A DNA stretch of 64,000 nt from Alistipes sp. Marseille-P5061 (GTDB taxonomy: Bacteria; Bacteroidota; Bacteroidia; Bacteroidales; Rikenellaceae): NCBI RefSeq assembly GCF_900290115.1, contig NZ_LT985751.1:79289-143288 (forward strand), in the 5' to 3' direction. Position numbers and translations under genes: made by a program. Below the pieces are notes generated by a model, which searched no databases, was not told the DNA's origin, and worked only from the letters and a program-made list of their open reading frames with translations. The stretch's first letter is position 1. Every line of letters begins with the position of its first letter. Positions 1-64,000 of this stretch are shown piece after piece.

Positions 1-271
1 CCATGGGCCCCAGGAACAGTGCAGCAGTGAGGGGGAGAGGTCAGCCCCAAAACGGAGTATTTTTTTTTTAACCCAGAGGTGGGAATCCGTTTCCGGGTGT
101 GGCGCGGTGGCGCCGGGTGTGTGTAGAGAAGACGGTTGTTGTGCGCCCCCGGCCCGCCAATGGCCCCGGCCCGCCGACCCGCTCCGGCCTTTGCTGCTGC
201 TTTCGCGCAGAGCCTTCCGGCGGCCGACCCGGTCCCCGCCGGGTCCCCGGGCGCACCCCGACCTCCGACCC
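1..271. other. Upstream region without recognised gene
   Basis: No convincing coding region is seen before the maturase start. There is a run of nine T at about 61-69, and the rest is GC-rich. The long minus-strand frame that begins at 68 is a mirror of the maturase coding frame and is not a gene. No TAnnTTTG promoter was found here. Confidence 0.5.
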
Positions 272-1534
272 ATGAAGAACAGACCGATTTTCACCTTCGA
301 CGACGCCCGCCGGCAGACCGCCCCCGTCGCCTTCATGACGATGCTCAAGCCCGCCGGCTCGAGCTGCAACCTCGACTGCAGCTACTGCTACTATCTGGAC
401 AAGGCGGCGCAGTACGGCGGCCGTCAGGCGGTGATGAGCGACGAGCTGCTCGAACGCTACATCCGCCAGTACATCGAGGCCAACGATGTCCCCGTCGTGC
501 AGTTCTGCTGGCACGGGGGCGAGCCGCTGCTGCTCGGCATTGACTTCTACCGCCGCGCCCTGGAGCTCCAGCGGCGCTATGCCGACGGCAAGCGCATCGA
601 GAATACGCTCCAGACCAACGGCACGCTGGTCGACGAGCGGTGGTGCGCCCTCTTTGCCGAGAACCGCTTCCTGGTGGGACTCTCGCTCGACGGGCCGCGC
701 GACATCCACGACGCCTTCCGCCGCACGAAGGGGGGCGAGCCCACCTTCGACCGCGTGATGCAGTGTGTCGAGCTCTTCCGCCGCACGGGGGTCGAGTTCA
801 ACACGCTGAGCGTCGTGAACAGCCGCTCGGAGGGGCGCGGCGCTGAAATCTACCGCTTCTTCCGCGACGAGGTCCGGAGCCGCTACATGCAGTTCCTGCC
901 CGCCGTCGAGCATGTGGTCGACCTTCCCGGCGCGCGGCGGCCGCTCATCGTGCCGCCCGAGCGCGAGGGGGCGCGGCTGGCCGAGTGGTCGGTCTCGGCG
1001 CGCGGCTACGGCGACTTCCTGTGCGACGTCTTCGACGAGTGGGTGGTGCGCGACGTGGGGCAGTGCTTCGTCCAGATGTTCGACGCCACGCTGGCGCAGT
1101 GGTGCGGCGTACGGCCGGGCGTCTGCTCGATGTGCGAGACCTGCGGCGATGCGCTGGTGGTCGAACACAACGGCGACGTCTACCCGTGCGACCACTTCGT
1201 CTACCCCCGCTACCTGCTGGGCAACATCCGCGAGCAGACGCTCGCCGAAATCTACCGCTCGCCGCAGCGGCGCGAATTCGGGCTGGCCAAGCGCAACACG
1301 CTGCCGCGCGAATGCCTCCGCTGCCGCTACTGGTTCGCCTGCCGGGGCGAGTGCCCCAAGCACCGCTTCGAGCAGGGCAGCGACGGCTATCCGCGCAACT
1401 CGCTCTGCGAGGGGCTGCAGCGCTACTTCCGCCATGTGGAGCCCTACATGGAGCAGATGCGCGACCTGCTGGCCCGGCAGCAGCCGCCCGCCTGGGTGAT
1501 GCCCTTCGCCCGCCGGCGCATGGGGCTGCTGTAG
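272..1534 (+). CDS. Anaerobic sulfatase-maturating enzyme (radical SAM, SPASM)
   Basis: 420 aa. Radical SAM enzyme expected to oxidise the active-site Ser or Cys of sulfatases to formylglycine before their export. The radical-SAM cluster motif is CNLDCSYC (Cys32, Cys36, Cys39). The C-terminal half is Cys-rich and SPASM-like: MCETCGDA, then YPCDHFVYP, then CLRCRYWFACRGECPKHRF, which would bind two auxiliary [4Fe-4S] clusters. The ATG at 272 was chosen because the protein then begins 31 residues before the first cluster Cys, as in the family; the 55 in-frame residues upstream are Arg/Pro-rich and unconvincing. No sulfatase is adjacent, but a Ser-type sulfatase is at 34977-36545 and is a plausible client. 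Specificity for Ser or Cys substrates cannot be read from the sequence. Confidence 0.9.
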   Translation: MKNRPIFTFDDARRQTAPVAFMTMLKPAGSSCNLDCSYCYYLDKAAQYGGRQAVMSDELLERYIRQYIEANDVPVVQFCWHGGEPLLLGIDFYRRALELQRRYADGKRIENTLQTNGTLVDERWCALFAENRFLVGLSLDGPRDIHDAFRRTKGGEPTFDRVMQCVELFRRTGVEFNTLSVVNSRSEGRGAEIYRFFRDEVRSRYMQFLPAVEHVVDLPGARRPLIVPPEREGARLAEWSVSARGYGDFLCDVFDEWVVRDVGQCFVQMFDATLAQWCGVRPGVCSMCETCGDALVVEHNGDVYPCDHFVYPRYLLGNIREQTLAEIYRSPQRREFGLAKRNTLPRECLRCRYWFACRGECPKHRFEQGSDGYPRNSLCEGLQRYFRHVEPYMEQMRDLLARQQPPAWVMPFARRRMGLL

Positions 1535-1630
1535 GCGCCGCCGCGGCTGAGGGGGTTGCTGTTGAGGTGCCGTTGCGTGGGGGCGCGCCTGCCTGCCTGC
1601 CCGCCTGTTCGCCCTGCCGTCGAGCCGTAC

Positions 1631-1677
1631 AAAAAAGAGGCGGCCCGCGGCGAATCGTGCGATTCGTTGCGGGCCGC
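1631..1677 (-). terminator. Rho-independent terminator of the 1766-2137 gene
   Basis: Inverted repeat GCGGCCCGC-GG-CGAATCG / CGATTCG-TT-GCGGGCCGC at 1640-1677. On the minus strand it is followed by a U-tract (plus-strand A6 at 1631-1636). It lies about 90 bases past the stop of the minus-strand gene. Confidence 0.75.
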
Positions 1678-1765
1678 TTGCCTGTGGTGCGGGGCCGGCC
1701 GGGGGTTGCCGGGCGGGCCTTGTGTGCTGAGCGGGCGATGGTTCTGCCCCTCGGCAGCCGGGCGG

Positions 1766-2137
1766 TCAGAGGTTGAGGCGGTTGCCCTCGGCGAAGCGGG
1801 CGTCGAGGATGAGCTGCGCCTCGGTGAAGAGCTCCTCCTCGTCGAGCGTGCCGCTCAGCGCGTAGAAGCGGCTCTGCGTCGAGCCGTACTGGAGCATCGT
1901 CGCCATGCTGCACCCCTCCACGCCGCAGACGATGACCGCATCAATCTGCTCCTCGTGGCGCAGCAGGGCGTTGTAGAGTTCGAGCCGCTGCCGGTTGGAG
2001 GCGGCCCGCATGAGCGGGAGCAGCGCCCCCGTGCCGCCGTCGGCAAACTGGTCGGGGTGCTCGATGATGCGCAGGGCGTAGTGGCGGGCGAGCCGGTGTG
2101 TCGTCGCCTCGGGAAATCCATAGAGTACGATGTTCAT
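1766..2137 (-). CDS. Hypothetical protein, 123 aa
   Basis: Not recognised. Soluble, no signal peptide or membrane segment. It starts MNIVLYGFPEATTHRLARHY and holds a hydrophobic strand with two Cys (AVIVCGVEGCSMATML). The N-terminal strand-loop-helix look recalls a small nucleotide-binding fold, but no complete P-loop is present, so no function is claimed. It is the first gene downstream of the minus-strand cobalamin riboswitch at 2851-3018, with about 710 bases of repeat-rich DNA between. No TAnnTTTG promoter was seen directly upstream, so it may depend on the riboswitch transcript. A terminator follows it. Confidence 0.6.
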   Translation of the reverse strand: MNIVLYGFPEATTHRLARHYALRIIEHPDQFADGGTGALLPLMRAASNRQRLELYNALLRHEEQIDAVIVCGVEGCSMATMLQYGSTQSRFYALSGTLDEEELFTEAQLILDARFAEGNRLNL

Positions 2138-2850
2138 GGCGTGTCGTTTTTTTGAAAAAAAGGCGCGGCGGCTACTAATCTCTCTCTTTTGCTTGTACCT
2201 GATGACCTGTTATTATGGCAGACAACGAAGTCGCTGGGTGCCGCGCCTTTTTATGGGTGTGACGGATAAGAACGTTGCGACCGGTTTCCCGATGCGGAGC
2301 CTGGCGTGCGTCCGGAGGTTTTCCAGGGGCAGGGAGCTTGTACCGCTCCGGGAGCTTGTGCCGTGCAAGGAGCTCCTGCCGTGACGGAGGGTATCCGCTG
2401 CACTGAGCCTTTGCCGCGCCGGGAGCTTGTGCCGTGGCGGGACCCGTGCCGCTCCGGGGGCTTGTGCCGTGACGGAACTCGTGCCGCTTCAGAGGCCTTG
2501 TGCCGGTCGGGACAGGAGCCTGTACGGTGCCCCTTCTGCGGTGGTGCGCCCCTGTTGCGGGTCTCTTCCCGGCGGTGCACCCCTTCTCGTGCGATGCGCC
2601 TTTGTCTGCGGTGCGCGGTCTGCCGGATATAATCCCGGTCCGACCTCCTGTCCGGCCCTCCTGTCCGGCCCTCTGTTGGCCCTTCTCTCCGGCCGCCGGC
2701 AGTCTCGGGCGGGTGCGGCAACGGGGGAGACGTATGCCTGCAACGGCATCCGCAGGGCGGAACGGGGCGCAGCGCCGCGTCAGCTCTTCATCCTGGTGAA
2801 ACACTTCCGAAATCGAACGGCCATCCCACGGGCGAGTCCGATGTCGAATC
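2138..2850. other. 713-base spacer between riboswitch and 123-aa gene
   Basis: No credible gene on either strand; the open frames here are Arg/Pro/Gly-rich. The right part is GC-rich. The part at 2329-2530 is an imperfect short tandem repeat, listed separately. If the riboswitch transcript reads through, this becomes a very long leader for the 123-aa gene. Confidence 0.6.
2329..2530. repeat. Imperfect 17-19 bp tandem repeat
   Basis: About ten degenerate copies of a unit close to GGGAGCTTGTGCCGTGnC. Clear copies are seen near 2331, 2348, 2419, 2455 and 2490. There is no coding sense. The array lies inside the presumed leader downstream of the cobalamin riboswitch. Confidence 0.65.
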
Positions 2851-3018
2851 GATTTGGCAGGTCTTCTGACTGGCTCCTGTTCCGAAGCCTTCCCGGCACG
2901 CGGCCAGTGGCTGAGATGTTCGGAATGTTGCGGAGCTTCACAGCAGCGGGACTGTCCGGGAATTGCACCCGGTTCCCTTTTCATCCTCGCCTCCGAAAGG
3001 GGGCGTCGGAACCAAATC
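2851..3018 (-). promoter_or_regulatory. Cobalamin (B12) riboswitch
   Basis: Read on the minus strand, the 3' part carries the B12-box signature AGTCAGAAGACCTGCC (plus 2856-2871). Further upstream are the conserved GAACCGGGTGCAATTCCCG and the CGCTGCTGTGAAG core. The ends pair as P1: GATTTGG (plus 3012-3018) with CCAAATC (plus 2851-2857). It has its own promoter at 3027-3034. In Bacteroidota these elements usually sit before btuB-type receptors or corrinoid genes. Here the next minus-strand gene is the unrecognised 123-aa gene at 1766-2137. Confidence 0.9.
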
Positions 3019-3026
3019 TTCGGGAA

Positions 3027-3034
3027 CAAATATA
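3027..3034 (-). promoter_or_regulatory. -7 element of the riboswitch promoter
   Basis: Minus-strand TATATTTG, a perfect TAnnTTTG. Transcription would begin about at the 5' end of the riboswitch. Confidence 0.6.
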
Positions 3035-3109
3035 GCGGATAAATCCGAAAAACGAAGCATTGCGGGCAAAAAAAAATCGTCCGGCGCACCGGGAGAGCCC
3101 TCTGTCGGC

Positions 3110-3117
3110 TATTTTTG
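3110..3117 (+). promoter_or_regulatory. -7 element directly before the DUF2284 gene
   Basis: TATTTTTG ends only four bases before the ATG at 3122. Transcripts would therefore be leaderless or nearly so. Confidence 0.5.
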
Positions 3118-3121
3118 CACC

Positions 3122-3694
3122 ATGGAACAGACGCTTCGCTACCGCGCCGAGGATTTCTCGGCGACGCTCCCCCTGGCCGACTACCTGGCCCGCTTCCGCG
3201 ATGCCGCACGCATCGGCGGCTACTGCCGCAGCTGTCCCCGCTACGGGGCCACATGGGCCTGCCCGCCCTTCGAATTCGAGGTCGAATCGCTCTTCGAGGG
3301 GCGCACCACGGCGCTCATCATCGCCACGCGCATCACCCCCGCCGAGGCGGGTGCGCCCCTCGCCGCGGCGCGCGAGGTGATTCGCCCCGAGCGGCTGCGG
3401 CTTGAACGGCAGCTGCTCGAACTCGAGCATCGGGTCGGCGGCCGTGCCTTCACCTGCGTGGGGGAGTGCTTCGCCTGCCCCGGCGAGCCCTGCACCCGCC
3501 CCGAGGGGCTGCCGTGCCGCCATCCCGAACGGGTGCGCCCCTCGCTCGAGGCGTGCGGATTCGACCTGGAGCGCACCGCCTCCGAGCTCTTCGGCATCGA
3601 GATGCGCTGGGGACGCAACGGCCTCCTGCCCGAATACCTGACGCTTGTCTGCGGGCTCTTCCACAGCCAGCCCGCCGACGCCGTGCGCTGGTAG
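3122..3694 (+). CDS. DUF2284 family metal-binding protein
   Basis: 190 aa, soluble, Cys-rich. Cys pattern: GGYCRSCPRYGATWACPPF near the N-terminus, then VGECFACPGEPC and GLPCRHPE in the middle. This spacing is typical of DUF2284 predicted metal-binding proteins, probably Fe-S. The biochemical role is not established. The ATG at 3122 is the only good start; a -7 element lies just upstream. It is divergent from a cobalamin riboswitch, and the family is often found near corrinoid genes, but this riboswitch transcribes away from the gene and cannot control it in cis. Confidence 0.8.
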   Translation: MEQTLRYRAEDFSATLPLADYLARFRDAARIGGYCRSCPRYGATWACPPFEFEVESLFEGRTTALIIATRITPAEAGAPLAAAREVIRPERLRLERQLLELEHRVGGRAFTCVGECFACPGEPCTRPEGLPCRHPERVRPSLEACGFDLERTASELFGIEMRWGRNGLLPEYLTLVCGLFHSQPADAVRW

Positions 3695-4072
3695 GCGCCG
3701 CCCGCGGCCGCCTGCCGCCGGAGCGCTTCGTCCCGCCCGCTACGCTGTCCTGCCTGTCGGCTCTCCGTCTGCGGCCGGCCGTTTTCGCCGGGTCCCGCCC
3801 CTGCTGCCCGCTGCGGGTTTCTCTCCGTTTCTGCCGCGCCCATCCTCACCTTGCGGCCCGTCTCAGCCCGCCCTGCTGTCCCGCCTGCCGGCTCTCCGCC
3901 CGCGCCGGAATATCCCGAAAAGTGGGGTTTGACTTCCGCTGCCGACGCCGCTATCTTTGCCCTTGCGAAATGCCTGATTCGGAAGAAAATGCGCCCCGGC
4001 CGCCGAAAAGGGGCCGCCCGGCGCTCCGTTTCGCAAAAAAAAGCATATCTTTGCCCCCAGACCGTCCGTGCG
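3695..4072. other. Intergenic region with two tandem promoters
   Basis: GC-rich pyrimidine-heavy DNA without a gene, then two -7 elements: TATCTTTG at 3952-3959 (with TTTG at 3928-3931 as a -33 element) and TATCTTTG at 4046-4053, twenty bases before the ATG of the His-rich gene. No terminator for the DUF2284 gene was recognised. Confidence 0.55.
4046..4053 (+). promoter_or_regulatory. Proximal -7 element of the His-rich/TonB receptor genes
   Basis: TATCTTTG, a perfect match to the Bacteroidota -7 consensus. A second copy lies at 3952-3959, suggesting two start sites. Confidence 0.65.
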
Positions 4073-4417
4073 ATGCGTAAACGACTGAAAAACATAGGCG
4101 CCCTGCTGCTTCTGGTACTCTTTGCCGGGTACTGGAGCTGCGTGACGCTCTTCCCCCACGTCCACCGCATCGACGGCCTCCTCTACGTCCACTCGCACCC
4201 CTATTCGGGTCCGGCCGACAACCCGACGCACAGCCACTCCGCGCAGCAGTTCCAGCTCATCGCCCACCTCTCGCTGCTGGTCATGGCCCTCGCGACGCTC
4301 GCAGCCCTGGTCCGCCGCCCCGAAGGGCGCACCTTCCTCTTCGGACCGCTCCGCCCCGCACGCCGCTCCTTCGCACCGATGCGGAGCTGCCCGCTCCGGG
4401 CCCCTCCCTGCCTCTGA
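4073..4417 (+). CDS. Small His-rich membrane/exported protein
   Basis: 114 aa. An N-terminal hydrophobic segment (about residues 8-27) is followed by a His-rich exported stretch with FPHVHRIDG, YVHSHPYSG and PTHSHSAQQ, then a second hydrophobic helix (about 62-78) and an Arg/Pro-rich basic tail. The His clusters suggest binding of a transition metal such as zinc or copper, which is inference. It sits 234 bases before a TonB-dependent receptor on the same strand and shares the tandem promoters upstream, so a joint role in metal uptake is likely. No named family is recognised. Confidence 0.7.
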   Translation: MRKRLKNIGALLLLVLFAGYWSCVTLFPHVHRIDGLLYVHSHPYSGPADNPTHSHSAQQFQLIAHLSLLVMALATLAALVRRPEGRTFLFGPLRPARRSFAPMRSCPLRAPPCL

Positions 4418-4651
4418 ACCGGCTCCGGCCCCGCCGCCGGAGGGGAGCATCCCGCCCGCGGTGCCTCCACACCCCGTGCATACCCCGCACTACATGCCCT
4501 GCGCACGTCCCGTGCATCCGGGTGCACCTTTCGGGTGCATCGTACCCATGCGCGCTCCCCGTTTGCGCGCCGCACCGCCGCGGCGCCCCGCCGTGCCGCA
4601 CCCCTGCGGCGCGTGCAATCCGCCATTCACAACCCAACGAAACAACCCCAC

Positions 4652-6961
4652 ATGAAAAGATACCTTGCGGGAGCACTGCTCCTGCTGCTCCTTGCCGTCG
4701 CCGCGCCGCTGCGCGCCGACGAGCACCCCGCGCGTCCCGGCCGGCCGAGCGACGCCAACATCACGGGCCACGTCGTCGACGCCCGCACGGGCGAGCACCT
4801 GGCCTACGCCACCGTGACCGTCGAGGGGACCACCCTCGGCCTCTCGACCGACGCCACGGGCCACTACTTCCTCAAGAACCTCCCCACGGGCAGCTTCACG
4901 CTCGTCGCCTCGTCGGTGGGCTACGGCACGGCCCGTCGGCAGGTCGAGACCGAGGCCGGCAAGACCCTCGAGGTGAACTTCAGCCTCGAGGAGGAGGCCC
5001 TCTCGGTCGACGAGGTGGTCGTCTCGGCCAGCCGCACCGAGCGCAACAAGCGCTATTCGCCCACCATCGTCTCGGTGGTCGGCGAGAAGCTCTTCGACGC
5101 CACGGCGTCGTGCAACCTGGCCGAGTCGATGAGCTTCCAGTCGGGCCTGCGCGTCGAGAACAACTGCAGCAACTGCGGCACCGTGCAGCTGCGCATCAAC
5201 GGCCTGGAGGGGCAGTACTCGCAGATACTGCTCGACAGCCGCCCCATCTTCAGCACGCTGGCCACGGTCTACGGCCTTGAGCAGCTCCCCGCCTCGATGA
5301 TTGAGCGCGTCGAGGTGATTCGCGGCGGCGGCTCGGCCCTCTTCGGCGCCAACGCCATCGGCGGCGTGGTCAACATCATCACGCGCGAGCCGCAGCGCAA
5401 CACCGTCTCGCTCTCGGGAACGACCTCCATCCTCGAGGGGGGCTCGCTCGACCTGGGGGCCTCGCTCAACGGCGCCTTCGTCTCGGACGACTATCGCGCC
5501 GGGGTCTACCTCTTCGGCATGGTGCGTGAGCGCGACGCCTACGACCGCAACGGCGACGGCTTCTCCGACATCCCGAAGCTCAACTCCGAGACGGCGGGCT
5601 TCCGCGCCTACTACAAACCCTCGGCCTATACCCGTCTGACGGCCGAGTACCACCACATCCACGAGTTCCGCCGCGGCGGCAACGCCTTCGACCAGCCGCC
5701 CCACAACGCCGACATCGCCGAGCAGCTCGACCATCAGATTGACGGCGGCGGGCTGAAGTTTGACTACTTCAGCCCCGACAACCGCCACCGGATGGGGCTC
5801 TACCTCTCGGCGCAGAACATCGACCGCAACAGCTACTACGGTGCCGGCCGCAACCCCGACGCCTACGGCGCCACGAGCGACCGCACGCTGGTGGCCGGCG
5901 CGCAGTACACCTACTCGTTCGAGCGGCTCTGGTTCTCGCCCGCCGAGCTGACGGCCGGCGTCGAGTACAACGGCAACGCGCTGCACGACCGCTACGTGGG
6001 GCTGGGGCGCGACCTGCGGCAGACGACCCACAGCACGGGCCTCTTCTTCCAGAATGAGTGGCGCAGCGACCGCTTCAGCCTGCTTGTCGGCGGGCGCCTC
6101 GACAAGCACAACCTCATGCGCAACGTCGTCTTCTCGCCCCGCGTCAACCTGCGCTACACCCCCCGCGAGGAGGTCGGCCTGCGGCTGAGCTACTCGAGCG
6201 GCTACCGCGCCCCGCAGGCCTACAACGAGGACCTGCACATCGACGCGCTCGACAACAAGGTCTCGCTCATCGAGCTGGCCCCCGGCCTGCGCCCCGAGTA
6301 CTCCCACAGCGTGAGCGGCTCGGTGGACCTCTACCACAGCTTCGGTCGCGTGCAGACGAACCTGCTCGTCGAGGGCTTCTGGACGCTGCTGGACGACGTC
6401 TTCACGCTCGAGAAAATCGGCGAGAACGCCCAGGGCTACATCATCCGCGAGCGGCGCAACGGCTCGGGGGCGACCGTCGCCGGGGTGAGCGCCGAGCTGA
6501 AGGCGGGCATCCCGGGCCGCTTCGAGGTGCAGGCGGGCTACACCTTCCAGCGCAGCCGCTACACCGAGCCCGAGCGGTGGTCCGACGAGGTGACCCCGCA
6601 GCGGCGCATGTTCCGCTCGCCCGACCACTACGGCTACCTGACGGCCAGCTACACCCCGGTGCGGGCCCTCTCGCTCTCGCTCTTCGGCACCTTCACGGGA
6701 CCGATGCTCGTGCAGCACAACGCCGGCTACATCGCCGCCGACACCGAGCGGATGACCCCCTCGTTCTGCGACCTGGGTGCGCGTGTGGCCTACGAGTTCC
6801 GCCTCACGCGGCAGTTGCGGCTGGAGCTGAGCGCCGGCGTGAAGAACATGTTCGACAGCTTCCAGCGCGACCTGGACCGCGGCGCCGGGAAGGATGCCGC
6901 CTACATCTACGGACCCTCGCTGCCCCGCACCTGGTTCTTCGGCGCCAAGTTCGCCCTCTGA
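4652..6961 (+). CDS. TonB-dependent outer membrane receptor
   Basis: 769 aa. Signal peptide about 1-23 (MKRYLAGALLLLLLAVAAP), then a carboxypeptidase-D-regulatory-like domain (about 30-115: NITGHVVDARTGEHLAYATV), a plug domain (about 120-240: DEVVVSAS, PASMIERVEVIRGGGSALFG, AIGGVVNIIT) and a 22-stranded barrel ending in WFFGAKFAL with the terminal aromatic pattern. In the plug, a Cys pair (NNCSNCGTVQ) is notable. The BtuB/colicin-receptor-like size and absence of a SusD partner argue against glycan uptake. With the His-rich neighbour, metal or metal-chelate uptake is the best guess. The leader is A/C-rich (ACAACCCAACGAAACAACCC) and lacks a Shine-Dalgarno site. The 3' end seeds a tandem repeat. 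Confidence 0.9.
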   Translation: MKRYLAGALLLLLLAVAAPLRADEHPARPGRPSDANITGHVVDARTGEHLAYATVTVEGTTLGLSTDATGHYFLKNLPTGSFTLVASSVGYGTARRQVETEAGKTLEVNFSLEEEALSVDEVVVSASRTERNKRYSPTIVSVVGEKLFDATASCNLAESMSFQSGLRVENNCSNCGTVQLRINGLEGQYSQILLDSRPIFSTLATVYGLEQLPASMIERVEVIRGGGSALFGANAIGGVVNIITREPQRNTVSLSGTTSILEGGSLDLGASLNGAFVSDDYRAGVYLFGMVRERDAYDRNGDGFSDIPKLNSETAGFRAYYKPSAYTRLTAEYHHIHEFRRGGNAFDQPPHNADIAEQLDHQIDGGGLKFDYFSPDNRHRMGLYLSAQNIDRNSYYGAGRNPDAYGATSDRTLVAGAQYTYSFERLWFSPAELTAGVEYNGNALHDRYVGLGRDLRQTTHSTGLFFQNEWRSDRFSLLVGGRLDKHNLMRNVVFSPRVNLRYTPREEVGLRLSYSSGYRAPQAYNEDLHIDALDNKVSLIELAPGLRPEYSHSVSGSVDLYHSFGRVQTNLLVEGFWTLLDDVFTLEKIGENAQGYIIRERRNGSGATVAGVSAELKAGIPGRFEVQAGYTFQRSRYTEPERWSDEVTPQRRMFRSPDHYGYLTASYTPVRALSLSLFGTFTGPMLVQHNAGYIAADTERMTPSFCDLGARVAYEFRLTRQLRLELSAGVKNMFDSFQRDLDRGAGKDAAYIYGPSLPRTWFFGAKFAL

Positions 6962-7099
6962 CGCGGCCGGTGCCGGGTTCGCTCTCTGAGCGGCCGGTGC
7001 CGGGTTCGCCCTCTGACGCGGCCGGTGCCAGGTTTGCCCTCTGACGCGGCCGGTGCCGGGTTTACCCTCTGACACGGCCGGTGCCAGGTTCGCCCTCTG
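6956..7099. repeat. 28-bp tandem array starting in the receptor stop codon
   Basis: Five units of 27-28 bp, each close to CTCTGACGCGGCCGGTGCCG plus GGTTCGCC. The CTCTG landmarks are at 6956, 6984, 7011, 7039, 7067 and 7095. The first unit includes the last codons and TGA of the TonB receptor (FAL-stop), so later units repeat a gene end in the spacer. Confidence 0.85.
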
Positions 7100-7597
7100 T
7101 GCGGCCGCCAGGGAGCGCGGGGCGTCGAGGCCATTCGGGGACTGCCGCGACGAGCGTTGCAGCTCTTTTGCGGCAGTTGTTCCGCGGCACCGGCCCTTCG
7201 TCATGCCTGTCTCCACTGCCTTTGCTTACCGGCGGAGCCGCCCCGGATGCCTGCCGTTTTTGCCGCGCCGGCCCGCCGACCACCCCTCCATCGCTTCGCC
7301 CCGGACCTTCCATGGCCCGGGGCGTTGTTGTGGGGGCGCCGCAACCCTCCCGCCCCGTCGTTCGTCCCGCCGTTCGCCCCGTTCGTCCCGCCGCTGTCCC
7401 GCCGCTCGCCCCGCCGCCTGCTGCCGTGCCGTGGCTCCTGCCCGCCGTGCCGCCGCGGGGCGCGAACCCCGGAAAAATTGTTCCGAATGTGCCCGGTGTT
7501 TTTCAAAATCGGCACTCCAGAGCCTCATTTTTCGTGAAAATCCGCTCTTTTTTTCCGAAAGAGTGTATCTTTGCGGACGGAAAAACGGTTGGAGAGA
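7100..7597. other. Spacer after the repeat array
   Basis: About 460 bases of GC-rich DNA without a credible gene, including low-complexity CGTCCCGCCGTTCG-type runs at about 7360-7400. It ends in a T-rich stretch and the -7 element TATCTTTG at 7566-7573 serving the gene at 7598. Confidence 0.5.
7566..7573 (+). promoter_or_regulatory. -7 element of the 7598 gene (and possibly nuo)
   Basis: TATCTTTG, 24 bases before the ATG at 7598. No other consensus promoter was found before nuoA, so this may also drive the nuo operon. Confidence 0.6.
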
Positions 7598-7990
7598 ATG
7601 CGCGGTCTGTTGCGAAATACATTGTGGCTCTGGATGTTCATGCTGCTGGGCAGCACGAATCTCCTCCTCGCACGAAGCGATGCGGAGCCCCTCCCCTCCC
7701 TCCGTCCGATGGCCCTCGTCTCGTGCTCCGACACCGCCCCGGGCGCTGTCGGCGAGCTGCTTCCCGCACACGAAGAGTCGCTCCTCGCACCCCGTCTCCA
7801 GGGTGCGCTTCCCGCCGAGACCTCCGTCACCCACACCGACCACAAGAGCCTGCAGGCACTCCGCCTTGCCGGCGACCGCGCGCGTCTGCGGAGCATCGCG
7901 TGCGGCAACACCGCCGCCGCCGTTGAGGCGGCCGCTCCGTTCCGACCTTCCGACTACTACGTCTTTACCCTGAGGCGCATCCTCGTCTGA
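7598..7990 (+). CDS. Small secreted hypothetical protein
   Basis: 130 aa. N-terminal signal-like segment (MRGLLRNTLWLWMFMLLGST, then LLLARS). The mature part is short, polar and of no known family; it ends PSDYYVFTLRRILV. The ATG at 7598 fits the signal peptide and the promoter; a TTG nine codons upstream overlaps the -7 element and is unlikely. The gap to nuoA is 175 bases without an obvious terminator. Function unknown. Confidence 0.6.
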   Translation: MRGLLRNTLWLWMFMLLGSTNLLLARSDAEPLPSLRPMALVSCSDTAPGAVGELLPAHEESLLAPRLQGALPAETSVTHTDHKSLQALRLAGDRARLRSIACGNTAAAVEAAAPFRPSDYYVFTLRRILV

Positions 7991-8165
7991 CGCCTTGAAT
8001 CTTCCCTGCAGCCCTCCCCGCCGGACGGCTGCATGCGACGGCCCCGCCCCAGCGGTGCGGCCGTCCGCTCCGCACGGGCGGAGCCGAAGCGCTTTTGCTA
8101 CGAATTTACCGGATGCCCGGCCGCGTGCCGGCGCACTCCGCCAACATTCTAAAAACGTTCGTCTT

Positions 8166-8516
8166 ATGTATTTTACCTTGCTGGTTGTCGTCATCCTCAC
8201 GGCCATTGCGCTGGTCGCCGTGGCGTTGGGTGTGGCCCGGGCCATCGCTCCCCGGTCGTACAACCCCCAGAAGGGCGAAGCCTACGAGTGCGGTATTCCC
8301 ACCCGGGGCAAGTCGTGGATGCAGTTCAAGGTGGGTTACTACCTCTTTGCCATCCTCTTTCTGATGTTCGACGTCGAGACGGTCTTCCTCTTCTCGTGGG
8401 CCGTCGTCGTCCAGGACCTGGGCATCTACGGTCTGGTGAGCATCCTCTTCTTCTTGTTGATTTTGGTTTTGGGCCTGGCCTACGCCTGGCGGAAAGGAGC
8501 ACTCGAATGGAAATAA
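8166..8516 (+). CDS. nuoA: NADH-quinone oxidoreductase subunit A
   Basis: 116 aa, three transmembrane helices. Family features: [18 protein letters not shown] in the first loop and [13 protein letters not shown] in helix 2. Membrane-arm subunit at the quinone-site end of complex I. First gene of a ten-gene operon; its last ten bases overlap nuoB. Confidence 0.95.
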
Positions 8517-9178
8517 GGAAGCCTGAGATAAAGTCGATGCGCTACGAGGATTTCAACGACAACGAATACCTCGAGCGGATGGTGCAGGAGTTGCGCGGCA
8601 ACGGCACCAACGTCGTGGTGGGATGCCTCGACGATGTGATTGAGTGGGGTCGCAGCAACAGCCTCTGGCCGCTGACGTTCGCCACGAGCTGCTGCGGCAT
8701 CGAGTTCATGGCCGTGGGCGCCGCGCGCTACGATTTTGCCCGGTTCGGGTTTGAAGTGGCCCGCGCCTCCCCGCGTCAGGCCGACTTCATCATGGTGGCC
8801 GGCACCATCACCCACAAGATGGCCCCGGTGCTCAAGCGCCTCTACGACCAGATGGCCGACCCCAAGTATGTGATTGCCGTGGGGGGCTGCGCCATCAGCG
8901 GCGGACCCTTCAAGAAGTCCTACCACGTGGTCAAGGGCGTCGACGAAATCCTGCCCGTCGACGTCTACATCCCGGGCTGCCCGCCCCGTCCCGAGGCGAT
9001 GCTCTACGGACTGATGCAGCTGCAGCGCAAGGTGCGCCTGCAGCGCTTCTTCGGCGGCGTCAACAAGCAGATTGACCGCAAGGAGTACGAGCGGCTGCTG
9101 CAGCGCGACCTCACGGCCGAGCGCAACGAGCTCAACGTCGAAGTGCAATCCCAACCTCAAGAAGAAAACAAGAAGTGA
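8507..9178 (+). CDS. nuoB: NADH-quinone oxidoreductase subunit B
   Basis: 223 aa peripheral-arm subunit carrying the terminal [4Fe-4S] cluster N2, which passes electrons to quinone. Ligands are visible: tandem Cys62-Cys63 ([10 protein letters not shown]), Cys128 ([10 protein letters not shown]) and Cys158 ([11 protein letters not shown]). The ATG at 8507 lies in the nuoA tail, with GGAAAGGAG upstream as ribosome binding site. The C-terminal 40 residues are a charged extension ([20 protein letters not shown]). Confidence 0.95.
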
Positions 9179-9186
9179 AAGAGAAT

Positions 9187-10803
9187 ATGACGCTCAACGA
9201 AAAAATAACGGCCTGGGAGCCTGCGGCCGTCTGGTCCGACAAGGGCGACGGCCTCTACACCGTTCCCGCGGAGCGGTTCCACGACCTTGCCTCGCGGCTC
9301 CGTCACGAGGCGGGATTCGACTTCCTGCGCAGCCTCACGGGTGTCGACTGGGGCGAGGAGGGCATCGGCGCGGTCTATCACCTCGAATCGACCTCGACGG
9401 GCGAGAATGTCGTGCTGCGCACGCTCACGCCCGACCGCACGCAGGGGGTGCTCCCCTCGGTGTGCGACCTGTGGAAGGGTGCCGAGTTCAACGAACGCGA
9501 GGTCTTCGACTACTTCGGCATCCGCTTCCTGAACCACCCCGACATGCGGCGCCTCTACCTGCGTGACGACTGGGTGGGCCACCCCCTGCGCAAGGACTAC
9601 GACGAGTCGCTCAACCCGCTGCGCATGAGCAACGAGGTCTCGCGCGACAGCACCGCCACGTTCGAGCTGATGCCCGACGGCAGCTTCATCCGCAAGCGCA
9701 GCATCCTGTTCGAGGAGGGCGAGTATGTCATCAACATCGGTCCCCAGCACCCCGCCACGCACGGCGTGCTGCGCTTCCGCGTCTCGCTCGAGGGTGAGAT
9801 TATCCGCAAGCTCGACGTCCACTGCGGCTACATCCACCGCGGCATCGAGAAGATGTGCGAGAGCCTGACCTACCCCCAGACGCTGGCGCTGACCGACCGC
9901 CTCGACTACCTCGGGGCCTCGCAGAACCGCCACGCCCTCTGCATGTGCATCGAGAAGGGTCTGGGCGTCGAGGTGACGGAGCGCGTGCAGTACATCCGCA
10001 CCATCATGGACGAGCTGCAGCGCATCGACTCGCACCTGCTCTTCTTCTCCTGCCTCTGCATGGACATGGGCGCCCTGACGGCCTTCTTCTACGGCTTCCG
10101 CGACCGCGAGAAGGTGCTCGACATCCTCGAGGAGACGACGGGCGGCCGTCTGATTCAGTGCTACAACACCATCGGCGGCGTGCAGGCCGACATCCATCCC
10201 AACTTCGTGCGCCGCGTCAAGGAGCTCATCACCTACCTGCGCCCCATGCTGCGCGAGTACCACGAGGTCTTCACCGGCAACGTCATCGCGCAGGAGCGTC
10301 TGAAGGGCGTGGGCGTGCTGACGCGCCGCGACGCCATCTCGTTCGGCGCTACGGGCGGTACGGGCCGCGCCGCCGGCTGGGCCTGCGACGTGCGCAAGCG
10401 CCATCCCTATGCCGTCTACGACAAGGTCGACTTCGACGAGGTGCTCTTCACCGAGGGCGACTGCATGGCGCGCTACATGGTCCGCATGCACGAGATTGAG
10501 CAGAGCATGCGCATCATCGAGCAGCTCATCGACAACATTCCCGAGGGCGACTACCAGCTCAAGATGAAGCCCGTCATCCGCATCCCCGAAGGCACCTACT
10601 ACTCGGCCGTCGAGGGGAGCCGCGGCGAGTTCGGCGTCTTCATCGAGAGCCACGGCGACAAGTCGCCCTACCGCATGAAGTTCCGCTCGACGGGCCTCCC
10701 GCTGGTATCCTGCATGGAGACCATCGCGCGCGGAGCGAAAATCGCCGACCTGATTGCCATCGGCGGCACGGTGGACTACGTGGTGCCCGATATCGACCGA
10801 TAA
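9187..10803 (+). CDS. nuoCD: NADH-quinone oxidoreductase subunit C/D fusion
   Basis: 538 aa. The first about 150 residues are NuoC-like (REVFDYFGIRFLNHPDMRRL). From about 175 the protein is NuoD-like (INIGPQHPATHGVLRF, HCGYIHRGIEKMCE, and the conserved C-terminal DYVVPDIDR). NuoD lines the quinone cavity. Fusion of C and D is known in several bacterial lineages. ATG 9187 is preferred over GTG 9175, which overlaps the nuoB stop, because GAAAGAG sits just before it. Confidence 0.95.
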   Translation: MTLNEKITAWEPAAVWSDKGDGLYTVPAERFHDLASRLRHEAGFDFLRSLTGVDWGEEGIGAVYHLESTSTGENVVLRTLTPDRTQGVLPSVCDLWKGAEFNEREVFDYFGIRFLNHPDMRRLYLRDDWVGHPLRKDYDESLNPLRMSNEVSRDSTATFELMPDGSFIRKRSILFEEGEYVINIGPQHPATHGVLRFRVSLEGEIIRKLDVHCGYIHRGIEKMCESLTYPQTLALTDRLDYLGASQNRHALCMCIEKGLGVEVTERVQYIRTIMDELQRIDSHLLFFSCLCMDMGALTAFFYGFRDREKVLDILEETTGGRLIQCYNTIGGVQADIHPNFVRRVKELITYLRPMLREYHEVFTGNVIAQERLKGVGVLTRRDAISFGATGGTGRAAGWACDVRKRHPYAVYDKVDFDEVLFTEGDCMARYMVRMHEIEQSMRIIEQLIDNIPEGDYQLKMKPVIRIPEGTYYSAVEGSRGEFGVFIESHGDKSPYRMKFRSTGLPLVSCMETIARGAKIADLIAIGGTVDYVVPDIDR

Positions 10804-10830
10804 AGTTAACGCAGAAAGTGAAAATAAGCC

Positions 10831-11907
10831 ATGTTTGATTTCAGTATCGTAACTTCCTGGGTCCACGGGCTGCTGACCTCGTTCATGCCCCTGGGACTGG
10901 CAATCTTCATCGAGTGTGTCATCGTGGGAGTCTTCCTGCTGGTGATGTACGCGGTGATTGCCGTGCTGATGATTTTCATGGAGCGCAAGGTCTGCGCCGC
11001 CTTCCAGTGCCGACTGGGCCCGGTGCGCGTGGGGCCGTGGGGAACGCTGCAGCTCGTCTGCGACATCCTCAAGATGCTCACCAAGGAGATTATCACCATC
11101 CGTCACGCCGACAAGTTCCTCTACAACCTCGCCCCCTACCTGGTCATCCTGGCCTCGGTGCTCGCCTTCTCGTGCCTGCCCATCAACCGCGGCATGGAGG
11201 TGCTCGACTTCAACGTGGGCGTCTTCTTCATGATGGCCGCCTCGTCCATCGGCGTGGTGGGCATCCTGCTGGCGGGGTGGAGCTCCAACAACAAGTATTC
11301 GCTCATCGGCGCCATGCGCAGCGGCGCGCAGATGATTTCCTATGAACTCTCCATCGGCCTCTCGATTCTGACCATCGTCGTGCTGACCGATACGATGCAG
11401 TTCTCCGAGATTGTCGAGCGTCAGGCCGACTGCTGGTTCATCTTCAAGGGCCACCTGCCCGCCTTCGTGGCCTTCGTCATCTACCTCATCGCCGGCAACG
11501 CCGAGGTCAACCGCGGCCCGTTCGACCTGCCGGAGGCCGAGTCGGAGCTGACGGCCGGCTACCACACCGAGTATTCGGGCATGCACTTCGGCCTGTTCTA
11601 CGTGGCCGAGTTCGTCAACCTCTTCATCATCGCGGGCGTTGCGGCCACCATCTTCCTCGGAGGGTGGATGCCGCTCCACATTGCCGGCTGGGAGGGCTTC
11701 AACACGGTGATGGACTACATCCCGGGCTTCGTCTGGTTCTTCGGCAAGGCCTTCTTCGTGGTGTGGCTGCTCATGTGGATTAAGTGGACCTTCCCCCGCC
11801 TGCGCATCGACCAGATTCTGACGCTCGAGTGGAAGTATCTGGTACCCATCGGACTGGTCAACCTGCTGCTGATGGTTCTCGTCGTCGTATTCAAACTGCA
11901 TTTCTGA
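10831..11907 (+). CDS. nuoH: NADH-quinone oxidoreductase subunit H
   Basis: 358 aa, about eight transmembrane helices. Signatures: MERKVCAAFQCRLGPVRVGP and the acidic loop NRGPFDLPEAESELTAGYHT, which forms part of the quinone chamber. It couples quinone reduction to proton pumping. Two bases separate its stop from nuoI. Confidence 0.95.
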   Translation: MFDFSIVTSWVHGLLTSFMPLGLAIFIECVIVGVFLLVMYAVIAVLMIFMERKVCAAFQCRLGPVRVGPWGTLQLVCDILKMLTKEIITIRHADKFLYNLAPYLVILASVLAFSCLPINRGMEVLDFNVGVFFMMAASSIGVVGILLAGWSSNNKYSLIGAMRSGAQMISYELSIGLSILTIVVLTDTMQFSEIVERQADCWFIFKGHLPAFVAFVIYLIAGNAEVNRGPFDLPEAESELTAGYHTEYSGMHFGLFYVAEFVNLFIIAGVAATIFLGGWMPLHIAGWEGFNTVMDYIPGFVWFFGKAFFVVWLLMWIKWTFPRLRIDQILTLEWKYLVPIGLVNLLLMVLVVVFKLHF

Positions 11908-11909
11908 TT

Positions 11910-12350
11910 ATGAGCAACTATATCAAAGGTCTTATCCACGGCGTGGGGAGCCTGCTGACGGGCCTCAAGGTGACCGGACGCGAGTTCTTCACCCCGAAGG
12001 TCACCGAGCAGTACCCCGAAAACAGGGCTACGCTGCGCATGTTCGACCGCTACTGCGGCGAGCTGACCATGCCCCACGATGCCGAGGGCCACAACCGCTG
12101 CATCGCCTGCGGTCTCTGCCAGGCGGCCTGCCCCAACGGCACGATTCACATCACCACCGAGATGGTGACCGACCCCGAAACGGGCAAGAGCCGCCGCCGG
12201 CTGGTGCGCTACGAGTACGACCTGGGGTCGTGCATGTTCTGCCACCTGTGCGTCAACGCCTGCCCGCACGACGCCATCCGCTTCTCGACGGCCTTCGAGC
12301 ATGCGGTCTACACGCGCGAAAAACTGGTAAAAACCCTGAACAAGCAATAA
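11910..12350 (+). CDS. nuoI: NADH-quinone oxidoreductase subunit I
   Basis: 146 aa ferredoxin-like subunit with two [4Fe-4S] motifs, CIACGLCQAACP and CMFCHLCVNACP, corresponding to clusters N6a and N6b. In a complex without NuoEFG this subunit is the likely entry point for electrons from ferredoxin or another donor, which is inference. It ends three bases before nuoJ. Confidence 0.95.
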   Translation: MSNYIKGLIHGVGSLLTGLKVTGREFFTPKVTEQYPENRATLRMFDRYCGELTMPHDAEGHNRCIACGLCQAACPNGTIHITTEMVTDPETGKSRRRLVRYEYDLGSCMFCHLCVNACPHDAIRFSTAFEHAVYTREKLVKTLNKQ

Positions 12351-12353
12351 GCC

Positions 12354-12863
12354 ATGGAGATAACACTCGAACTCATCGTCTTCATCGTGCTGGCGCTCTT
12401 CACGACCGTCAGCGCGCTGCTGGCCGTAACGACGCACCGCATCCTGCGCGCGGCGACCTACCTGCTGTTCGTGCTCTTCGGTACGGCGGGTATCTATTTC
12501 CAGCTCAACTACTCGTTCCTGGGTGCCGTGCAGCTGCTCATCTACGCGGGCGGCATCACCGTGCTCTACGTCTTCTCGATTCTGCTCACCTCGAGCGAGG
12601 GCGACAAGGCCGAGGACCAGAAGGGCTACAAGCTCTTCGTCGGACTGGCCGCGACGCTCTTCAGCCTGGGCGTCTGCCTCTACGTGACGCTGTGCCACGA
12701 CTTCCGTCCCGAGCACTTCGTCCACGGCGAGCTGCACGTGAGCGAAATCGGCCACACGCTGATGAGCACCGCGAAGTACGGCTACGCCCTTCCGTTCGAG
12801 GTCATCAGCATCCTGCTGCTGGCCTGCATCGTGGGCGGCATCCTCATCGCCCGCAAACGTTAA
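12354..12863 (+). CDS. nuoJ: NADH-quinone oxidoreductase subunit J
   Basis: 169 aa, five predicted transmembrane helices. The conserved segment QLLIYAGGITVLYVFSILL marks helix 3, where a pi-bulge occurs in the family. Antiporter-linking membrane subunit. Confidence 0.93.
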   Translation: MEITLELIVFIVLALFTTVSALLAVTTHRILRAATYLLFVLFGTAGIYFQLNYSFLGAVQLLIYAGGITVLYVFSILLTSSEGDKAEDQKGYKLFVGLAATLFSLGVCLYVTLCHDFRPEHFVHGELHVSEIGHTLMSTAKYGYALPFEVISILLLACIVGGILIARKR

Positions 12864-12881
12864 ACTCCAAAGCCTGCGACT

Positions 12882-13190
12882 ATGATACACATGGAATATT
12901 ACCTCATCCTCTCGACCATCATGATGTTCGTGGGGCTGTACGGTTTCGTCACGCGGCGCAACCTGCTGGCGATGCTCATCTCGGTCGAGCTGATTCTCAA
13001 CTCGGTCGACATCAACTTCGTGGTCTTCAACCGCTTCCTCTTTCCGGAGCACCTCGAGGGCTTCTTCTTCACGCTCTTTGCCATCGGCATCAGCGCGGCC
13101 GAGACGGCCGTGGCCATCGCCATCATCATCAACATCTACCGCAACATCCGCAACATCCGCGTCAAGAGCCTGCGCGAAATGAAGTGGTAA
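12882..13190 (+). CDS. nuoK: NADH-quinone oxidoreductase subunit K
   Basis: 102 aa, three helices (MrpC-like). Carries the membrane Glu of the proton path: LLAMLISVELILNSVDINF and GISAAETAVAIAI. The ATG at 12882 is used; an internal ATG at 12891 is equally possible. Confidence 0.93.
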   Translation: MIHMEYYLILSTIMMFVGLYGFVTRRNLLAMLISVELILNSVDINFVVFNRFLFPEHLEGFFFTLFAIGISAAETAVAIAIIINIYRNIRNIRVKSLREMKW

Positions 13191-13212
13191 GCGCACCGAA
13201 AAACGTCTTCCT

Positions 13213-15105
13213 ATGGAATATACGATTCTCATCCTGCTGCTTCCGCTGCTGAGCTTCCTCTTCCTGGGGCTCTTCGGCATGAAGCTCAAACCCGCCGCCG
13301 CAGGGGCCGTCGGAACGGCCGTGGTGGCCGTCGTGGCGCTGGTGAGCTACTGGACGGCCGCCGTCTACTTCGGCGCCGGCCGCGATGCCGCGGGCCTCTA
13401 TCCGACCCTCATCGCGTGGAACAGCGTCTGGCTCCCCATCAGCGAGACGCTGCACATCGACCTGGGCGTGCTGCTGGACCCCATCTCGGTGATGATGCTC
13501 GTCGTCATATCGACCGTCTCGCTCATGGTCCACATCTACTCGTTCGGCTACATGAAGGGCGAGCGGGGCTTCCAGCGCTACTACGCCTTCCTGTCGCTCT
13601 TCACCATGAGCATGATGGGTCTGGTCGTGGCGACGAACATCTTCCAGATGTACATCTTCTGGGAGCTGGTGGGCGTCAGCTCCTACCTGCTCATCGGCTT
13701 CTACTATACGAAGCCCGAGGCGATTGCCGCCTCGAAGAAGGCCTTCATCGTGACGCGCTTCGCCGACCTGGGCTTCCTCATCGGCATCCTCGTCTACGGC
13801 TACTACGCCGGCACCTTCTCCTTCACGCCCGACGCGCGGCTGCTCGCCTCGGCCGGCGTGATGATACCTCTGGCACTGGGGCTGATGTTCGTCGGCGGCG
13901 CCGGCAAGAGCGCCATGTTCCCGCTCCACATCTGGCTGCCCGACGCCATGGAGGGCCCGACGCCCGTCTCGGCGCTCATCCACGCCGCGACGATGGTCGT
14001 TGCGGGCGTCTACCTGGTGGCGCGCATGTTCCCCCTCTTTGTGGGCTACGCCCCCGAAGTGCTCCACTGGACGGCCTACGTCGGCGCCTTCACGGCCCTC
14101 TACGCCGCCGCGGTGGCCTGCGTGCAGAGCGACATCAAGCGCGTGCTGGCCTTCAGTACCATCTCCCAGATTGGCTTCATGATTGTGGCGCTGGGTGTCT
14201 GCACCTCGGCCGACCCCCACGCCGGAGGTCTGGGCTACATGGCCTCGATGTTCCACCTCTTCACCCACGCCATGTTCAAGGCGCTGCTCTTCCTCGGCGC
14301 CGGCTGCATCATCCACGCCGTCCACTCCAACGAGATGTCGGCCATGGGCGGCCTGCGGCACTACATGCCCCTGACGCACGTGACCTTCCTGGTGGCCTGC
14401 CTGGCCATCGCCGGCATCTGGCCTCTGAGCGGCTTCTTCTCGAAGGATGAAATCCTCTCGGCCTGCTTCGCCTTCAGCCCCGTGATGGGCTGGGTGATGA
14501 CCCTCATCGCCGGCATGACGGCCTTCTACATGTTCCGCCTCTACTACGGCATCTTCTGGGGCCGCGAGAACCGCGAGCTCCACGCCGCCCACACGCCCCA
14601 CGAGGCCCCCTGGACGATGACCCTGCCGCTGGTGGTGCTCGGCGCCGTGACGCTCGTTGCGGGCTGGCTCCCCTTCGGACACTTCGTCTCCTCCAACGGC
14701 ACGTCGTACGACATCCACATCGAGGGGAGCGTCGCCGCGCTGAGCCTCTGCGTGGCCCTCGCGGGCATCGCGCTGGCCACCTGGATGTACGCCCGCGAGA
14801 AGCAGCCCGTGGCCGACCGCCTGGCCGACCGCTTTGCGGGGCTCCACCGCGCGGCCTACCACCGCTTCTACATCGACGAGGTCTACCAGTTCATCACCCA
14901 CCGCATCATCTTCGGCTGCATCTCGACCCCCATCGCCTGGTTCGACCGCCACGTGGTCGACGGCTTCCTCAACCTGCTGGCCACGGCGACGCAGAGCGCC
15001 TCGTGGGCCATCCGCGAGATGCAGAGCGGCAGCGTGCAGCGCTACTGCATCTGGTTCCTCGGCGGCGCGATGGGCTTCACGCTGCTCCTGTTGTTAATCT
15101 GCTAA
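13213..15105 (+). CDS. nuoL: NADH-quinone oxidoreductase subunit L
   Basis: 630 aa distal antiporter-like subunit. Motifs: WELVGVSSYLLIGFYY, GGAGKSAMFPLHIWLPDAM, and HLFTHAMFKALLFLGAGCII, with the Lys and Glu residues of the proton channel. The C-terminal region includes the long lateral helix and a final hydrophobic anchor. Confidence 0.95.
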   Translation: MEYTILILLLPLLSFLFLGLFGMKLKPAAAGAVGTAVVAVVALVSYWTAAVYFGAGRDAAGLYPTLIAWNSVWLPISETLHIDLGVLLDPISVMMLVVISTVSLMVHIYSFGYMKGERGFQRYYAFLSLFTMSMMGLVVATNIFQMYIFWELVGVSSYLLIGFYYTKPEAIAASKKAFIVTRFADLGFLIGILVYGYYAGTFSFTPDARLLASAGVMIPLALGLMFVGGAGKSAMFPLHIWLPDAMEGPTPVSALIHAATMVVAGVYLVARMFPLFVGYAPEVLHWTAYVGAFTALYAAAVACVQSDIKRVLAFSTISQIGFMIVALGVCTSADPHAGGLGYMASMFHLFTHAMFKALLFLGAGCIIHAVHSNEMSAMGGLRHYMPLTHVTFLVACLAIAGIWPLSGFFSKDEILSACFAFSPVMGWVMTLIAGMTAFYMFRLYYGIFWGRENRELHAAHTPHEAPWTMTLPLVVLGAVTLVAGWLPFGHFVSSNGTSYDIHIEGSVAALSLCVALAGIALATWMYAREKQPVADRLADRFAGLHRAAYHRFYIDEVYQFITHRIIFGCISTPIAWFDRHVVDGFLNLLATATQSASWAIREMQSGSVQRYCIWFLGGAMGFTLLLLLIC

Positions 15106-15118
15106 AACGAGTCGCACT

Positions 15119-16603
15119 ATGAATATGTTATCCCTGTTCCCCGCCATCCCGCTGCTCATGATGCTGGGCCTCTGGCTCTCGAAGAGCACGCGGCAAATTC
15201 ATGCCGTCATGGTGACGGGCGCCTCGCTGCTCCTGGCGCTGGCCGTGCTGCTGGTCTTCCGCTACCTCGGACTGAGGGAGGCGGGCGAGAGCGCCGCCAT
15301 GCTCTTCACGGAGAGCCACGTCTGGTATGCGCCGCTCAACATCCACTATGCGGTGGGCGTCGACGGCATCTCGGTGGCCATGCTGCTGCTCTCGGCCATC
15401 ATCGTCTTCACGGGCACCTTCGCCTCGTGGCAGATGAAGGACCAGGTCAAGGAGTACTTCCTCTGGTACTGCCTGCTGAGCGTCGGCGTCTTCGGATTCT
15501 TCATCTCGGTCGACCTCTTCACGATGTTCCTCTTCTACGAGGTGGCGCTCATCCCCATGTACCTGCTCATCGGCGTCTGGGGCAGCGGCCGCAAGGAGTA
15601 CTCGGCCATGAAGCTCACGCTGATGCTCATGGGCGGCTCGGCGCTGCTGCTCATCGGCATCCTGGGCATCTACTTCGGCTCGGGCGCCACGACGATGAAC
15701 ATCGAGGAGATTGCCGCGCTGCACAACATCCCCCTCTCGCTGCAGCGCATCTGGTTCCCGCTCGTCTTCGTGGGCTTCGGTGTGCTGGGGGCCCTCTTCC
15801 CCTTCCATACGTGGAGCCCCGACGGCCACGCCTCGGCCCCGACGGCCGTCTCGATGCTTCACGCCGGCGTGCTGATGAAGCTGGGCGGCTACGGCTGCTT
15901 CCGCGTGGCGATGTACCTGCTGCCCGACGCGGCGCAGGAGCTGAGCTGGATATTCATCATCCTGACCACCATCTCGGTGGTCTACGGCGCCTTCTCGGCC
16001 TGCGTACAGACCGACCTGAAGTACATCAACGCCTACTCGTCCGTCTCGCACTGCGGACTGGTGCTCTTCGCCATCCTGATGATGAACACCACGGCCTCGA
16101 CCGGCGCCATTCTCCAGATGCTGAGCCACGGTCTGATGACGGCCCTCTTCTTCGCCCTCATCGGCATGATTTACGGCCGCACCCATACGCGTGACGTCCG
16201 CCAGCTGCGCGGTCTGATGCGCGTGATGCCCTTCCTGGCCGTGGGCTACGTCATCGCCGGTCTGGCCAACCTCGGACTGCCGGGTCTGAGCGGCTTCGTG
16301 GCCGAGATGACCATCTTCAACGGCGCCTTCATGCACGACGACACCTTCCACCGCGTGGTGACCGTCATCGCCTGCACCTCGATTGTCATCACGGCGGTCT
16401 ACATCCTGCGCGTCATCGGCCGCATCCTCTACGGCACGTGCGAGAACCCCGAACATCTGAAGCTCTCCGACGCCACGTGGGACGAGCGTGTGGCGGTCAT
16501 CTGCCTCATCGTCGCCGTGGCCGGTCTGGGACTGGCGCCGATGTGGGTCAGCGACATGCTCCGCTCGAGCGTCTCGGAAATCGTAGCGCACCTAATCAAC
16601 TAA
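15119..16603 (+). CDS. nuoM: NADH-quinone oxidoreductase subunit M
   Basis: 494 aa, antiporter-like membrane subunit. Motifs: [35 protein letters not shown] and [19 protein letters not shown]. Thirteen bases downstream of nuoL. Confidence 0.95.
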
Positions 16604-16610
16604 GTCGTTT

Positions 16611-18038
16611 ATGGAATACAGCAACATATTCACCTACATGCAGGCCGAGCTCTCGCTCATCGCGGTCATCGTCCTGCTCTTCTTGTACGACCTGATTGCC
16701 GGTGAGCGCGGCCGCCGCCACTTCGCTGCGGTAGCCTGCTCGCTGCTCACCCTCTCCATCCTGCTCAACATCGTTCCCCGCGGGGAGTCGTGCGACCTCT
16801 TCGGCGGGATGTTCCGCTACGTGCCCATGCACACGGTCATCAAGAGCGTCCTCTCAATCGGCGCTCTGGTGGTCTGCATGCAGGCCACCACGTGGCTGCG
16901 GCGCGAGGATACGGCCCACAAGCAGGGCGAGTTCTACGTGCTGACGCTCTCGACGCTGCTGGGCATGTACTTCATGATTGGCGCGGCCAACTTCCTGCTC
17001 TTCTTCATCGGGCTCGAGCTGGCCTCGGTGCCGATGGCCTGCCTGGTCGCCTTCGACAAGTACAAGCACTACTCGGCCGAGGCGGGTGCCAAATACATCC
17101 TCTGCGCCCTCTTCTCGAGCGGTCTGATGCTCTACGGCATCTCGTTCCTCTACGGCACCACCGGCACGCTCTACTTCGACGACATGGTGCCCCTCATCAC
17201 CGGCTCGCCGCTTCAGATTATGGCGCTGGTCTTCTTCTTCGCCGGTCTGGGCTTCAAGCTCTCGCTCGTGCCCTTCCACCTCTGGACGGCCGACACCTAC
17301 CAGGGAGCCCCCACGGCAGTGACCTCCTACCTCTCGGTGGTCTCGAAGGGTGCCGCGGCCTTCGTGCTGATGGCCATTCTCGTGAAGGTCTTCGCCCCGA
17401 TGCTCCACGAGTGGCGGACGCTGCTCTTCTGGGTCATCATCCTCAGCATCACGGTGGCCAACCTCTTCGCCATCCGGCAGCAGGACCTCAAGCGCTTCAT
17501 GGCCTTCTCCTCCATCTCGCAGGCGGGCTACATCATGCTGGGCGTCATCGGAGGCACGGCCTTCGGCATGACCTCGCTGGTCTTCTACGTGCTGGTCTAC
17601 CTGGCGGCCAACCTGGCCGTCTTCGGGGTCATCTCGGCCGTGGAGCAGCACAGCGGCAAGGTGCTGCGTGAGGACTACAACGGCCTCTACCGCACCAATC
17701 CGCGCCTTACGCTGGTCATGACGCTGGGACTCTTCTCGCTGGCGGGCATTCCCCCCTTCGCGGGCTTCTTCTCGAAGTTCTTCATCTTCGCCGCCGCCTT
17801 CCGCGAGGGCTTCTACGTGCTGGTCTTCATCGCGCTGCTCAACACGGTCATCTCGCTCTACTACTACCTGCTGGTGGTCAAGGCGATGTACATCGTCCCC
17901 AACGAGCGCCCCATCGCAACGTTCCGCAGCGACGGCTATACGCGCGCGGCGCTGGTGCTCTGCCTGGCGGGCGTGCTGCTGCTGGGTCTGGTGAGCGCCG
18001 TCTACGACGGCATCGGGCTGCACGCCTTCGGCATGTAG
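16611..18038 (+). CDS. nuoN: NADH-quinone oxidoreductase subunit N
   Basis: 475 aa antiporter-like subunit. Motifs: [35 protein letters not shown] and [16 protein letters not shown]. It is the last nuo gene; no nuoE, nuoF or nuoG precedes or follows. A strong terminator lies 150 bases downstream. Confidence 0.95.
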
Positions 18039-18186
18039 GCGCCCGAGCCTGTGCGTCCCGCGTCTGAGCCTGCGTTTTGCCCCCGCTCCCGCGTTTTGCC
18101 CCCGCTCCGGCCACCCCTGCGTCGGCCTCTTCCGCCCGCATGCGCGGCCGTTCGGGCCCGGCAAACCGACAACAAACCGACAACGG

Positions 18187-18220
18187 AAAACCCCCGGCAT
18201 GGTTCCATGCCGGGGGTTTT
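18187..18220. terminator. Bidirectional terminator of nuo operon and lipoprotein gene
   Basis: AAAACCCCCGGCATGG / CCATGCCGGGGGTTTT, a 16-bp perfect stem with a two-base centre, flanked by A and T runs. It lies between nuoN (+) and the lipoprotein gene (-). Just upstream (about 18072-18110) a 19-bp direct repeat of GCGTTTTGCCCCCGCTCC is present. Confidence 0.85.
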
Positions 18221-18279
18221 CGTCTTTGTCTGCGCCTTCCGCCCGGGGTCAACCGGAGGCGGGGTGCCGCGGCGCCGCA

Positions 18280-20178
18280 TCAATAGTCGGCGTCGGTCAG
18301 GTCGTTGGTCTCCGAGCCCGAGTATTTGGTCATCGGACCCTCCCACTCGATGAGTACGGTGCTCTGCGTACCCTCCTTGGTGGAGGAGTAGTTGCTGAAG
18401 CGGCCGTAGTCAACCATGCGGAAGGTGATTTTCCACGTCTTGTCGTCGTTCTTGACAACGGTCACCTTCACGTCGTCCGGGCAGCGGTAGGTCCAGCTGC
18501 CGAACATCTGGTAGTTCTCGAAGTACTCGGTGAGGTAGAGCTTGTCCTTTTCGGTCTTGTACTTGAAGTTCCAGTGGAGCTCCTCGTCGCCCGACGCCAG
18601 GTCGAGTTCGCCGTCGGTCGGAACGGCCGACGCGCTGAGCATCAGCTGCGGGATGGTGTAGGTGTCGGTGATGCTCGTCGTCTCCCCGCCCGCAGGACGG
18701 AAGTAGAAGAAGTAGGCGTCGAAGGTCGCGCCGCCATATGCCGGGTCACCGCCGCGCAGCTTGTAGTTCTTCTGCATGCGCATCTCGACCGAAATCAAAT
18801 CCTTGTCCACATGGGTGGTCGTACCGTCGGCCGCCGTGAGGGTGAAGTGCGAACGGAAGGGGGCCACGGGGGTCATGTCGGGCTCCTGGCTCATCGGCGT
18901 GGTGACACCCGACCACTCACCCTCGAGCTTCGGCCCGTCGGGGAAGGACACCTCGAAGCTCAGATAGAGCTTCTTGCCGTCGCTCGTGCGGGCGACGGTG
19001 AGCGAACCGCTCATCCCCTCGCTGACCTTCGAGTTGTCGTAGGTCTTGTAGGCCTCGTAGTCGAAAATCCGGGCGCGGAAGGCCGAGATGTCGAACGTGC
19101 CGCCCTGGAGCTGCTTGGCCGTGAGGGTCAGCGCTGCGGCGTAGTGGCCCTGCTGGAGCTCCTCGGGCTCTGCGGCATCGACCTGGCCGAAGAGCAGGAC
19201 GTTCGAGACGCCCGTGGTGGCGAAAATCTTCGTCAGCGCCTTCTCCTCGGCATTGCCCGCCTCGGTGACGCGGATGAAGTCGGCGCTCTCGAAGCCCTCG
19301 CTGAAGCCGCCTTCATAGTCGGCGCGCAGCCGTCGGCCGCTCTGCTCGGCATCGAGCGTGAGGGTCAGTTTGCCCTGGGCGTTGATTCCAATATGGAGGG
19401 TTCCGGTCGTTTCCTGGCTGCTGGTGAAGCCGCCGCAGCTGACCTTTACCTTCGACGGGTCGGCCGTCGAGAGGTCAATCTCCGAGGCATCGATGCCGTC
19501 GCTCAGCACCACCGTCAGGCCGTCGGCCCCCTCGGTGGGCTCCGTCAGCCCGGTGCGGGCATAGAAGGTGTAGGTGGTAGTCCCCTTGGCGGGAGCCTTC
19601 CATACGATGGCGCTGCCGATGGAGGTGGGTACCTCGTCGAGCTCGTACTCGTTCTCGAGCACGGGCAGCGTCGCCTTGTTGCAGGTGCCGTCGTAGCCGG
19701 CGCGCAGCGTGCGGCCGTCGGAGTGTTGGAGCTCAATGACGAGCTTCAGCGCGGCCGAAGCCTCCGTGTAGCCCACCTCGAGCGAGAGCGACTTGACGGC
19801 GAACATCGTGTGTTCGTTGACCGTCAGACCGCCGTACGCGAACTCGAAGTTGTCGGCATCGGGGTAAATCTTCCCCTTGGGGTCGGCCACCGTCACACGC
19901 AGGTAGTCGCCCGCGGCCTCCATCTCCTCCATGCCGGTGATGCCCGACGTGGGCGAGAGGTAGAAGGCATAGTTGTCGTTGTCGTCCATCTCGTAGATGG
20001 CCGAACGTATCTCGACGGGGTTTGCTCCGTTGAGCTCAATCTGGTTGTTCAACGCTACGGGCGGCGGCGCGGTTGTACCCTCGTCGTTGTCGTCCGTGCA
20101 GGCCGCGAAACTTCCTGCAGCCAGTAATGCTACGCTCCATGTCAGGACGCGGAGTCCCGACCAGTAACTGCTTTTCAT
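18280..20178 (-). CDS. Lipoprotein, paralogue of the next gene
   Basis: 632 aa. Signal peptide with lipobox (LLAAGSFAAC, Cys at about 27), followed by an acidic stretch TDDNDEG. This fits an exported, probably surface, lipoprotein. The protein holds repeated beta-rich modules: FYLSPTSGITGMEEMEAAGD ending in GRTLRAGYDGTC, and FYARTGLTEPTEGADGLTV ending in GRRLRADYEGGF. The same module appears in the gene at 20262-22588 (FYFSPSEGITTLEAMWQADD, GQTLDANYEGTC). Family and function are unknown. The pair is tandem on the minus strand but separated by a hairpin terminator. Confidence 0.75.
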   Translation of the reverse strand: MKSSYWSGLRVLTWSVALLAAGSFAACTDDNDEGTTAPPPVALNNQIELNGANPVEIRSAIYEMDDNDNYAFYLSPTSGITGMEEMEAAGDYLRVTVADPKGKIYPDADNFEFAYGGLTVNEHTMFAVKSLSLEVGYTEASAALKLVIELQHSDGRTLRAGYDGTCNKATLPVLENEYELDEVPTSIGSAIVWKAPAKGTTTYTFYARTGLTEPTEGADGLTVVLSDGIDASEIDLSTADPSKVKVSCGGFTSSQETTGTLHIGINAQGKLTLTLDAEQSGRRLRADYEGGFSEGFESADFIRVTEAGNAEEKALTKIFATTGVSNVLLFGQVDAAEPEELQQGHYAAALTLTAKQLQGGTFDISAFRARIFDYEAYKTYDNSKVSEGMSGSLTVARTSDGKKLYLSFEVSFPDGPKLEGEWSGVTTPMSQEPDMTPVAPFRSHFTLTAADGTTTHVDKDLISVEMRMQKNYKLRGGDPAYGGATFDAYFFYFRPAGGETTSITDTYTIPQLMLSASAVPTDGELDLASGDEELHWNFKYKTEKDKLYLTEYFENYQMFGSWTYRCPDDVKVTVVKNDDKTWKITFRMVDYGRFSNYSSTKEGTQSTVLIEWEGPMTKYSGSETNDLTDADY

Positions 20179-20199
20179 GCTGTATTGTTTTTGGGGGTG

Positions 20200-20237
20200 A
20201 AAAAGGGAGTGCGGGTGCGGACGACATCCGCACTCCC
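20200..20237 (-). terminator. Terminator between the two lipoprotein genes
   Basis: Stem GGGAGTGCGG / CCGCACTCCC (20205-20214 with 20228-20237), followed on the minus strand by a U-run. It ends transcription of the upstream lipoprotein gene. Confidence 0.7.
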
Positions 20238-20261
20238 CGAAAGGGTTTCTCGTATGGAATG

Positions 20262-22588
20262 CTAACGGAAGCGGACGCGCTCGACGGGTCTGCGGTCAAG
20301 CGGCAGGGTCACGTAGTCGCGCAGCCCCTCGACGGGCTTCATGTGGCGGAGCGTCTGCTGCTCGGCCTTCACCGAGGCGCCGTCCGACTCATCGCCGCCG
20401 GCACTGCCGCTCGATGCGGAGTCTTCCTCATCGAAGTGCTTGCCCGAGTCGGCCACCGGCGTGTCGGAGCCGCCCAGTACGACCGGTCCGGTCCACGAGC
20501 CGGTAATCTTGTGGTGCAGCACATCCTCGCCGTTGACTTCGAAGGTGTACCAGTTGTCGCCGCCGTCGGCCTTCGTGATGGTGACGGTGCCTTCGTAGAG
20601 GCTTGCGTAACCGGTCATCGAGGGGATGTTGAGCCAGCCGTTCTGTACCATGTAGTTGGGGTCATTGTAGTAGCGGGGCTTGCCGTTGCCGATAGCGCTG
20701 GAGATGTAGAGCCAGCGGGTGCCGATATGGTCCGTGGCCTGGTAGCCGCGGTAGCAGGCTCCGGGCTGGAGCGTGTTCAGGTAGCGGTTACGCGTGATGG
20801 TGTAGGTACCCGTCGTAATCTTGTCCTGGTCGCCCGGCTCGACGAGCAGGTCGAGGCGGATGATGTCACCCTCGTGGAGTTTGCCCGGGTCGACGTATTC
20901 GCCCGTCTCGTCATGCTCGTAGGTGCCCGTCGCCAGACCGATGTCGATATACTGGTAGCCGCACGGCGCGATGGCGGCCGGCTGGCCGATGGTGGTGATT
21001 TCATCCACGGGGATGTATCCCATGCCGGCGACATAAATCTCCGTCTGCGGGAAGCAGCGGGCCTGCTGGATGTAATCCACGTCGAGGTGCAGGTCCTCGG
21101 TCAGCGTCGACGAACCGTCGTTGTCGTTGTCGTTGGACTGGTCCGTGAGGAAGACGTCGCCCGTGAAGCTGCCCTTGATGGCATAGCCGGTCTGGGCCTC
21201 CAGGTCGAAGGTGATTTCGTACTCCGAGCCGCCGAGCTCCTTGACGTCAATCGTTCCGTCGTTGGCATAGGCGTAGTAGCCCGTCTCGGTGCTCGAGTCT
21301 CCCGTGACGCCGTAGGTGCCGAAGGGGAGAACCAGGCCCATGATTTCCAGCTCGGTAACCGGAGCCCAGGTCCCCTGTTCAATCTCCGAGAGGTTCGAGG
21401 CCGTGGTGCGGGTGTAGTGGTCCTCCACCAGCTTGCGCTCCGTTTTGGGGTTGAGGAACTTCGTGCTGGCGAGGAGCATTCTGACGGCCATGCCGCCCTC
21501 CTCGTTGTTGTCGCTCGCCTCGTCGTAGATGACCACCTCCGAAAGGCCGCTGCCGCTTTCGAACAGGTCGCCGTGGTAGATGCCCTCGGCGTAGAAGCCC
21601 TCCAGCTCGATGTCGGCCATCAGATGGGGATTCGTGGGCATCGCCAGGCCGTAGCCCACGCGCAGGTCGCCCGTGAACGAAACCTGGTGCTCGGCGCCGT
21701 TGCCGTCGATGAAGGCGGTGGTGATGGTGGTGATGGTGCCTTCACGCGTGATGACCACGTCGCTCGTGAGGGGCATCTGCTGGTAGCCTCCCGCATCGTC
21801 GGCCTGGAGCATGAAGCTGTTGGTGGAGTGATAGGTGTGGTCGCCGTAGCGGACGCTGTTCTTGAAGGTTCCCGTGGGGAAGGTCCGCCACTCGTCGCCG
21901 CTGTCGAAGTAGCAGTCCAGCAGCAGTGCGTAGCCAGCGCTCCTGAGCGAGAACTGCGTGCCCTGGTAAATCGAGAAGGGGGCGTTGCCCACGGCGATGT
22001 AGTAGTCGTTGGTGCCGGCACCGCTCTGGCCGATGTACCAGCTGAAAATCGGGGTGTCGAGCTCGACGGCGGGACCCTGCTCGCGCTCCTCGGTGATGCG
22101 GATGCAGGTGCCTTCGTAGTTGGCGTCGAGCGTCTGGCCGTTGGCCGTCTCGACCTTGGCCTCCATCTTCACCTCGGTAAGCGAGGGCAGACGCAGCTGC
22201 AAGGAGCTCGAGACGATGTTGCCGGCCGTCGATGCCGATACGGTTATGTCTTTGTAGACCAGCTCATTGCCTGCGGCCGTGAGGTCGATGTCTCCCGACG
22301 GGAGCGCGGTGATGATGCGCAGGTAGTCGTCGGCCTGCCACATGGCTTCGAGCGTGGTGATGCCCTCCGAGGGCGAGAAGTAGAAGGTATAGGTGGTCTC
22401 CACCTCGTCGTAGACGTAGAGTGCCGAGCCGAAGGGCTGCACCTTGTTGTTGTAGGCAAAGGAGTTTTCGGGGACGACTACAGGTCCTCCGTCCCCGTTT
22501 TCGTCGTTCTTTTCGCACGACGTGAGGAGTGTGCTGAAGGCTCCCGTGAGGAAGAGCAGAAGAGCAATAGAAATAGAGTTTTTTTCAT
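20262..22588 (-). pseudogene. Lipoprotein gene frameshifted after its ATG
   Basis: The long frame (stop at 20262) encodes about 775 aa. It has a good lipoprotein signal (NSISIALLLFLTGAFSTLLT then SC, then EKNDENGDGG), but no ATG, GTG or TTG in that frame upstream of the signal. The obvious ATG at 22588-22586 is followed by seven A and reads MKKTLFLLLF in another frame that stops after 36 codons. Eight A would give MKKNSISIALLLF and restore the whole gene. The mature part shares modules with the 632-aa neighbour (FYFSPSEGITTLEAMWQADD; GQTLDANYEGTC). A GTG at 22442 could start a cytoplasmic fragment without signal, which is unlikely. This may be a sequence error, a phase-variable tract or a true mutation. 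Confidence 0.75.
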
Positions 22589-22896
22589 AGACTGAGAAAA
22601 TTTGGACGGCCTTTCGGCCGGGGGTTTGTCTGTTTCATGCCGCCGTTCGTGGAGACCGGCTGTGGTTTCCCGACGCGCGGGAAGCCGTCTGTTTCGGTTG
22701 AATGGAGGAGGGGGCGGTGTCGTCGTTCTGTTGCGGGCGGATGGTTCGGGACAGACGGGCAGCCTGCACCGCACCTCTTCGCCGGGTTGCCGGTGCAAAG
22801 GGCCTCAAGTGCCGTTTTGTACCAATCGAAGAATCCGAATTCCGCCGTGAAACCGTGCCTGCACCTTCGTGTCAGCCGAGGTTCTCAAACAAAAAT

Positions 22897-22904
22897 CAAA
22901 ATTA
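22897..22904 (-). promoter_or_regulatory. Putative -7 element of the frameshifted lipoprotein gene
   Basis: Minus-strand TAATTTTG in an A/T-rich patch, the only consensus match upstream of the ATG at 22588. Confidence 0.45.
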
Positions 22905-23497
22905 GAAAACAAATGTGGAAAAAGCAAGGAGTTTTCCCTATTTTTTTGCGCAGGAAGGCGTGGCTGCGGCGGTGAGGAGCAACTGCGGAGCGCAGGGAAT
23001 GCGATGCCCTGCCGGAGGCTTCGTATCCGTCCTGAATGAGGTGTTATGAAGATGCGCTCTTATCGAATTTGTGTATTTATATTATTGAACAACAACGTAT
23101 TGTGTTTGTATGCCTGCCTTTGCTCGTTCCGGAGCAGAAAACAGTTTTTTTGCGCATCTCTTGCGCACGGGCGTTTCAACCCTTTTCGGGGCCCTTTGCA
23201 GGCCATTTCGTGTCATAAAATGACCTGAAAACGGCACCTTGCTTAGGGATTGTAAGGGGCTCCGTCCTCCCTGTCGCCCGCACGGGGATGGGGCAGGGGG
23301 GGCTCCGAAGCCCCTTTTCGGTCGCAATGAGCCGCTATTGCTCCGGGCTCGGGCTTGTGCGTTCGTGTTACGGGTTGTCGGAAGGGGAGTCTCAACACCG
23401 TCCGGCCGCCGGCCGCGAGGACCCGCCGGAGGGACGGGGTGCTTCCCGGCTTCCGAGTGCGTATCGGACAAACTGCTCCGTTTTTGAAAAGAGCATG

Positions 23498-23570
23498 CGG
23501 CCTCCTGCTTCAGCTTCCCGTTTCGGCCTCCTGCTTCAGCTTCCCGTTTCGGCCTGCCGCTTCCGCTTCG
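23498..23570. repeat. 26-bp tandem repeat, 2.8 copies
   Basis: Units start at 23498, 23524 and 23550; the first two are identical over 26 bases and the third is diverged (CGGCCTGCCGCTTCCGCTTC). It lies about 60 bases past the end of the ars operon. Confidence 0.75.
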
Positions 23571-23627
23571 TCCTTCCGTCTTGCCCTGCCGCAAGGACCG
23601 GCCGCGTATTTCAGCTTCCGGCTCCTG

Positions 23628-24532
23628 TCACAGCAGGATATTGAAGAGATAGCCCGACACGACGGCCGTCAGGAAAATGACCAGTACAATCATGGCCACA
23701 AGCCGATTCTTGAAGATGCTTGCCAGCATGGTCATCTCGGGAATGGCCATTCCGGCTCCTCCGATAATCAGCGCGATGACCGCTCCGATGCTCATGCCCT
23801 TTCCCATCAGCGCCAGACCAATCGGTATGGCTGTTTCGGCACGGATGTAAAGAGGTATGCCCAATACGGCGGCAACCGGAATGGCAAACGGATTGTCCGG
23901 ACCTGCTATCTTCATGACGAAATCCTGGGGCATGTACCCGTAGATGCCGGCACCCAACGCTACTCCAATCAGCAGGTATCCCATAATAGGACGTAGGCTC
24001 CCCCAAGCTCCGGCGAAGGCCGCTTTCACCTTGCCGCGGAACGGCAGCGAGCGCTTGTCGACCACCTCGCCGCCGGCGCAGCACGTTGCGGGTTTCAGAC
24101 GGACGTTTTTCACATACCTTTGAGCCCCGATTCGTTCCAGCAGGAGCCCGAACAGTACGGAGCACGAAAAGGCAATCACGAAATAGGCCCCATCGCCTTT
24201 ATTCCGACCATCGCGCCGAGCATTCCGAGGATAATCGGATTGAGCAGGGGTGATGCAATCAAAAAGGAGATGGCCGAACCGAACGAAACCCCGGCATTCA
24301 GGAATCCGACGGTCATGGGAATGGTCGAGCAGGCGCAGAAGGGGGTCAGAGCCCCGAATCCCGCGGCGATGATGTTTCCGAAAATGCCGGCGCCCGAGAG
24401 TTTTTTGCGGATTTTCTCCTCCGGGACATACATCAGAATAATCTCGACCAGCGCGCTGATTAACAGGAACAAAGCAATCAACTCGACGGTTATCAGCACA
24501 AAATACCGGAGCGTTTCAAGGAGTGTGTTCAT
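23628..24532 (-). pseudogene. DUF318/ArsP-like permease, frameshifted
   Basis: Two joined frames make one permease of about 301 aa. The N-terminal part from ATG 24532 (MNTLLETLRYFVLITVELIA; FGALTPFCACSTIPMTVGF) ends at TGA 24176-24178. The C-terminal part runs from 24179 (VIAFSCSVLFGLLLERIG; GIPLYIRAETAIPIGLALMG) to 23628. One extra G in the GGGG run (plus C4 at 24188-24191) restores IKAMGAYFVIAFSCS. The Cys motif FCACST is characteristic of these permeases, which include organoarsenical exporters (ArsP). A GTG overlapping the stop could let the second half be translated separately, so a split but working permease cannot be excluded. Last gene of the ars operon; its start overlaps arsC by 17 bases. 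Confidence 0.8.
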
Positions 24533-24959
24533 GAAATTTCTCTTTTTGGATTTCGGACCGATAGAAGCGGGCAAACGCCGCGCGAATCTCGTCGCGGACA
24601 CGGCGGAATTCGGAATCGATGAACTCCGGGGAGCCTTCGGCATGCGAAGGGTCGTCGAAGCCCATGTGCAGGCGGCGGCCCACCTTGCCCGTAAATGCCG
24701 GGCAGCTCTCGTTTGCCCCGCCGCATACGGTGATTACGTAATCCCACTCCTGGTCGAGATAGACGTTGACATGGGTCGGGATGTGCGAGGCGATGTCGAT
24801 GCCGGCCTCCCGCATCACCTCCACCGCACGGGCGTTCACCCGTGCGGCGGGTTGCGTCCCGCCCGAAAAGACCTCGAGCGACGAATCCATCGCCTGCAGA
24901 AATCCGTGAGCCATCTGGCTGCGGCAGCTGTTTCCCGTGCAAAGAATCAATATTCTCAT
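24516..24959 (-). CDS. arsC: Arsenate reductase, thioredoxin-coupled type
   Basis: 147 aa, low-molecular-weight phosphatase fold. The P-loop is CTGNSCRSQMAHGF, with nucleophile Cys7, and the relay pair Cys79/Cys86 is in VITVCGGANESCPAF, as in thioredoxin-linked ArsC enzymes. It reduces As(V) to As(III), which is then exported. Sits between two DUF318-type permeases; 13 bases separate it from the upstream permease gene. Confidence 0.92.
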   Translation of the reverse strand: MRILILCTGNSCRSQMAHGFLQAMDSSLEVFSGGTQPAARVNARAVEVMREAGIDIASHIPTHVNVYLDQEWDYVITVCGGANESCPAFTGKVGRRLHMGFDDPSHAEGSPEFIDSEFRRVRDEIRAAFARFYRSEIQKEKFHEHTP

Positions 24960-24972
24960 GGCGGCGCTCCGG

Positions 24973-26313
24973 TTAAAAAAGGTTTCCGAAGAGGAATCCC
25001 GACAGCGTGGCCATGACGATGACGAGCGCCACGTAGACCACCGTCTTTTTCGTCCCCAGCACGCCGCGGATGACCAGCATGTTGGGCAGCGAGAGCGACG
25101 GCCCGGCCAGCAGCAGCGCCAGGGCCGGACCCTTGCCCATGCCCGAGGCCAGCAGTCCCTGGATGATGGGCACCTCGGTCAGCGTGGCGAAGTACATGAA
25201 GGCTCCGGTGAAGCTGGCGAAGAAGTTCGACAGCAGCGAGTTGCCTCCGACGGCCCATTCAATCCATCGGTTCGGGATGATGCCCGCGACGGACGTCTGG
25301 TCATGGGTCGAGCCGAGCAGGAATCCCGCCGTGACGACGCCCACGGCCAGCAGCGGCAGGATTTGTTTGGCAAAACCCCACGCCGAAAGGGCCCATTCGC
25401 GGTTCTCCGCATCGCGCTTGTCGAAAAGCAGAATCAGCGAGAGCGCGGCGATGGCCACAACCATCGGCACGAGCGGCACGAGCTTCGCGTCGCGGATGAA
25501 CAGATTGGCCAGCACGACCGAGACGACGGTCGCCGCAGCGCCCAGCGCCACCCACCGCAGGCGGAGCCGCAGAATCTTCACCAGCGACCAGCACAGCACG
25601 AGCGACAGGGCGCCGGTGATGTACCACTTCCAGGCGAAGATGGCCGCCCACAGGCCGCGGTCCGAGGCGGCCGGTGCGCCCCAGTTGGCGAAGACGAGAA
25701 TCAGCACCAGCGTGAAGAAGTGGAACGAGGTCTGCCACATCGGCCTCTTCTCGGGGGACGGTGTGATGTTCATCTGCTCCTCGCGCTTGGCCCGCTCCTC
25801 GCGGCGGAAGAGGAACGACATCAGCAGCCCGATGACCACCGAGAAGAGGATGGCGCCGAGGGTGCGGGCGATGCCCAGCTCGATGCCCAGAATCCGGGCC
25901 GTGAGGATGATGGAGAGGATGCTGATGGCCGGTCCCGAATAGAGGAAGGCGATGGCCGGACCTAACCCTGCGCCGCGCTTGTAGATGCTCGTGAAGAGCG
26001 GCAGAATCGTGCAGGAGCAGACGGCGAGGATACCGCCCGAGATGGCCGCCACGCTGTACGACAGCCACTTCTTGGCATTGGCCCCGAAGTATTTGATGAC
26101 GGAGCCCTGGCTGACGAAGACGGCAATCACGCCGGCGATGAAGAAGGCCGGCAGCAGGCAGAGGATGACATGCTCGCGGGCATACCACCGGGCCAGGTCG
26201 AGCGTCGCATCGATGGCCGTCATGAAGCGCTCGCTGCCGAGCGGCAGGAAAAAGACCGCCGCAAAAACAAGAATAATCCACGCAAGGATTTTCAACTCCC
26301 GTTTGGTTTCCAT
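24973..26313 (-). CDS. DUF318-type permease, large form
   Basis: 446 aa polytopic membrane protein of the DUF318/UPF0718 permease family. Features: about ten hydrophobic helices, GILAVCSCTILPLFTSIYKR in the first half (Cys-X-Cys permease motif), and a charged cytoplasmic loop (FRREERAKREEQ) in the middle. The family includes exporters of trivalent organoarsenicals. As an arsenic exporter here it would take the place of ArsB/Acr3, neither of which is present in the operon. Substrate is inferred from context. Confidence 0.85.
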   Translation of the reverse strand: METKRELKILAWIILVFAAVFFLPLGSERFMTAIDATLDLARWYAREHVILCLLPAFFIAGVIAVFVSQGSVIKYFGANAKKWLSYSVAAISGGILAVCSCTILPLFTSIYKRGAGLGPAIAFLYSGPAISILSIILTARILGIELGIARTLGAILFSVVIGLLMSFLFRREERAKREEQMNITPSPEKRPMWQTSFHFFTLVLILVFANWGAPAASDRGLWAAIFAWKWYITGALSLVLCWSLVKILRLRLRWVALGAAATVVSVVLANLFIRDAKLVPLVPMVVAIAALSLILLFDKRDAENREWALSAWGFAKQILPLLAVGVVTAGFLLGSTHDQTSVAGIIPNRWIEWAVGGNSLLSNFFASFTGAFMYFATLTEVPIIQGLLASGMGKGPALALLLAGPSLSLPNMLVIRGVLGTKKTVVYVALVIVMATLSGFLFGNLF

Positions 26314-26324
26314 CGTGATGGCTT

Positions 26325-26720
26325 TTAGATACCCAACAGCTGTTTGATTTCGTGCTCCGTGGGGACATGCCCCTTGATTTTCACCTCACCGTCGACGACC
26401 ACCGCCGGGGTGCTCATGACGTTGTAGCTCATGATTTCGGTGATATCCTCGATTTTGGTGAGCCGCACGTCGAGGTTGTTTTCGGAGATGACCTTCGTGA
26501 GGACCTGATACGTTGCCTTGCATTTCGCGCAGCCCGGCCCCAGAATCTTGATTTCCCGGATTGCCCCGCTGGGCGTATCGAGTCGGACCTGGCTGAAGTC
26601 GTGTGCAGCCGGTTTTTCGACCTCTTCCACAATCAGGTTGTTGCCGCACGAGCACGAGCAGGATTTCGGTGAGAAAAGCGATGCCCAGAATCCCTTTTTC
26701 TTTTCGTTCTTGGTTTCCAT
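26325..26720 (-). CDS. Thioredoxin-fold redox protein with Cys-rich N-terminus
   Basis: 131 aa. The C-terminal 75 residues are a small thioredoxin/glutaredoxin-like domain with CxxC at Cys64/Cys67 (GPGCAKCKATYQVL) and the cis-Pro loop MSTPAVVVDG. The N-terminal 50 residues are an extra segment with CSCSC (21, 23, 25). It probably supplies electrons or binds thiophilic metalloid in the ars operon. It may match the ArsE component described for Bacteroides ars operons, but this assignment is tentative. Confidence 0.8.
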   Translation of the reverse strand: METKNEKKKGFWASLFSPKSCSCSCGNNLIVEEVEKPAAHDFSQVRLDTPSGAIREIKILGPGCAKCKATYQVLTKVISENNLDVRLTKIEDITEIMSYNVMSTPAVVVDGEVKIKGHVPTEHEIKQLLGI

Positions 26721-26741
26721 ATGCTTTATTTTTTAGGAATT

Positions 26742-27449
26742 TTAGAAATACATGATGACACAATAATAGATGCCGATTATTACAAACAGCCCTCCGACAA
26801 TCCGGTTCAGCCACCTCTGCAGGGTCTGCATCCGTCCGTAGAACAGCCCGATGCGGCGGGCTCCGAATGCCAGAATCCAGGCGACGACCAGCACCGGCAG
26901 CGCCGTAGCCACGGCGAAGAGGACCGGCAGCAGGTATCCGGCCTCGGCCGAGGCCGACATCGGGATGAGCATCCCGAAGTAGAAGACGCCGCTCGTCGGG
27001 CAGAAGGCCAGCGCAAAGAGCACCCCGAGCAGCAGGGCTCCCCAGCCGCCCCGGCGGGCCAGCCGCTCGCCGTTGCCGCGGAATCCGAACGATGGGAGCC
27101 GCAGCCGGTCACCCGCCAGCATGAAGGCTCCGATGACGAGCAGCAGCGGACCCAGCACCCATTCGCCCCATTTGCCGATGGCCTTCTGGATGCCGAACAT
27201 GCTCGAACCCTTCTTCAGAATCAGAATCAGCACGATGCCCAGCAGCGTATAGGAGAGCGTGCGCCCCAGCGTGTAGAGCAGGCCGTTGCGGAAGATTCGG
27301 CGGCGGTCGTCGATGTCTTTGCCGATGAATCCGATGGCGGCGATGTTCGTCGCCAGCGGACATGGCGACAAGGCGGTGAGCAGCCCCAGCAGGAAGGCTG
27401 TCAGCGGAGGCGTCGTGCTGCTCTCCAGCAGCGTTTGCAACCACTCCAT
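26742..27449 (-). CDS. ArsG-like/CcdA-type membrane protein
   Basis: 235 aa, six predicted helices. Two CcdA/DsbD-like Cys-Pro sites are seen, LTALSPCPLATNIAAIGF and LFALAFCPTSGVFYFGM, which in the family shuttle electrons across the membrane. Named aromatic aminobenzylarsenical permease ArsG in related operons. It likely works with the periplasmic ArsF-like lipoprotein encoded seven bases upstream and the thioredoxin-fold protein downstream. Confidence 0.85.
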   Translation of the reverse strand: MEWLQTLLESSTTPPLTAFLLGLLTALSPCPLATNIAAIGFIGKDIDDRRRIFRNGLLYTLGRTLSYTLLGIVLILILKKGSSMFGIQKAIGKWGEWVLGPLLLVIGAFMLAGDRLRLPSFGFRGNGERLARRGGWGALLLGVLFALAFCPTSGVFYFGMLIPMSASAEAGYLLPVLFAVATALPVLVVAWILAFGARRIGLFYGRMQTLQRWLNRIVGGLFVIIGIYYCVIMYF

Positions 27450-27455
27450 GACCCT

Positions 27456-27890
27456 CTATTTTTGCAGTTCGCGAATCCGGGCCGCCAGACCGGCCTTGAA
27501 TGCCTCGGAGGCCTTGCGGGCGCTGCCGAAGGCAAATTCGGTCAGGTTCTCCGGGGTCTCCCGGCCCCCTTTCCAGCGGCAGACGAAGAGCGACGACCAC
27601 GTCACCTCGTATTTATCGGCAAGGGCCTCGTTCTCCGGTTGCGAGATGTCAATTACCCGGAAGACAAGTGACCCGTTTTTCAGCTCGTCGGCAAACTGCT
27701 CTTCGAGCGTCTCCCGGGTCCGCTGCTCGATGGCCATGCAGGTCGCGCAGCGCTTTTTGCCATGGAAATACAACACCTCAATGCGGTCTTTCGTGTTGTC
27801 CGCTTCGTTGCTCTCCTGCGTTTTCGCGTTGCCGCCTCCGCAGGCGAGGAGCCCCAGAGACAGCGCCATCCATAAAAGAATTCTCTTCAT
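27456..27890 (-). CDS. ArsF-like lipoprotein with CxxC
   Basis: 144 aa. Lipoprotein signal (LSLGLLAC, Cys17), then a thioredoxin-like domain with FHGKKRCATCMAIE (Cys48/Cys51). The family is called nitrophenyl compound nitroreductase subunit ArsF in annotation, a name of limited experimental meaning. Likely a periplasm-facing redox partner of the CcdA-like protein. First gene after arsR; the second ArsR-like operator lies about 180 bases before its ATG at 27890. Confidence 0.82.
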   Translation of the reverse strand: MKRILLWMALSLGLLACGGGNAKTQESNEADNTKDRIEVLYFHGKKRCATCMAIEQRTRETLEEQFADELKNGSLVFRVIDISQPENEALADKYEVTWSSLFVCRWKGGRETPENLTEFAFGSARKASEAFKAGLAARIRELQK

Positions 27891-28069
27891 GACTGTATTT
27901 GATTGATTGGTTTCCATGCTCCATCCGCCGCTCCGGCCAGCTTGCGCTCCGGGACAACCCTCTGCCTCGGCGTGCATCCGTTCATCCCGGCCGCAGACCC
28001 TTCTTCGGGGCCGGTTGCCCGCCGGGCCTCCTTGCCGCCGCCGGAGCGGAGCGCGCGTCTCATATTATA

Positions 28070-28095
28070 TTTGTATTTCGTAAAACAACGAACAT
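28070..28095. promoter_or_regulatory. Second ArsR-like operator
   Basis: TTTGTATTTCGTAAAACAAC followed by GAACAT. It matches the palindrome at 28477-28503 in about 23 of 27 positions. It lies between arsR and the ArsF-like gene and probably controls the downstream operon. Confidence 0.7.
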
Positions 28096-28140
28096 TACTC
28101 GCGAAAAAAAGAGCCGTTTCCGACGGCCCGCGGGTTGTGC

Positions 28141-28467
28141 CTATTCGCAGCAGGACTCCTTTTTGCAGACGGGCTGTCCCCAGAACGCGGCAAAGAGCCG
28201 GGAGGCAGTCTCCCAATTCTCCCGGTTGATGCAATAGCGTACTTTGGGTGTTTCGATTTCGCCCTGAATCAGCCCGGCCTCCTTCAGCTCCTTGAGGTGC
28301 TGGGAGACGGTTGCCTTCGAGATGGGCAGCACCTCGTGGATGTCTCCGAAGAAGCAGCACTCCTGCCGGGCCAGAAACTCGAGAATCGCGATGCGTGCGG
28401 GGTGGCCCATCGCCTTGGCAAACCGGGCAAGACGTTCCTGTTCAGCCGTATACTGCTTATCTTTCAT
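28141..28467 (-). CDS. arsR: ArsR family metalloregulator
   Basis: 108 aa winged-helix repressor. Recognition helix region [17 protein letters not shown]. Candidate As(III) ligands are Cys37-Cys38 ([10 protein letters not shown]), at the place of the classical CVC motif, and the C-terminal cluster CKKESCCE (Cys101, 106, 107). ATG 28467 has GGAG upstream; a 25-codon in-frame extension would cross the operator and is rejected. Expected to repress itself and the six genes downstream until metalloid binds. Confidence 0.92.
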
Positions 28468-28476
28468 GACTCCTGT

Positions 28477-28503
28477 TGTTTGTTGTTCGCAAAACAACAA
28501 ACA
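28477..28503. promoter_or_regulatory. Palindromic operator before arsR
   Basis: Perfect inverted repeat TGTTTGTTGTT-CGCAA-AACAACAAACA, 11-bp arms, ending ten bases before the arsR ATG. It overlaps a near-consensus -7 element on the minus strand (CATGTTTG, plus 28498-28505), so a bound repressor would block the promoter. Confidence 0.85.
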
Positions 28504-28705
28504 TGCTGGGAATAAAGCAAGAAAAAAGGGAGATTTTTTCAACGACTGCTCCGGCGGGAAATCTCAAGGAACATTGTTTTTTGTCCGCGTTGAATTCCGT
28601 GCTTCTCCGGGAATGCGGACAAAATGCGGATGCGGCCGGCAGCGGCTCATTTGCGTAATTGGGTTAAAACAGATATATTTACAGCGTTTATAGTTTGCAA
28701 CAAGG

Positions 28706-29311
28706 ATGAAAAAGCGAATCTTCGCATGGGCTCTGCTGTTGCTCGGTTTCATGCAGGGCTATGCCCAAAACAGCCCGTCGGCAGATGCGGGGCGTGCGCG
28801 TGCGGTGGGCCGGTTCGAGGGGGAAATCGGCGGAGGCCTCTCTTTCGGGGCCGACCGGCTGAATTTCGACAGGAGCAACCCCGGCGCCGCCTTTTATGCC
28901 GAGGCGCGGTACAACGTGCAGCTCCTTCCGCTGGATGTCGGCGTGCAGGTCGGGGGTACGATTTTCCACCGCGAGTCGGACCATGCCGGGCAGCTGAAGT
29001 TCAGGAGCTGGAACGTGATGGCTGTGGCGGATTACAACTTCCGGCGCCGGCGGAACGTCTCGTTCTTCGCGGGCGCAGGCGTGGGTTATGCCTTTCTGGA
29101 TAATTCGGCGCCGGTTGTCTTTGACGACACGCAGTCCAACTGGGGCGGCTTCTCGACGGGAAGCAGGAGCGGCTCGCTCTGTTTCATGCCGCGTATCGGC
29201 GTGGAGCTGTTTCACCACCTTCGGGTGACGTTCGACTACAAGCTGCAGGAGCGGGCCAATCGCCATTTCGGCCTTTCGCTCGGAGTGGTGTTCGGCGGGG
29301 GACGCAGGTAA
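28706..29311 (+). CDS. Outer-membrane beta-barrel protein
   Basis: 201 aa. Signal peptide MKKRIFAWALLLLGFMQGYA, cut before QNS. The rest has alternating hydrophobic/polar strands: GRFEGEIGGGLSFGADRL, FFAGAGVGYAFLDN, RIGVELFHHLRVTFDYKLQE and a terminal HFGLSLGVVFGG strand. Size and pattern fit the eight-stranded OmpA/OmpW-like small barrels common in Bacteroidota. Substrate unknown. A strong terminator follows. The upstream region is A/T-rich with a loose -7 match (TATAGTTTG) just before the ATG. Confidence 0.75.
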   Translation: MKKRIFAWALLLLGFMQGYAQNSPSADAGRARAVGRFEGEIGGGLSFGADRLNFDRSNPGAAFYAEARYNVQLLPLDVGVQVGGTIFHRESDHAGQLKFRSWNVMAVADYNFRRRRNVSFFAGAGVGYAFLDNSAPVVFDDTQSNWGGFSTGSRSGSLCFMPRIGVELFHHLRVTFDYKLQERANRHFGLSLGVVFGGGRR

Positions 29312-29376
29312 TCATAACGACAGAGGCGACGAGGATGCCGGGACCATCCGGCATCTTCCCGGCTTCAATCGGACAG

Positions 29377-29407
29377 GCGGCGGCATGGGCGTGCCGCCGC
29401 TTTTTTT
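29377..29407 (+). terminator. Terminator of the barrel-protein gene
   Basis: GCGGCGGCA / TGCCGCCGC stem (29377-29385 with 29392-29400), six-base loop, then T7. Confidence 0.88.
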
Positions 29408-29487
29408 GTATCCCGGCTGCCGGAGTATGCAGCGGACCCTGCGCGGATGGATGCAGGCGGTCTTCGCCGCCCATGGCGCCGGGGGAA

Positions 29488-29520
29488 TAAAAAAAACTCG
29501 TCGGATTGCTCCAACGAGTT
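29488..29520 (-). terminator. Terminator of tRNA-Leu
   Basis: Minus-strand AACTCGT / ACGAGTT stem (29495-29501 with 29514-29520), followed by a U-run (A-rich plus strand from 29488). Confidence 0.75.
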
Positions 29521-29528
29521 GTTTTCAG

Positions 29529-29614
29529 TGCCCAGGACAAGACTCGAACTTGCACGAACGTAATTGTTCACTACCCCCTCAAAGTAGCGTGTCTACCAAT
29601 TTCACCACCTGGGC
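29529..29614 (-). tRNA. tRNA-Leu (anticodon GAG)
   Basis: 86 nt. Acceptor stem GCCCAGG / CCTGGGC with discriminator A. D-arm GTGAAATTGGTAGACAC. Anticodon stem CTACT / GGTAG closing the loop TTGAGGG, which gives anticodon GAG. Long variable arm as in class II tRNAs; T-arm contains GTTCGAGTC. CCA is not encoded. Confidence 0.95.
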
Positions 29615-29644
29615 GACACTGCCGAATTTCTCATTTCGGGTGTG

Positions 29645-29652
29645 CAAATATA
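29645..29652 (-). promoter_or_regulatory. -7 element of tRNA-Leu
   Basis: Minus-strand TATATTTG, about 30 bases before the mature tRNA 5' end. Confidence 0.65.
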
Positions 29653-29730
29653 GAGTTTATATTTGAATCCGCCAAATTTTCGGACGCTTTGTGTCGAAAA
29701 AATGATTTTTTTCTTCCCTCCGCCCTCCAC

Positions 29731-29854
29731 CGGGGAAGCCGTGAGGTCGGTGGAAGACTGCCGCAGGGCGGTCTCGGACGGTTGTGGAGGCCGGAGGGAG
29801 GCTGGCTAAGGGGGGGCCGCCGGGGAAGCCGTGAGGCCGGGGACGACTGCCGCC
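29731..29854. repeat. Direct repeat pair in the tRNA/peptidase spacer
   Basis: CGGGGAAGCCGTGAGGTCGG at 29731 and CGGGGAAGCCGTGAGGCCGG at 29821, each followed by a similar GACTGCCGC stretch; period 90. Otherwise the 327-base gap 29615-29941 holds the tRNA promoter and the peptidase terminator. Confidence 0.7.
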
Positions 29855-29875
29855 CGACAGGAGGTGCCCCATAAT

Positions 29876-29916
29876 AAAAAAGGAACCGTCCGCCCCGATG
29901 CGGGGTGAACGGCTCC
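29876..29916 (-). terminator. Terminator of the S46 peptidase gene
   Basis: Imperfect 15-bp stem GGAGCCGTTCACCCC / GGGGCGGACGGTTCC on the minus strand, followed by U6. Confidence 0.75.
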
Positions 29917-29941
29917 CGATGGCTCTGCGGGCCGGGCTGCC

Positions 29942-31927
29942 TCAGCGGACGAAATCCATCTCGCGGAAGAGGTAGTCGGCCCCGCCGATGCGGTCGATGA
30001 CGAAGAGCACGTAGCGGATGTCCACCGCGATGTTGCGGCAGATTTCCGGGTCGAACTCGATGTCGCTCATCGTCGAGCGCCACGTGCGGTCGAAGTTGAT
30101 GCCCACCAGCTCGCCGCGGCCGTTGATGACGGGCGAGCCCGAGTTGCCCCCCGTCGTGTGGTTCGTCGCCAGGAAGCAGACGGGCACCGTGCGCCGTCCG
30201 TCGAGCGTGATGCCCCAGCGGCCGTACTCCTTCGAGGCGTAGAGGTCGCGCAGTTGCTGCGGGATGTCGTAGTCGTAGATTTCGGGGTTGTCCTTGGCGA
30301 TGATGCCGTCGAGGGTAGTCTGCGGCTTGTGGTACTCGCCGTCGGCATATTCGTATCCGGCCACCGAGCCGTAGGCCACGCGCAGCGTGAGGTTGGCGTC
30401 GGGGAAGAAGGCCCGCTGGGTGTCCCACTCGCGCAGCCCGCGGATGTAGCGGGTGTAAAGCTCGTTGAGGCGCTTGCTCGTGAGGTTGCGCAGCGAGCGC
30501 GTCCCTAGCAGCCAGACGATGTGGCTGCGCATGCGCTTGATGCCGGAGGCGAGCGCCTCGGCGTCGGCCGACTTCTCGCCGCTCCACACCTCCTCGAAGA
30601 GGTGGCGGGCATATGCCTCGGGGCTGCCCCACGTGTGGAGGCCGTCGAGGAACTCGGGAATCAGATAGGGTGCCGGGCAGCGGGCGGCATACTCCGCGGC
30701 GAGGAACTCGAAGAGGGCCTGCTCGGTGGCGCGGCGCCGCTCGAAGCAGCTCTCGGCACGCTCCTCCTCGTCGTAGGAGGTGGGCAGCGCGGCGAGCGTC
30801 TCCGAGATGAGCTCGTAGGCGAAGTAGGCGTCGGCGATGCGGGCATATTCGGCCTTGAGCTCCGCCACCACCGTGCGGTACTCCTCGCGGTCGGCGGCCC
30901 AGGCGGCAAAGCGCTCCTCGTAGTCGCGCTTCTTGGCCACCGTGCCCAGACGGTTGATGCCCAGCATCTCGCCCTGCCACTTCTTCCATGCGTTGGCGAT
31001 GGTGGCGTGCTTGGCGGCGTAGTGGATGCGCAGCTCGGGGTCCTCGGCCTGCGCCTCCGAGATAATCTCGAGGCGGCCGGTGCGGATGGCAATCTTGGCC
31101 GGGTCGGAGCGCTCGGCGATGTAGGCCACGGCGTCCGAGAGGATGTACTCCTGGGTGTTGCCCGGGAAGCCGTAAATCATCGTGAAGTCACCCTCGTGGA
31201 TGCCGCGCAGCGAGATTTTGAAGTGGCGCGCCGGGCGGTAGGGGACATTCTCCGGCGAGTAGGGCGCCGGACGGTTGTCCTTGCCGGCATAGACGCGGAA
31301 AATCGAGAAGTCGCCCGTGTGGCGCGGCCAAATCCAGTTGTCCGTGTCGCCGCCGAACTTGCCGATGGACGAGGGGGGCGTGGCCACCAGACGCACGTCG
31401 TCGAACTGCTCGTAGAGGAAGAGGAACTGCTGGTTGCCGTAGTACATCTGCTCGACCGAGGCGCGGTAACCCTTGCCCTCGGCTTCGGCCTTGCGGCAAA
31501 TCTCCTCGGGGCTCTCGCCCGCGGCGATGCGGTCGGTCACCTCCTCCATGCGGACCAGCACCCGCACGTTGAGCCCCTCGTTGGGGAGCTCCTCGGCGCG
31601 CGAGCGGGCCCAGAAGCCGTAGGTCAGGTAGTCGTGTTCGAGCGACGAGTGGGCCTGGATGTAGTCGTAGCCGCAGTGGTGGTTGGTCAGCAGCAGCCCC
31701 TCGTCCGAGACGAATTCGCCGGTGCAGCCTCCGTCGAAGAGGACCACGGCGTCCTTGAGCGAGGCGCGGTTGATGCTGTAGATGTCTTCGGCCGTGAGGC
31801 GGAAGCCCTTGGCGCGCATGTCGTCGATGCGCGACGAGATGAGGCTCGGGAGCCACATTCCCTTGTCCGCCAGCGCGGGCAGCGTCAGCAGCAGCACGGC
31901 GAGGGTCAGAAACGTACGTTTGAACAT
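29942..31927 (-). CDS. S46 dipeptidyl peptidase, DPP11-like
   Basis: 661 aa, exported serine peptidase (signal about 1-20, MFKRTFLTLAVLLLTLPALA). Chymotrypsin-like catalytic parts: His83/84 in LLTNHHCGYDYI and Ser596 in TGGNSGSPVING. The N-terminal amine clamp is suggested by DNWIWPRHTGDFSIFRVYAG. The residue 18 positions after the catalytic Ser is Arg614 (GINFDRTW). In the S46 family an Arg here (Arg673 of Porphyromonas DPP11) sets Asp/Glu specificity at P1, whereas Gly marks DPP7. So DPP11-type specificity is inferred. It releases acidic dipeptides in the periplasm for amino-acid fermentation. A/C-rich leader; last gene of the lpxB-FAH-maf-dpp run. Confidence 0.9.
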   Translation of the reverse strand: MFKRTFLTLAVLLLTLPALADKGMWLPSLISSRIDDMRAKGFRLTAEDIYSINRASLKDAVVLFDGGCTGEFVSDEGLLLTNHHCGYDYIQAHSSLEHDYLTYGFWARSRAEELPNEGLNVRVLVRMEEVTDRIAAGESPEEICRKAEAEGKGYRASVEQMYYGNQQFLFLYEQFDDVRLVATPPSSIGKFGGDTDNWIWPRHTGDFSIFRVYAGKDNRPAPYSPENVPYRPARHFKISLRGIHEGDFTMIYGFPGNTQEYILSDAVAYIAERSDPAKIAIRTGRLEIISEAQAEDPELRIHYAAKHATIANAWKKWQGEMLGINRLGTVAKKRDYEERFAAWAADREEYRTVVAELKAEYARIADAYFAYELISETLAALPTSYDEEERAESCFERRRATEQALFEFLAAEYAARCPAPYLIPEFLDGLHTWGSPEAYARHLFEEVWSGEKSADAEALASGIKRMRSHIVWLLGTRSLRNLTSKRLNELYTRYIRGLREWDTQRAFFPDANLTLRVAYGSVAGYEYADGEYHKPQTTLDGIIAKDNPEIYDYDIPQQLRDLYASKEYGRWGITLDGRRTVPVCFLATNHTTGGNSGSPVINGRGELVGINFDRTWRSTMSDIEFDPEICRNIAVDIRYVLFVIDRIGGADYLFREMDFVR

Positions 31928-32163
31928 GGTTCGATGGTTTTTTGTGGGTTTTTCGTTGGGTTTTTGTTGGATTTCGTTGGGTTGTTGCGGGTCGGGGTTG
32001 CGCGGGGCTCCGGGCGCTTTCCGCGGGGTCTGTGCAGCCGGGGCGGAGCGTCGGGTGTCGGGTGTCGGGGGCGCTGGGCCGTTGCGGCCGCTCTCCGGGC
32101 CGTTCTGCCTCGGGTAGCTTCCGGGCCGCTCTCCGGGTTGCGGGCCGCTCTCCGGGGCGCGGG

Positions 32164-32784
32164 CTACTCTGCCGGCGTCCCCTCTTCGCCGGCCGCAAGG
32201 AAGCGCTCCAACTCGACGTAGAGCCGCTGTACGGGGAGCCCCATGACGTTGTAGAACGAGCCGTCGATGCGCTCGATGGCCACATATCCGAGCCACTCCT
32301 GGATGCCGTAGGAGCCCGCCTTGTCGTAGGGGCGGCAGGTGTCGACGTAGTAGTCAATCTCCTCGTCGCGCAGGGGGCGGAACCACACCTCGCTGCGGGC
32401 CGTGAAGGTGTGGCTTGCGTGCACGGTGCGCAGCGTCACGCCCGAGACCACCACGTGCGACCGCCCCGCAAGGGCGCGGAGCATCGCGACGGCATCGGTG
32501 CGGTCGTGCGGCTTGCCCAGCACCCGGTCGCCGAGTACCACGACCGTGTCGGCCGTGAGCAGGATGTCCCGCTCGCCGAGCGGAAAGGGGTAGGCCTCGC
32601 TCTTGAGGCGGGAGAGGTAGCGCGGCACCTCCTCGGCCGGCAGTCCGGCCGGGTAGCGCTCCTCGCAGGCGTAGCGCGGGGCGAGTTCATAGGGGAGGCC
32701 GCAGCCGCTCAGCAGCTCGCGTCGCCGGGGCGACTGCGAGGCCAGCAGCAGACGGTAGTTGCGGAGTCGTTCGTGCAGCAGCAT
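32164..32784 (-). CDS. maf: Maf nucleotide pyrophosphatase
   Basis: 206 aa. Motifs of the Maf/YhdE family: LLASQSPRRRELLSGCG at the N-terminus, LLTADTVVVLGDRVLGKP, and DKAGSYGIQEWLG, with the Arg/Lys/Gln arrangement typical of dTTP/UTP pyrophosphatases (house-cleaning of non-canonical nucleotides). The last residues are poorly conserved. Confidence 0.92.
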   Translation of the reverse strand: MLLHERLRNYRLLLASQSPRRRELLSGCGLPYELAPRYACEERYPAGLPAEEVPRYLSRLKSEAYPFPLGERDILLTADTVVVLGDRVLGKPHDRTDAVAMLRALAGRSHVVVSGVTLRTVHASHTFTARSEVWFRPLRDEEIDYYVDTCRPYDKAGSYGIQEWLGYVAIERIDGSFYNVMGLPVQRLYVELERFLAAGEEGTPAE

Positions 32785-32883
32785 GGTTGTGTGTCGTGTC
32801 TTGTCGGTTTGCGGGTCGGCCGGCTCCGCGCGGGGGCGGTGTCCGACCGGCCGGTGGTTTTATGCGGGCCGCTCGGGGGCGGG

Positions 32884-33519
32884 TCAGCGGATGTCGAAGC
32901 AGAGCTGCTCGTGCCCCTCGAGCGTGGCGCGCAGCGTGTCGCCCGGGCGGACGGGCCCCACGCCGGCCGGCGTGCCGGTGAAGAGCAGGTCGCCCATGCG
33001 GAGGGTCAGGTAGCGCGAGACGCAGGCGATGAGGCGGTTGACCGGGTAGAGCATGAGCGACGTGTCGCCCTGCTGGCGCACCTGGCCGTTGAGCTCCAGC
33101 TCGAAGCGGAGCCGCTGCACGTCGCCGCCCAGCTCCTCGAGCGGGATGAAGCGGGGCGCGAGGGCCGCCGAGCGGTCAAAGGCCTTGGCCCGCTCCCAGG
33201 GGAGCCCCAGGCGGATGGCCTCGCGCTGCAGGTCGCGCGCCGTGAAGTCGATGCCGAGCCCCACCTCGTGGTAGTATCGGTGGGCGAAACGCTCCTCGAT
33301 GCACTTGCCCACGCGGTCGATGCGCACCACCAGCTCGCACTCGTAGTGCACCTCCTGCGAGAAGTCGGGGACGTAGAAGGGGTCGTTGTTGCGCAGCAGC
33401 GCCGTGTCGGGCTTGAGGAACCAGAGCGGCTCGTCGGCCGCCTCCGTCCCGAGCCCCGTCTGGTGGTGGAGCTCCGCGGCGTGGGCGGCGTAGTTGCGTC
33501 CGATGCAGATGATTTTCAT
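32884..33519 (-). CDS. Fumarylacetoacetate hydrolase family protein
   Basis: 211 aa. The FAH fold is shown by MKIICIGRNYAAHAAEL, PLWFLKPDTALL, the metal-ligand stretch VHYECELVVRID and GDLLFTGTPAGVGPV. Likely a C-C hydrolase or decarboxylase of acylpyruvates; the true substrate cannot be read from sequence. Fifteen bases after lpxB on the same strand. Confidence 0.88.
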   Translation of the reverse strand: MKIICIGRNYAAHAAELHHQTGLGTEAADEPLWFLKPDTALLRNNDPFYVPDFSQEVHYECELVVRIDRVGKCIEERFAHRYYHEVGLGIDFTARDLQREAIRLGLPWERAKAFDRSAALAPRFIPLEELGGDVQRLRFELELNGQVRQQGDTSLMLYPVNRLIACVSRYLTLRMGDLLFTGTPAGVGPVRPGDTLRATLEGHEQLCFDIR

Positions 33520-33534
33520 GGGTCGTCTCTTTGT

Positions 33535-34683
33535 TTACCGGTCATTGGGGGCGGAGTCGCGGCGGAGCTCCCCGACCATGCGGCGGGCGAAGCGCTCGCT
33601 GGCCCCCGGGCCGCCGATGATGCGGCGCAGCTGGTCGAAGTCGTCGAGCATGCGCTGCCGCCGGGAGCCCCCTTCGAGGATGGCGCGCAGCTCGCGCTCG
33701 GCCGCGGTGATGTCGAGGTCGGACTGGATGAGCTCGCGCACCGCCTCGCGCCCGAGGTTGAGGTTGACGAGCGAGACCCAGGGCACCTTCAGCACGTAGG
33801 GGCGCAGCTTGACCTGGAACCAGAGCGTGCGGTAGACCACCACCTCGGGGATGCCCAGCAGCGCCGTCTCGAGCGTTGCGGTGCCCGAGGTGACGACGGC
33901 CGCCTCGGCCGCCGCAAGGGTTTCATAGGTCTGGTCGCAGACGTAGCGGATGGAGCTCCCCGCCATGTAGCGCTCGTAGAGCGCGCGGTCGAGCCACGAG
34001 ACGCCCGCCACGACGAACTGCCGCTCGGGGAAGCGCTCGGCCAGACGGGCCATGAGGGGGAGGTTGTCGCGGATTTCGCCGGCGCGGCTGCCGGCCAGCA
34101 GCGCCACGATGGGGCGGCTGTCGAGGCCGTTGCGGCGGCGGAACTCCTCGGGTGTGGGGAGCTCGGGCAGCCGCCGGTCGATGGCGTCGACCAGCGGGTT
34201 TCCCTCGAAGATGGGGGTGATGCCCTTCGAGGAGAAGTATTGCCGCTCGAAGGGGAAGATGATGAAGAGGCGGTCGACGTAGCGGCGGATGGACTTCACG
34301 CGGTATTCGCGCCAGGCCCACACCTTGGGGGCGATGTAGTAGAAGGTGCGGATGCCCTGCTCGTGGGCCCAGCGGGCCATCTTCATGTTGAAGCCCGGGT
34401 AGTCAATCAGAATCAGCACGTCGGGGGCGAAGGCGGCGACATCCTGCCGGCACTCGAGCATCTGGCGGCGGATGGTTCCCAGGTTGCGGAGCACCTGCAC
34501 GATGCCGAAGAACGAGGTCTCGCGGTAGTGCTTCGCCAGGTTGCGCTCGCCGCCCGCACGGGCCATCCGGTCGCCGCCCCAGAAGCGGAACTGCGCTTCG
34601 GGGTCGGCCTTGCGGAGCCCTTCGATGAGGTTTGCGCCGTGCAGGTCGCCCGAGGGTTCGCCTGCGATGAGGTAGTATTTCAT
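33535..34683 (-). CDS. lpxB: Lipid-A-disaccharide synthase
   Basis: 382 aa, GT19 family. N-terminal MKYYLIAGEPSGDLHGANLI is the family signature; also LIDYPGFNMKMARWAHEQG, APKVWAWREYRVK and VTSGTATLETALLGIPEVVVY. Condenses UDP-diacylglucosamine with lipid X on the cytoplasmic membrane face, so the cell makes lipid A. A -7 element (TATTTTTG) lies 61 bases upstream, and FAH, maf and the peptidase follow as a probable operon. Confidence 0.95.
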   Translation of the reverse strand: MKYYLIAGEPSGDLHGANLIEGLRKADPEAQFRFWGGDRMARAGGERNLAKHYRETSFFGIVQVLRNLGTIRRQMLECRQDVAAFAPDVLILIDYPGFNMKMARWAHEQGIRTFYYIAPKVWAWREYRVKSIRRYVDRLFIIFPFERQYFSSKGITPIFEGNPLVDAIDRRLPELPTPEEFRRRNGLDSRPIVALLAGSRAGEIRDNLPLMARLAERFPERQFVVAGVSWLDRALYERYMAGSSIRYVCDQTYETLAAAEAAVVTSGTATLETALLGIPEVVVYRTLWFQVKLRPYVLKVPWVSLVNLNLGREAVRELIQSDLDITAAERELRAILEGGSRRQRMLDDFDQLRRIIGGPGASERFARRMVGELRRDSAPNDR

Positions 34684-34743
34684 GTGCGGAAGTGTTGCGT
34701 TGCGGCGGGCGGGGCGCCGGGCCCCCCTCTCCCGTCCGCGAGA

Positions 34744-34751
34744 CAAAAATA
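34744..34751 (-). promoter_or_regulatory. -7 element of lpxB operon
   Basis: Minus-strand TATTTTTG, divergent from the sulfatase promoter at 34837-34844. Confidence 0.65.
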
Positions 34752-34836
34752 GCGAATCCCGGCGCTTCGGCAAAACTTTTCGGCCCCAAATCGGCCGCGC
34801 GCCCCGCCCGAGGGGTGCACCGCATCGAAAAAATCG

Positions 34837-34844
34837 TATCTTTG
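34837..34844 (+). promoter_or_regulatory. -7 element of the sulfatase gene
   Basis: TATCTTTG; the predicted leader is about 130 bases and A/C-rich before the ATG (CAACCAACCGACAACC). Confidence 0.65.
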
Positions 34845-34976
34845 TCTTCAGAAACGGTCCCGGCCCGCCGCCCGGCGCTTCGGAAGGCACCCCGTCCGAC
34901 GCTCCGGCTCCGCCCCGGTCCCGAAGAGCAACCAACCGACAACCAACCCAAAACAAAAACCCATTCCGAACCTCTC

Positions 34977-36545
34977 ATGAAGCGTTCCCCCCTTCTGCTT
35001 GCCGGCGGCATTGCCGCCGTGGCGGCTTCGACCGCCGGCTGCGGCTCCCGCCCCGAGGCGCCCCGCCGCCCGATGAACATCCTCTACATCATGACCGACG
35101 ACCACACGTCGCAGATGATGAGCTGCTACGACGACCGTTACGCCTCGACGCCCAACCTCGACCGCATCGCCGACGAGGGCGTCCGCTTCACCAACAGCTT
35201 CGTGGCCAACTCGCTGAGCGGCCCGAGCCGCGCCTGCATGCTCACGGGCAAGCACTCCCACGCCAACGGCTACACCGACAACACCTTCTGCGCCCCGTTC
35301 GACGGCTCGCAGCAGACCTTCCCCAAGCTGCTCCAGGGGGCCGGCTACGAGACGGCCGTCGTGGGCAAGTGGCATCTGGGAAGCCTCCCCACGGGCTTCG
35401 ACTACTGGGAGGTGGTCCCCGGCCAGGGCGACTACTACAACCCGCTCTTCATCCGTCAGAGCGGCGACACGACCCTCTGCGAGGGCTATCTGACGAGCAT
35501 CATCACCGACAAGAGCATCGAATGGCTCGAACACGGGCGCGATACGACGAAGCCCTTCTGCCTTCTGGTGCACCACAAGGCGCAGCACCGCAACTGGATG
35601 GCCGACACCTGCCATCTGGCGCTCTATGAGGAGCGCGACTTCCCGCTGCCCGAGACCTTCTTCGACGACTACGAGGGGCGTCCGGCTGCCGCCGCACAGG
35701 AGATGTCCATCGCCTCGGACCACGACATGGATGTGGTCTACGACCTCAAGATGTGGCGCAAGGGGGTCCGCAGCCGGCTGAGCGCCGGTTACGAGCGGAT
35801 GCTCGACCGCATGAACCCCGAGCAGCGGGCCGCCTGGGAGCGCTTCTACGGGCCGCTCATCGAGGAGTTCTACCGCCACGAGCCGCAGGGACGCGAACGG
35901 GCGCAGTGGAAGTTCAACCGCTACATGCGCGACTACCTGAAGACGCTCCGCTCGCTCGACGACAACGTGGGGCGGCTGCTCGACTACCTCGAGGAGTCGG
36001 GTCTGGCCGACAACACGCTGGTGGTCTACACCTCGGACCAGGGCTTCTACATGGGCGAGCACGGCTGGTTCGACAAGCGCTTCATGTATGAGGAGTCGAT
36101 GCGCACGCCGCTGGTGATGCGCCTGCCGGGCGGTGCGCGGGGCGACATCGATGCCCTGGTGCAGAATATCGACTACGCCCCCACCTTCCTCGAGCTGGCC
36201 GGGGTGCCGGTTCCCGACGACATCCAGGGGCGTTCACTGCTGCCGCTGCTGCGGGGCGAGCATCCCGCCGACTGGCGCCGTGCGCTCTACTACCACTTCT
36301 ACGAATATCCGGCCGAGCATATGGTCAAGCGCCACTACGGCGTGCGGACCGAGCGCTGGAAGCTCATCCACTTCTACAACGACATCGACTGGTGGGAGCT
36401 CTACGACCTGGAGGCCGATCCCCACGAGCTGCACAACCTCTACGGCGAGCCGGCTTATGCCGACACGGAGGCCCGGCTGCACGAGGAGCTGCGGCGCCTG
36501 CAGCAGCAGTACGGCGACCCGATTGAGGAGCAGCTGACGCGCTGA
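34977..36545 (+). CDS. Ser-type arylsulfatase family lipoprotein
   Basis: 522 aa. Lipobox ASTAGC (Cys22). S1 sulfatase: metal Asp41-Asp42 (YIMTDDHTSQ), active-site S-G-P-S-R with Ser81 (NSLSGPSRACMLTGK), GKWHLGSLPTGFDYW, and the second Asp in YTSDQGFYMGEHGWFDK. Ser81 must become formylglycine, which needs the anaerobic maturase type encoded at 272-1534. Probably removes sulfate from host or dietary glycans at the cell surface. Substrate and subfamily unknown. Monocistronic, with its own promoter and terminator. Confidence 0.92.
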   Translation: MKRSPLLLAGGIAAVAASTAGCGSRPEAPRRPMNILYIMTDDHTSQMMSCYDDRYASTPNLDRIADEGVRFTNSFVANSLSGPSRACMLTGKHSHANGYTDNTFCAPFDGSQQTFPKLLQGAGYETAVVGKWHLGSLPTGFDYWEVVPGQGDYYNPLFIRQSGDTTLCEGYLTSIITDKSIEWLEHGRDTTKPFCLLVHHKAQHRNWMADTCHLALYEERDFPLPETFFDDYEGRPAAAAQEMSIASDHDMDVVYDLKMWRKGVRSRLSAGYERMLDRMNPEQRAAWERFYGPLIEEFYRHEPQGRERAQWKFNRYMRDYLKTLRSLDDNVGRLLDYLEESGLADNTLVVYTSDQGFYMGEHGWFDKRFMYEESMRTPLVMRLPGGARGDIDALVQNIDYAPTFLELAGVPVPDDIQGRSLLPLLRGEHPADWRRALYYHFYEYPAEHMVKRHYGVRTERWKLIHFYNDIDWWELYDLEADPHELHNLYGEPAYADTEARLHEELRRLQQQYGDPIEEQLTR

Positions 36546-36574
36546 CGCGCGGGGCAGCGCCCGATAAAACGCCT

Positions 36575-36610
36575 GCGGGACGACGGAACCTCTCCGCCGT
36601 CCCGCTTTTT
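36575..36610 (+). terminator. Terminator of the sulfatase gene
   Basis: GCGGGACGACGG / CCGCCGTCCCGC with one mismatch (36575-36586 with 36594-36605), then T5. Confidence 0.85.
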
Positions 36611-36986
36611 ATGGGGCCGCCGAGCCTGCTTTTGTGGTTCGTCCGCCGCGCCCGGCTATTTTATGGTTTGTCGACCGGCCCCCGTCTGCCTGCCGGCCCG
36701 CCGCGCCTGTCCACCGCGCCTGCCCGCCGTCGGCCGGCCTCCGCCCGCCTGCCTGTCGTCCGGCCCCGTCCGTTTCTCCACCCTTCCCTCCTGTCCACCG
36801 CCGGCCCCCCCCGCCGTCCTCCCGCCGTCTTTTCGGTCGGTTTCCCTCCTCCGTAGGTCGCCAAACGGACGCCGCAGAGCGCTTTTTCGCAACAAAATCG
36901 TACCTTTGCACCGGGCCCTGCCGCCGGGCCGGTTGCACTCTGCGCACCGGTGCCGCCCCCGAGGCGCCCCTCCAATACCGAAGACC
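36611..36986. other. Pyrimidine-rich spacer with promoter
   Basis: No gene. Low-complexity GCCTGCCCGCC/GCCGGCC-type sequence at 36680-36800, then a -7 element TACCTTTG at 36901-36908, 79 bases before the ATG at 36987. Confidence 0.55.
36901..36908 (+). promoter_or_regulatory. -7 element of the LtaS-like gene
   Basis: TACCTTTG, preceded by an A/T-richer stretch (TTTTTCGCAACAAAATCG). Confidence 0.6.
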
Positions 36987-38942
36987 ATGCAAAAGAGACT
37001 CCTGTTCCCCCTTGCCACCTTCTGCGCCACCACCCTGGTGATGGCGCTCCAGAAACCCGTATTCCTCCTCTACTACGCCTCCGAGGCGGCCCGTTACGGC
37101 TTCGGCGACTGGTGCCGGGTCGTCTGGCACGGCCTCTCGCTCGACATGACCGTGGCGGGCTACGTCACCGCCCTGCCGCTGCTGCTCACGCTCCTCTCGC
37201 TCTGGGTCACCCTCTCCGACCGCACGTGGCGGCGCATCTTCGGCCTCTACTTCTGGGTGGTGGCGCTGGTTGCGGGGGCGGTCTTCGCCGTCGACCTGGC
37301 CCTCTACGAACACTGGGGCTTCCGCCTCGACGGCACGGCGCTGATGTACCTCGACGCCCCGAAGGAGGTGCTGGCCAACGTCGACTGGTGGATGGGCATC
37401 CGCCAGACGCTCTTCTTCGCCGCCTGCACGGCGCTGCTCGTCTGGCTCTACCGCCTGCTGGTGCGGCGGCTCTTCCTCCCGGCGGGACGCATCCCGCTGC
37501 GCGGGGTGTGGAGCCTCGTGCTGCTTCTGCTCGGCGGCTTCGACTTCCTGGCCATCCGCGGAGGGGTCGGCGCCTCGGTGGCCAACGTCTCGAAGGTGGC
37601 CTTCAGCCCCGAGATGTTCCTCAACCAGGCGGCCGTCAACCCGCTCTTCTCCTTCCTCTCGACGCTGGGCGACGACGGCTCCTATGCCGATGCCTACCCC
37701 TTCTTCCCCGAGGAGGAGCGCGCCGCCCGCTTCGAGGAGCTGCGCGGCAACCGCCGTGCGGAGGGTGCTCCCGCCGCCGCGGGCTATGCGTCGGCTTCCG
37801 CTCCGGCCTCTGCGGAGGATGCCGCCCCGACCGGCGCTCCGACCGGCGCTCCGGCCGCTTCCTCCGGCTCCGTCCCGGCCGATGCGGCCGATGCGGTGCT
37901 CCGCACGCAGCGCCCCAACGTGGTGGTCGTGCTGCTCGAGAGCTTCGGCCGTACGGTGATGGATGCCACGTGCGAAGGCGAGCCCGTTATGCCCAACATG
38001 CAGCGGCTCAAGAGCGAGGGGGTCTGGTTCGAGAACTTCTTCGCCAACTCGTTCCGCACCGACCGCGGCGAGGTGGCCGTCCTGAGCGGCTTCCCGGCCC
38101 AGACACTCCTCTCGGTGATGAAGCTCCCGGCCAAGGCCGCGACGCTCCCCTCCATCGCCCGCTCGCTGGGGGAGGAGGGCTACGCCACGAGCTTCACCTA
38201 CGGCGGCGACCTGAACTTCACCAACCAGGCCTCGTACCTCTACGCCACGGGGTGGCAGGAGCTCGTATGGCAGCGTGACCTGCACTTCGACGCCCCCGCC
38301 TCGCACTGGGGCTACGACGATGCGGTGATGTGCGACTACTTCGCGCGGCGGGTCATCGAACTCGATGCCGGGGGGCACCCCTTCCTTGCCGGACTGCTCA
38401 CGCTGAGCAGCCACATCCCCTTCGATGTCCCCTATGCGCGCTTCGACGACAAGGTGCTCAACGCCATGGCCTTCTCCGACGAGTGCGTCGGACGGATGGT
38501 CGAGCGGCTGAAGGCCTCGCCCGCCTGGGAGAACCTGCTGCTGGTGCTGGTGGCCGACCACGGCTACCCCTATCCCGAAGGCATCGCCTACAACATCCCG
38601 CTGCGCCACCGCATCCCGATGCTCTGGCTGGGGGGCGCCGTGGCACGGCCGCGCACGGTCGAGGACTATGGCTCGCAGATGGACTTCGCGGCGACGCTGC
38701 TGGGGAGCATGGGGCTGAGCCACGAGGCGTTCGACTACAGCAAGGACCTCTTCGACACGGTCAACCAGCCGCGGCGCTTCGCCTACTACACCTTCAACGA
38801 GGGCTTCGGCGTGGTCGACGCCTCGGGCGAAGCGGTGTGGGACTGCGCCGCCGACCGCGCCGTCTCGGTCACCTCGCCCGAGCTGCTCGACGTGGGGCGC
38901 ACGCTGCTGCAGACGACCTATGTCGACATCGACCGCCGTTGA
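36987..38942 (+). CDS. LtaS-like membrane sulfatase-fold transferase
   Basis: 651 aa. Five N-terminal helices (about 8-30, 55-75, 83-105, 140-158, 172-190), then a periplasmic alkaline-phosphatase/sulfatase-fold domain from about 308. Visible metal and catalytic residues: Glu318 (VVVLLESFGRT), Thr358 nucleophile (NSFRTDRGEVAVLSGFP), and VLVADHGYPYP in the C-terminal part. This is the LtaS/OpgB-like family that transfers phosphoglycerol or phosphoethanolamine; a Gram-negative would use it on lipid A or periplasmic glycan, which is inference. A 46-residue Ala/Pro/Ser/Thr-rich linker (259-304) joins membrane and catalytic parts and looks like a recent low-complexity expansion. Confidence 0.85.
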   Translation: MQKRLLFPLATFCATTLVMALQKPVFLLYYASEAARYGFGDWCRVVWHGLSLDMTVAGYVTALPLLLTLLSLWVTLSDRTWRRIFGLYFWVVALVAGAVFAVDLALYEHWGFRLDGTALMYLDAPKEVLANVDWWMGIRQTLFFAACTALLVWLYRLLVRRLFLPAGRIPLRGVWSLVLLLLGGFDFLAIRGGVGASVANVSKVAFSPEMFLNQAAVNPLFSFLSTLGDDGSYADAYPFFPEEERAARFEELRGNRRAEGAPAAAGYASASAPASAEDAAPTGAPTGAPAASSGSVPADAADAVLRTQRPNVVVVLLESFGRTVMDATCEGEPVMPNMQRLKSEGVWFENFFANSFRTDRGEVAVLSGFPAQTLLSVMKLPAKAATLPSIARSLGEEGYATSFTYGGDLNFTNQASYLYATGWQELVWQRDLHFDAPASHWGYDDAVMCDYFARRVIELDAGGHPFLAGLLTLSSHIPFDVPYARFDDKVLNAMAFSDECVGRMVERLKASPAWENLLLVLVADHGYPYPEGIAYNIPLRHRIPMLWLGGAVARPRTVEDYGSQMDFAATLLGSMGLSHEAFDYSKDLFDTVNQPRRFAYYTFNEGFGVVDASGEAVWDCAADRAVSVTSPELLDVGRTLLQTTYVDIDRR

Positions 38943-39016
38943 GGCCGGCGGCCCGGTGGGGTGAGGCGGCCCGAAAATACCTGAAAATGGGGATTGCACA
39001 TTCCCGCCGCAACGGC

Positions 39017-39024
39017 TATCTTTG
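39017..39024 (+). promoter_or_regulatory. -7 element of the hemerythrin/LuxR operon
   Basis: TATCTTTG. The leader to the ATG at 39220 is about 190 bases and contains three copies of GGCTGCGGAAG (about 39060, 39094 and 39149), two of them extended to GCTGCGGAAGAGCC. Confidence 0.6.
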
Positions 39025-39219
39025 GACGGTTCAAACAGGCCGCCCCGCCCGACGCGCAAGGCTGCGGAAGAGCCCGCCCGGCGCTTCGGCCCGGCTGCGG
39101 AAGGTTCCCGGTTCCGAGTGCGCTCCGGCGACGGCATCCCGGTTCCCGGCTGCGGAAGAGCCTACCCGGCAAAACACTCAGGGCCTCCGGCTCCGAGGCG
39201 GCTGCAAAACGATGAAACC

Positions 39220-39912
39220 ATGTACAGAATAGGAAAATACGACGTCGACGACCGCATGTGCGACCTGGTGTGCGACAACTACCCCGTGCTGCTGGTCATG
39301 AGCCGCTTCGGCATCTCCCTCGGATTCGGCGACGCTACCATCGGCGAGGTGTGCCGCGCGGCGGGGGTCGATGCGGCCACCTTCCTGGCCGTGGTCAACA
39401 TGCTGACGGCCGGCGAGGCGATGCCCGCCGACGACCCCTCGGGCCTCTCGGTCGAGGCGCTGCTGGGCTACCTTCACAATTCGCACGGATACTTCCTCGA
39501 CTTCCGCCTGCCGGCCATCCGCCGCAAGCTCATCGAGGCCATCGACTGCAGCAGCGACGTGGCGCTGGTCGTCATCCGCTTCTTCGACGCCTACGTGGCC
39601 GAGGTGCAGAAGCACATGGCCTACGAGGAGGGGCGCGTCTTCCCCTACGTGCGGGCGCTGCTCACCGGCACCCGTCCGGATGACTACTCCATCGACGTCT
39701 TCAGCCGCCACCACGACCAGGTGGAGTCGAAGCTCTCGGAGCTCAAGCGGATTCTGATTCGCTACTACCCGGCGCAGGGGACCAACGAGCTCAACAGCGT
39801 CCTCTTCGACCTCTTCACCTGCGAGCAGGACCTCGCCTCGCACAACGCCGTCGAGGACAGGCTCCTCACCCCGGCCATCCGCCGCCTCGAGCAGAAAGGG
39901 GGTCCGCAATGA
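39220..39912 (+). CDS. Hemerythrin-domain protein of RIC/ScdA type
   Basis: 230 aa. N-terminal ScdA-like region (VCDNYPVLLVMSRFGISLGF; IGEVCRAAGVDAATFLAVVN) followed by a hemerythrin four-helix bundle with di-iron ligands: LHNSHGYFLDF, KHMAYEEGRVFPYV, SRHHDQVESK and ASHNAVEDRLLTP. Members repair iron-sulfur clusters or respond to nitric oxide and oxygen stress. Overlaps the following LuxR-type regulator by ATGA, so the two are translationally coupled. Confidence 0.88.
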   Translation: MYRIGKYDVDDRMCDLVCDNYPVLLVMSRFGISLGFGDATIGEVCRAAGVDAATFLAVVNMLTAGEAMPADDPSGLSVEALLGYLHNSHGYFLDFRLPAIRRKLIEAIDCSSDVALVVIRFFDAYVAEVQKHMAYEEGRVFPYVRALLTGTRPDDYSIDVFSRHHDQVESKLSELKRILIRYYPAQGTNELNSVLFDLFTCEQDLASHNAVEDRLLTPAIRRLEQKGGPQ

Positions 39913-40517
39913 GCAAGGCGCTGAAATTTGCCGTCGCCGAGCCCTCGGCCATCATCCGCTGCGGGCTGCTGGCGCTGCTGCGCGAGATGCCGGGCGTCAA
40001 CCTCGACATCCTTGAAATCGGCGACATGTCGCGTCTTGCGATGCTCCTCACGCGCCACCGCCCCGACGTGCTGGTGGTCAACCCCGCCTCGCTGGGGCTC
40101 ATCACCCCGCAGCAGTTGCGCGACGAGTCGGGCTGCGAACGGATGCGCTGCGTGGCGCTGCAGCTGGCCGTGACCGACTCGTCGGTGCTGCAGGCCTACG
40201 ACGAGACCCTCTCGCTCTACGACTCGGAGGAGCAGCTGCGCGCCAAAATCCTGTGGCTCGAGGGGTCGCGCGGCACCGAGCCGCGGCAGGAGCCCCTCTC
40301 GGCCCGCGAGCGCGAGATTGTCATCTGCATCGTCAAGGGGATGACCAGCAAGCAGATTGCCGACCACCTCTGCATCTCGACCCACACGGTCATCACCCAC
40401 CGGCGCAACATCGTCGCCAAGCTGCAGATTCACTCGCCGGCCGGGCTGACCATCTACGCCATCGTCAACAAGCTGGTCGAGCTCTCCGACGTGAAGGAGA
40501 GCATCGGCGAGCTCTGA
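39909..40517 (+). CDS. LuxR-type regulator with degenerate receiver
   Basis: 202 aa. The N-terminal about 120 residues have receiver-like organisation, but the strand that should end in the phosphoacceptor Asp reads DVLVVNPASLG, with Asn58 in that place; it probably does not work by phosphorylation. C-terminal LuxR/GerE helix-turn-helix (about 130-190): LSAREREIVICIVKGMTSKQ and HLCISTHTVITHRRNIVAKL. Coupled to the hemerythrin gene, so it may regulate a nitrosative or redox response. Confidence 0.88.
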   Translation: MSKALKFAVAEPSAIIRCGLLALLREMPGVNLDILEIGDMSRLAMLLTRHRPDVLVVNPASLGLITPQQLRDESGCERMRCVALQLAVTDSSVLQAYDETLSLYDSEEQLRAKILWLEGSRGTEPRQEPLSAREREIVICIVKGMTSKQIADHLCISTHTVITHRRNIVAKLQIHSPAGLTIYAIVNKLVELSDVKESIGEL

Positions 40518-40546
40518 AGGGTACGAAAAGACAAACATCAAACAAT

Positions 40547-41464
40547 ATGGCACAGGAACCTCATCATCACCATCATCATCCGCTCCCGGCCGACGCCTCG
40601 TCTCTCAACCGGGCCTTCGTGCTGGGCATTGCGCTCAACCTGCTCTTCGTCATCGTCGAGTTCGTCGTCGGCCTCTGCTACGGCTCGATGGGTCTGCTCT
40701 CCGATGCGGGCCACAACCTGAGCGACGTGGCCGGCCTGCTGCTGGCGATGCTCGCCTTCCGGCTGTCGCAGAGCCCCGCCACGTCGCGCTACACCTACGG
40801 CTACAAGAAGAGCACGGTGCTCATCTCGTTGCTCAACTCGCTCATCCTGCTCATCGCCGTCGGGGTGATTGTGGCCGAGAGCATCGGCCGCATGCTCCAT
40901 CCCGAGGCGGTCACGGGGGATGCCATCGCCTGGACGGCCGGCGTCGGGGTCCTGGTCAACGGCTTCACGGCGTGGCTCTTCATGCGCGGCAAGGGGCGCG
41001 ACCTCAACGTCCGCGGCGCCTTCCTCCACATGGCGGCCGACGCCCTCGTCTCGGTAGGGGTGCTGCTCTCGGGCGTCATCATCTCGTGGACGGGGTGGAG
41101 GCTCATCGACCCGATTGTGGGTCTTGCCGTGGCGGCGGTCATCGTCGGCTCCGTCTGGTCGCTGCTGCGCGACAGCCTGCGCCTCTCGCTCGACGGCGTG
41201 CCCGAGGGCATCCGCCTCGAGGAGGTCGAGCGCACCATCGCCTCGGTCGAGGGGGTGCGGGGCGTGCACCACATCCACATCTGGGCCATCAGCACCACGG
41301 AGAATGCCCTTACGGCCCACGTCGTGCTGGAGCCCGAAGCCGAGGCCCGCATGGAGCAGGTCAAGCATCAGGTCAAGGAGCGGCTGCACGAGGCGGGCAT
41401 CGGCCACGCCACGCTCGAATTCGAGACGGCGGGCGAGCACTGCTGCGAACCGCATGACCTCTGA
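40547..41464 (+). CDS. Cation diffusion facilitator exporter
   Basis: 305 aa, six helices. A natural hexahistidine is at residues 6-11 (MAQEPHHHHHHPLPAD). Metal-site motifs: SDAGHNLSDVAG in helix 2 and HMAADALVSVG in helix 5. The cytoplasmic domain has VRGVHHIHIWAIS. CzcD/ZitB-like, so Zn2+ (perhaps Co2+/Cd2+) export is likely. The C-terminus HCCEPHDL could bind metal. The same last 24 bases including TGA are repeated 40 bases downstream. Thirty bases after the LuxR-type gene, with an A/C-rich leader. Confidence 0.92.
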   Translation: MAQEPHHHHHHPLPADASSLNRAFVLGIALNLLFVIVEFVVGLCYGSMGLLSDAGHNLSDVAGLLLAMLAFRLSQSPATSRYTYGYKKSTVLISLLNSLILLIAVGVIVAESIGRMLHPEAVTGDAIAWTAGVGVLVNGFTAWLFMRGKGRDLNVRGAFLHMAADALVSVGVLLSGVIISWTGWRLIDPIVGLAVAAVIVGSVWSLLRDSLRLSLDGVPEGIRLEEVERTIASVEGVRGVHHIHIWAISTTENALTAHVVLEPEAEARMEQVKHQVKERLHEAGIGHATLEFETAGEHCCEPHDL

Positions 41465-41517
41465 GCCGCCGGGGAAACGCTGCTGCGAGCCGCACGACCT
41501 CTGAGGTGCCGGGAAAC
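41441..41517. repeat. Duplicated gene end of the CDF exporter
   Basis: A 40-bp tandem duplication. The 24-base end of the gene (41441-41464, coding CCEPHDL-stop) recurs at 41481-41504 with two changes, each followed by a GCCGGGGAAAC-like tail. The end CGCACGACCTCTGA occurs a third time at 41645-41658. Confidence 0.85.
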
Positions 41518-42011
41518 TTCTGAACGGTTGAACGGTCCTTCTCGGCCCCCTTGGCGGCCGGCGCTAGCCGGGGCCGCCGGGTGACCTTCGACTCGTCTCT
41601 GCCGCGCGATTTTGGGACCGCCGAGCACCATCTTTCAGCCGCCGCGCACGACCTCTGAACCTCCGCGGCCGTGCAAACATGCAAAAAGCGCCCCGCATCC
41701 TCCGATTCAAGGATGCGGGGCGCTTTGTTTGTTTGTTTGTCTGTTTGTCCGGGGCTTTGGCGGCGCCTCTTTCGGCGCCTCTCGGGGTTTTCGGGCCTCC
41801 GGGGCCTCTCCGGACCTTTTTCTCCTTTTTATCCCGCCGGCCGTTGTGCCGCTTTGCTCTGCCCGGTCGTCATTCGGGCCTCGTCCGGCCGTTGTGTCGT
41901 TGCCTTGTCCGGCCATCGTTCGGTCGTCATTCGAGTCTTCTCAGGGCCTCTTCCTTCCTCTTTCCAGCCCCTTCCTTTTCCGGTCCCTCCCCGGTCGGCA
42001 GGCCGCGCCGC
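41518..42011. other. Spacer between CDF gene and yidD
   Basis: No gene. Contains the bidirectional terminator at 41685-41726, a TTTG/TTGT tetranucleotide run at about 41722-41748, and a diverged duplication (CCGGCCGTTGTG and GGTCGTCATTCG each twice, 41840-41937). Confidence 0.6.
41685..41726. terminator. Strong bidirectional terminator
   Basis: 17-bp perfect stem AAAGCGCCCCGCATCCT / AGGATGCGGGGCGCTTT with an 8-base loop, between the CDF gene (+) and yidD (-). Confidence 0.9.
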
Positions 42012-42278
42012 TCAGGGGACGGGGTCGTAGCCGCTGCCGCCCCACGGGTGGCACCGTGCAAGGCGCCGCAGCGTCAGCCAGCTCCCCTTCAGCGGGCCGT
42101 ACTTGCGCAGCGCCTCGACGGCATACTGCGAGCAGGTGGGCGTAAAGCGGCACGAGGGGGGCGTGAAGGGGGAGATGCAGTAGCGGTAGAACTGCACCAG
42201 CACCAGCAGCGGAAAGGCGGCGACGCGCTTAAAGCCGTTCCGCAACGTTTTCCAGAATCCGGCGGACGGCATGGGCAA
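42012..42278 (-). CDS. yidD: YidD, membrane insertion efficiency factor
   Basis: 88 aa. Family signature [20 protein letters not shown] and [20 protein letters not shown], then [13 protein letters not shown] at the C-terminus. Helps YidC insert membrane proteins. The best start overlaps the rnpA end by 50 bases; the overlap and order rnpA-yidD are typical. Last gene of the long minus-strand run. Confidence 0.93.
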
Positions 42279-42606
42279 TGGTCTTGTAGGGGAGCACCTC
42301 CTTCGAGGAGTAAATCAGCGCCAAATCGACGTTCGACTGCCCGCAGTGGTTCGTGAGCAGCTGCTTCTGCAGGCGGTAGGCCTCCTTCGTGCGGCGGCGC
42401 AGCAGGTTGCGGCGGTTGGCCCGCTTGTGGAACTTCTTGGGGACCGAGAAGAGCACCTCGACCGAGGCCTCGACGTCGGGTTCGGCGTAGCAGACGTAGC
42501 GGAACGGAAAGACGAAGCCCCCCTCGCCGTGCTGAAACAGCCGCCGCACGGCTCCGAGCGAACGGAGCCGCTCCGACGGTCGAAGGGCGTGGGGATGCTG
42601 CATCAT
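42229..42606 (-). CDS. rnpA: Ribonuclease P protein component
   Basis: 125 aa, basic. Signature [18 protein letters not shown] and the N-terminal [14 protein letters not shown]. Protein subunit of RNase P, which matures tRNA 5' ends. Lies between hemD and yidD, with yidD overlapping its 3' end. Confidence 0.94.
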
Positions 42607-42633
42607 GGTCGTGCCTCCTGTTTGTGCGCGGTG

Positions 42634-43503
42634 CTACTTGGCGCTCTCCGTACGGCGGACGCGGCTCTTCTTGGCGAGCTTGTGCTGCTGGCTGCGGATG
42701 AACTCCTCCTTGCGGGTGTCGGTGGTCAGCGCCACGGGCTGGGGCTCCTTGCCGGCAGCCACCTTCGTCAGGAAGATGTCCACGGCCTTGGCCATCGAGG
42801 GGGCCTCGGGCGTGGGGGCGTTGGCCAGCACGGTCAGACCCGCATCGAGCGCCGCACGCAGCGTACCCTCGCCGAAGACGGCGATGGCGGGCAGCCCCTC
42901 GGTGCCGAAGTGCTCGACGAGCGCCTTGACGTCCGACGGCGAGTAGAGGGCCAGCAGCCCGTACTCCTTCAGGTCGAGGTCGTTCAGGTCCGAGGCCACC
43001 GTGCGGGCCAGAATCACCGGGTGGAACGAGAGCTTGAACTTGGCCAGCGTCTCGGGCAGCTCGGATTTGTGGGGCTCGCTCAGCGTGAGCAGGAACTTCT
43101 CCTCCTTATGCTTGACAATCAGTTCGATGAGCGACGTAAAGGAGCCGTCGCCGAACGAGATTTTCCGTTTGCGGTAGACGATGTACTTCTGCAGGTAGAG
43201 CGCCACGGCTTCCGTCTGGCAGATGTACTTCATGGTTTCGGGCACGGTGATGCGGGCCTCCTCGCAGATGTGGAAGAAGCTGTCGATGGTGGTGCGCGAG
43301 GTGAAGATGACGGCCGTATGGTCGAGAATCTCGACCCGCTGTCCGCGGAACTCCTTCAGCGAGACGCCTACGACGCGGATGAAGGGGTTGTATTCGATAG
43401 CAACGTTGTGCTTCCGGGAGAGTTCGTAGAAGGGGGACTTTTCGATAATCGCAGGACGGGGCTGCGACACTAAGACTTTGCTAACTTTCAATGCTCTAAC
43501 CAT
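42634..43503 (-). CDS. hemD: Uroporphyrinogen-III synthase family protein
   Basis: 289 aa. HemD-like two-domain fold with the N-terminal VLVSQPRPAIIEKSPFYEL, TAVIFTSRTTIDSFFHICEE, and LLALYSPSDVKALVEHFG plus PAIAVFGEGTLRAALDAGL in the second half. Residue identities are low in this family, so activity is inferred from fold and its usual Bacteroidota place next to DUF4271 and rnpA. The C-terminal 40 residues are a basic extension. A -7 element lies inside the upstream gene's 3' end. Confidence 0.82.
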   Translation of the reverse strand: MVRALKVSKVLVSQPRPAIIEKSPFYELSRKHNVAIEYNPFIRVVGVSLKEFRGQRVEILDHTAVIFTSRTTIDSFFHICEEARITVPETMKYICQTEAVALYLQKYIVYRKRKISFGDGSFTSLIELIVKHKEEKFLLTLSEPHKSELPETLAKFKLSFHPVILARTVASDLNDLDLKEYGLLALYSPSDVKALVEHFGTEGLPAIAVFGEGTLRAALDAGLTVLANAPTPEAPSMAKAVDIFLTKVAAGKEPQPVALTTDTRKEEFIRSQQHKLAKKSRVRRTESAK

Positions 43504-43520
43504 TTTTATGGTTGGGCGCC

Positions 43521-45263
43521 CTATCTCACGACGAGCAGCCACAACAGAGTGACGGGAAAGATTTCCACGGCGCAAAGGTACAAAATCCAAAGCAAAATCG
43601 AAACTTTTTTGCTGATAAAGAGCGCAAAAGTCTCCCTGAGGTACAGGAGGAACGTTATGAGCCACCCGGCCGTGAGCAGCCCCGCCCAGATGGTGTCGCT
43701 GCCGAGCGGACTGAGGGCGAAGAGGAGGATGACGGGGGCCAGGATGATGGCTCCCAGCGCGGCGTAGCCCCGTTTGATGCGGATGAGCTGCGTGGTGAAT
43801 CCCGAGGTGAGGGTCACCCCGCCCACGGCGCGCAGCAGCAGGATGCCGTAGAGGTAGACGAGCAGGAAGAGGAGCCCGACACCCAGCGCCAGCAGCAGCG
43901 AGAGGGTGCTGCCGTTGCCCATGCTGAGCAGCTCCTGCGCGATGTCGGGACGGTCGCAGAGGCGCACGGCCGTGACCCCCGCCAGCAGGAATCCCAGTGC
44001 GAGGGCGATGTTCAGGAAGCGGGTGAATCCGGCGTTGCCCGACTCGTCGGAGGTGCGCTCCGAGTCGCGCCGCTCGAAGGCGACGCGGCCGACCAGGGCG
44101 CGCATGTCGCCGGGGTTGCGGTAGAGCAGCAGTCCGAAGAGGAGGGTCAGCAGCAGCACTAGCCCCTGGAAGGGGAGTTCGTCGGTGAGGCGCGGCTGCT
44201 GCTGTGCTGCGGGGCGCGGTGCGGCGAGCAGCGACTGCTGCCCGAAGAACTCCCCGGCGCCGACCGTGCGGTAGCCCTCGAGCGGGGTGCCGTCGGGCAG
44301 GTAGTGCAGCGTGGTGGCGTGCGCATAGAGCGAGTCGCCCGGCATGAAGGCGCCCAGCGGGCTCTCCCAGAGCGTGTCGGCGCCGGCAAGGCTGCCTGTA
44401 AGCGAATCGGCCTCCATGCGGAGCGAGTCGGGCATCGCTGCGGCGAGCGAATCGGGCAGCTGCGCGGCCGCCTCGGTCTGCGTTTCGGCCCGCATCCCGG
44501 CAGCGGCAGGCGATGCGGAGCCCACGGCGGCAGAGTGCCGCGCGTCGGCGGTGTGTTGTGTGGCGGTGTATCCGGCGTCGTTGTGCCGTGCGTCGGCGGC
44601 GCTTTCGGCTTGCTGAGACCCGGTTGTGTGCTGAGCTGCTGCGGAGCCGCTCTTCTGTTGTGTCCCGGCCGTCCGTTCGGTCTGCTTCCGGGCGGTGTCG
44701 GTTGCAGCGGCGTGCCCGCTCTGCTGCCCGGTGGCAGTCTCTTTGCTCCCGGCGTGCTCCGCCCGCGACCCGGCGGCGTGTTGCTGCCCGGCCGAACGTT
44801 GTGTGGCGTGTTGTCCGGCGGTATGTTGCGCCTCGTCGGCGTGTCGGGCTCCGGCTCCGGCTGTTTCGGAGGCGTGCCCCTGCCGCTCCGTCGTTCCGCT
44901 CCGGTGTGCGGCGGTTGCGTCGTTCGTCCGGTGCGTTTGGACCGTTGCGGCTCCGGCTGTGTGCGGCTGCGTTCCGGCCTCCCCGCTGCCCGCTTCGCTC
45001 CGGCCGGCCGCCTGCCGCTGCGTGTGCAGCGAATCGGCCGCCTCACGGTACGCTACGACCTCATCCCCGTACCAGAGAGCGGCTGCCTCCTGTACGGTCC
45101 CCTCCTGTACGGCTGTCCCCTGCGCGGCCCCCATCTGCACGTCCGTTCCCGGCACGGCGGCTTCCGCCTGCAGGGCGGCACCCTGCACGGAGGCCCCTTC
45201 CGAGGCGGAGCGGCCCGTTCCGCCGGCCGGAACGGGATGAAGGGTCATCGTGAGGCTTTTCAT
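43521..45263 (-). CDS. DUF4271 membrane protein with giant low-complexity N-terminus
   Basis: 580 aa. The C-terminal about 215 residues are the DUF4271 domain with six helices (FQGLVLLLTLLFGLLLYRN; IRIKRGYAALGAIILAPVIL; FFISKKVSILLWILYL-type end). Residues about 1-275 are of very low complexity, rich in Ala, His, Gln, Thr, Ser and Gly (for example ADEAQHTAGQHATQRSAGQQ), with no cleavable signal peptide. Such an extension is unusual for the family. Start overlaps the histidine kinase stop (ATGA). DUF4271 function is unknown. Confidence 0.8.
   Translation of the reverse strand: MKSLTMTLHPVPAGGTGRSASEGASVQGAALQAEAAVPGTDVQMGAAQGTAVQEGTVQEAAALWYGDEVVAYREAADSLHTQRQAAGRSEAGSGEAGTQPHTAGAATVQTHRTNDATAAHRSGTTERQGHASETAGAGARHADEAQHTAGQHATQRSAGQQHAAGSRAEHAGSKETATGQQSGHAAATDTARKQTERTAGTQQKSGSAAAQHTTGSQQAESAADARHNDAGYTATQHTADARHSAAVGSASPAAAGMRAETQTEAAAQLPDSLAAAMPDSLRMEADSLTGSLAGADTLWESPLGAFMPGDSLYAHATTLHYLPDGTPLEGYRTVGAGEFFGQQSLLAAPRPAAQQQPRLTDELPFQGLVLLLTLLFGLLLYRNPGDMRALVGRVAFERRDSERTSDESGNAGFTRFLNIALALGFLLAGVTAVRLCDRPDIAQELLSMGNGSTLSLLLALGVGLLFLLVYLYGILLLRAVGGVTLTSGFTTQLIRIKRGYAALGAIILAPVILLFALSPLGSDTIWAGLLTAGWLITFLLYLRETFALFISKKVSILLWILYLCAVEIFPVTLLWLLVVR
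43573..43580 (-). promoter_or_regulatory. Internal -7 element before hemD
   Basis: Minus-strand TACCTTTG within the last codons of the DUF4271 gene, 70 bases before the hemD ATG; suggests separate transcription of hemD-rnpA-yidD. Confidence 0.55.
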
Positions 45264-46453
45264 TGTTCGAAGCTGCGTTTAAGCGTGACGCGGATGGTCG
45301 TTCCCTTGCCGATTTCCGAGTCGACGACGGCAATCTTGCCGCCGTGGTACTCCTCGACGATGCGCCGCGAGAGCGAGAGGCCGAGCCCCCAGCCGCGGGT
45401 CTTGGTGGTGAAGCCCGGTTCGAAAATCCGCTTCCAGTTGCTCTTGGGGATTCCCTTGCCCGTGTCGCGCACGTCGACCATCACATGCTTGTCGTCCGAC
45501 GAAATGCGCACGTCGATGGCGCCGTGGCCCTGCAGCGCGTCGAGCGAGTTCTTCATCAGGTTCTCGACCACCCACTCGAAGAGCGCCGCATTGATGTTGG
45601 CCTGCACCGGGGCGATGGCCAGTCCGTTGTAGTCGAGCGTCACGTTACGCGGGATGCGCTTGCGGAAGTACATGACCGATTCGCCCACCACCTCGTTGAT
45701 GTTGGCGGGGGTGAGGGGCGTCTCGGAGCCGATTTTCGAGAAGCGGTCCACAATCTTCATCAGGTGGGCCAGGTCCTTGCCCATCTCGTCGACGGCGCTC
45801 TGGTCGACGGGCTGCGTGCGCAGGTACTCGAGCCAGCCGAGCAGCGACGAGGTGGGGGTGCCCAGCTGGTGGGCGGTCTCCTTGGCCAGACCTATCCAGA
45901 CGCGGTTCTGCTCGTCGTGCTTCGTCGAGCGGAAGGCGACGAAGCCCAGCAGGATGAAGGCCGTGATGACCAGCAACTGGATGTAGGGGAAGTAGTAGAG
46001 CGACTTGAGCAGCGCCGACTGGCCGTAGAAGATGATGTGGTAGTGGTCGCTCGACCACCAGTAGCGAATCTGTACCGGCGGGTTCTCGTCGGTGAAGCGG
46101 TCAATCTGGCGGCGGAGCTTGTCGGGGTGGTCCAGAATCTCGTCGGGGACCAGGTGCGAGTAGTGCACCTTGAGGTTCTCGTCGGTGATGATGAAGGGGA
46201 TGTTGTTGCTGTTGTTGATGATGTCCTGGATGAGGGGGTCCTGCAGCGAGTTGCCCATCACGTCGCGGTTGGCGCGCTCCATGGCGTGGGTCCAGAGCAC
46301 GACGTCGTGCTGCTCCTTCTCCTTGAGGCGCTGGGCCATCTTGTTGGTGTAGAGCAGCGAAAGCACCCCCAGCGCCAGGCCGACGAAGATGACGACCACG
46401 CGGTTGCGGAACGAAAAGTTGCGGAACGATAATATGTTGCGTCCGAATTTCAT
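45260..46453 (-). CDS. Sensor histidine kinase
   Basis: 397 aa. Helix 1 about 17-36, a sensor part of about 120 residues, helix 2 about 158-176, then the kinase core. H-box His195 in KETAHQLGTPTSSLLGWLEY; N-box VVENLMKNSLDALQG; G1 DTGKGIPKSNW; G2 TRGWGLGLSLSRRIVEEY. No response regulator is adjacent, so the partner is unknown. Coupled to DUF4271 by an ATGA overlap. Confidence 0.92.
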   Translation of the reverse strand: MKFGRNILSFRNFSFRNRVVVIFVGLALGVLSLLYTNKMAQRLKEKEQHDVVLWTHAMERANRDVMGNSLQDPLIQDIINNSNNIPFIITDENLKVHYSHLVPDEILDHPDKLRRQIDRFTDENPPVQIRYWWSSDHYHIIFYGQSALLKSLYYFPYIQLLVITAFILLGFVAFRSTKHDEQNRVWIGLAKETAHQLGTPTSSLLGWLEYLRTQPVDQSAVDEMGKDLAHLMKIVDRFSKIGSETPLTPANINEVVGESVMYFRKRIPRNVTLDYNGLAIAPVQANINAALFEWVVENLMKNSLDALQGHGAIDVRISSDDKHVMVDVRDTGKGIPKSNWKRIFEPGFTTKTRGWGLGLSLSRRIVEEYHGGKIAVVDSEIGKGTTIRVTLKRSFEQ

Positions 46454-46629
46454 CTCTTTTCCTTCGGTTTTTGCTCCTTTGTTTGCGGACCACGGCTGCA
46501 GCCTCCCGGTTGCGGGCGGTTTGGTTGCGGTGGGTCCTGCTCAGCGGCCCCCGGATTGCGGGCCCCTGTGCTGCGGGCGGTTCGGTTCAGCGGCTCCTCC
46601 GGGTTGCGGGCGGTCCGGTCTCTATCCGT

Positions 46630-46703
46630 CTGTCCGGCACCCCTCTGTCCGGCACCCCTCCGTCCGGCGCCCGTTTGTCCGGTGCCCTACGTCCGGACCC
46701 CTT
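46630..46703. repeat. 15-bp tandem repeat, five copies
   Basis: Units CTGTCCGGCACCCCT start at 46630 and 46645 (identical), then 46660, 46675 and 46690 (diverged). Exactly 15-base period, no stop-free coding sense. It begins about 40 bases past the end of the S41 protease gene. The rest of the 290-base gap 46454-46743 has repeated TTGCGGGCGGT motifs. Confidence 0.85.
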
Positions 46704-46743
46704 CAGCAGCCCCCTTGGTGCCTTCCCCCCCCCGGCCGGGGCG

Positions 46744-48420
46744 CTATTTGCGGGCGGTGTCCTGCTCGCGGGTGATGCGGCGGTACTCGTCGGGCGAGGA
46801 GAGCACCTTGACGGCGCGCTGCACCTCGGCATCCTGCGGCAGGGCGTGCTCGATGACCCCCTGCGCATAGGCGTAGCGCAGGATGATTTCGTTCTCGAGC
46901 GTGCGGACAATCTCCTGGCGGTAGGTCTCCAGATTGGTCTGCGTGTCGTCGCGGACCTCCTGCTCGAGTCGGGCCAGATGGTTGTCGAGCTCCGTGTAGC
47001 GCTCCTCCTCGGCCGCCTTGCGCAGCCGTTCGAGCGCGCGGCGCGTCTCCGACTCGTAGGGCACCTTCTTGTCCTTCATGAAGTCGGCGAAGCGGTCGTA
47101 GGTGGCCGAGTCGAGCGCGAACTCCATCAGGTGGAAGGGCTCCCCGGCGTGGCTGCGCATGTAGTCGTCGACGAAGTCCTCGACGAAGCCCAGCGCATAG
47201 AGCGTCGCCGCGAAGCGGCTGATGTACTCGGGTTCGGTGCGGATGTCGGGCATGATGCCCCCGCCGTCGTAGACCTTGCGGCCGGCGGCGGTCCTGAACT
47301 CGCGGATGAGCGAGTCGGGGACGCTCTTCACCTCACCCTGCTGCGAATGGGAGTAGTCGATGGCCTGGATGCAGCGCCCCGAGGGGATGTAGTACTTGGC
47401 CGTCGTCAGCTTGAGGTAGGCGTTGTAGCCCAGCGGGCGGGTCGACTGCACGAGCCCCTTGCCGAAACTCTTCTGTCCGATGAGCACCGCGCGGTCGAGG
47501 TCCTGCAGCGCACCCGATACAATCTCGGCGGCCGAGGCCGTGTTGCCGTTGACGAGCACCGCCAGCGGCAGCTCCGCAAGGATGGGCTCCGACTGCGTGC
47601 GGTAGCTCTTCTGCTCGGTGCGGCCGTGCGTGGCGACCACCTCGGTCCCCTTGGGGACGAACATCGAGAGAATCTTCACCGCCTCCTGCATGATGCCGCC
47701 GCCGTTGCCGCGGTAGTCGAGCACCAGCCCCCGCAGGTTGCCCTCCGCACGCAGCCGTTCGACGGCCGCGCGCACCTCCTCGTAGCACCCGTCGGTGAAG
47801 TCGCTGTGCTGGATGTAGCCAATCGAGTCGTTGAGCCAGCCGGCGTAGGGGACGGCCGGGATGGCAATCCGCTCGCGGCGGAGCGTCACCTCCTCGCGGC
47901 GGCCGTCGAGCAGCCGCTCGACGGTGACCCGTACCGTCGAGCCGGGGGCGCCCTTGAGCCGTGCGCTCACCTTGTCGGTGGTGAAGCCGCGGGCATCCTC
48001 GCCGTCGATGGCCACAATGCGGTCGCCGATTTTCAGCCCGGCGCGGTCGGCCGGCGAATCCTTGTAGGGCTGAGCGATGATGACGTAGTCGCCCTTCTGG
48101 CGGATGAGGGCGCCCACGCCGCCGTACTTGCCCGTGGTGAGCAGCTCGAAGGAGGACATCCGCTCCTCGGGCATGTACTCGGTATAGGGGTCCAGGTCGC
48201 TGACCATCCCCTCGGCGGCCCCCTCCATCAGACGGTCGGGGTCGACCTCGTCGACGTAGTAGAGCGACAGCTCGCGCATCATGTTGACGGCGATTTCGAT
48301 GTTGCGCCCCAGACCGAAGTCGTTGCGCTTGCCCCAGAGCAGCGCGCCGAAGCCGACGACCAGGATGGCCGCCGCGGCGAGCATGCGCAGGCTGTTTCTC
48401 TTCAGGATGTTTCTATTCAT
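46744..48420 (-). CDS. S41 C-terminal processing peptidase
   Basis: 558 aa. N-terminal membrane anchor (about 12-30), a short helical domain, PDZ domain (about 95-170: YGGVGALIRQKGDYVIIAQP; AGLKIGDRIVAIDGED), then the protease core with Ser in LVNGNTASAAEIVSGALQ and Lys in IGQKSFGKGLVQSTRPLG. A Ser-Lys dyad enzyme acting in the periplasm, CtpA/Prc-like. A long helical C-terminus (about 430-558) is extra to the core. Its ATG overlaps the upstream gene by eight bases. Confidence 0.93.
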   Translation of the reverse strand: MNRNILKRNSLRMLAAAAILVVGFGALLWGKRNDFGLGRNIEIAVNMMRELSLYYVDEVDPDRLMEGAAEGMVSDLDPYTEYMPEERMSSFELLTTGKYGGVGALIRQKGDYVIIAQPYKDSPADRAGLKIGDRIVAIDGEDARGFTTDKVSARLKGAPGSTVRVTVERLLDGRREEVTLRRERIAIPAVPYAGWLNDSIGYIQHSDFTDGCYEEVRAAVERLRAEGNLRGLVLDYRGNGGGIMQEAVKILSMFVPKGTEVVATHGRTEQKSYRTQSEPILAELPLAVLVNGNTASAAEIVSGALQDLDRAVLIGQKSFGKGLVQSTRPLGYNAYLKLTTAKYYIPSGRCIQAIDYSHSQQGEVKSVPDSLIREFRTAAGRKVYDGGGIMPDIRTEPEYISRFAATLYALGFVEDFVDDYMRSHAGEPFHLMEFALDSATYDRFADFMKDKKVPYESETRRALERLRKAAEEERYTELDNHLARLEQEVRDDTQTNLETYRQEIVRTLENEIILRYAYAQGVIEHALPQDAEVQRAVKVLSSPDEYRRITREQDTARK

Positions 48421-48886
48421 ACTTGCTTTGTTCAATGTAGGAGTCGAGCCGGTAGGCGGCGCGGGCCACACCGCGGCGGATGCCCTCGAGGCGGACCCAC
48501 TGTCCGTACTGCGAGACGCGGATTTCATCCTCGCCCAGCATGAGCAGCCGTCGCCACAGGGTGCTGGCGCGGAACATCATCACCCCCTCCTGCTCGTCGA
48601 CGAGCTTGAAGCCCGAGCTGTGCAGGGCGTTGACAATCTGCTGGCGGTTCTCCTCCAGGTCGCCCTCGACGTCGCGGACGATGAATCCGAAACGGGGGTA
48701 GTAGAAGAAGGCCAGCACGAGGATGACCGCCGGCAGCAGCAGTCCGCGCGGCGTGTGGAACATGACGTAGAGCGTCTGCGAGAAGCTCAGCGTCGCGCCG
48801 TAGAGCTGGTTCAGGAGCATGATTGCCGCACATAGAACGCAGAGGGCGACGAAATATTTTACCGCACGGATGAGATAACGTTTCAT
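48413..48886 (-). CDS. Hypothetical membrane protein, 157 aa
   Basis: Not assigned to a named family. Two N-terminal helices (about 8-27 and 45-65: GLLLPAVILVLAFFYYPRFG), then a soluble domain of about 90 residues with alternating strands (RFGFIVRDVEGDLEENRQQI; DEIRVSQYGQWVRLEGIRRG). Coupled to the S41 protease by an eight-base overlap, so a role with it is possible. The leader is A/C-rich. Confidence 0.7.
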   Translation of the reverse strand: MKRYLIRAVKYFVALCVLCAAIMLLNQLYGATLSFSQTLYVMFHTPRGLLLPAVILVLAFFYYPRFGFIVRDVEGDLEENRQQIVNALHSSGFKLVDEQEGVMMFRASTLWRRLLMLGEDEIRVSQYGQWVRLEGIRRGVARAAYRLDSYIEQSKYE

Positions 48887-48899
48887 GGTATGGTTGTTT

Positions 48900-49130
48900 T
48901 TCGGTTGTTTCTTCAGGTGTTTTTCCGGCTCGGCCGGTCGGGCCGGTTTTGTTTTGTCTCGGTTCTCTCCGGCTCGGCCGGGTTCGGTTCGGGCTGTTTT
49001 GTCTTGTCTTTGCTTTCTCCGGTTTGATTCGGTCGGGCCGGTTTGTCTTGTCCTGTTTCGGCCTGTTTCGGCTTTGTCCGTTTGCTCCGGCCCGGCTTTA
49101 TCTTGCTCCGGGCTGCCGGAACGGATGTTG
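48900..49130. repeat. Diverged T/G/C-rich repeats upstream of the 48413-48886 gene
   Basis: Repeated CTCCGGCTCGGCCGG and GTTTTGTCTTGTC-like motifs with a period of roughly 70 bases (about 48928, 48998 and 49030). On the minus strand these form an A/C-rich leader. Imperfect, no gene. Confidence 0.5.
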
Positions 49131-49143
49131 CGGCGGCCGGCGG

Positions 49144-50085
49144 CTATGCCTCCCCGGAGCCTCCGTGCTCCGCAGCCGCTGAGGCGGCCTTTTCTTGTTC
49201 TTGTCCGGCGCCCTTCTCTTGTCCGGCGGCGAGCTGACCGACGGCCCCGGCCACCTGCTGCATGAGCCAGCGGGGGGTCGACGTGGCACCGCAGATGCCT
49301 ACCGAGGCGGCTCCGGCGAGCCACTCGGGGCGGATTTCGGAGGCCTCCTCGATGGTGTGGGTGCGGGGGTTGGCGCTGCGGCACACCTCGTAGAGCACCT
49401 TGCCGTTGGACGATTTGCGGCCGCAGACGAAGAGCACCACGTCGAAGCGGCGGGCGAAGGCCTCGAGATGCTGCTCGCGGTTCGAGACCTGGCGGCAGAT
49501 GGTGTCGATGACCTCCACACGGCCGGGGTCGGCGGCGCGGCGGCGCATCTCGGCGGCCAGATGCTCGAAGAGGGCGATGCTCTGGGTGGTCTGCGAGAGG
49601 AAGATGATGGGCCGCGTGAAGTCGAGCTGGTCGAGGTCCTCCTCGCGTTCGATGACCGTCGTGGGCTCCTCGACCTGGCCGGTGAGCCCCACCACCTCGG
49701 CGTGGCCCCGCTTGCCGAGGATGACCACCTGGCCCCCCACGGGGCGCATCTTCTCGTGGGCGCGCACGACGCGCTCCTGCAGCCGCGCCACTACGGGGCA
49801 GGTGGCGTCGATAAGCTCGATGCCCAGCCGCTGCGCCTCGCGGTAGGTGGTCGGCGGCTCGCCGTGGGCACGGATGAAGAGGCGCTTGCCCTCGAGACGG
49901 GGCATCTCCTCGTGGGTGACGGTCCGCAGCCCCAGCTGCTCGAGGCGCTGCACCTCGATGCGGTTGTGTACGATGTCGCCTAGCGAATAGACGCGGCCGC
50001 CTCCGGCGAGGGCCTTCTCGGCCTCCGTGATGGCCCGGACCACGCCGAAGCAGAAGCCCGATTTATCGTCGATTTCGATGTTCAT
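49144..50085 (-). CDS. ispH: HMB-PP reductase (LytB)
   Basis: 313 aa. [4Fe-4S] ligands Cys12 (GFCFGVVRA), Cys96 (DATCPVVARL) and Cys197 (DTICRQVSNREQ) lie at the same spacing as in the E. coli enzyme. Makes IPP and DMAPP in the last step of the MEP isoprenoid pathway. The last about 35 residues (QEKGAGQEQEKAASAAAEHG) are an Ala/Glu/Gln/Gly-rich tail not typical of the family. Confidence 0.95.
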   Translation of the reverse strand: MNIEIDDKSGFCFGVVRAITEAEKALAGGGRVYSLGDIVHNRIEVQRLEQLGLRTVTHEEMPRLEGKRLFIRAHGEPPTTYREAQRLGIELIDATCPVVARLQERVVRAHEKMRPVGGQVVILGKRGHAEVVGLTGQVEEPTTVIEREEDLDQLDFTRPIIFLSQTTQSIALFEHLAAEMRRRAADPGRVEVIDTICRQVSNREQHLEAFARRFDVVLFVCGRKSSNGKVLYEVCRSANPRTHTIEEASEIRPEWLAGAASVGICGATSTPRWLMQQVAGAVGQLAAGQEKGAGQEQEKAASAAAEHGGSGEA

Positions 50086-50229
50086 CTTTCGTCAGCATTT
50101 TTTTGCCCCTTGCCGGAGGGGCTCTTCCCGGGTTCCTTCAGGGAGCCCCGGGCTTTCCCGGCGGCTGTTTTCCGGGACGGTTTTCCGGAACCTCTTCCCC
50201 GAAGCCTTCGCCGATGTCCGCGGCCCTGC

Positions 50230-50310
50230 GGTTCCTCGGTTCTATGGTCCTTCGGTCCCTTGGTTCCACGGTCCCTTGGTTCCACGGCCCCTCGGTTTCT
50301 TGGTTCTACG
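50230..50310. repeat. 16-bp tandem repeat upstream of ispH
   Basis: GGTCCCTTGGTTCCAC is perfect at 50254 and 50270, with diverged copies at 50230 (GGTTCCTCGGTTCTAT) and 50286 (GGCCCCTCGGTTTCTT). Lies in the 254-base gap between ispH and cmk, which has no other feature. Confidence 0.8.
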
Positions 50311-50339
50311 TCCCCCTCGGCCCCGCGGCGGGCCTCCGG

Positions 50340-51080
50340 CTATTGCTGCTGCTCCGTCTGCCTGCCCTCCTGCGCACGCATGCGTTCGCGCAGTTGGCGG
50401 AGCTGCTCCATGAACCAATCCATCTGTTCGTCGACGGTCATGTGGCTGTTGTCCAGCACGATGGCATCTTCGGCCTGGCGCAGCGGCGAGACGGCGCGGC
50501 TCATGTCGGCCTTGTCGCGCGAGCGGACGTTCTGCTCAATCTCCTCGAGCGTGACGTTGTCGCCCTTCGCGCGCAGCTCCTCGTAGCGGCGCAGGGCGCG
50601 CACGTGGGGGTCGGCCGTCATGAAGAGCTTCATCTCGGCGTGGGGGAAGACCACCGTGCCGATGTCGCGGCCGTCCATGACCACCCCCTTGCGGCGTCCC
50701 ATCTCCTGCTGCATGGCCACCAGCTTGTGACGCACGGCGGGGATGGCGCTCACGCGGCTCACGCAGTTCGAGACCTCGATGGTGCGGATTTTGCCCTCGA
50801 CCAGGTCGCCGTTGACGTAGATGTCGCTCGCCCCGCGGTCGGGGTTGAAGCGGAAGGTGATGGAGATGCGGTCGAGCAGCCCGACCACCGCCTCCTCGTC
50901 GACCATACCCGAGCGGATGGCCCCGTGCTCAAGCGCATAGAGCGTCACGGCACGGTACATGGCGCCCGTGTCGATGAAGATGTAGCCCAGACGGCGGGCA
51001 ATGGCCTTGGCGAAGGTGCTCTTGCCGCACGACGAGAAGCCGTCGACGGCGATTATGATTTTCTGTTCAGTGTCCGACAT
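50340..51080 (-). CDS. cmk: Cytidylate kinase
   Basis: 246 aa. P-loop VDGFSSCGKSTFAKAIA, then FIDTGAMYRAVTLYA, GVVMDGRDIGTVVFPHAEMK and RSRDKADMSRAVSPL, all Cmk signatures. Phosphorylates CMP/dCMP. ATG 51080 overlaps the upstream transporter gene by 14 bases. The C-terminal tail is Gln/Glu/Arg-rich. Confidence 0.95.
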   Translation of the reverse strand: MSDTEQKIIIAVDGFSSCGKSTFAKAIARRLGYIFIDTGAMYRAVTLYALEHGAIRSGMVDEEAVVGLLDRISITFRFNPDRGASDIYVNGDLVEGKIRTIEVSNCVSRVSAIPAVRHKLVAMQQEMGRRKGVVMDGRDIGTVVFPHAEMKLFMTADPHVRALRRYEELRAKGDNVTLEEIEQNVRSRDKADMSRAVSPLRQAEDAIVLDNSHMTVDEQMDWFMEQLRQLRERMRAQEGRQTEQQQ

Positions 51081-51744
51081 TGGGGAATATGTCAAAAAAG
51101 GTGGATAGAATCGTGTAGATGCCCAGCAGACCGATGATGAGGCCGGCCACGTGGTTGATGGTGAGCATGTGGCGCGGACGGAAGCGGCGGCGGAAGAGGT
51201 TGATGACGCAGGCCAGCAGCGTCCACCAGGCGCAGGCGCCGCAGAAGAAGCCGAAGATGACGAAAATCGCGCGCGAGATGCCCGCCACGTCGTTGCCGCC
51301 CACGTCGCTGCTCGAGACCTTGAAGGCGGCGAAGAAGGCCAGGATGTAGGGAATCACCATGATGAAGTTGGCGATGGTGATGCCGAAAATCGAGGCGAAG
51401 TCCTGCCACAGGCTGCTCCGCCCGACGCGGTTGCGGCGAATCTGCGGCACGGGGTTCTGGGCGAAGATGTAGACGCCGACCACCACCACGAAGATGCCGC
51501 CGATGACCCGCAGCAGGGTGTTGTACTGCTCGATTTGGGTCTGCAGCATGGAGTAGAAGAAGAAGGCGACGATGGCCATGAAGCTGTCGGCGCAGGCCAC
51601 GCCGATGCCCGATACGATACCTGAGCGGCGGCTCTTCGAGAGCGTGCGCTGGATGCAGAGTACGGCGACGGGGCCGACGGTGATGGAGGCGGCGATGCCG
51701 ACGCAGATGCCTCGGAACAAAACTTCAATAATCTCGAATCCCAT
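51067..51744 (-). CDS. LysE family transporter
   Basis: 225 aa, six helices. LysE/RhtB signature near the N-terminus: GIAASITVGPVAVLCIQRTL. The family exports amino acids; substrate not inferable. First gene of the long minus-strand run, with a -7 element 25 bases upstream. Confidence 0.88.
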   Translation of the reverse strand: MGFEIIEVLFRGICVGIAASITVGPVAVLCIQRTLSKSRRSGIVSGIGVACADSFMAIVAFFFYSMLQTQIEQYNTLLRVIGGIFVVVVGVYIFAQNPVPQIRRNRVGRSSLWQDFASIFGITIANFIMVIPYILAFFAAFKVSSSDVGGNDVAGISRAIFVIFGFFCGACAWWTLLACVINLFRRRFRPRHMLTINHVAGLIIGLLGIYTILSTFFDIFPNVGH

Positions 51745-51768
51745 GTCCGTTCATCGGGTTTTAGGGAG

Positions 51769-51776
51769 CAAAGATA
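51769..51776 (-). promoter_or_regulatory. -7 element of the LysE-cmk-ispH run
   Basis: Minus-strand TATCTTTG. No other consensus element was seen upstream of cmk, ispH, the 157-aa gene, the protease or the kinase. Confidence 0.65.
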
Positions 51777-52282
51777 GGCAAAAAAAGTGATGCGGCCTAC
51801 GGCCGGCGGAGTTTTTCGCCGAAACGGACAGCAAAGCGGCGGAGGCGGCTGGCGGTGAGGTTGCGGTGAGGTTGCGGTGCGGTCGGGCGCGGAGGTGCCG
51901 GGCTGCCGGCAGTGCATGGTGCGGTGTGTTTGGCCGCTCACGATACATCTTGTGCCGGGGGCTGTTGCCGGAGAGGGACGGTGCCTTTCGCGACCCGCAA
52001 AAAAATCCGGCAACCGCTGCTAACGGTTGTCGGATTTCTGCACCCTTGCCGGACGCCTTCGCCCGGCCTTTTGGCATATGTTCGGGAGGCGGGCAGTGCG
52101 GACTTTCCGCCTTCGTACTGCCATTCCGCCCGGCTTTGCGCCGTCGGGGAAGGTGTGGTCGATTATTGTTCTGCCGCGCCGTCGGCTCTGTGTTGCCGCG
52201 CGCAGGCTGGCCGGTTGTTGTGCTGCCGCGCTGCCCGGTTTCGTGCCGCCGGAGTGTGGCGGCACGGCTACCCGGCGGTCGG
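51777..52282. other. Spacer between LysE and cupin genes
   Basis: No credible gene on either strand. Holds the cupin terminator (51998-52037) and GCGGTGAGGTT repeated at about 51851-51875. Confidence 0.55.
51998..52037 (-). terminator. Terminator downstream of the cupin gene
   Basis: AAATCCGACAACCG / CGGTTGCCGGATTT (52024-52037 with 52003-52016, one G-U pair), followed on the minus strand by a U-run. It lies about 245 bases past the cupin stop. Confidence 0.75.
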
Positions 52283-52732
52283 TTACCAGCGTACGGGCTC
52301 CTGGAGGATGTTGCCGTCGGTGGCATCCTCGGCCGTGAAGGTGCCGCCGCGGTACTGGACGCAGAGCATCACCAGCGGCTCGCTGCCGTTGTTGCGGACC
52401 GAGCGGCGTCCCTCCGGCGCCACGCGTACCACGCTCCCTTCGCCTACGGTGAAGCACTTGCCGTCGACCTGGAACTCGCCCCGTCCGCTCAGGAAGAAGT
52501 AGAGCTCCTCGTGGGTGCGGTGCGTGTGCAGGAAGCCGGTCTCGGTGCCGGGAGCAAAGCTCTGGAAGGAGAACTCGGCGCCCGTGGCCCCTACGGCAGC
52601 ACCTCCGAAAACCTTGCCCGGCAGCTCGACGCCCGGAGCCAGCTGCAGCCGGTATTCGCCCAGTTGGGCCATCTTGCCTGCATCGACGGCGGTGAAGTGT
52701 TCGCCCGCCGCAATCTTTTCCATCTGTTTCAT
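52283..52732 (-). CDS. Cupin-domain protein
   Basis: 149 aa. Single cupin barrel with metal motif TGFLHTHRTHEELYFFLSGR and second motif PLVMLCVQYRGG. Related proteins are small oxidoreductase-associated or binding cupins; substrate unknown. The final DATDGNILQEPVRW resembles a capping segment. Divergent from the HxlR regulator, so it may be its target. Confidence 0.85.
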   Translation of the reverse strand: MKQMEKIAAGEHFTAVDAGKMAQLGEYRLQLAPGVELPGKVFGGAAVGATGAEFSFQSFAPGTETGFLHTHRTHEELYFFLSGRGEFQVDGKCFTVGEGSVVRVAPEGRRSVRNNGSEPLVMLCVQYRGGTFTAEDATDGNILQEPVRW

Positions 52733-53061
52733 AGTCGTATTTTTTTGTGTGGTTTTGTTCGTTCGTGATGCCGGACCCCGGTGCGGAGCAGCTCCGTCGT
52801 TTTCGGATGGCGTCCCGTTATTGCCCGATGTCTCCCGTCGTTCTTTCAAGGCGCCGGTTTGCTCCGGTTGTTTCCCGGCTCTCCCGGCGGCCCTTCTCCG
52901 GCTGCTTTCCGGTCCTTCCTGTCGGCGCCTCCGGTTTGGCTCCCGGTGGCTCCCGGTGGCTTCCCGGTTCGCTCCGGCTCTCCCCGGCTCCTCCCCGATG
53001 CTCTCTTTCCGGGCGCCTTCCTCTTCGGAAAACGACCGGTCGTTTCGTCGGAATCCGTGTG

Positions 53062-53069
53062 CAAAGATA
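53062..53069 (-). promoter_or_regulatory. -7 element of the cupin gene
   Basis: Minus-strand TATCTTTG, the nearest consensus promoter upstream of the cupin start. Confidence 0.55.
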
Positions 53070-53213
53070 GTGTATCCCCATGCTGTTTGTCAAGAAGTTA
53101 CACGCAGGTAACCCGGTAACCTTTCGCTCGGTTTTGCTGAAAATGACCGCTTTGCGGAACCGAAAAAAATGCAAAAAAAATCTCCGTTCTTGTTGCCGGT
53201 CTGTCGTTTTTAT

Positions 53214-53238
53214 AGTTACTTTGCAAAAGAGAGTAACT
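53214..53238. promoter_or_regulatory. Palindromic operator before hxlR-type gene
   Basis: AGTTACT-TTGCAAAAGAG-AGTAACT, 7-bp perfect arms, 11-base spacer, ending 16 bases before the ATG. GTTACTTTGC and GTAACTTTAT also resemble promoter elements, so HxlR autoregulation is plausible. Confidence 0.7.
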
Positions 53239-53254
53239 TTATTTTGCATATCGT

Positions 53255-53683
53255 ATGGGCAAAACGTCAAAAAACGCGGAAAAGAGGGCGCCTCGGGCGA
53301 AAAATTCGCTGGTCGAGCTCTGCCCCGTGCGCAACATCGTCGCCCGCTTCGGCAACAAGTGGTCGCTGCTCGTCATCCTGCTGCTCGACGAGAACGGCGT
53401 GCTGCGCTTCAACGAACTGAGCCGGCTGATTCCCGACGTCTCGTCGCGGGTGCTGTCGGGGACGCTCCGCATGCTCGAGGCCGACGGGCTGGTCGACCGG
53501 CAGGTCTACCCGGTCGTGCCGCCGCGTGTGGAGTACCGGCTGACCGCCTCGGGGCAGTCGCTCGTGCCGCTGATTGCCCAGCTCACGCAGTGGGCTCTGG
53601 CGCACATGGAGGAGATTGTCTCCCACCGTCGCCGCTACGAATCGGCACACGCCGCCGGTGCGGAGACCCCGTCCGGACGATAA
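53255..53683 (+). CDS. HxlR family transcription regulator
   Basis: 142 aa. Winged-helix HxlR domain: CPVRNIVARFGNKWSLLVIL, LRFNELSRLIPDVSSRVLSG, LVDRQVYPVVPPRVEYRLTA. A single Cys (about residue 23) just before the domain is the usual place of a redox- or aldehyde-sensing Cys in this family. Probably controls itself and the divergent cupin gene. Confidence 0.92.
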   Translation: MGKTSKNAEKRAPRAKNSLVELCPVRNIVARFGNKWSLLVILLLDENGVLRFNELSRLIPDVSSRVLSGTLRMLEADGLVDRQVYPVVPPRVEYRLTASGQSLVPLIAQLTQWALAHMEEIVSHRRRYESAHAAGAETPSGR

Positions 53684-53773
53684 CGGCTCGGGAGGCTGTT
53701 GCAAAGGGTCTCGCTGTTGATAATTTATCGAAAACTTTGGCGGAAAATTTGCCTCAAAAAGCGGGAAATCGGC

Positions 53774-53781
53774 TATTTTTG
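53774..53781 (+). promoter_or_regulatory. -7 element of the DUF3467 gene
   Basis: TATTTTTG, 16 bases before the ATG at 53798. Confidence 0.65.
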
Positions 53782-53797
53782 TAAAAAACCGTGTAGT

Positions 53798-54103
53798 ATG
53801 GCAGAGATGAAACAATTCGGCCTCGACATCGAACTCGACGAGGCGGTGGCGCAGGGCAACTACTCCAATCTGGTTATCATATCCCACTCCACTTCGGAAT
53901 TTATCCTCGATTTTGCGACGATGCTCCCCGGTCTGCAGAAGGCGCGGGTGAAGAGCCGCATCATCCTCACCCCCGAGCATGCCAAGCGGCTGCTCCTCTC
54001 GCTGCAGGACAACATTGTCCGCTACGAGAGCAACGTGGGGAAAATCGAGATTCCCCGGCCGCAGTCGGTTCCCGAGTCGGGTCCCAAGATGGGTCAGGCC
54101 TGA
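53798..54103 (+). CDS. DUF3467 family protein
   Basis: 101 aa, soluble. Typical features: QFGLDIELDEAVAQGNYSNL, SEFILDFATMLPGL, SRIILTPEHAKRLLLSLQDN. Function unknown in the family; a conserved Bacteroidota gene. Monocistronic by its own promoter. Confidence 0.88.
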   Translation: MAEMKQFGLDIELDEAVAQGNYSNLVIISHSTSEFILDFATMLPGLQKARVKSRIILTPEHAKRLLLSLQDNIVRYESNVGKIEIPRPQSVPESGPKMGQA

Positions 54104-54770
54104 GGCCGGACGGGGCCGGGGGGGCGGAGCTGGAGACCGGAACTGGGGTGCGAAACAGGGAACGGGGCTGGGGCTGGAACGTGATGGAGTGTTGCGTTCC
54201 GGTACTGCCGGGTGTCTTCCGACCCTGTCGGTTCTTGTGCCGGGTTTCACGATGATGTGGGCCGGAACCAAAGCCGGACGGAACGGGCGTTGGACTGCGC
54301 TCCGACGCCGCCAGGCTGTGAGGCGAACCCCACGGTGGGGCATCCCTTCTGTCTCCGTGTGTGTTCCGGCAAAGGGCGTTCTGTCCGCCTTTGCTCCGCA
54401 GCCGTTCCGGCGGTGGTGAGGCCAGCAGTTGTCTGCGGCAGCTTCCGGCAGCGTGTGTCCTGTCTGCGTTTTGTCCGCAGGTGGTTCGGCTGAGGAAGGT
54501 CGCATCTGCTTTGTATCCGCAAAAAAGTTTTACGCGCTCGGCGTCCCGGCTATTCTTCCCGGTTTCCCTCGGCTCGTTTTGTCTTTCCCGATTGGCCTCG
54601 GCCGGAGGAGGTTGCCCCTCGACGAATGAAAAATGCGCCGCTCTGCATGTGCAGGGCGGCGCATAATTGTTATCAGTTGTCCGCGGAGTATAGCTGTCCG
54701 CGGCGCGTGGTTTCAGTGGCGTATAATGCTCAGCGATGCGTGATTGTCAGCGGGTTGCAGCTTTGTCGTC
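54104..54770. other. Spacer after DUF3467 with folC terminator
   Basis: About 670 bases without a credible gene; Arg/Ser-rich open frames only. Contains the folC terminator at 54633-54664. Confidence 0.55.
54633..54664 (-). terminator. Terminator of the lnt-folC unit
   Basis: ATGCGCCG-CCCTGCA / TGCAGAG-CGGCGCAT on the minus strand, with a G-U pair, then a U-run. Confidence 0.8.
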
Positions 54771-54877
54771 GGCCCCGTCGGAATAGGGTTGCATCCTCGA
54801 CGAATGGCCCCGCCGGAACCGGGTTGTATCCTCTGCGGTGCGGCCCCGTCAGAATCGGGGCGCAGCCTCAGAGTGCC
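54771..54877. repeat. 35-36 bp tandem repeat covering the folC stop
   Basis: Three units, each beginning GGCCCCGTCGGAATnGGGTT or close: 54771-54805, 54806-54841 and 54842-54877. The last includes the folC stop codon (54868-54870) and final codons. A partial fourth copy precedes at 54752-54770. Confidence 0.85.
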
Positions 54878-56163
54878 TCGCCGACCACGTAGGTGCTGCC
54901 TCCGATGAAAATCATGTCGTCGGGACCGGCCAGCTCGCGGGCGCGGGCTACGGCCTGCTGGACGTCGGCCACCACCTCACCCTGCAGTCCGAATGCGGCG
55001 GCGCGCTCGGCCAGCTCCGCAGCCGGAATCGCCCGGTGGGTCTTCGCCTGCGTGAAGATGTAGTGTGCGTCGGCGGGCAGCAGCGGGAACATGTGGGCCA
55101 GGTCCTTGTCGTTCACCACGCCCAGCACGCAGTAGAGGTGGGCGTAGTCGCGGCTCTGACGGCGCAGCTGCTCGCCCACATAGGCCATGCCGTGGGCGTT
55201 GTGGCTCGTGTCGCAGATGACGAGCGGCTTCTCGCCGAGCTTCTGCCAGCGGCCGCGCAACGAGGTGTGGGCCGCGGCGTCGCGCGTCCCCTCGAGGAAG
55301 GCGCGGCGGCTGATGGTCAGCGGCGTCTCCTGGTGGAGGAAGTCGATGGCCGCCGTGGCCGTGATGATGTTGTGGCGCTGGTAGTCGCCCGCCAGGTCGA
55401 GCAGCAACTCGAAGTCGTGGTTGTCGCGCGTGCGGTGGAGGTGGAAGAGCTGCCGTTCGCCGGCCGGCTCCTGACCCGTGCAGGTGAAGAGCTCCTCGGC
55501 GTGGAGCAGCTTCGACTTGTTGGCGGCAGCCACCTCGGCAAAGACGGGGTCGCACCGCTCGTCGTGCTCGCCGATGATGACGGGGATGCTCTTCTTGATG
55601 ATGCCGGCCTTCTCGGCGGCAATCTTCTTGGGGGTGTCGCCCAGCAGCGCCGTATGCTCCATGCCGATGTTGGTGATGATGCTCAGAATCGGCACGATGA
55701 TGTTCGTGGCGTCGAGCCGTCCGCCGAGCCCCGTCTCGATGACGGCCACCTCGACGTCGCTCTGCGCGAAGTAGTCGAAGGCCAGCGCGGCGGTCATCTC
55801 GAAGAACGAGAGCCCCAGTTCGACCATGCGGTCGTGGTGCTTGTCGACGAAGTTGACCACCTTCTGCTTGGGAATCATCTCGCCGTCGACGCGGATGCGT
55901 TCGCGGAAGTCCTGCAGGTGGGGCGAGGTGAAGAGTCCCGTGCGGTAGCCCGCCTGCTGGAGCACCGAGGCGATGATGTGCGAGACGGAGCCCTTGCCGT
56001 TGGTTCCGGCCACGTGGATGGTGAAGAAGTTGCGCTGGGGGTTGCCCAGATGGCGGCAGAAGGCCGCGATGCGTTCCAGCCCCGGCTTGTAGGCCGTCGC
56101 TCCTGCGGTCTCGTAGGCCGGTAGCGACGAAAAGAGAAATTCGAGCGTTTGGGAATAGTTCAT
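54868..56163 (-). CDS. folC: Folylpolyglutamate/dihydrofolate synthase
   Basis: 431 aa. P-loop IHVAGTNGKGSVSHIIASVL, second signature TSPHLQDFRERIRVDGE, TGLGGRLDATNII, and DTSHNAHGMAYVGEQL in the C-domain. Adds glutamate to folates (and probably makes dihydrofolate). Complete length. Follows lnt on the minus strand by 35 bases; its 3' end lies in a tandem repeat. Confidence 0.95.
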   Translation of the reverse strand: MNYSQTLEFLFSSLPAYETAGATAYKPGLERIAAFCRHLGNPQRNFFTIHVAGTNGKGSVSHIIASVLQQAGYRTGLFTSPHLQDFRERIRVDGEMIPKQKVVNFVDKHHDRMVELGLSFFEMTAALAFDYFAQSDVEVAVIETGLGGRLDATNIIVPILSIITNIGMEHTALLGDTPKKIAAEKAGIIKKSIPVIIGEHDERCDPVFAEVAAANKSKLLHAEELFTCTGQEPAGERQLFHLHRTRDNHDFELLLDLAGDYQRHNIITATAAIDFLHQETPLTISRRAFLEGTRDAAAHTSLRGRWQKLGEKPLVICDTSHNAHGMAYVGEQLRRQSRDYAHLYCVLGVVNDKDLAHMFPLLPADAHYIFTQAKTHRAIPAAELAERAAAFGLQGEVVADVQQAVARARELAGPDDMIFIGGSTYVVGEAL

Positions 56164-56198
56164 ATCGTTTCGGGAGAGATTTGTCGTGTGGTGCAGCC

Positions 56199-57758
56199 TC
56201 AGTCTACGAGGTAGTTGCGTTTGCGGACGCGGTAGGCGACGTAATAGAGCACGCAGAGCAGCGCCACGTATTGGGCGATGCGGGCGATGTAGTCGCCGTA
56301 GCGGGTGTAGAAGGTGAGGCGGTCGTCGAGCGCCACCTCGTCGGTGAGCGTTCCGCGCTCCTGCCAGCCGAGGGTCCGCCCGATGTCGCCCCGCGCCGTG
56401 ATGAAGCCCGACATGCCGGTGTTGGCCGCGCGGGCCACGGCGCGGCGGTGCTCGATGGCGCGCAGCCGCGAGATGGTGAACAGGTGGCGGTAGCCGGGCG
56501 TGTCGCCCCACCAGCCGTCGTTCGAGATGATGAAGAACGCCCGGGCTCCGTGGCGGACGAACTCGCCGCAGAAGTCACCGTAGAGCCCCTCGTAGCAGAT
56601 GGGGGCGGCCGTCCGCAGGCCGTTGTGTTCGAAGACGGGGCCCGGCCGTCCGATGCCGATTTGCCCCAGCGTGCCCCCCAGGTCGATGACCAGGAACTTC
56701 AGCACGTCGAAGACCCACGTGGGGGTGTTCTCCACGCCGATGACCAGCCGTCCCTTGTGGTGAAGCTGCACGCCGCCCGTCGAGTCAATCCCCAGCGCCG
56801 TGTTGTAGATGTCGATGTAGCCGCCACCCTCGTAGGGCCGCGCCGTCTCGGACTGCGTCCCGGCGGGGTAGTGGCGCAGCGTGTTGGCCCCCGTGATGAG
56901 CATCGCCCCCGACTGCCGCTCGCGCAGCAGCGCGGCGAAGCGCTGCACGGGGTCGGATGCACGGAGCGACGACTCCCACCAGTAGCCCGGCACGGCGGTC
57001 TCGGGCAGCAGGATGTAGTCGGCATCGGCGGGAGCCTCGCCCGCCAGTTCGAGCAGGTTCTCCATCTGCTGCCGTTCGGTGCCGGCGGCAAACTTGTCGT
57101 AGCAGTCGACGTTGGGCTGCACGAGCGTCACGCGCGCCCGGGCCTCGGGCTCCTCGTAGCCCGCATAGAGCCCCAGCGAGAGGAGCATCGGCAGGAGCAC
57201 GGCGGCGGCCGTCGTGAGCGCCCGCCGGCGCGAGGGGCTGCGCAGCGTCTCGAAGAGGAGGATGTTGACGAGCAGCACCCAGAGCGAGCCTCCGAAGACG
57301 CCCGTGTATTCGTACCACTGCACCAGGCGGATGTCGTGCGAGAAGCCGTTGCCCAGGATGAGCCACGGCCACGAGAACTCTCCGGTCGTGTACCAGTATT
57401 CGGTGGTGAGCCACCCGGCGACGAGCAGCGTGTAGGCCAGTGCCTTCGGCGCCCGTTTCGAGACGGTGTGGAAGGCCATGAAGGCGAGCATGTTGAGGAA
57501 TGTCGAGGCGAGCGTTGCGGCGATGGGGCCCACCGGCGTGGCGTTCCAAATCCACCAGACGGTCATCGCATTCCAGAGCACGAAGGTGAGCAGCGCCCAG
57601 CCGAACATGCCCCACCAGGCGCGGCGCGAGCCGTCGCGCTCGGCGCTGAGCCAGAGCAGCGGGACGAAAGCCACCAGCAGCGTGAGGCCCGTCATGCCGA
57701 GCCATCCCGTCGAGAGGAGGAGTGCGGAGAGAATTGCCGCCGCGAATTTTCGGAGCAT
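56199..57758 (-). CDS. lnt: Apolipoprotein N-acyltransferase
   Basis: 519 aa. Six to seven N-terminal helices, then the periplasmic nitrilase-like domain with the catalytic triad: Glu in ILLPETAVPGYWWE, Lys in VQLHHKGRLVIGVENT, Cys in APICYEGLYGDFCGEF; also FIISNDGWWGDTPGYRH. Adds the third acyl chain to lipoproteins. The many lipoproteins here (sulfatase, GH109-like, ArsF-like, paralogue pair) are its clients. ATG 57758 chosen over an in-frame start 17 codons upstream, which overlaps the promoter. Confidence 0.94.
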   Translation of the reverse strand: MLRKFAAAILSALLLSTGWLGMTGLTLLVAFVPLLWLSAERDGSRRAWWGMFGWALLTFVLWNAMTVWWIWNATPVGPIAATLASTFLNMLAFMAFHTVSKRAPKALAYTLLVAGWLTTEYWYTTGEFSWPWLILGNGFSHDIRLVQWYEYTGVFGGSLWVLLVNILLFETLRSPSRRRALTTAAAVLLPMLLSLGLYAGYEEPEARARVTLVQPNVDCYDKFAAGTERQQMENLLELAGEAPADADYILLPETAVPGYWWESSLRASDPVQRFAALLRERQSGAMLITGANTLRHYPAGTQSETARPYEGGGYIDIYNTALGIDSTGGVQLHHKGRLVIGVENTPTWVFDVLKFLVIDLGGTLGQIGIGRPGPVFEHNGLRTAAPICYEGLYGDFCGEFVRHGARAFFIISNDGWWGDTPGYRHLFTISRLRAIEHRRAVARAANTGMSGFITARGDIGRTLGWQERGTLTDEVALDDRLTFYTRYGDYIARIAQYVALLCVLYYVAYRVRKRNYLVD

Positions 57759-57778
57759 GTGTGTCGTTTTAACGAGCA

Positions 57779-57786
57779 CAAAAGTA
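57779..57786 (-). promoter_or_regulatory. -7 element of lnt-folC
   Basis: Minus-strand TACTTTTG, 21 bases before the lnt ATG and divergent from the element at 57819-57826. Confidence 0.6.
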
Positions 57787-57818
57787 GTCAAAGCAACCGA
57801 GAATTTCAAAATAATCCC

Positions 57819-57826
57819 TATTTTTG
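57819..57826 (+). promoter_or_regulatory. -7 element of the GH109-like gene
   Basis: TATTTTTG, 30 bases before the ATG at 57857. Confidence 0.65.
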
Positions 57827-57856
57827 TATCATAACGACAACCAAAAACTCTTGCCT

Positions 57857-59257
57857 ATGAAGAACTTCGCATGGATGGGGCTGGTGCTTTGCGCGCTGCT
57901 TGCCCTGAGCGGCTGCACGTCGCCGCACGAAGGGTACCGTATCGAGGAGGGGGTGCTCGTCTTCGACACGCCGCCCCGCGAGCCGGGCCAGCAGTCGGTG
58001 CTCGGTCTGGCGGTGGAGCCCATCCCCGTGGTGCGGGTGGGGTTCATCGGTCTGGGCATGCGCGGGCCGGGGGCCGTCGAGCGCTTCACCCATCTGGACA
58101 GCGTGCGGATTGTCGCCCTGTGCGACCTCTACCCCGAGCGGGTGGCCTCCGCGCAGCGGATTCTTGCGAAGCGGGGGCTCCCCGCCGCGGCCGAATACAG
58201 CGGCGAGGAGGGGTGGAAGGAGCTCTGCCGGCGCGACGACATCGACCTGGTCTACATCTGCACGCCGTGGCAGCTCCACGTCCCGATGGCGGTCTACGCC
58301 ATGGAGCAGGGCAAGCATGTGGCCGTCGAGGTGCCGGCCGCCACGTCGCTCGAGGAGTGCTGGCAGCTGGTCAACACGGCCGAGAAGCGGCAGCGCCACT
58401 GCATGATGCTCGAGAACTGCGTCTATGACTTCTTCGAGCTCACGACGCTCAACATGGCGCAGCACGGGCTCTTCGGCGAGCTGCTCGAGGCCGAGGGGGC
58501 CTACATCCACAACCTCGAACCCTTCTGGGACTACTATCAGGGCAACTGGCGCCTCGAATTCAACCGCACCCACCGCGGCGACGTCTACGCCACCCACGGA
58601 CTGGGGCCCGTCTGCCAGCTCTTCGACATCCACCGCGGCGACCGCATGCGCTACCTGGTGGCGATGGACACCCCCTCGGTCAACGGCCTCAAACTGGCCC
58701 GCGAAAAGACGGGTGCCGACTCGTTCGCCAACGGCGACCACACGCTGACGCTCATCAGGACCGAGCGCGGCCGCGTCATCCACCTCCAGCACAACGTCTA
58801 CACGCCGCGTCCCTACAGCCGCATGTACTCCGTCACGGGGAGCGAGGGCTATGCGAGCAAGTATCCCGTCGAGGGGTACGCCTTCCGTCCGGCGCAGCTC
58901 TTCGGGGCGGGGGTTCCCGACCTTGAGAACCTGAGCGAACACGCGTTCCTGCCCGATGCGGCGCGCGAGGCGCTCATGCGGCGCTACGAGCACCCCATAG
59001 CGGCCGAAATCGCCGGGAAGGCGAAGCAGGTGGGGGGCCACGGCGGCATGGACTTCATCATGGACTACCGGCTGGTCTACTGTCTGCGCCACGGGCTTCC
59101 GCTCGACCAGGATGTCTACGATGCGGCCGAGTGGTCCTGCATCGGGGCGCTGACGGCCGCCTCGCTCGAGCGGAACAGCATGCCGGTGGCCGTGCCCGAC
59201 TTCACGCGGGGCGACTGGAATAAGGTCGACGGCTACCGCCACGCCATGGCCCGCTGA
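57857..59257 (+). CDS. GH109-like Gfo/Idh/MocA lipoprotein
   Basis: 466 aa. Lipobox LLALSGC (Cys20). NAD-binding Rossmann start VRVGFIGLGMRGPGAVERF, then LYICTPWQLHVPMAV-type strand (VYICTPWQLHVPMAVYAM) and GKHVAVEVPAATSLEECW. The C-domain has the GH109 style: NCVYDFFELTTLNMAQHGLFG, RGDVYATHGLGPVCQLFDIH, VGGHGGMDFIMDYRL. GH109 enzymes remove alpha-linked GalNAc by an NAD-dependent mechanism, so mucin O-glycan use is likely. Length is normal for the family. Substrate not proven. Confidence 0.9.
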   Translation: MKNFAWMGLVLCALLALSGCTSPHEGYRIEEGVLVFDTPPREPGQQSVLGLAVEPIPVVRVGFIGLGMRGPGAVERFTHLDSVRIVALCDLYPERVASAQRILAKRGLPAAAEYSGEEGWKELCRRDDIDLVYICTPWQLHVPMAVYAMEQGKHVAVEVPAATSLEECWQLVNTAEKRQRHCMMLENCVYDFFELTTLNMAQHGLFGELLEAEGAYIHNLEPFWDYYQGNWRLEFNRTHRGDVYATHGLGPVCQLFDIHRGDRMRYLVAMDTPSVNGLKLAREKTGADSFANGDHTLTLIRTERGRVIHLQHNVYTPRPYSRMYSVTGSEGYASKYPVEGYAFRPAQLFGAGVPDLENLSEHAFLPDAAREALMRRYEHPIAAEIAGKAKQVGGHGGMDFIMDYRLVYCLRHGLPLDQDVYDAAEWSCIGALTAASLERNSMPVAVPDFTRGDWNKVDGYRHAMAR

Positions 59258-59275
59258 CCCGCCGGCTTTCTGATA

Positions 59276-59538
59276 CGCCGGCTCGCTGGCCCGCCGATTG
59301 CTGCCCGTAGACGCGCCGCCTCGCCGGTCCGCAGACGTGCCGGCCGGAGTGTTTGATTTGCCCGTCGTGTCATGCCGGCCCGCCGACGCGCCGCCTCACC
59401 GCTCTGCTGCCCCGCCGGCCGGAGTGTTTGATTCGCCAGGTCGTGGCATGCCGGCCTGCCGATTGCCGGCCTGCTGATTGCTGCCCGCCGACGCGCCGCC
59501 TCACCGGTCCGCCGACGCGCCACCTCACCGCACCTCTG
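59276..59538. repeat. 75-bp tandem repeat after the GH109-like gene
   Basis: ACGCGCCGCCTCnCCG lies at 59311, 59386, 59491 and (diverged) 59514. CGGCCGGAGTGTTTGATT lies at 59341 and 59416, so two full 75-base units run from 59311 to 59460, then shorter copies. GGCCCGCTGAC at the gene end resembles the GGCCCGCCGAC inside the units. Confidence 0.8.
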
Positions 59539-60131
59539 CCCCGCCGCCCGGGGGCGGGCTGAGCCTGCAGAAGTGGGGGCGGAGAAGTGTTCGTTTTGTC
59601 TCTTCCCGGAGGCTGCCGCAGGGCGGTTGCGGAGCCTTGGAGGGCGGAGGTTCGGTTTTTTGGCGAAATCGTTCGCCCGTTGTGTTTGATAATTAGATTT
59701 TTTTGGGATTATTTCCTACCTTTGCGGCTTCGTCGTCGCGCCGGCTCTGCGCAGCCCCCTCCGCACGGCATCGGAACGGGGTGCCGGAGAGCCTCCGGCC
59801 GCCTTCCCGGCCGTCCGGTAAAAGGCTCCGTACGGTTGTCGTGTTGAGGCGCCTGAAGAAGGCCTGGACGCAGGGGTGGAAGGACTCCGCCCGGCCGCCG
59901 GAGAAAGACCTCGGAGGCAGGGGTAGAAGAACTCCGCCCGGCCGCCCGGTTGGTGCGCGGATGTGGAATTTTTCCACGGAGGTGTGGCGCGCTCCCCACC
60001 CTCGGGGTGTCGCCCGGATGCGGCCCAGAAGGCTGCCCGAGAGCGCCTTGCGGCGGATGCGGCCCGGCCGGCATGGATTTTGGACCTTAAGGAACACTTG
60101 TTTTTTTAGAAGAAACTGAAGTCTCATCTAT
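59539..60131. other. Spacer with promoter of the RND operon
   Basis: No credible gene. A -7 element TACCTTTG lies at 59717-59724, giving a leader of about 400 bases to the adaptor ATG. Two similar stretches (GGGGTGGAAGGACTCCGCCC at 59873 and GGGGTAGAAGAACTCCGCCC at 59922) form a 49-base direct repeat. Confidence 0.55.
59717..59724 (+). promoter_or_regulatory. -7 element of the RND operon
   Basis: TACCTTTG in an A/T-richer patch, the only consensus match upstream of the adaptor gene. Confidence 0.55.
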
Positions 60132-61412
60132 ATGAATCTCGAACGGATTTTCGAACGAATCAAGTCGGGTGTCGTACGCTGGACCCCCGATTTCGTAAAG
60201 CGGGCGTTTGCCCGGATTCCCCGCGTGCAGATACATCTGAGCCGCCGGCAGCAGATTGCGGGCGGCGTGCTCCTGCTGCTGGTGGCGGGCGGCCTGCTCT
60301 GGCTCTGGCTGCGGCCGCGCCCCGAAATCGTGGTGCTGCCCGTGGTGGAGGTCGAGCCCGTCACGACCCAGGATGTCAACATCTACGGCGAATACGTGGG
60401 TCGCATCCGCGCCCAGCAGTTCGTCGAAATCCGCGCCCGCGTCGAGGGCTACCTCGAAAAGATGCTCTTCGCCGAGGGTACCTACATCCAGAAGGGACAG
60501 ACGCTCTTCGTCATCGACCCCCGCCTCTACCGCGCCCGCGCCAACAAGGCGGCCGCCCAGCTCAACAAGGCCCGCGCGCTGGAGACCAAGGCCAAGCGCG
60601 ACCTGGACCGCATCCGCCCCCTCTACGAGCAGAATGCCGCCAGCCAGCTCGACCTGGACAATGCGGTGGCCACCTACGAGAGCGCCGCGGCCGACGTGGT
60701 GGTCTGCGAGGCCGACCTCACGCAGGCCGAGATGACGCTCGGCTACACCACCGTGCAGTCGCCCATCGCGGGCTACATCTCCGAACGCCACGTCGACATC
60801 GGTACGCTGGTCGGCCCCGGCGGACAGTCGCTGCTGGCCACCGTGGTCAAGAGCGACACCGTGCGCGTCGACTTCAGCATGACGGCCCTCGACTACCTGC
60901 GCAGCAAGGAGCGCAACGTCAACCTGGGCCAGAAGGATACCGCCCGCAAGTGGAACCCCTACATCACGGTGACGCTGGCCGACGGCTCGCAGTACCCCTA
61001 CCGCGGTCTGGTCGACTTCGCCGACCCGCAGGTCGACCCCCAGACGGGTACCTTCTCCGTGCGCGCCGAGATGGCCAACCCCGACCACATCCTGCTGCCG
61101 GGCCAGTTCACCACCGTCAAGCTGCTGCTCGACGTGCGTGAGGACGCCGTGGTGGTCCCCACCAAGGCGGTGGTCATCGAGAAGGGCGGCGCCTACATCT
61201 TCGTGGTGCGCCCCGACAGCGTGGTCGAGAAGCGCTTCATCGAGACGGGCCCCGAAATCGGCAACAACATCGTCGTCGAGCGCGGTCTGGCCCCCCGCGA
61301 GGACATCGTCATCGAGGGCTATCACAAACTTTCGCACGGCATGCGCGTAGAGCCCGTGGCGGCCGGTTCGCGCACCGGAACGCGCGACGAGGAGGCGGAG
61401 CCGGAACAGTAA
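60132..61412 (+). CDS. RND efflux periplasmic adaptor
   Basis: 426 aa membrane fusion protein. Unusual 42-residue charged N-terminus, then one helix (about 43-62: AGGVLLLLVAGGLLWLWL), so it looks membrane-anchored and not lipidated. Then barrel-sandwich hybrid (EIRARVEGYLEKMLFAEGTY), helical hairpin (NKARALETKAKRDLDRIRPL; QSPIAGYISERHVDIG) and beta-barrel (LPGQFTTVKLLLDVREDAVV). Links the inner-membrane pump to an outer-membrane channel. The acidic tail TGTRDEEAEPEQ is not conserved. Confidence 0.93.
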   Translation: MNLERIFERIKSGVVRWTPDFVKRAFARIPRVQIHLSRRQQIAGGVLLLLVAGGLLWLWLRPRPEIVVLPVVEVEPVTTQDVNIYGEYVGRIRAQQFVEIRARVEGYLEKMLFAEGTYIQKGQTLFVIDPRLYRARANKAAAQLNKARALETKAKRDLDRIRPLYEQNAASQLDLDNAVATYESAAADVVVCEADLTQAEMTLGYTTVQSPIAGYISERHVDIGTLVGPGGQSLLATVVKSDTVRVDFSMTALDYLRSKERNVNLGQKDTARKWNPYITVTLADGSQYPYRGLVDFADPQVDPQTGTFSVRAEMANPDHILLPGQFTTVKLLLDVREDAVVVPTKAVVIEKGGAYIFVVRPDSVVEKRFIETGPEIGNNIVVERGLAPREDIVIEGYHKLSHGMRVEPVAAGSRTGTRDEEAEPEQ

Positions 61413-61430
61413 GAGGAGGAACACGAGCCT

Positions 61431-64000
61431 ATGAAAAGCGACTTCTTTATCGACAGGCCCGTCTTCTCGACGGTGCTCTCCATCATCATCGTAATCGTCG
61501 GCTGCATCGGCCTTGCGCTGCTGCCCGTCGACCAGTACCCGCAGATTGTCCCGCCCGTGGTGAAGATTTCGGCCTCCTATCCGGGAGCCGACGCCCAGAC
61601 CGTATCGCAGGCCGTGGCCACCCCCATCGAGCAGGAGCTCAACGGTACGCCCGGCATGATATACATGGAGTCGTCGAGCTCCAACTCGGGCGGCTTCTCG
61701 GTGACGGTGACCTTCGACATCTCGACCAACCCCGACCTGGCGGCCGTCGACATCCAGAACCGCATCAAGGAGGCCGAGTCGCGCCTGCCGGCCGAGGTGG
61801 TGCAGAACGGCATCTCGGTCGAGAAGCAGGCCTCGAGCAAGCTGATGACCATCACGCTGCTCTCGAACGACCCGAAATTCGACGAAATCTACCTCTCGAA
61901 CTACGCGACGCTCAACGTGCTGGACATGCTGCGCCGCATCCCGGGCGTGGGCCGCGTGTCGAACGTCGGCAGCCGCTACTATGCCATGCAGATTTGGGTG
62001 CAGCCCGACCGTCTGGCCGCCCTCGGCATCACGGTCAAGGACCTGCAGAACGCCCTCAAGGACCAGAACCGCGAGTCGGCCGCCGGCGTGCTGGGTCAGG
62101 CCCCCATGTCGGGACTCGACGTGACGACCCCCATCACGGCGCAGGGACGCCTCTCGTCTGTGAGCCAGTTCGAGGACATCGTCGTGCGGGCCAACCCCGA
62201 CGGCTCTATCATCCGCCTGCGCGACGTGGCGCGCATCTCGCTCGAGGCGCAGTCCTATTCGACCGAGAGCGGCATCAACAGCGACAACGCCGCCGTGCTG
62301 GACATCTACATGCTGCCGGGCGCCAACGCCATGGAGGTGGCCGAGTCGGTGCGCGCGGCGATGGATGAAATCAGCCGCAACTTCCCCGAAGGCATCTCCT
62401 ACGAGATACCGTTCGACATGACCACCTACATCGCCGAGTCGATTCACCACGTCTACCGCACGCTCTTCGAGGCGCTGCTGCTGGTGATTCTGGTGGTCTT
62501 CCTCTCGCTGCAGAGCTGGCGCGCGACGCTCATCCCCATCGTGGCGGTCCCCATCTCGCTCATCGGTACCTTCGGCGTGATGCTCATCTTCGGCTTCTCG
62601 CTCAACATGCAGACGCTGCTGGGTCTGATTCTGGCCATCGGTATCGTCGTCGACGACGCGATTGTGGTGGTCGAGAACGTCGACCGCATCATGAACGAGG
62701 AGCACCTCTCGCCCTACGAGGCGACCAAGAAGGCGATGAGCGGCATCGGCGGCGCACTGGTGGCCATGTCGCTCGTGCTGTGCGCCGTCTTCGTCCCCGT
62801 GAGCTTCCTCTCGGGCATCACCGGACAGCTCTACCGCCAGTTCACCATCACGATTGCCGTTTCGGTCATCATCTCGACCGTCGTGGCGCTGACGCTCAGC
62901 CCCGTGATGTGTTCGCTCTTCCTGCGTCCCGAAGGCGAGGGCCGCAAGCCCCGCATCTTCCGCCTCATCAACCTTGGCCTGGCCCGCGGCAACAACCTCT
63001 ACAGCCGGATGATTGGCCGCTCGCTGACCCGTTCGCGGCGGATGTTCGCCGCCTTCGGCATCGTGCTCGTCGGCATCTGGCTGATGAACCGGCTGGTGCC
63101 TCAGAGCTTCATGCCCCAGGAGGACCAGGGATACTTCACCGTCGAGCTGGAGCTGCCCGAGTCGGCAACCATCGAGCGTACGCGCGAGGTGACCGACCGT
63201 GCGATGAGCTACCTGATGAAGGACCCCGACGTGCGCTACGTGCTCAACGTCACCGGTTCGAGCCCCCGCGTGGGTACGAGCCAGGCGCGCAGCCAGCTGA
63301 CGGTGATTCTCAAGGAGTGGAACGAGCGCGAGACGGAGGACGTGAGCGAGGTGATGGAGCGCGTGCGCGAGGAGTTTGAGCGCTACCCCGAATGCAAGGT
63401 CTACCTCTCGCGGCCGCCGGTGATTCCGGGTCTCGGCACCTCGGGCGGCTTCGAGATGGTGCTCGAGGCGCGCTCCGATGCCGGCTACGCCGACCTGCAG
63501 CGGGCCGTCGACACGCTGATGCACTACGCCGAGCGGCGCCCCGAACTGACGGGCCTCGCCTCGTCGATGCAGAACGACATCCCGCAGCTCTACTTCGACG
63601 TCGACCGCGACAAGGCGCAGATGCTCGGCGTGCCGATGTCGGACATCTTCTCGACGATGAAGGCCTTCACGGGCTCGATTTACGTCAACGACTTCAACAT
63701 GTTCAACCGCATCTACCGCGTCTACATCCAGGCCGAGGCGCCCTACCGTGCGCAGCGCGACAACCTGAACCTCTTCTTCGTGCGGGCCTCGGGGGGTGAG
63801 ATGGTGCCCGTCACGGCGCTCGGCACGACCCACTACACGACGGGTGCCGGCACCATCAAGCGCTTCAACATGTTCACCTCGGCGGTCATCACGGGCGAGG
63901 CGGCCCACGGCTACAGTTCGGGCCAGGCGATGGACGTGCTGCAGCGCATCGTGCGCGAGCATTTGCCGGCGAACATCGGCGTCGAGTGGAGCGGCCTCTC
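61431..64000 (+). CDS. RND multidrug efflux pump (5' part)
   Basis: At least 856 aa before the window ends; the family is about 1,040 aa. HAE1/AcrB-like: MKSDFFIDRPVFSTVLSIII at the start, QIVPPVVKISASYPGADAQT, the proton-relay Asp pair in LAIGIVVDDAIVVVENVDR, and SMPQ-like MPQEDQGYFTVELELPESAT. Drives export of drugs, detergents or bile salts with the adaptor just upstream (18-base gap, GAGGAGG before the ATG). An outer-membrane TolC-like gene may follow outside the window. Confidence 0.95.
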   Translation, partial: MKSDFFIDRPVFSTVLSIIIVIVGCIGLALLPVDQYPQIVPPVVKISASYPGADAQTVSQAVATPIEQELNGTPGMIYMESSSSNSGGFSVTVTFDISTNPDLAAVDIQNRIKEAESRLPAEVVQNGISVEKQASSKLMTITLLSNDPKFDEIYLSNYATLNVLDMLRRIPGVGRVSNVGSRYYAMQIWVQPDRLAALGITVKDLQNALKDQNRESAAGVLGQAPMSGLDVTTPITAQGRLSSVSQFEDIVVRANPDGSIIRLRDVARISLEAQSYSTESGINSDNAAVLDIYMLPGANAMEVAESVRAAMDEISRNFPEGISYEIPFDMTTYIAESIHHVYRTLFEALLLVILVVFLSLQSWRATLIPIVAVPISLIGTFGVMLIFGFSLNMQTLLGLILAIGIVVDDAIVVVENVDRIMNEEHLSPYEATKKAMSGIGGALVAMSLVLCAVFVPVSFLSGITGQLYRQFTITIAVSVIISTVVALTLSPVMCSLFLRPEGEGRKPRIFRLINLGLARGNNLYSRMIGRSLTRSRRMFAAFGIVLVGIWLMNRLVPQSFMPQEDQGYFTVELELPESATIERTREVTDRAMSYLMKDPDVRYVLNVTGSSPRVGTSQARSQLTVILKEWNERETEDVSEVMERVREEFERYPECKVYLSRPPVIPGLGTSGGFEMVLEARSDAGYADLQRAVDTLMHYAERRPELTGLASSMQNDIPQLYFDVDRDKAQMLGVPMSDIFSTMKAFTGSIYVNDFNMFNRIYRVYIQAEAPYRAQRDNLNLFFVRASGGEMVPVTALGTTHYTTGAGTIKRFNMFTSAVITGEAAHGYSSGQAMDVLQRIVREHLPANIGVEWSGL

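Follow-up and report, generated by a model that had tools for sequence, protein, structure and literature searches.

A cobalamin riboswitch of Alistipes, its probable 123-residue target gene and a companion RNA hairpin

We consider a locus in the genome of Alistipes sp. Marseille-P5061 at which a cobalamin riboswitch reads toward a small gene of unfamiliar kind. Cobalamin riboswitches are good guides to B12 physiology, and the question is "what does this one control?" The original prediction, made from the letters of the window (the whole 64,000-nucleotide stretch that was analysed), left two answers: either the regulated gene had been lost, or the gene of 123 codons is itself linked to B12 and has a very long leader.

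The aptamer, its promoter box and its leader

In the whole 64-kb window a single Rfam family is matched at its gathering score, and this is RF00174 (Cobalamin), at 3031-2839 on the minus strand, with 105.4 bits (gathering score 31.5), an E-value of 2.4e-25 and model positions 1-189 of 189 covered. The aptamer is complete, and the well-formed riboswitch that had been predicted is borne out by the covariance model. The -7 consensus of Bacteroidota promoters is TAnnTTTG. At 3034-3027 on the same strand stands TATATTTG, which by that consensus we take to be a -7 box of the Bacteroidota type. A box of this type is found at the 5' edge of the aptamer in all 15 aptamer loci examined, the window counted, and with the consensus taken as given this fits the claim of a promoter of its own. 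In one relative (G069) the aptamer is not found, and the same box, with a T-rich stretch upstream, precedes the small gene. An independent promoter for the gene was also considered and rejected: exact TANNTTTG occurs once on the minus strand between 3120 and 2138, at 3034-3027, with no second occurrence, and no sigma-70-type site is found for the gene by scans of a kind that do not reach weak or unusual promoters.

The genome of 2.67 Mb carries seven cobalamin riboswitches in all. Behind the other six, with five of the six downstream genes scanned, we find TonB receptors in two cases (in one with a DUF5074 protein ahead of the receptor), an NrdD-type reductase, a DUF4465 protein and one protein that no Pfam family matches. 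The NrdD-type anaerobic ribonucleotide reductase, behind the riboswitch of locus L025 (1396-3525), is presumably a B12-independent stand-in.

From the aptamer end to the ATG of the small gene there are 701 nt in the window, compared with 73-389 nt in the 17 relatives with a riboswitch directly ahead of the gene; a leader this long is an oddity of this genome. Between aptamer and hairpin (2253-2838, minus strand) it contains degenerate GC-rich tandem repeats, for which TRF gives arrays at 2329-2505 (18 bp, 64% matches), 2412-2488 (35 bp, 88%) and 2638-2694 (13 bp). These arrays span about one third of the aptamer-to-gene interval and are mostly degenerate, so that the predicted passage of about 710 bases of repeat-rich DNA is right in its length and only partly right in its repeats. 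Further TRF arrays lie elsewhere in the window (6949-7107, 46505-46702, 50217-50324 and 59248-59530), and the repeats therefore need not belong to the switch. None of the six long open reading frames in the interval reaches the curated cut-off of a Pfam family; two matches below it fall in one of them. Among the relatives, the stretch from aptamer to hairpin varies in length and appears by eye to be unconserved.

The small gene and its protein

The gene of 123 codons is read from 2137 to 1766 on the minus strand, the strand of the aptamer, so the riboswitch is directed at it as predicted. Homologues are present in at least 25 of 180 Alistipes genomes, the window's own included, and in 12 of 70 better genomes; the first count is a lower bound because the query was the window protein alone rather than a profile, and because many genomes are incomplete. 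A cobalamin riboswitch on the same strand lies directly upstream of the gene in 18 of these 25 genomes (the window, G012, G023, G009, G032 and 13 more). In four others (G069, G026, G182 and G174) the sequence scanned has no riboswitch upstream; the G026 copy has an internal stop, and G174 has a riboswitch nearby but downstream of the gene, which is left out of the linkage count. The dN/dS ratio is 0.02-0.18 in eight informative pairs of relatives, with a ninth pair saturated, and for the window copy it is 0.35 against G067 and 0.30 against G069. The gene is under purifying selection. Because of this selection and of the upstream linkage, the gene is the probable target of the riboswitch, as the second of the two predicted answers had it. 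Judged from these sequences, the riboswitch is not an orphan.

In the remaining genomes of the 25 another gene intervenes. The order is riboswitch, permease and small gene in G067 and G063. In G162 the riboswitch and the permease run up to the edge of one contig, and the edge of another carries the end of the permease, the hairpin described below and the small gene, from which we infer the same order across the break. The permease is thus behind the riboswitch in three relatives, whole in two of them. In G067 it is of the AspT/YidE/YbjL type (Asp-Al_Ex, E 4.3e-84) and also matches the equivalog PRK03818, a "putative transporter" (E 2.3e-207); the same permease is found in G063 (83% identity) and G162 (88%). 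The btuB-like gene that a comparison with relatives might have shown in between is accordingly rejected: where the riboswitch directly precedes the small gene (18 genomes), no more than 701 nt separate the two, and the gene that is interposed elsewhere is this permease. Homologues with 73-75% identity occur in G134, G130, G014, G087 and G144, with no riboswitch near them in the flanks scanned. Those of G134, G130 and G014 (loci L102, L103 and L104) lie near a tRNA gene. In the window's own genome there is one match, a more distant one (E 1.7e-137).

Did the window once have this permease? In a tree of the small gene, the window copy groups with those of G067, G162, G069 and G064 (support 100/99) on a long branch. 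Because of this grouping and of the three relatives with the permease in place, it may have been present at the window locus and later lost. A comparison of the window leader with the permease gives no remnant, at the protein level (score 34 against a mean of 36.9 for shuffles, 155 out of 200 of which score at least as high) or at the nucleotide level (score 27, 27 of 100 shuffles as high), so that a loss here would be read from the relatives only. The first predicted answer, a lost gene, therefore keeps some ground in these relatives, and the lost gene would be a permease rather than a btuB-like gene. A permease start picked by eye in G195 (locus L052) is not claimed, since 21 of 200 shuffles score as high in the protein test; the best nucleotide match of that comparison is a conserved stretch behind the aptamer.

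The protein of the small gene seems confined to Alistipes. Among 393 genomes of the order, of which only four represent other genera of the family, the only match is the window's own genome, and in a collection of 84,980 species all 19 loci with the protein are titled Alistipes. It has no Pfam and no NCBIfam match, and 24 aligned members compared with Pfam give only scattered weak matches (seven families at E 1), ADK (PF00406) not among them. A structure predicted from 18 sequences has a mean pLDDT of 84.4 and a pTM of 0.80. When Foldseek candidates are aligned to it with VIA-align, the best is maize adenylate kinase (1zak_A, Z 10.5, 113 residues, 2.7 A). Rows titled adenylate kinase make up nine of the top ten and 34 of the best 50, most of the remainder being P-loop kinases of other kinds or designed P-loop folds. 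The tool gives a Z of 7-8 as typical for models that lack clear relatives, and the best Z here is only moderately higher. The Foldseek matches by themselves are weak (best E 6.7e-3, to hCINAP, and none below 0.001), and a profile search of the PDB is not significant, with adenylate kinase at E 0.18 behind an unrelated match at 0.052.

The family was also compared by hhalign with 27 Adk sequences, out of 30 loci of the genus and the order. The alignment is co-linear, begins at residue 1 and reaches the C-terminal helix, with a probability of 73-74% in local and 86% in global mode. Its score is 36.3 over 114 columns; 60 column shuffles stay at or below 20.7 (3% at most), and the reversed-profile control gives 0.08%. 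In this alignment the P-loop meets a four-residue gap, the NMP-binding and LID stretches fall into long gaps, and the P-loop signature GxxxxGK[ST] occurs in none of the 24 rows. VIA-align on the predicted model and hhalign on sequence profiles, independently of structure, thus both find the core of adenylate kinase; the P-loop, the NMP-binding and LID regions and a PF00406 match are missing. We therefore predict for the protein an adenylate-kinase core that lacks these three regions and, since they are absent, would not expect an ordinary nucleotide kinase. One ordinary ADK match is found elsewhere in the same genome. Cysteine motifs were tried as a lead to function and set aside, cysteines being absent from part of the family. 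If true, an adenylate-kinase fold switched by B12 and lacking the nucleotide-binding loop would be an enzyme put to an unusual new use.

Convergent with the small gene, at 272-1534 on the plus strand, lies the gene for an anaerobic sulfatase-maturing radical SAM enzyme, which scores above the curated cut-off of NF010308.

A terminator-like RNA element before the gene

Between the leader and the gene, at 2252-2156 on the minus strand, lies a conserved terminator-like RNA element that the original prediction had missed. The element is 75-97 nt long, with an outer GC stem and a U-run, an inner hairpin with a CUGCCA loop and a AGAGAUUAGU segment, and it ends 18 nt before the ATG. A covariance model (R1) was made from seven copies in relatives, chosen for their position ahead of the gene, with the window copy left out. 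In 180 whole genomes R1 finds four further copies at 40 bits or more, all of them behind a cobalamin riboswitch: those of G169 (96.0 bits) and G071 (94.6 bits), which owe their high scores partly to close kinship with the seed sequences, that of the window (44.1 bits, E 2.3e-8 over the whole genome) and that of G061 (40.3 bits). Weaker matches are found in G023 (34.0 bits, elsewhere in the genome and the best away from these loci), in G188 (30.9 bits, partial, at the riboswitch locus) and in G195 (29.2 bits, on a second contig). Strong copies thus occur in 11 of 180 genomes and at no other locus than this one. The riboswitch upstream is seen in ten of them and presumed in G162.

A second model (R2), made from all 11 copies and having these same seeds as its 11 strong matches, gives no new strong copy over the genus, with G022, G032, G187, G023 and G188 at 21-35 bits. 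Outside the genus it matches in 8 of 385 genomes of the order, at best with 35.0 bits and over 35-61 nt, and these matches are taken for ordinary terminators. A look-alike stem in G067 with a different interior (19.1 bits) is not counted.

The pairing of the element is supported by covariation. In a MAFFT alignment of the seven copies, 9 of 16 pairs are changed on both sides, which none of 500 shuffles equals, and sliding the pairing partners destroys the hairpin pairing. With all 11 copies 11 of 16 pairs covary (0 of 500 shuffles), in an alignment that is fitted to the structure and where the inner arm of the window copy is doubtful. The CTGCC of the loop is invariant in the seven seed rows while the stems covary, and a loop held fixed amid changing stems is a candidate binding site for a protein or an RNA. 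The window copy folds with -30.4 kcal/mol (z -2.97, matched by 2 of 200 shuffles), its inner hairpin present; four other copies have z from -3.5 to -5.4, with the drawn inner hairpin in three of the four and absent in G061.

Is this a known RNA? The window from 2100 to 2840 has no match at E 10 among 4227 Rfam families, and the best-scoring copy (locus L133) has four at E 3.1-6.8 that fall well short of the gathering scores, so no known Rfam family matches the hairpin convincingly. A simple terminator scan of the minus strand gives nothing; the hairpin loop is too long for that scan.

The hairpin and the gene do not always go together. Of the 25 genomes with the gene, 17 have no strong hairpin match. 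An intact small gene is missing, by reading, in three of the 11 hairpin genomes (G169, G071 and G061), none of which was matched in the homologue search with the window protein. In G169 the resemblance to the small gene stops after about 20 codons, and in G071 its start is missing and a short piece is left, so that loci L133 and L134 keep the riboswitch and a strong hairpin with a small gene that is truncated or startless. In G061 (locus L143, 1089-2388) the riboswitch and the weak hairpin are followed by the gene for a CobO/BtuR adenosyltransferase, with no small-gene reading frame seen. Since riboswitch and hairpin stand without an intact gene in these three, the gene is not the sole reason to keep the unit; gene and hairpin look like separable modules under one switch.

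Proposed working, alternatives and known systems

Combining the information of the aptamer, the gene and the hairpin, we propose a riboswitch unit that targets the 123-residue gene, with a partner or sensor protein that has no P-loop and with an attenuator hairpin. We hold this whole to be the best explanation, with a probability of roughly 0.7. Transcription would start just downstream of the box at 3034-3027 and make the cobalamin aptamer, and the transcript would then run leftward through the long, largely unconserved leader and the terminator-like hairpin into the gene. Passages of PMC11575231 state that corrinoid binding represses in most cobalamin riboswitches studied; by this analogy, bound corrinoid would shut the unit and scarcity would open it. 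The protein would most likely act as a non-catalytic partner or a sensor when B12 is scarce. The hairpin, because it stands 18 nt before the ATG and carries a U-run, would most likely be an attenuator that adds another checkpoint, with some factor reading its invariant loop. Several points speak against this proposal: four of the 25 genomes have the gene with no riboswitch upstream in the sequence scanned, three relatives keep riboswitch and hairpin without an intact gene, the Foldseek and PDB profile searches give the fold little weight, and a terminator-like hairpin ahead of the gene would lower its expression. If the proposal is right, the riboswitch marks a protein family that is limited to Alistipes in these searches, and for which Pfam and NCBIfam have no model, as a likely part of the response to B12 scarcity in a common gut genus, and the companion hairpin can be put to the test as a candidate for a further RNA regulator downstream of a riboswitch.

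The same hairpin invites another reading, that the product is a B12-controlled non-coding RNA that ends at the hairpin and its U-run, with the small gene reached by read-through only. It would act as a regulatory RNA of about 870 nt here (about 400-490 nt in the three relatives whose gene is not intact), or it would be processed to the hairpin of 75-97 nt. That all four non-seed copies found by R1 stand behind a riboswitch, three of them without an intact gene, is in favour of this reading, as are the loop that stays invariant in the seed rows while the stems covary and, by eye, promoter-like boxes ahead of the CobO gene of G061; passages of PMC8079631 provide precedents in Rli55 and AspocR of Listeria, where a B12 riboswitch controls a non-coding RNA. 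The purifying selection on the small gene argues the other way, together with the 17 gene-bearing genomes that have no strong hairpin match, the variable leader between aptamer and hairpin, and the weakness of the G061 copy (40 bits, with a predicted fold that lacks the inner hairpin), and we regard a non-coding product as rather unlikely. It would be a comparably long shot to see in the hairpin a new class of regulatory RNA that is gated by cobalamin and tied to B12 riboswitches. Carrying an AGAGAUUAGU segment and the invariant CUGCC(A) loop, such an RNA would either act on other genes related to B12 or capture a protein; the adenylate-kinase-like protein would be its partner, or would sense adenine nucleotides or adenosylcobalamin in the same circuit.

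The relatives with the permease allow a further reading, that the riboswitch is a leftover, whose true target, an AspT/YidE-type permease and possibly a dicarboxylate exporter, was deleted, with repeats filling in and the small gene behind it by chance. The permease behind the riboswitch in G067, G063 and G162, the single and more distant match in the window's own genome, and the grouping of the window gene with those of G067, G162, G069 and G064, though on a long branch, all fit such a history. Set against them are the 18 of 25 genomes where the riboswitch directly precedes the gene, the intact aptamer and promoter box of the window, the leader free of any detected remnant, and the five genomes whose permease homologues have no riboswitch in the flanks scanned; on balance we find a leftover switch improbable. 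Further still from likely is an action on the neighbouring gene at 3122-3694 on the plus strand, for example by an antisense RNA. This divergent gene encodes a cysteine-rich DUF2284 protein (PF10050, E 4.5e-20), and DUF2284 genes recur in 11 of 32 sources scanned, often near riboswitch loci (the window, L018, L019, L020, L049, L051, L053, L067, L129, L130 and L143), a count that includes one weak match, some overlapping sources and one source (L020) picked for its DUF2284 gene. This company hints that DUF2284 may be linked to corrinoid metabolism. The box, however, reads leftward and the DUF2284 gene rightward from 3122, so the transcripts should diverge without overlap, and 21 of the 32 sources, mostly riboswitch-gene loci, have no DUF2284 gene in the sequence scanned; as the target of the switch it is hardly credible.

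The permease of the relatives also touches on succinate. Succinate exporters are placed in the AspT/YidE family by PMC9527358, and passages of PMC11575231 state that cobalamin is required at methylmalonyl-CoA mutase to make propionate from succinate. One may hypothesise that the permease exports succinate when B12 is short, and its presence in three relatives would then suggest a further link between succinate and B12. We offer this link as a guess, because in Xylanibacter none of four riboswitches lies near succinate-pathway genes, as given in passages of PMC11575231.

We turn finally to the known systems. Among the matches listed from the openly licensed literature, no title or start of an abstract points to a published account of such an arrangement. 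The B12-regulated uptake operons of Bacteroides, as described in passages of PMC12751083, share with our unit the riboswitch class and the phylum, but the unit in the window has no uptake gene. With Rli55 and AspocR it has in common a B12 riboswitch that is followed by no standard B12 gene, and in three relatives by no intact gene; it differs from them in the intact 123-residue gene downstream and in having no antisense gene that overlaps. Ordinary adenylate kinases (PF00406) share with the small protein a co-linear profile match and, for the predicted model, the best structural matches, whereas at 123 residues compared with about 190 the protein is much the shorter, and the P-loop, the NMP-binding and LID regions and a Pfam match are missing. 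As a member of RF00174, the riboswitch has the full-length aptamer and a promoter-like box in the leader, and it departs from that family's usual setting in that no recognised B12 gene lies downstream, in its leader of 701 nt and in the second structured RNA. The riboswitch itself is confirmed and no btuB was lost; what is new here is a conserved probable target of a cobalamin riboswitch, together with a companion RNA.
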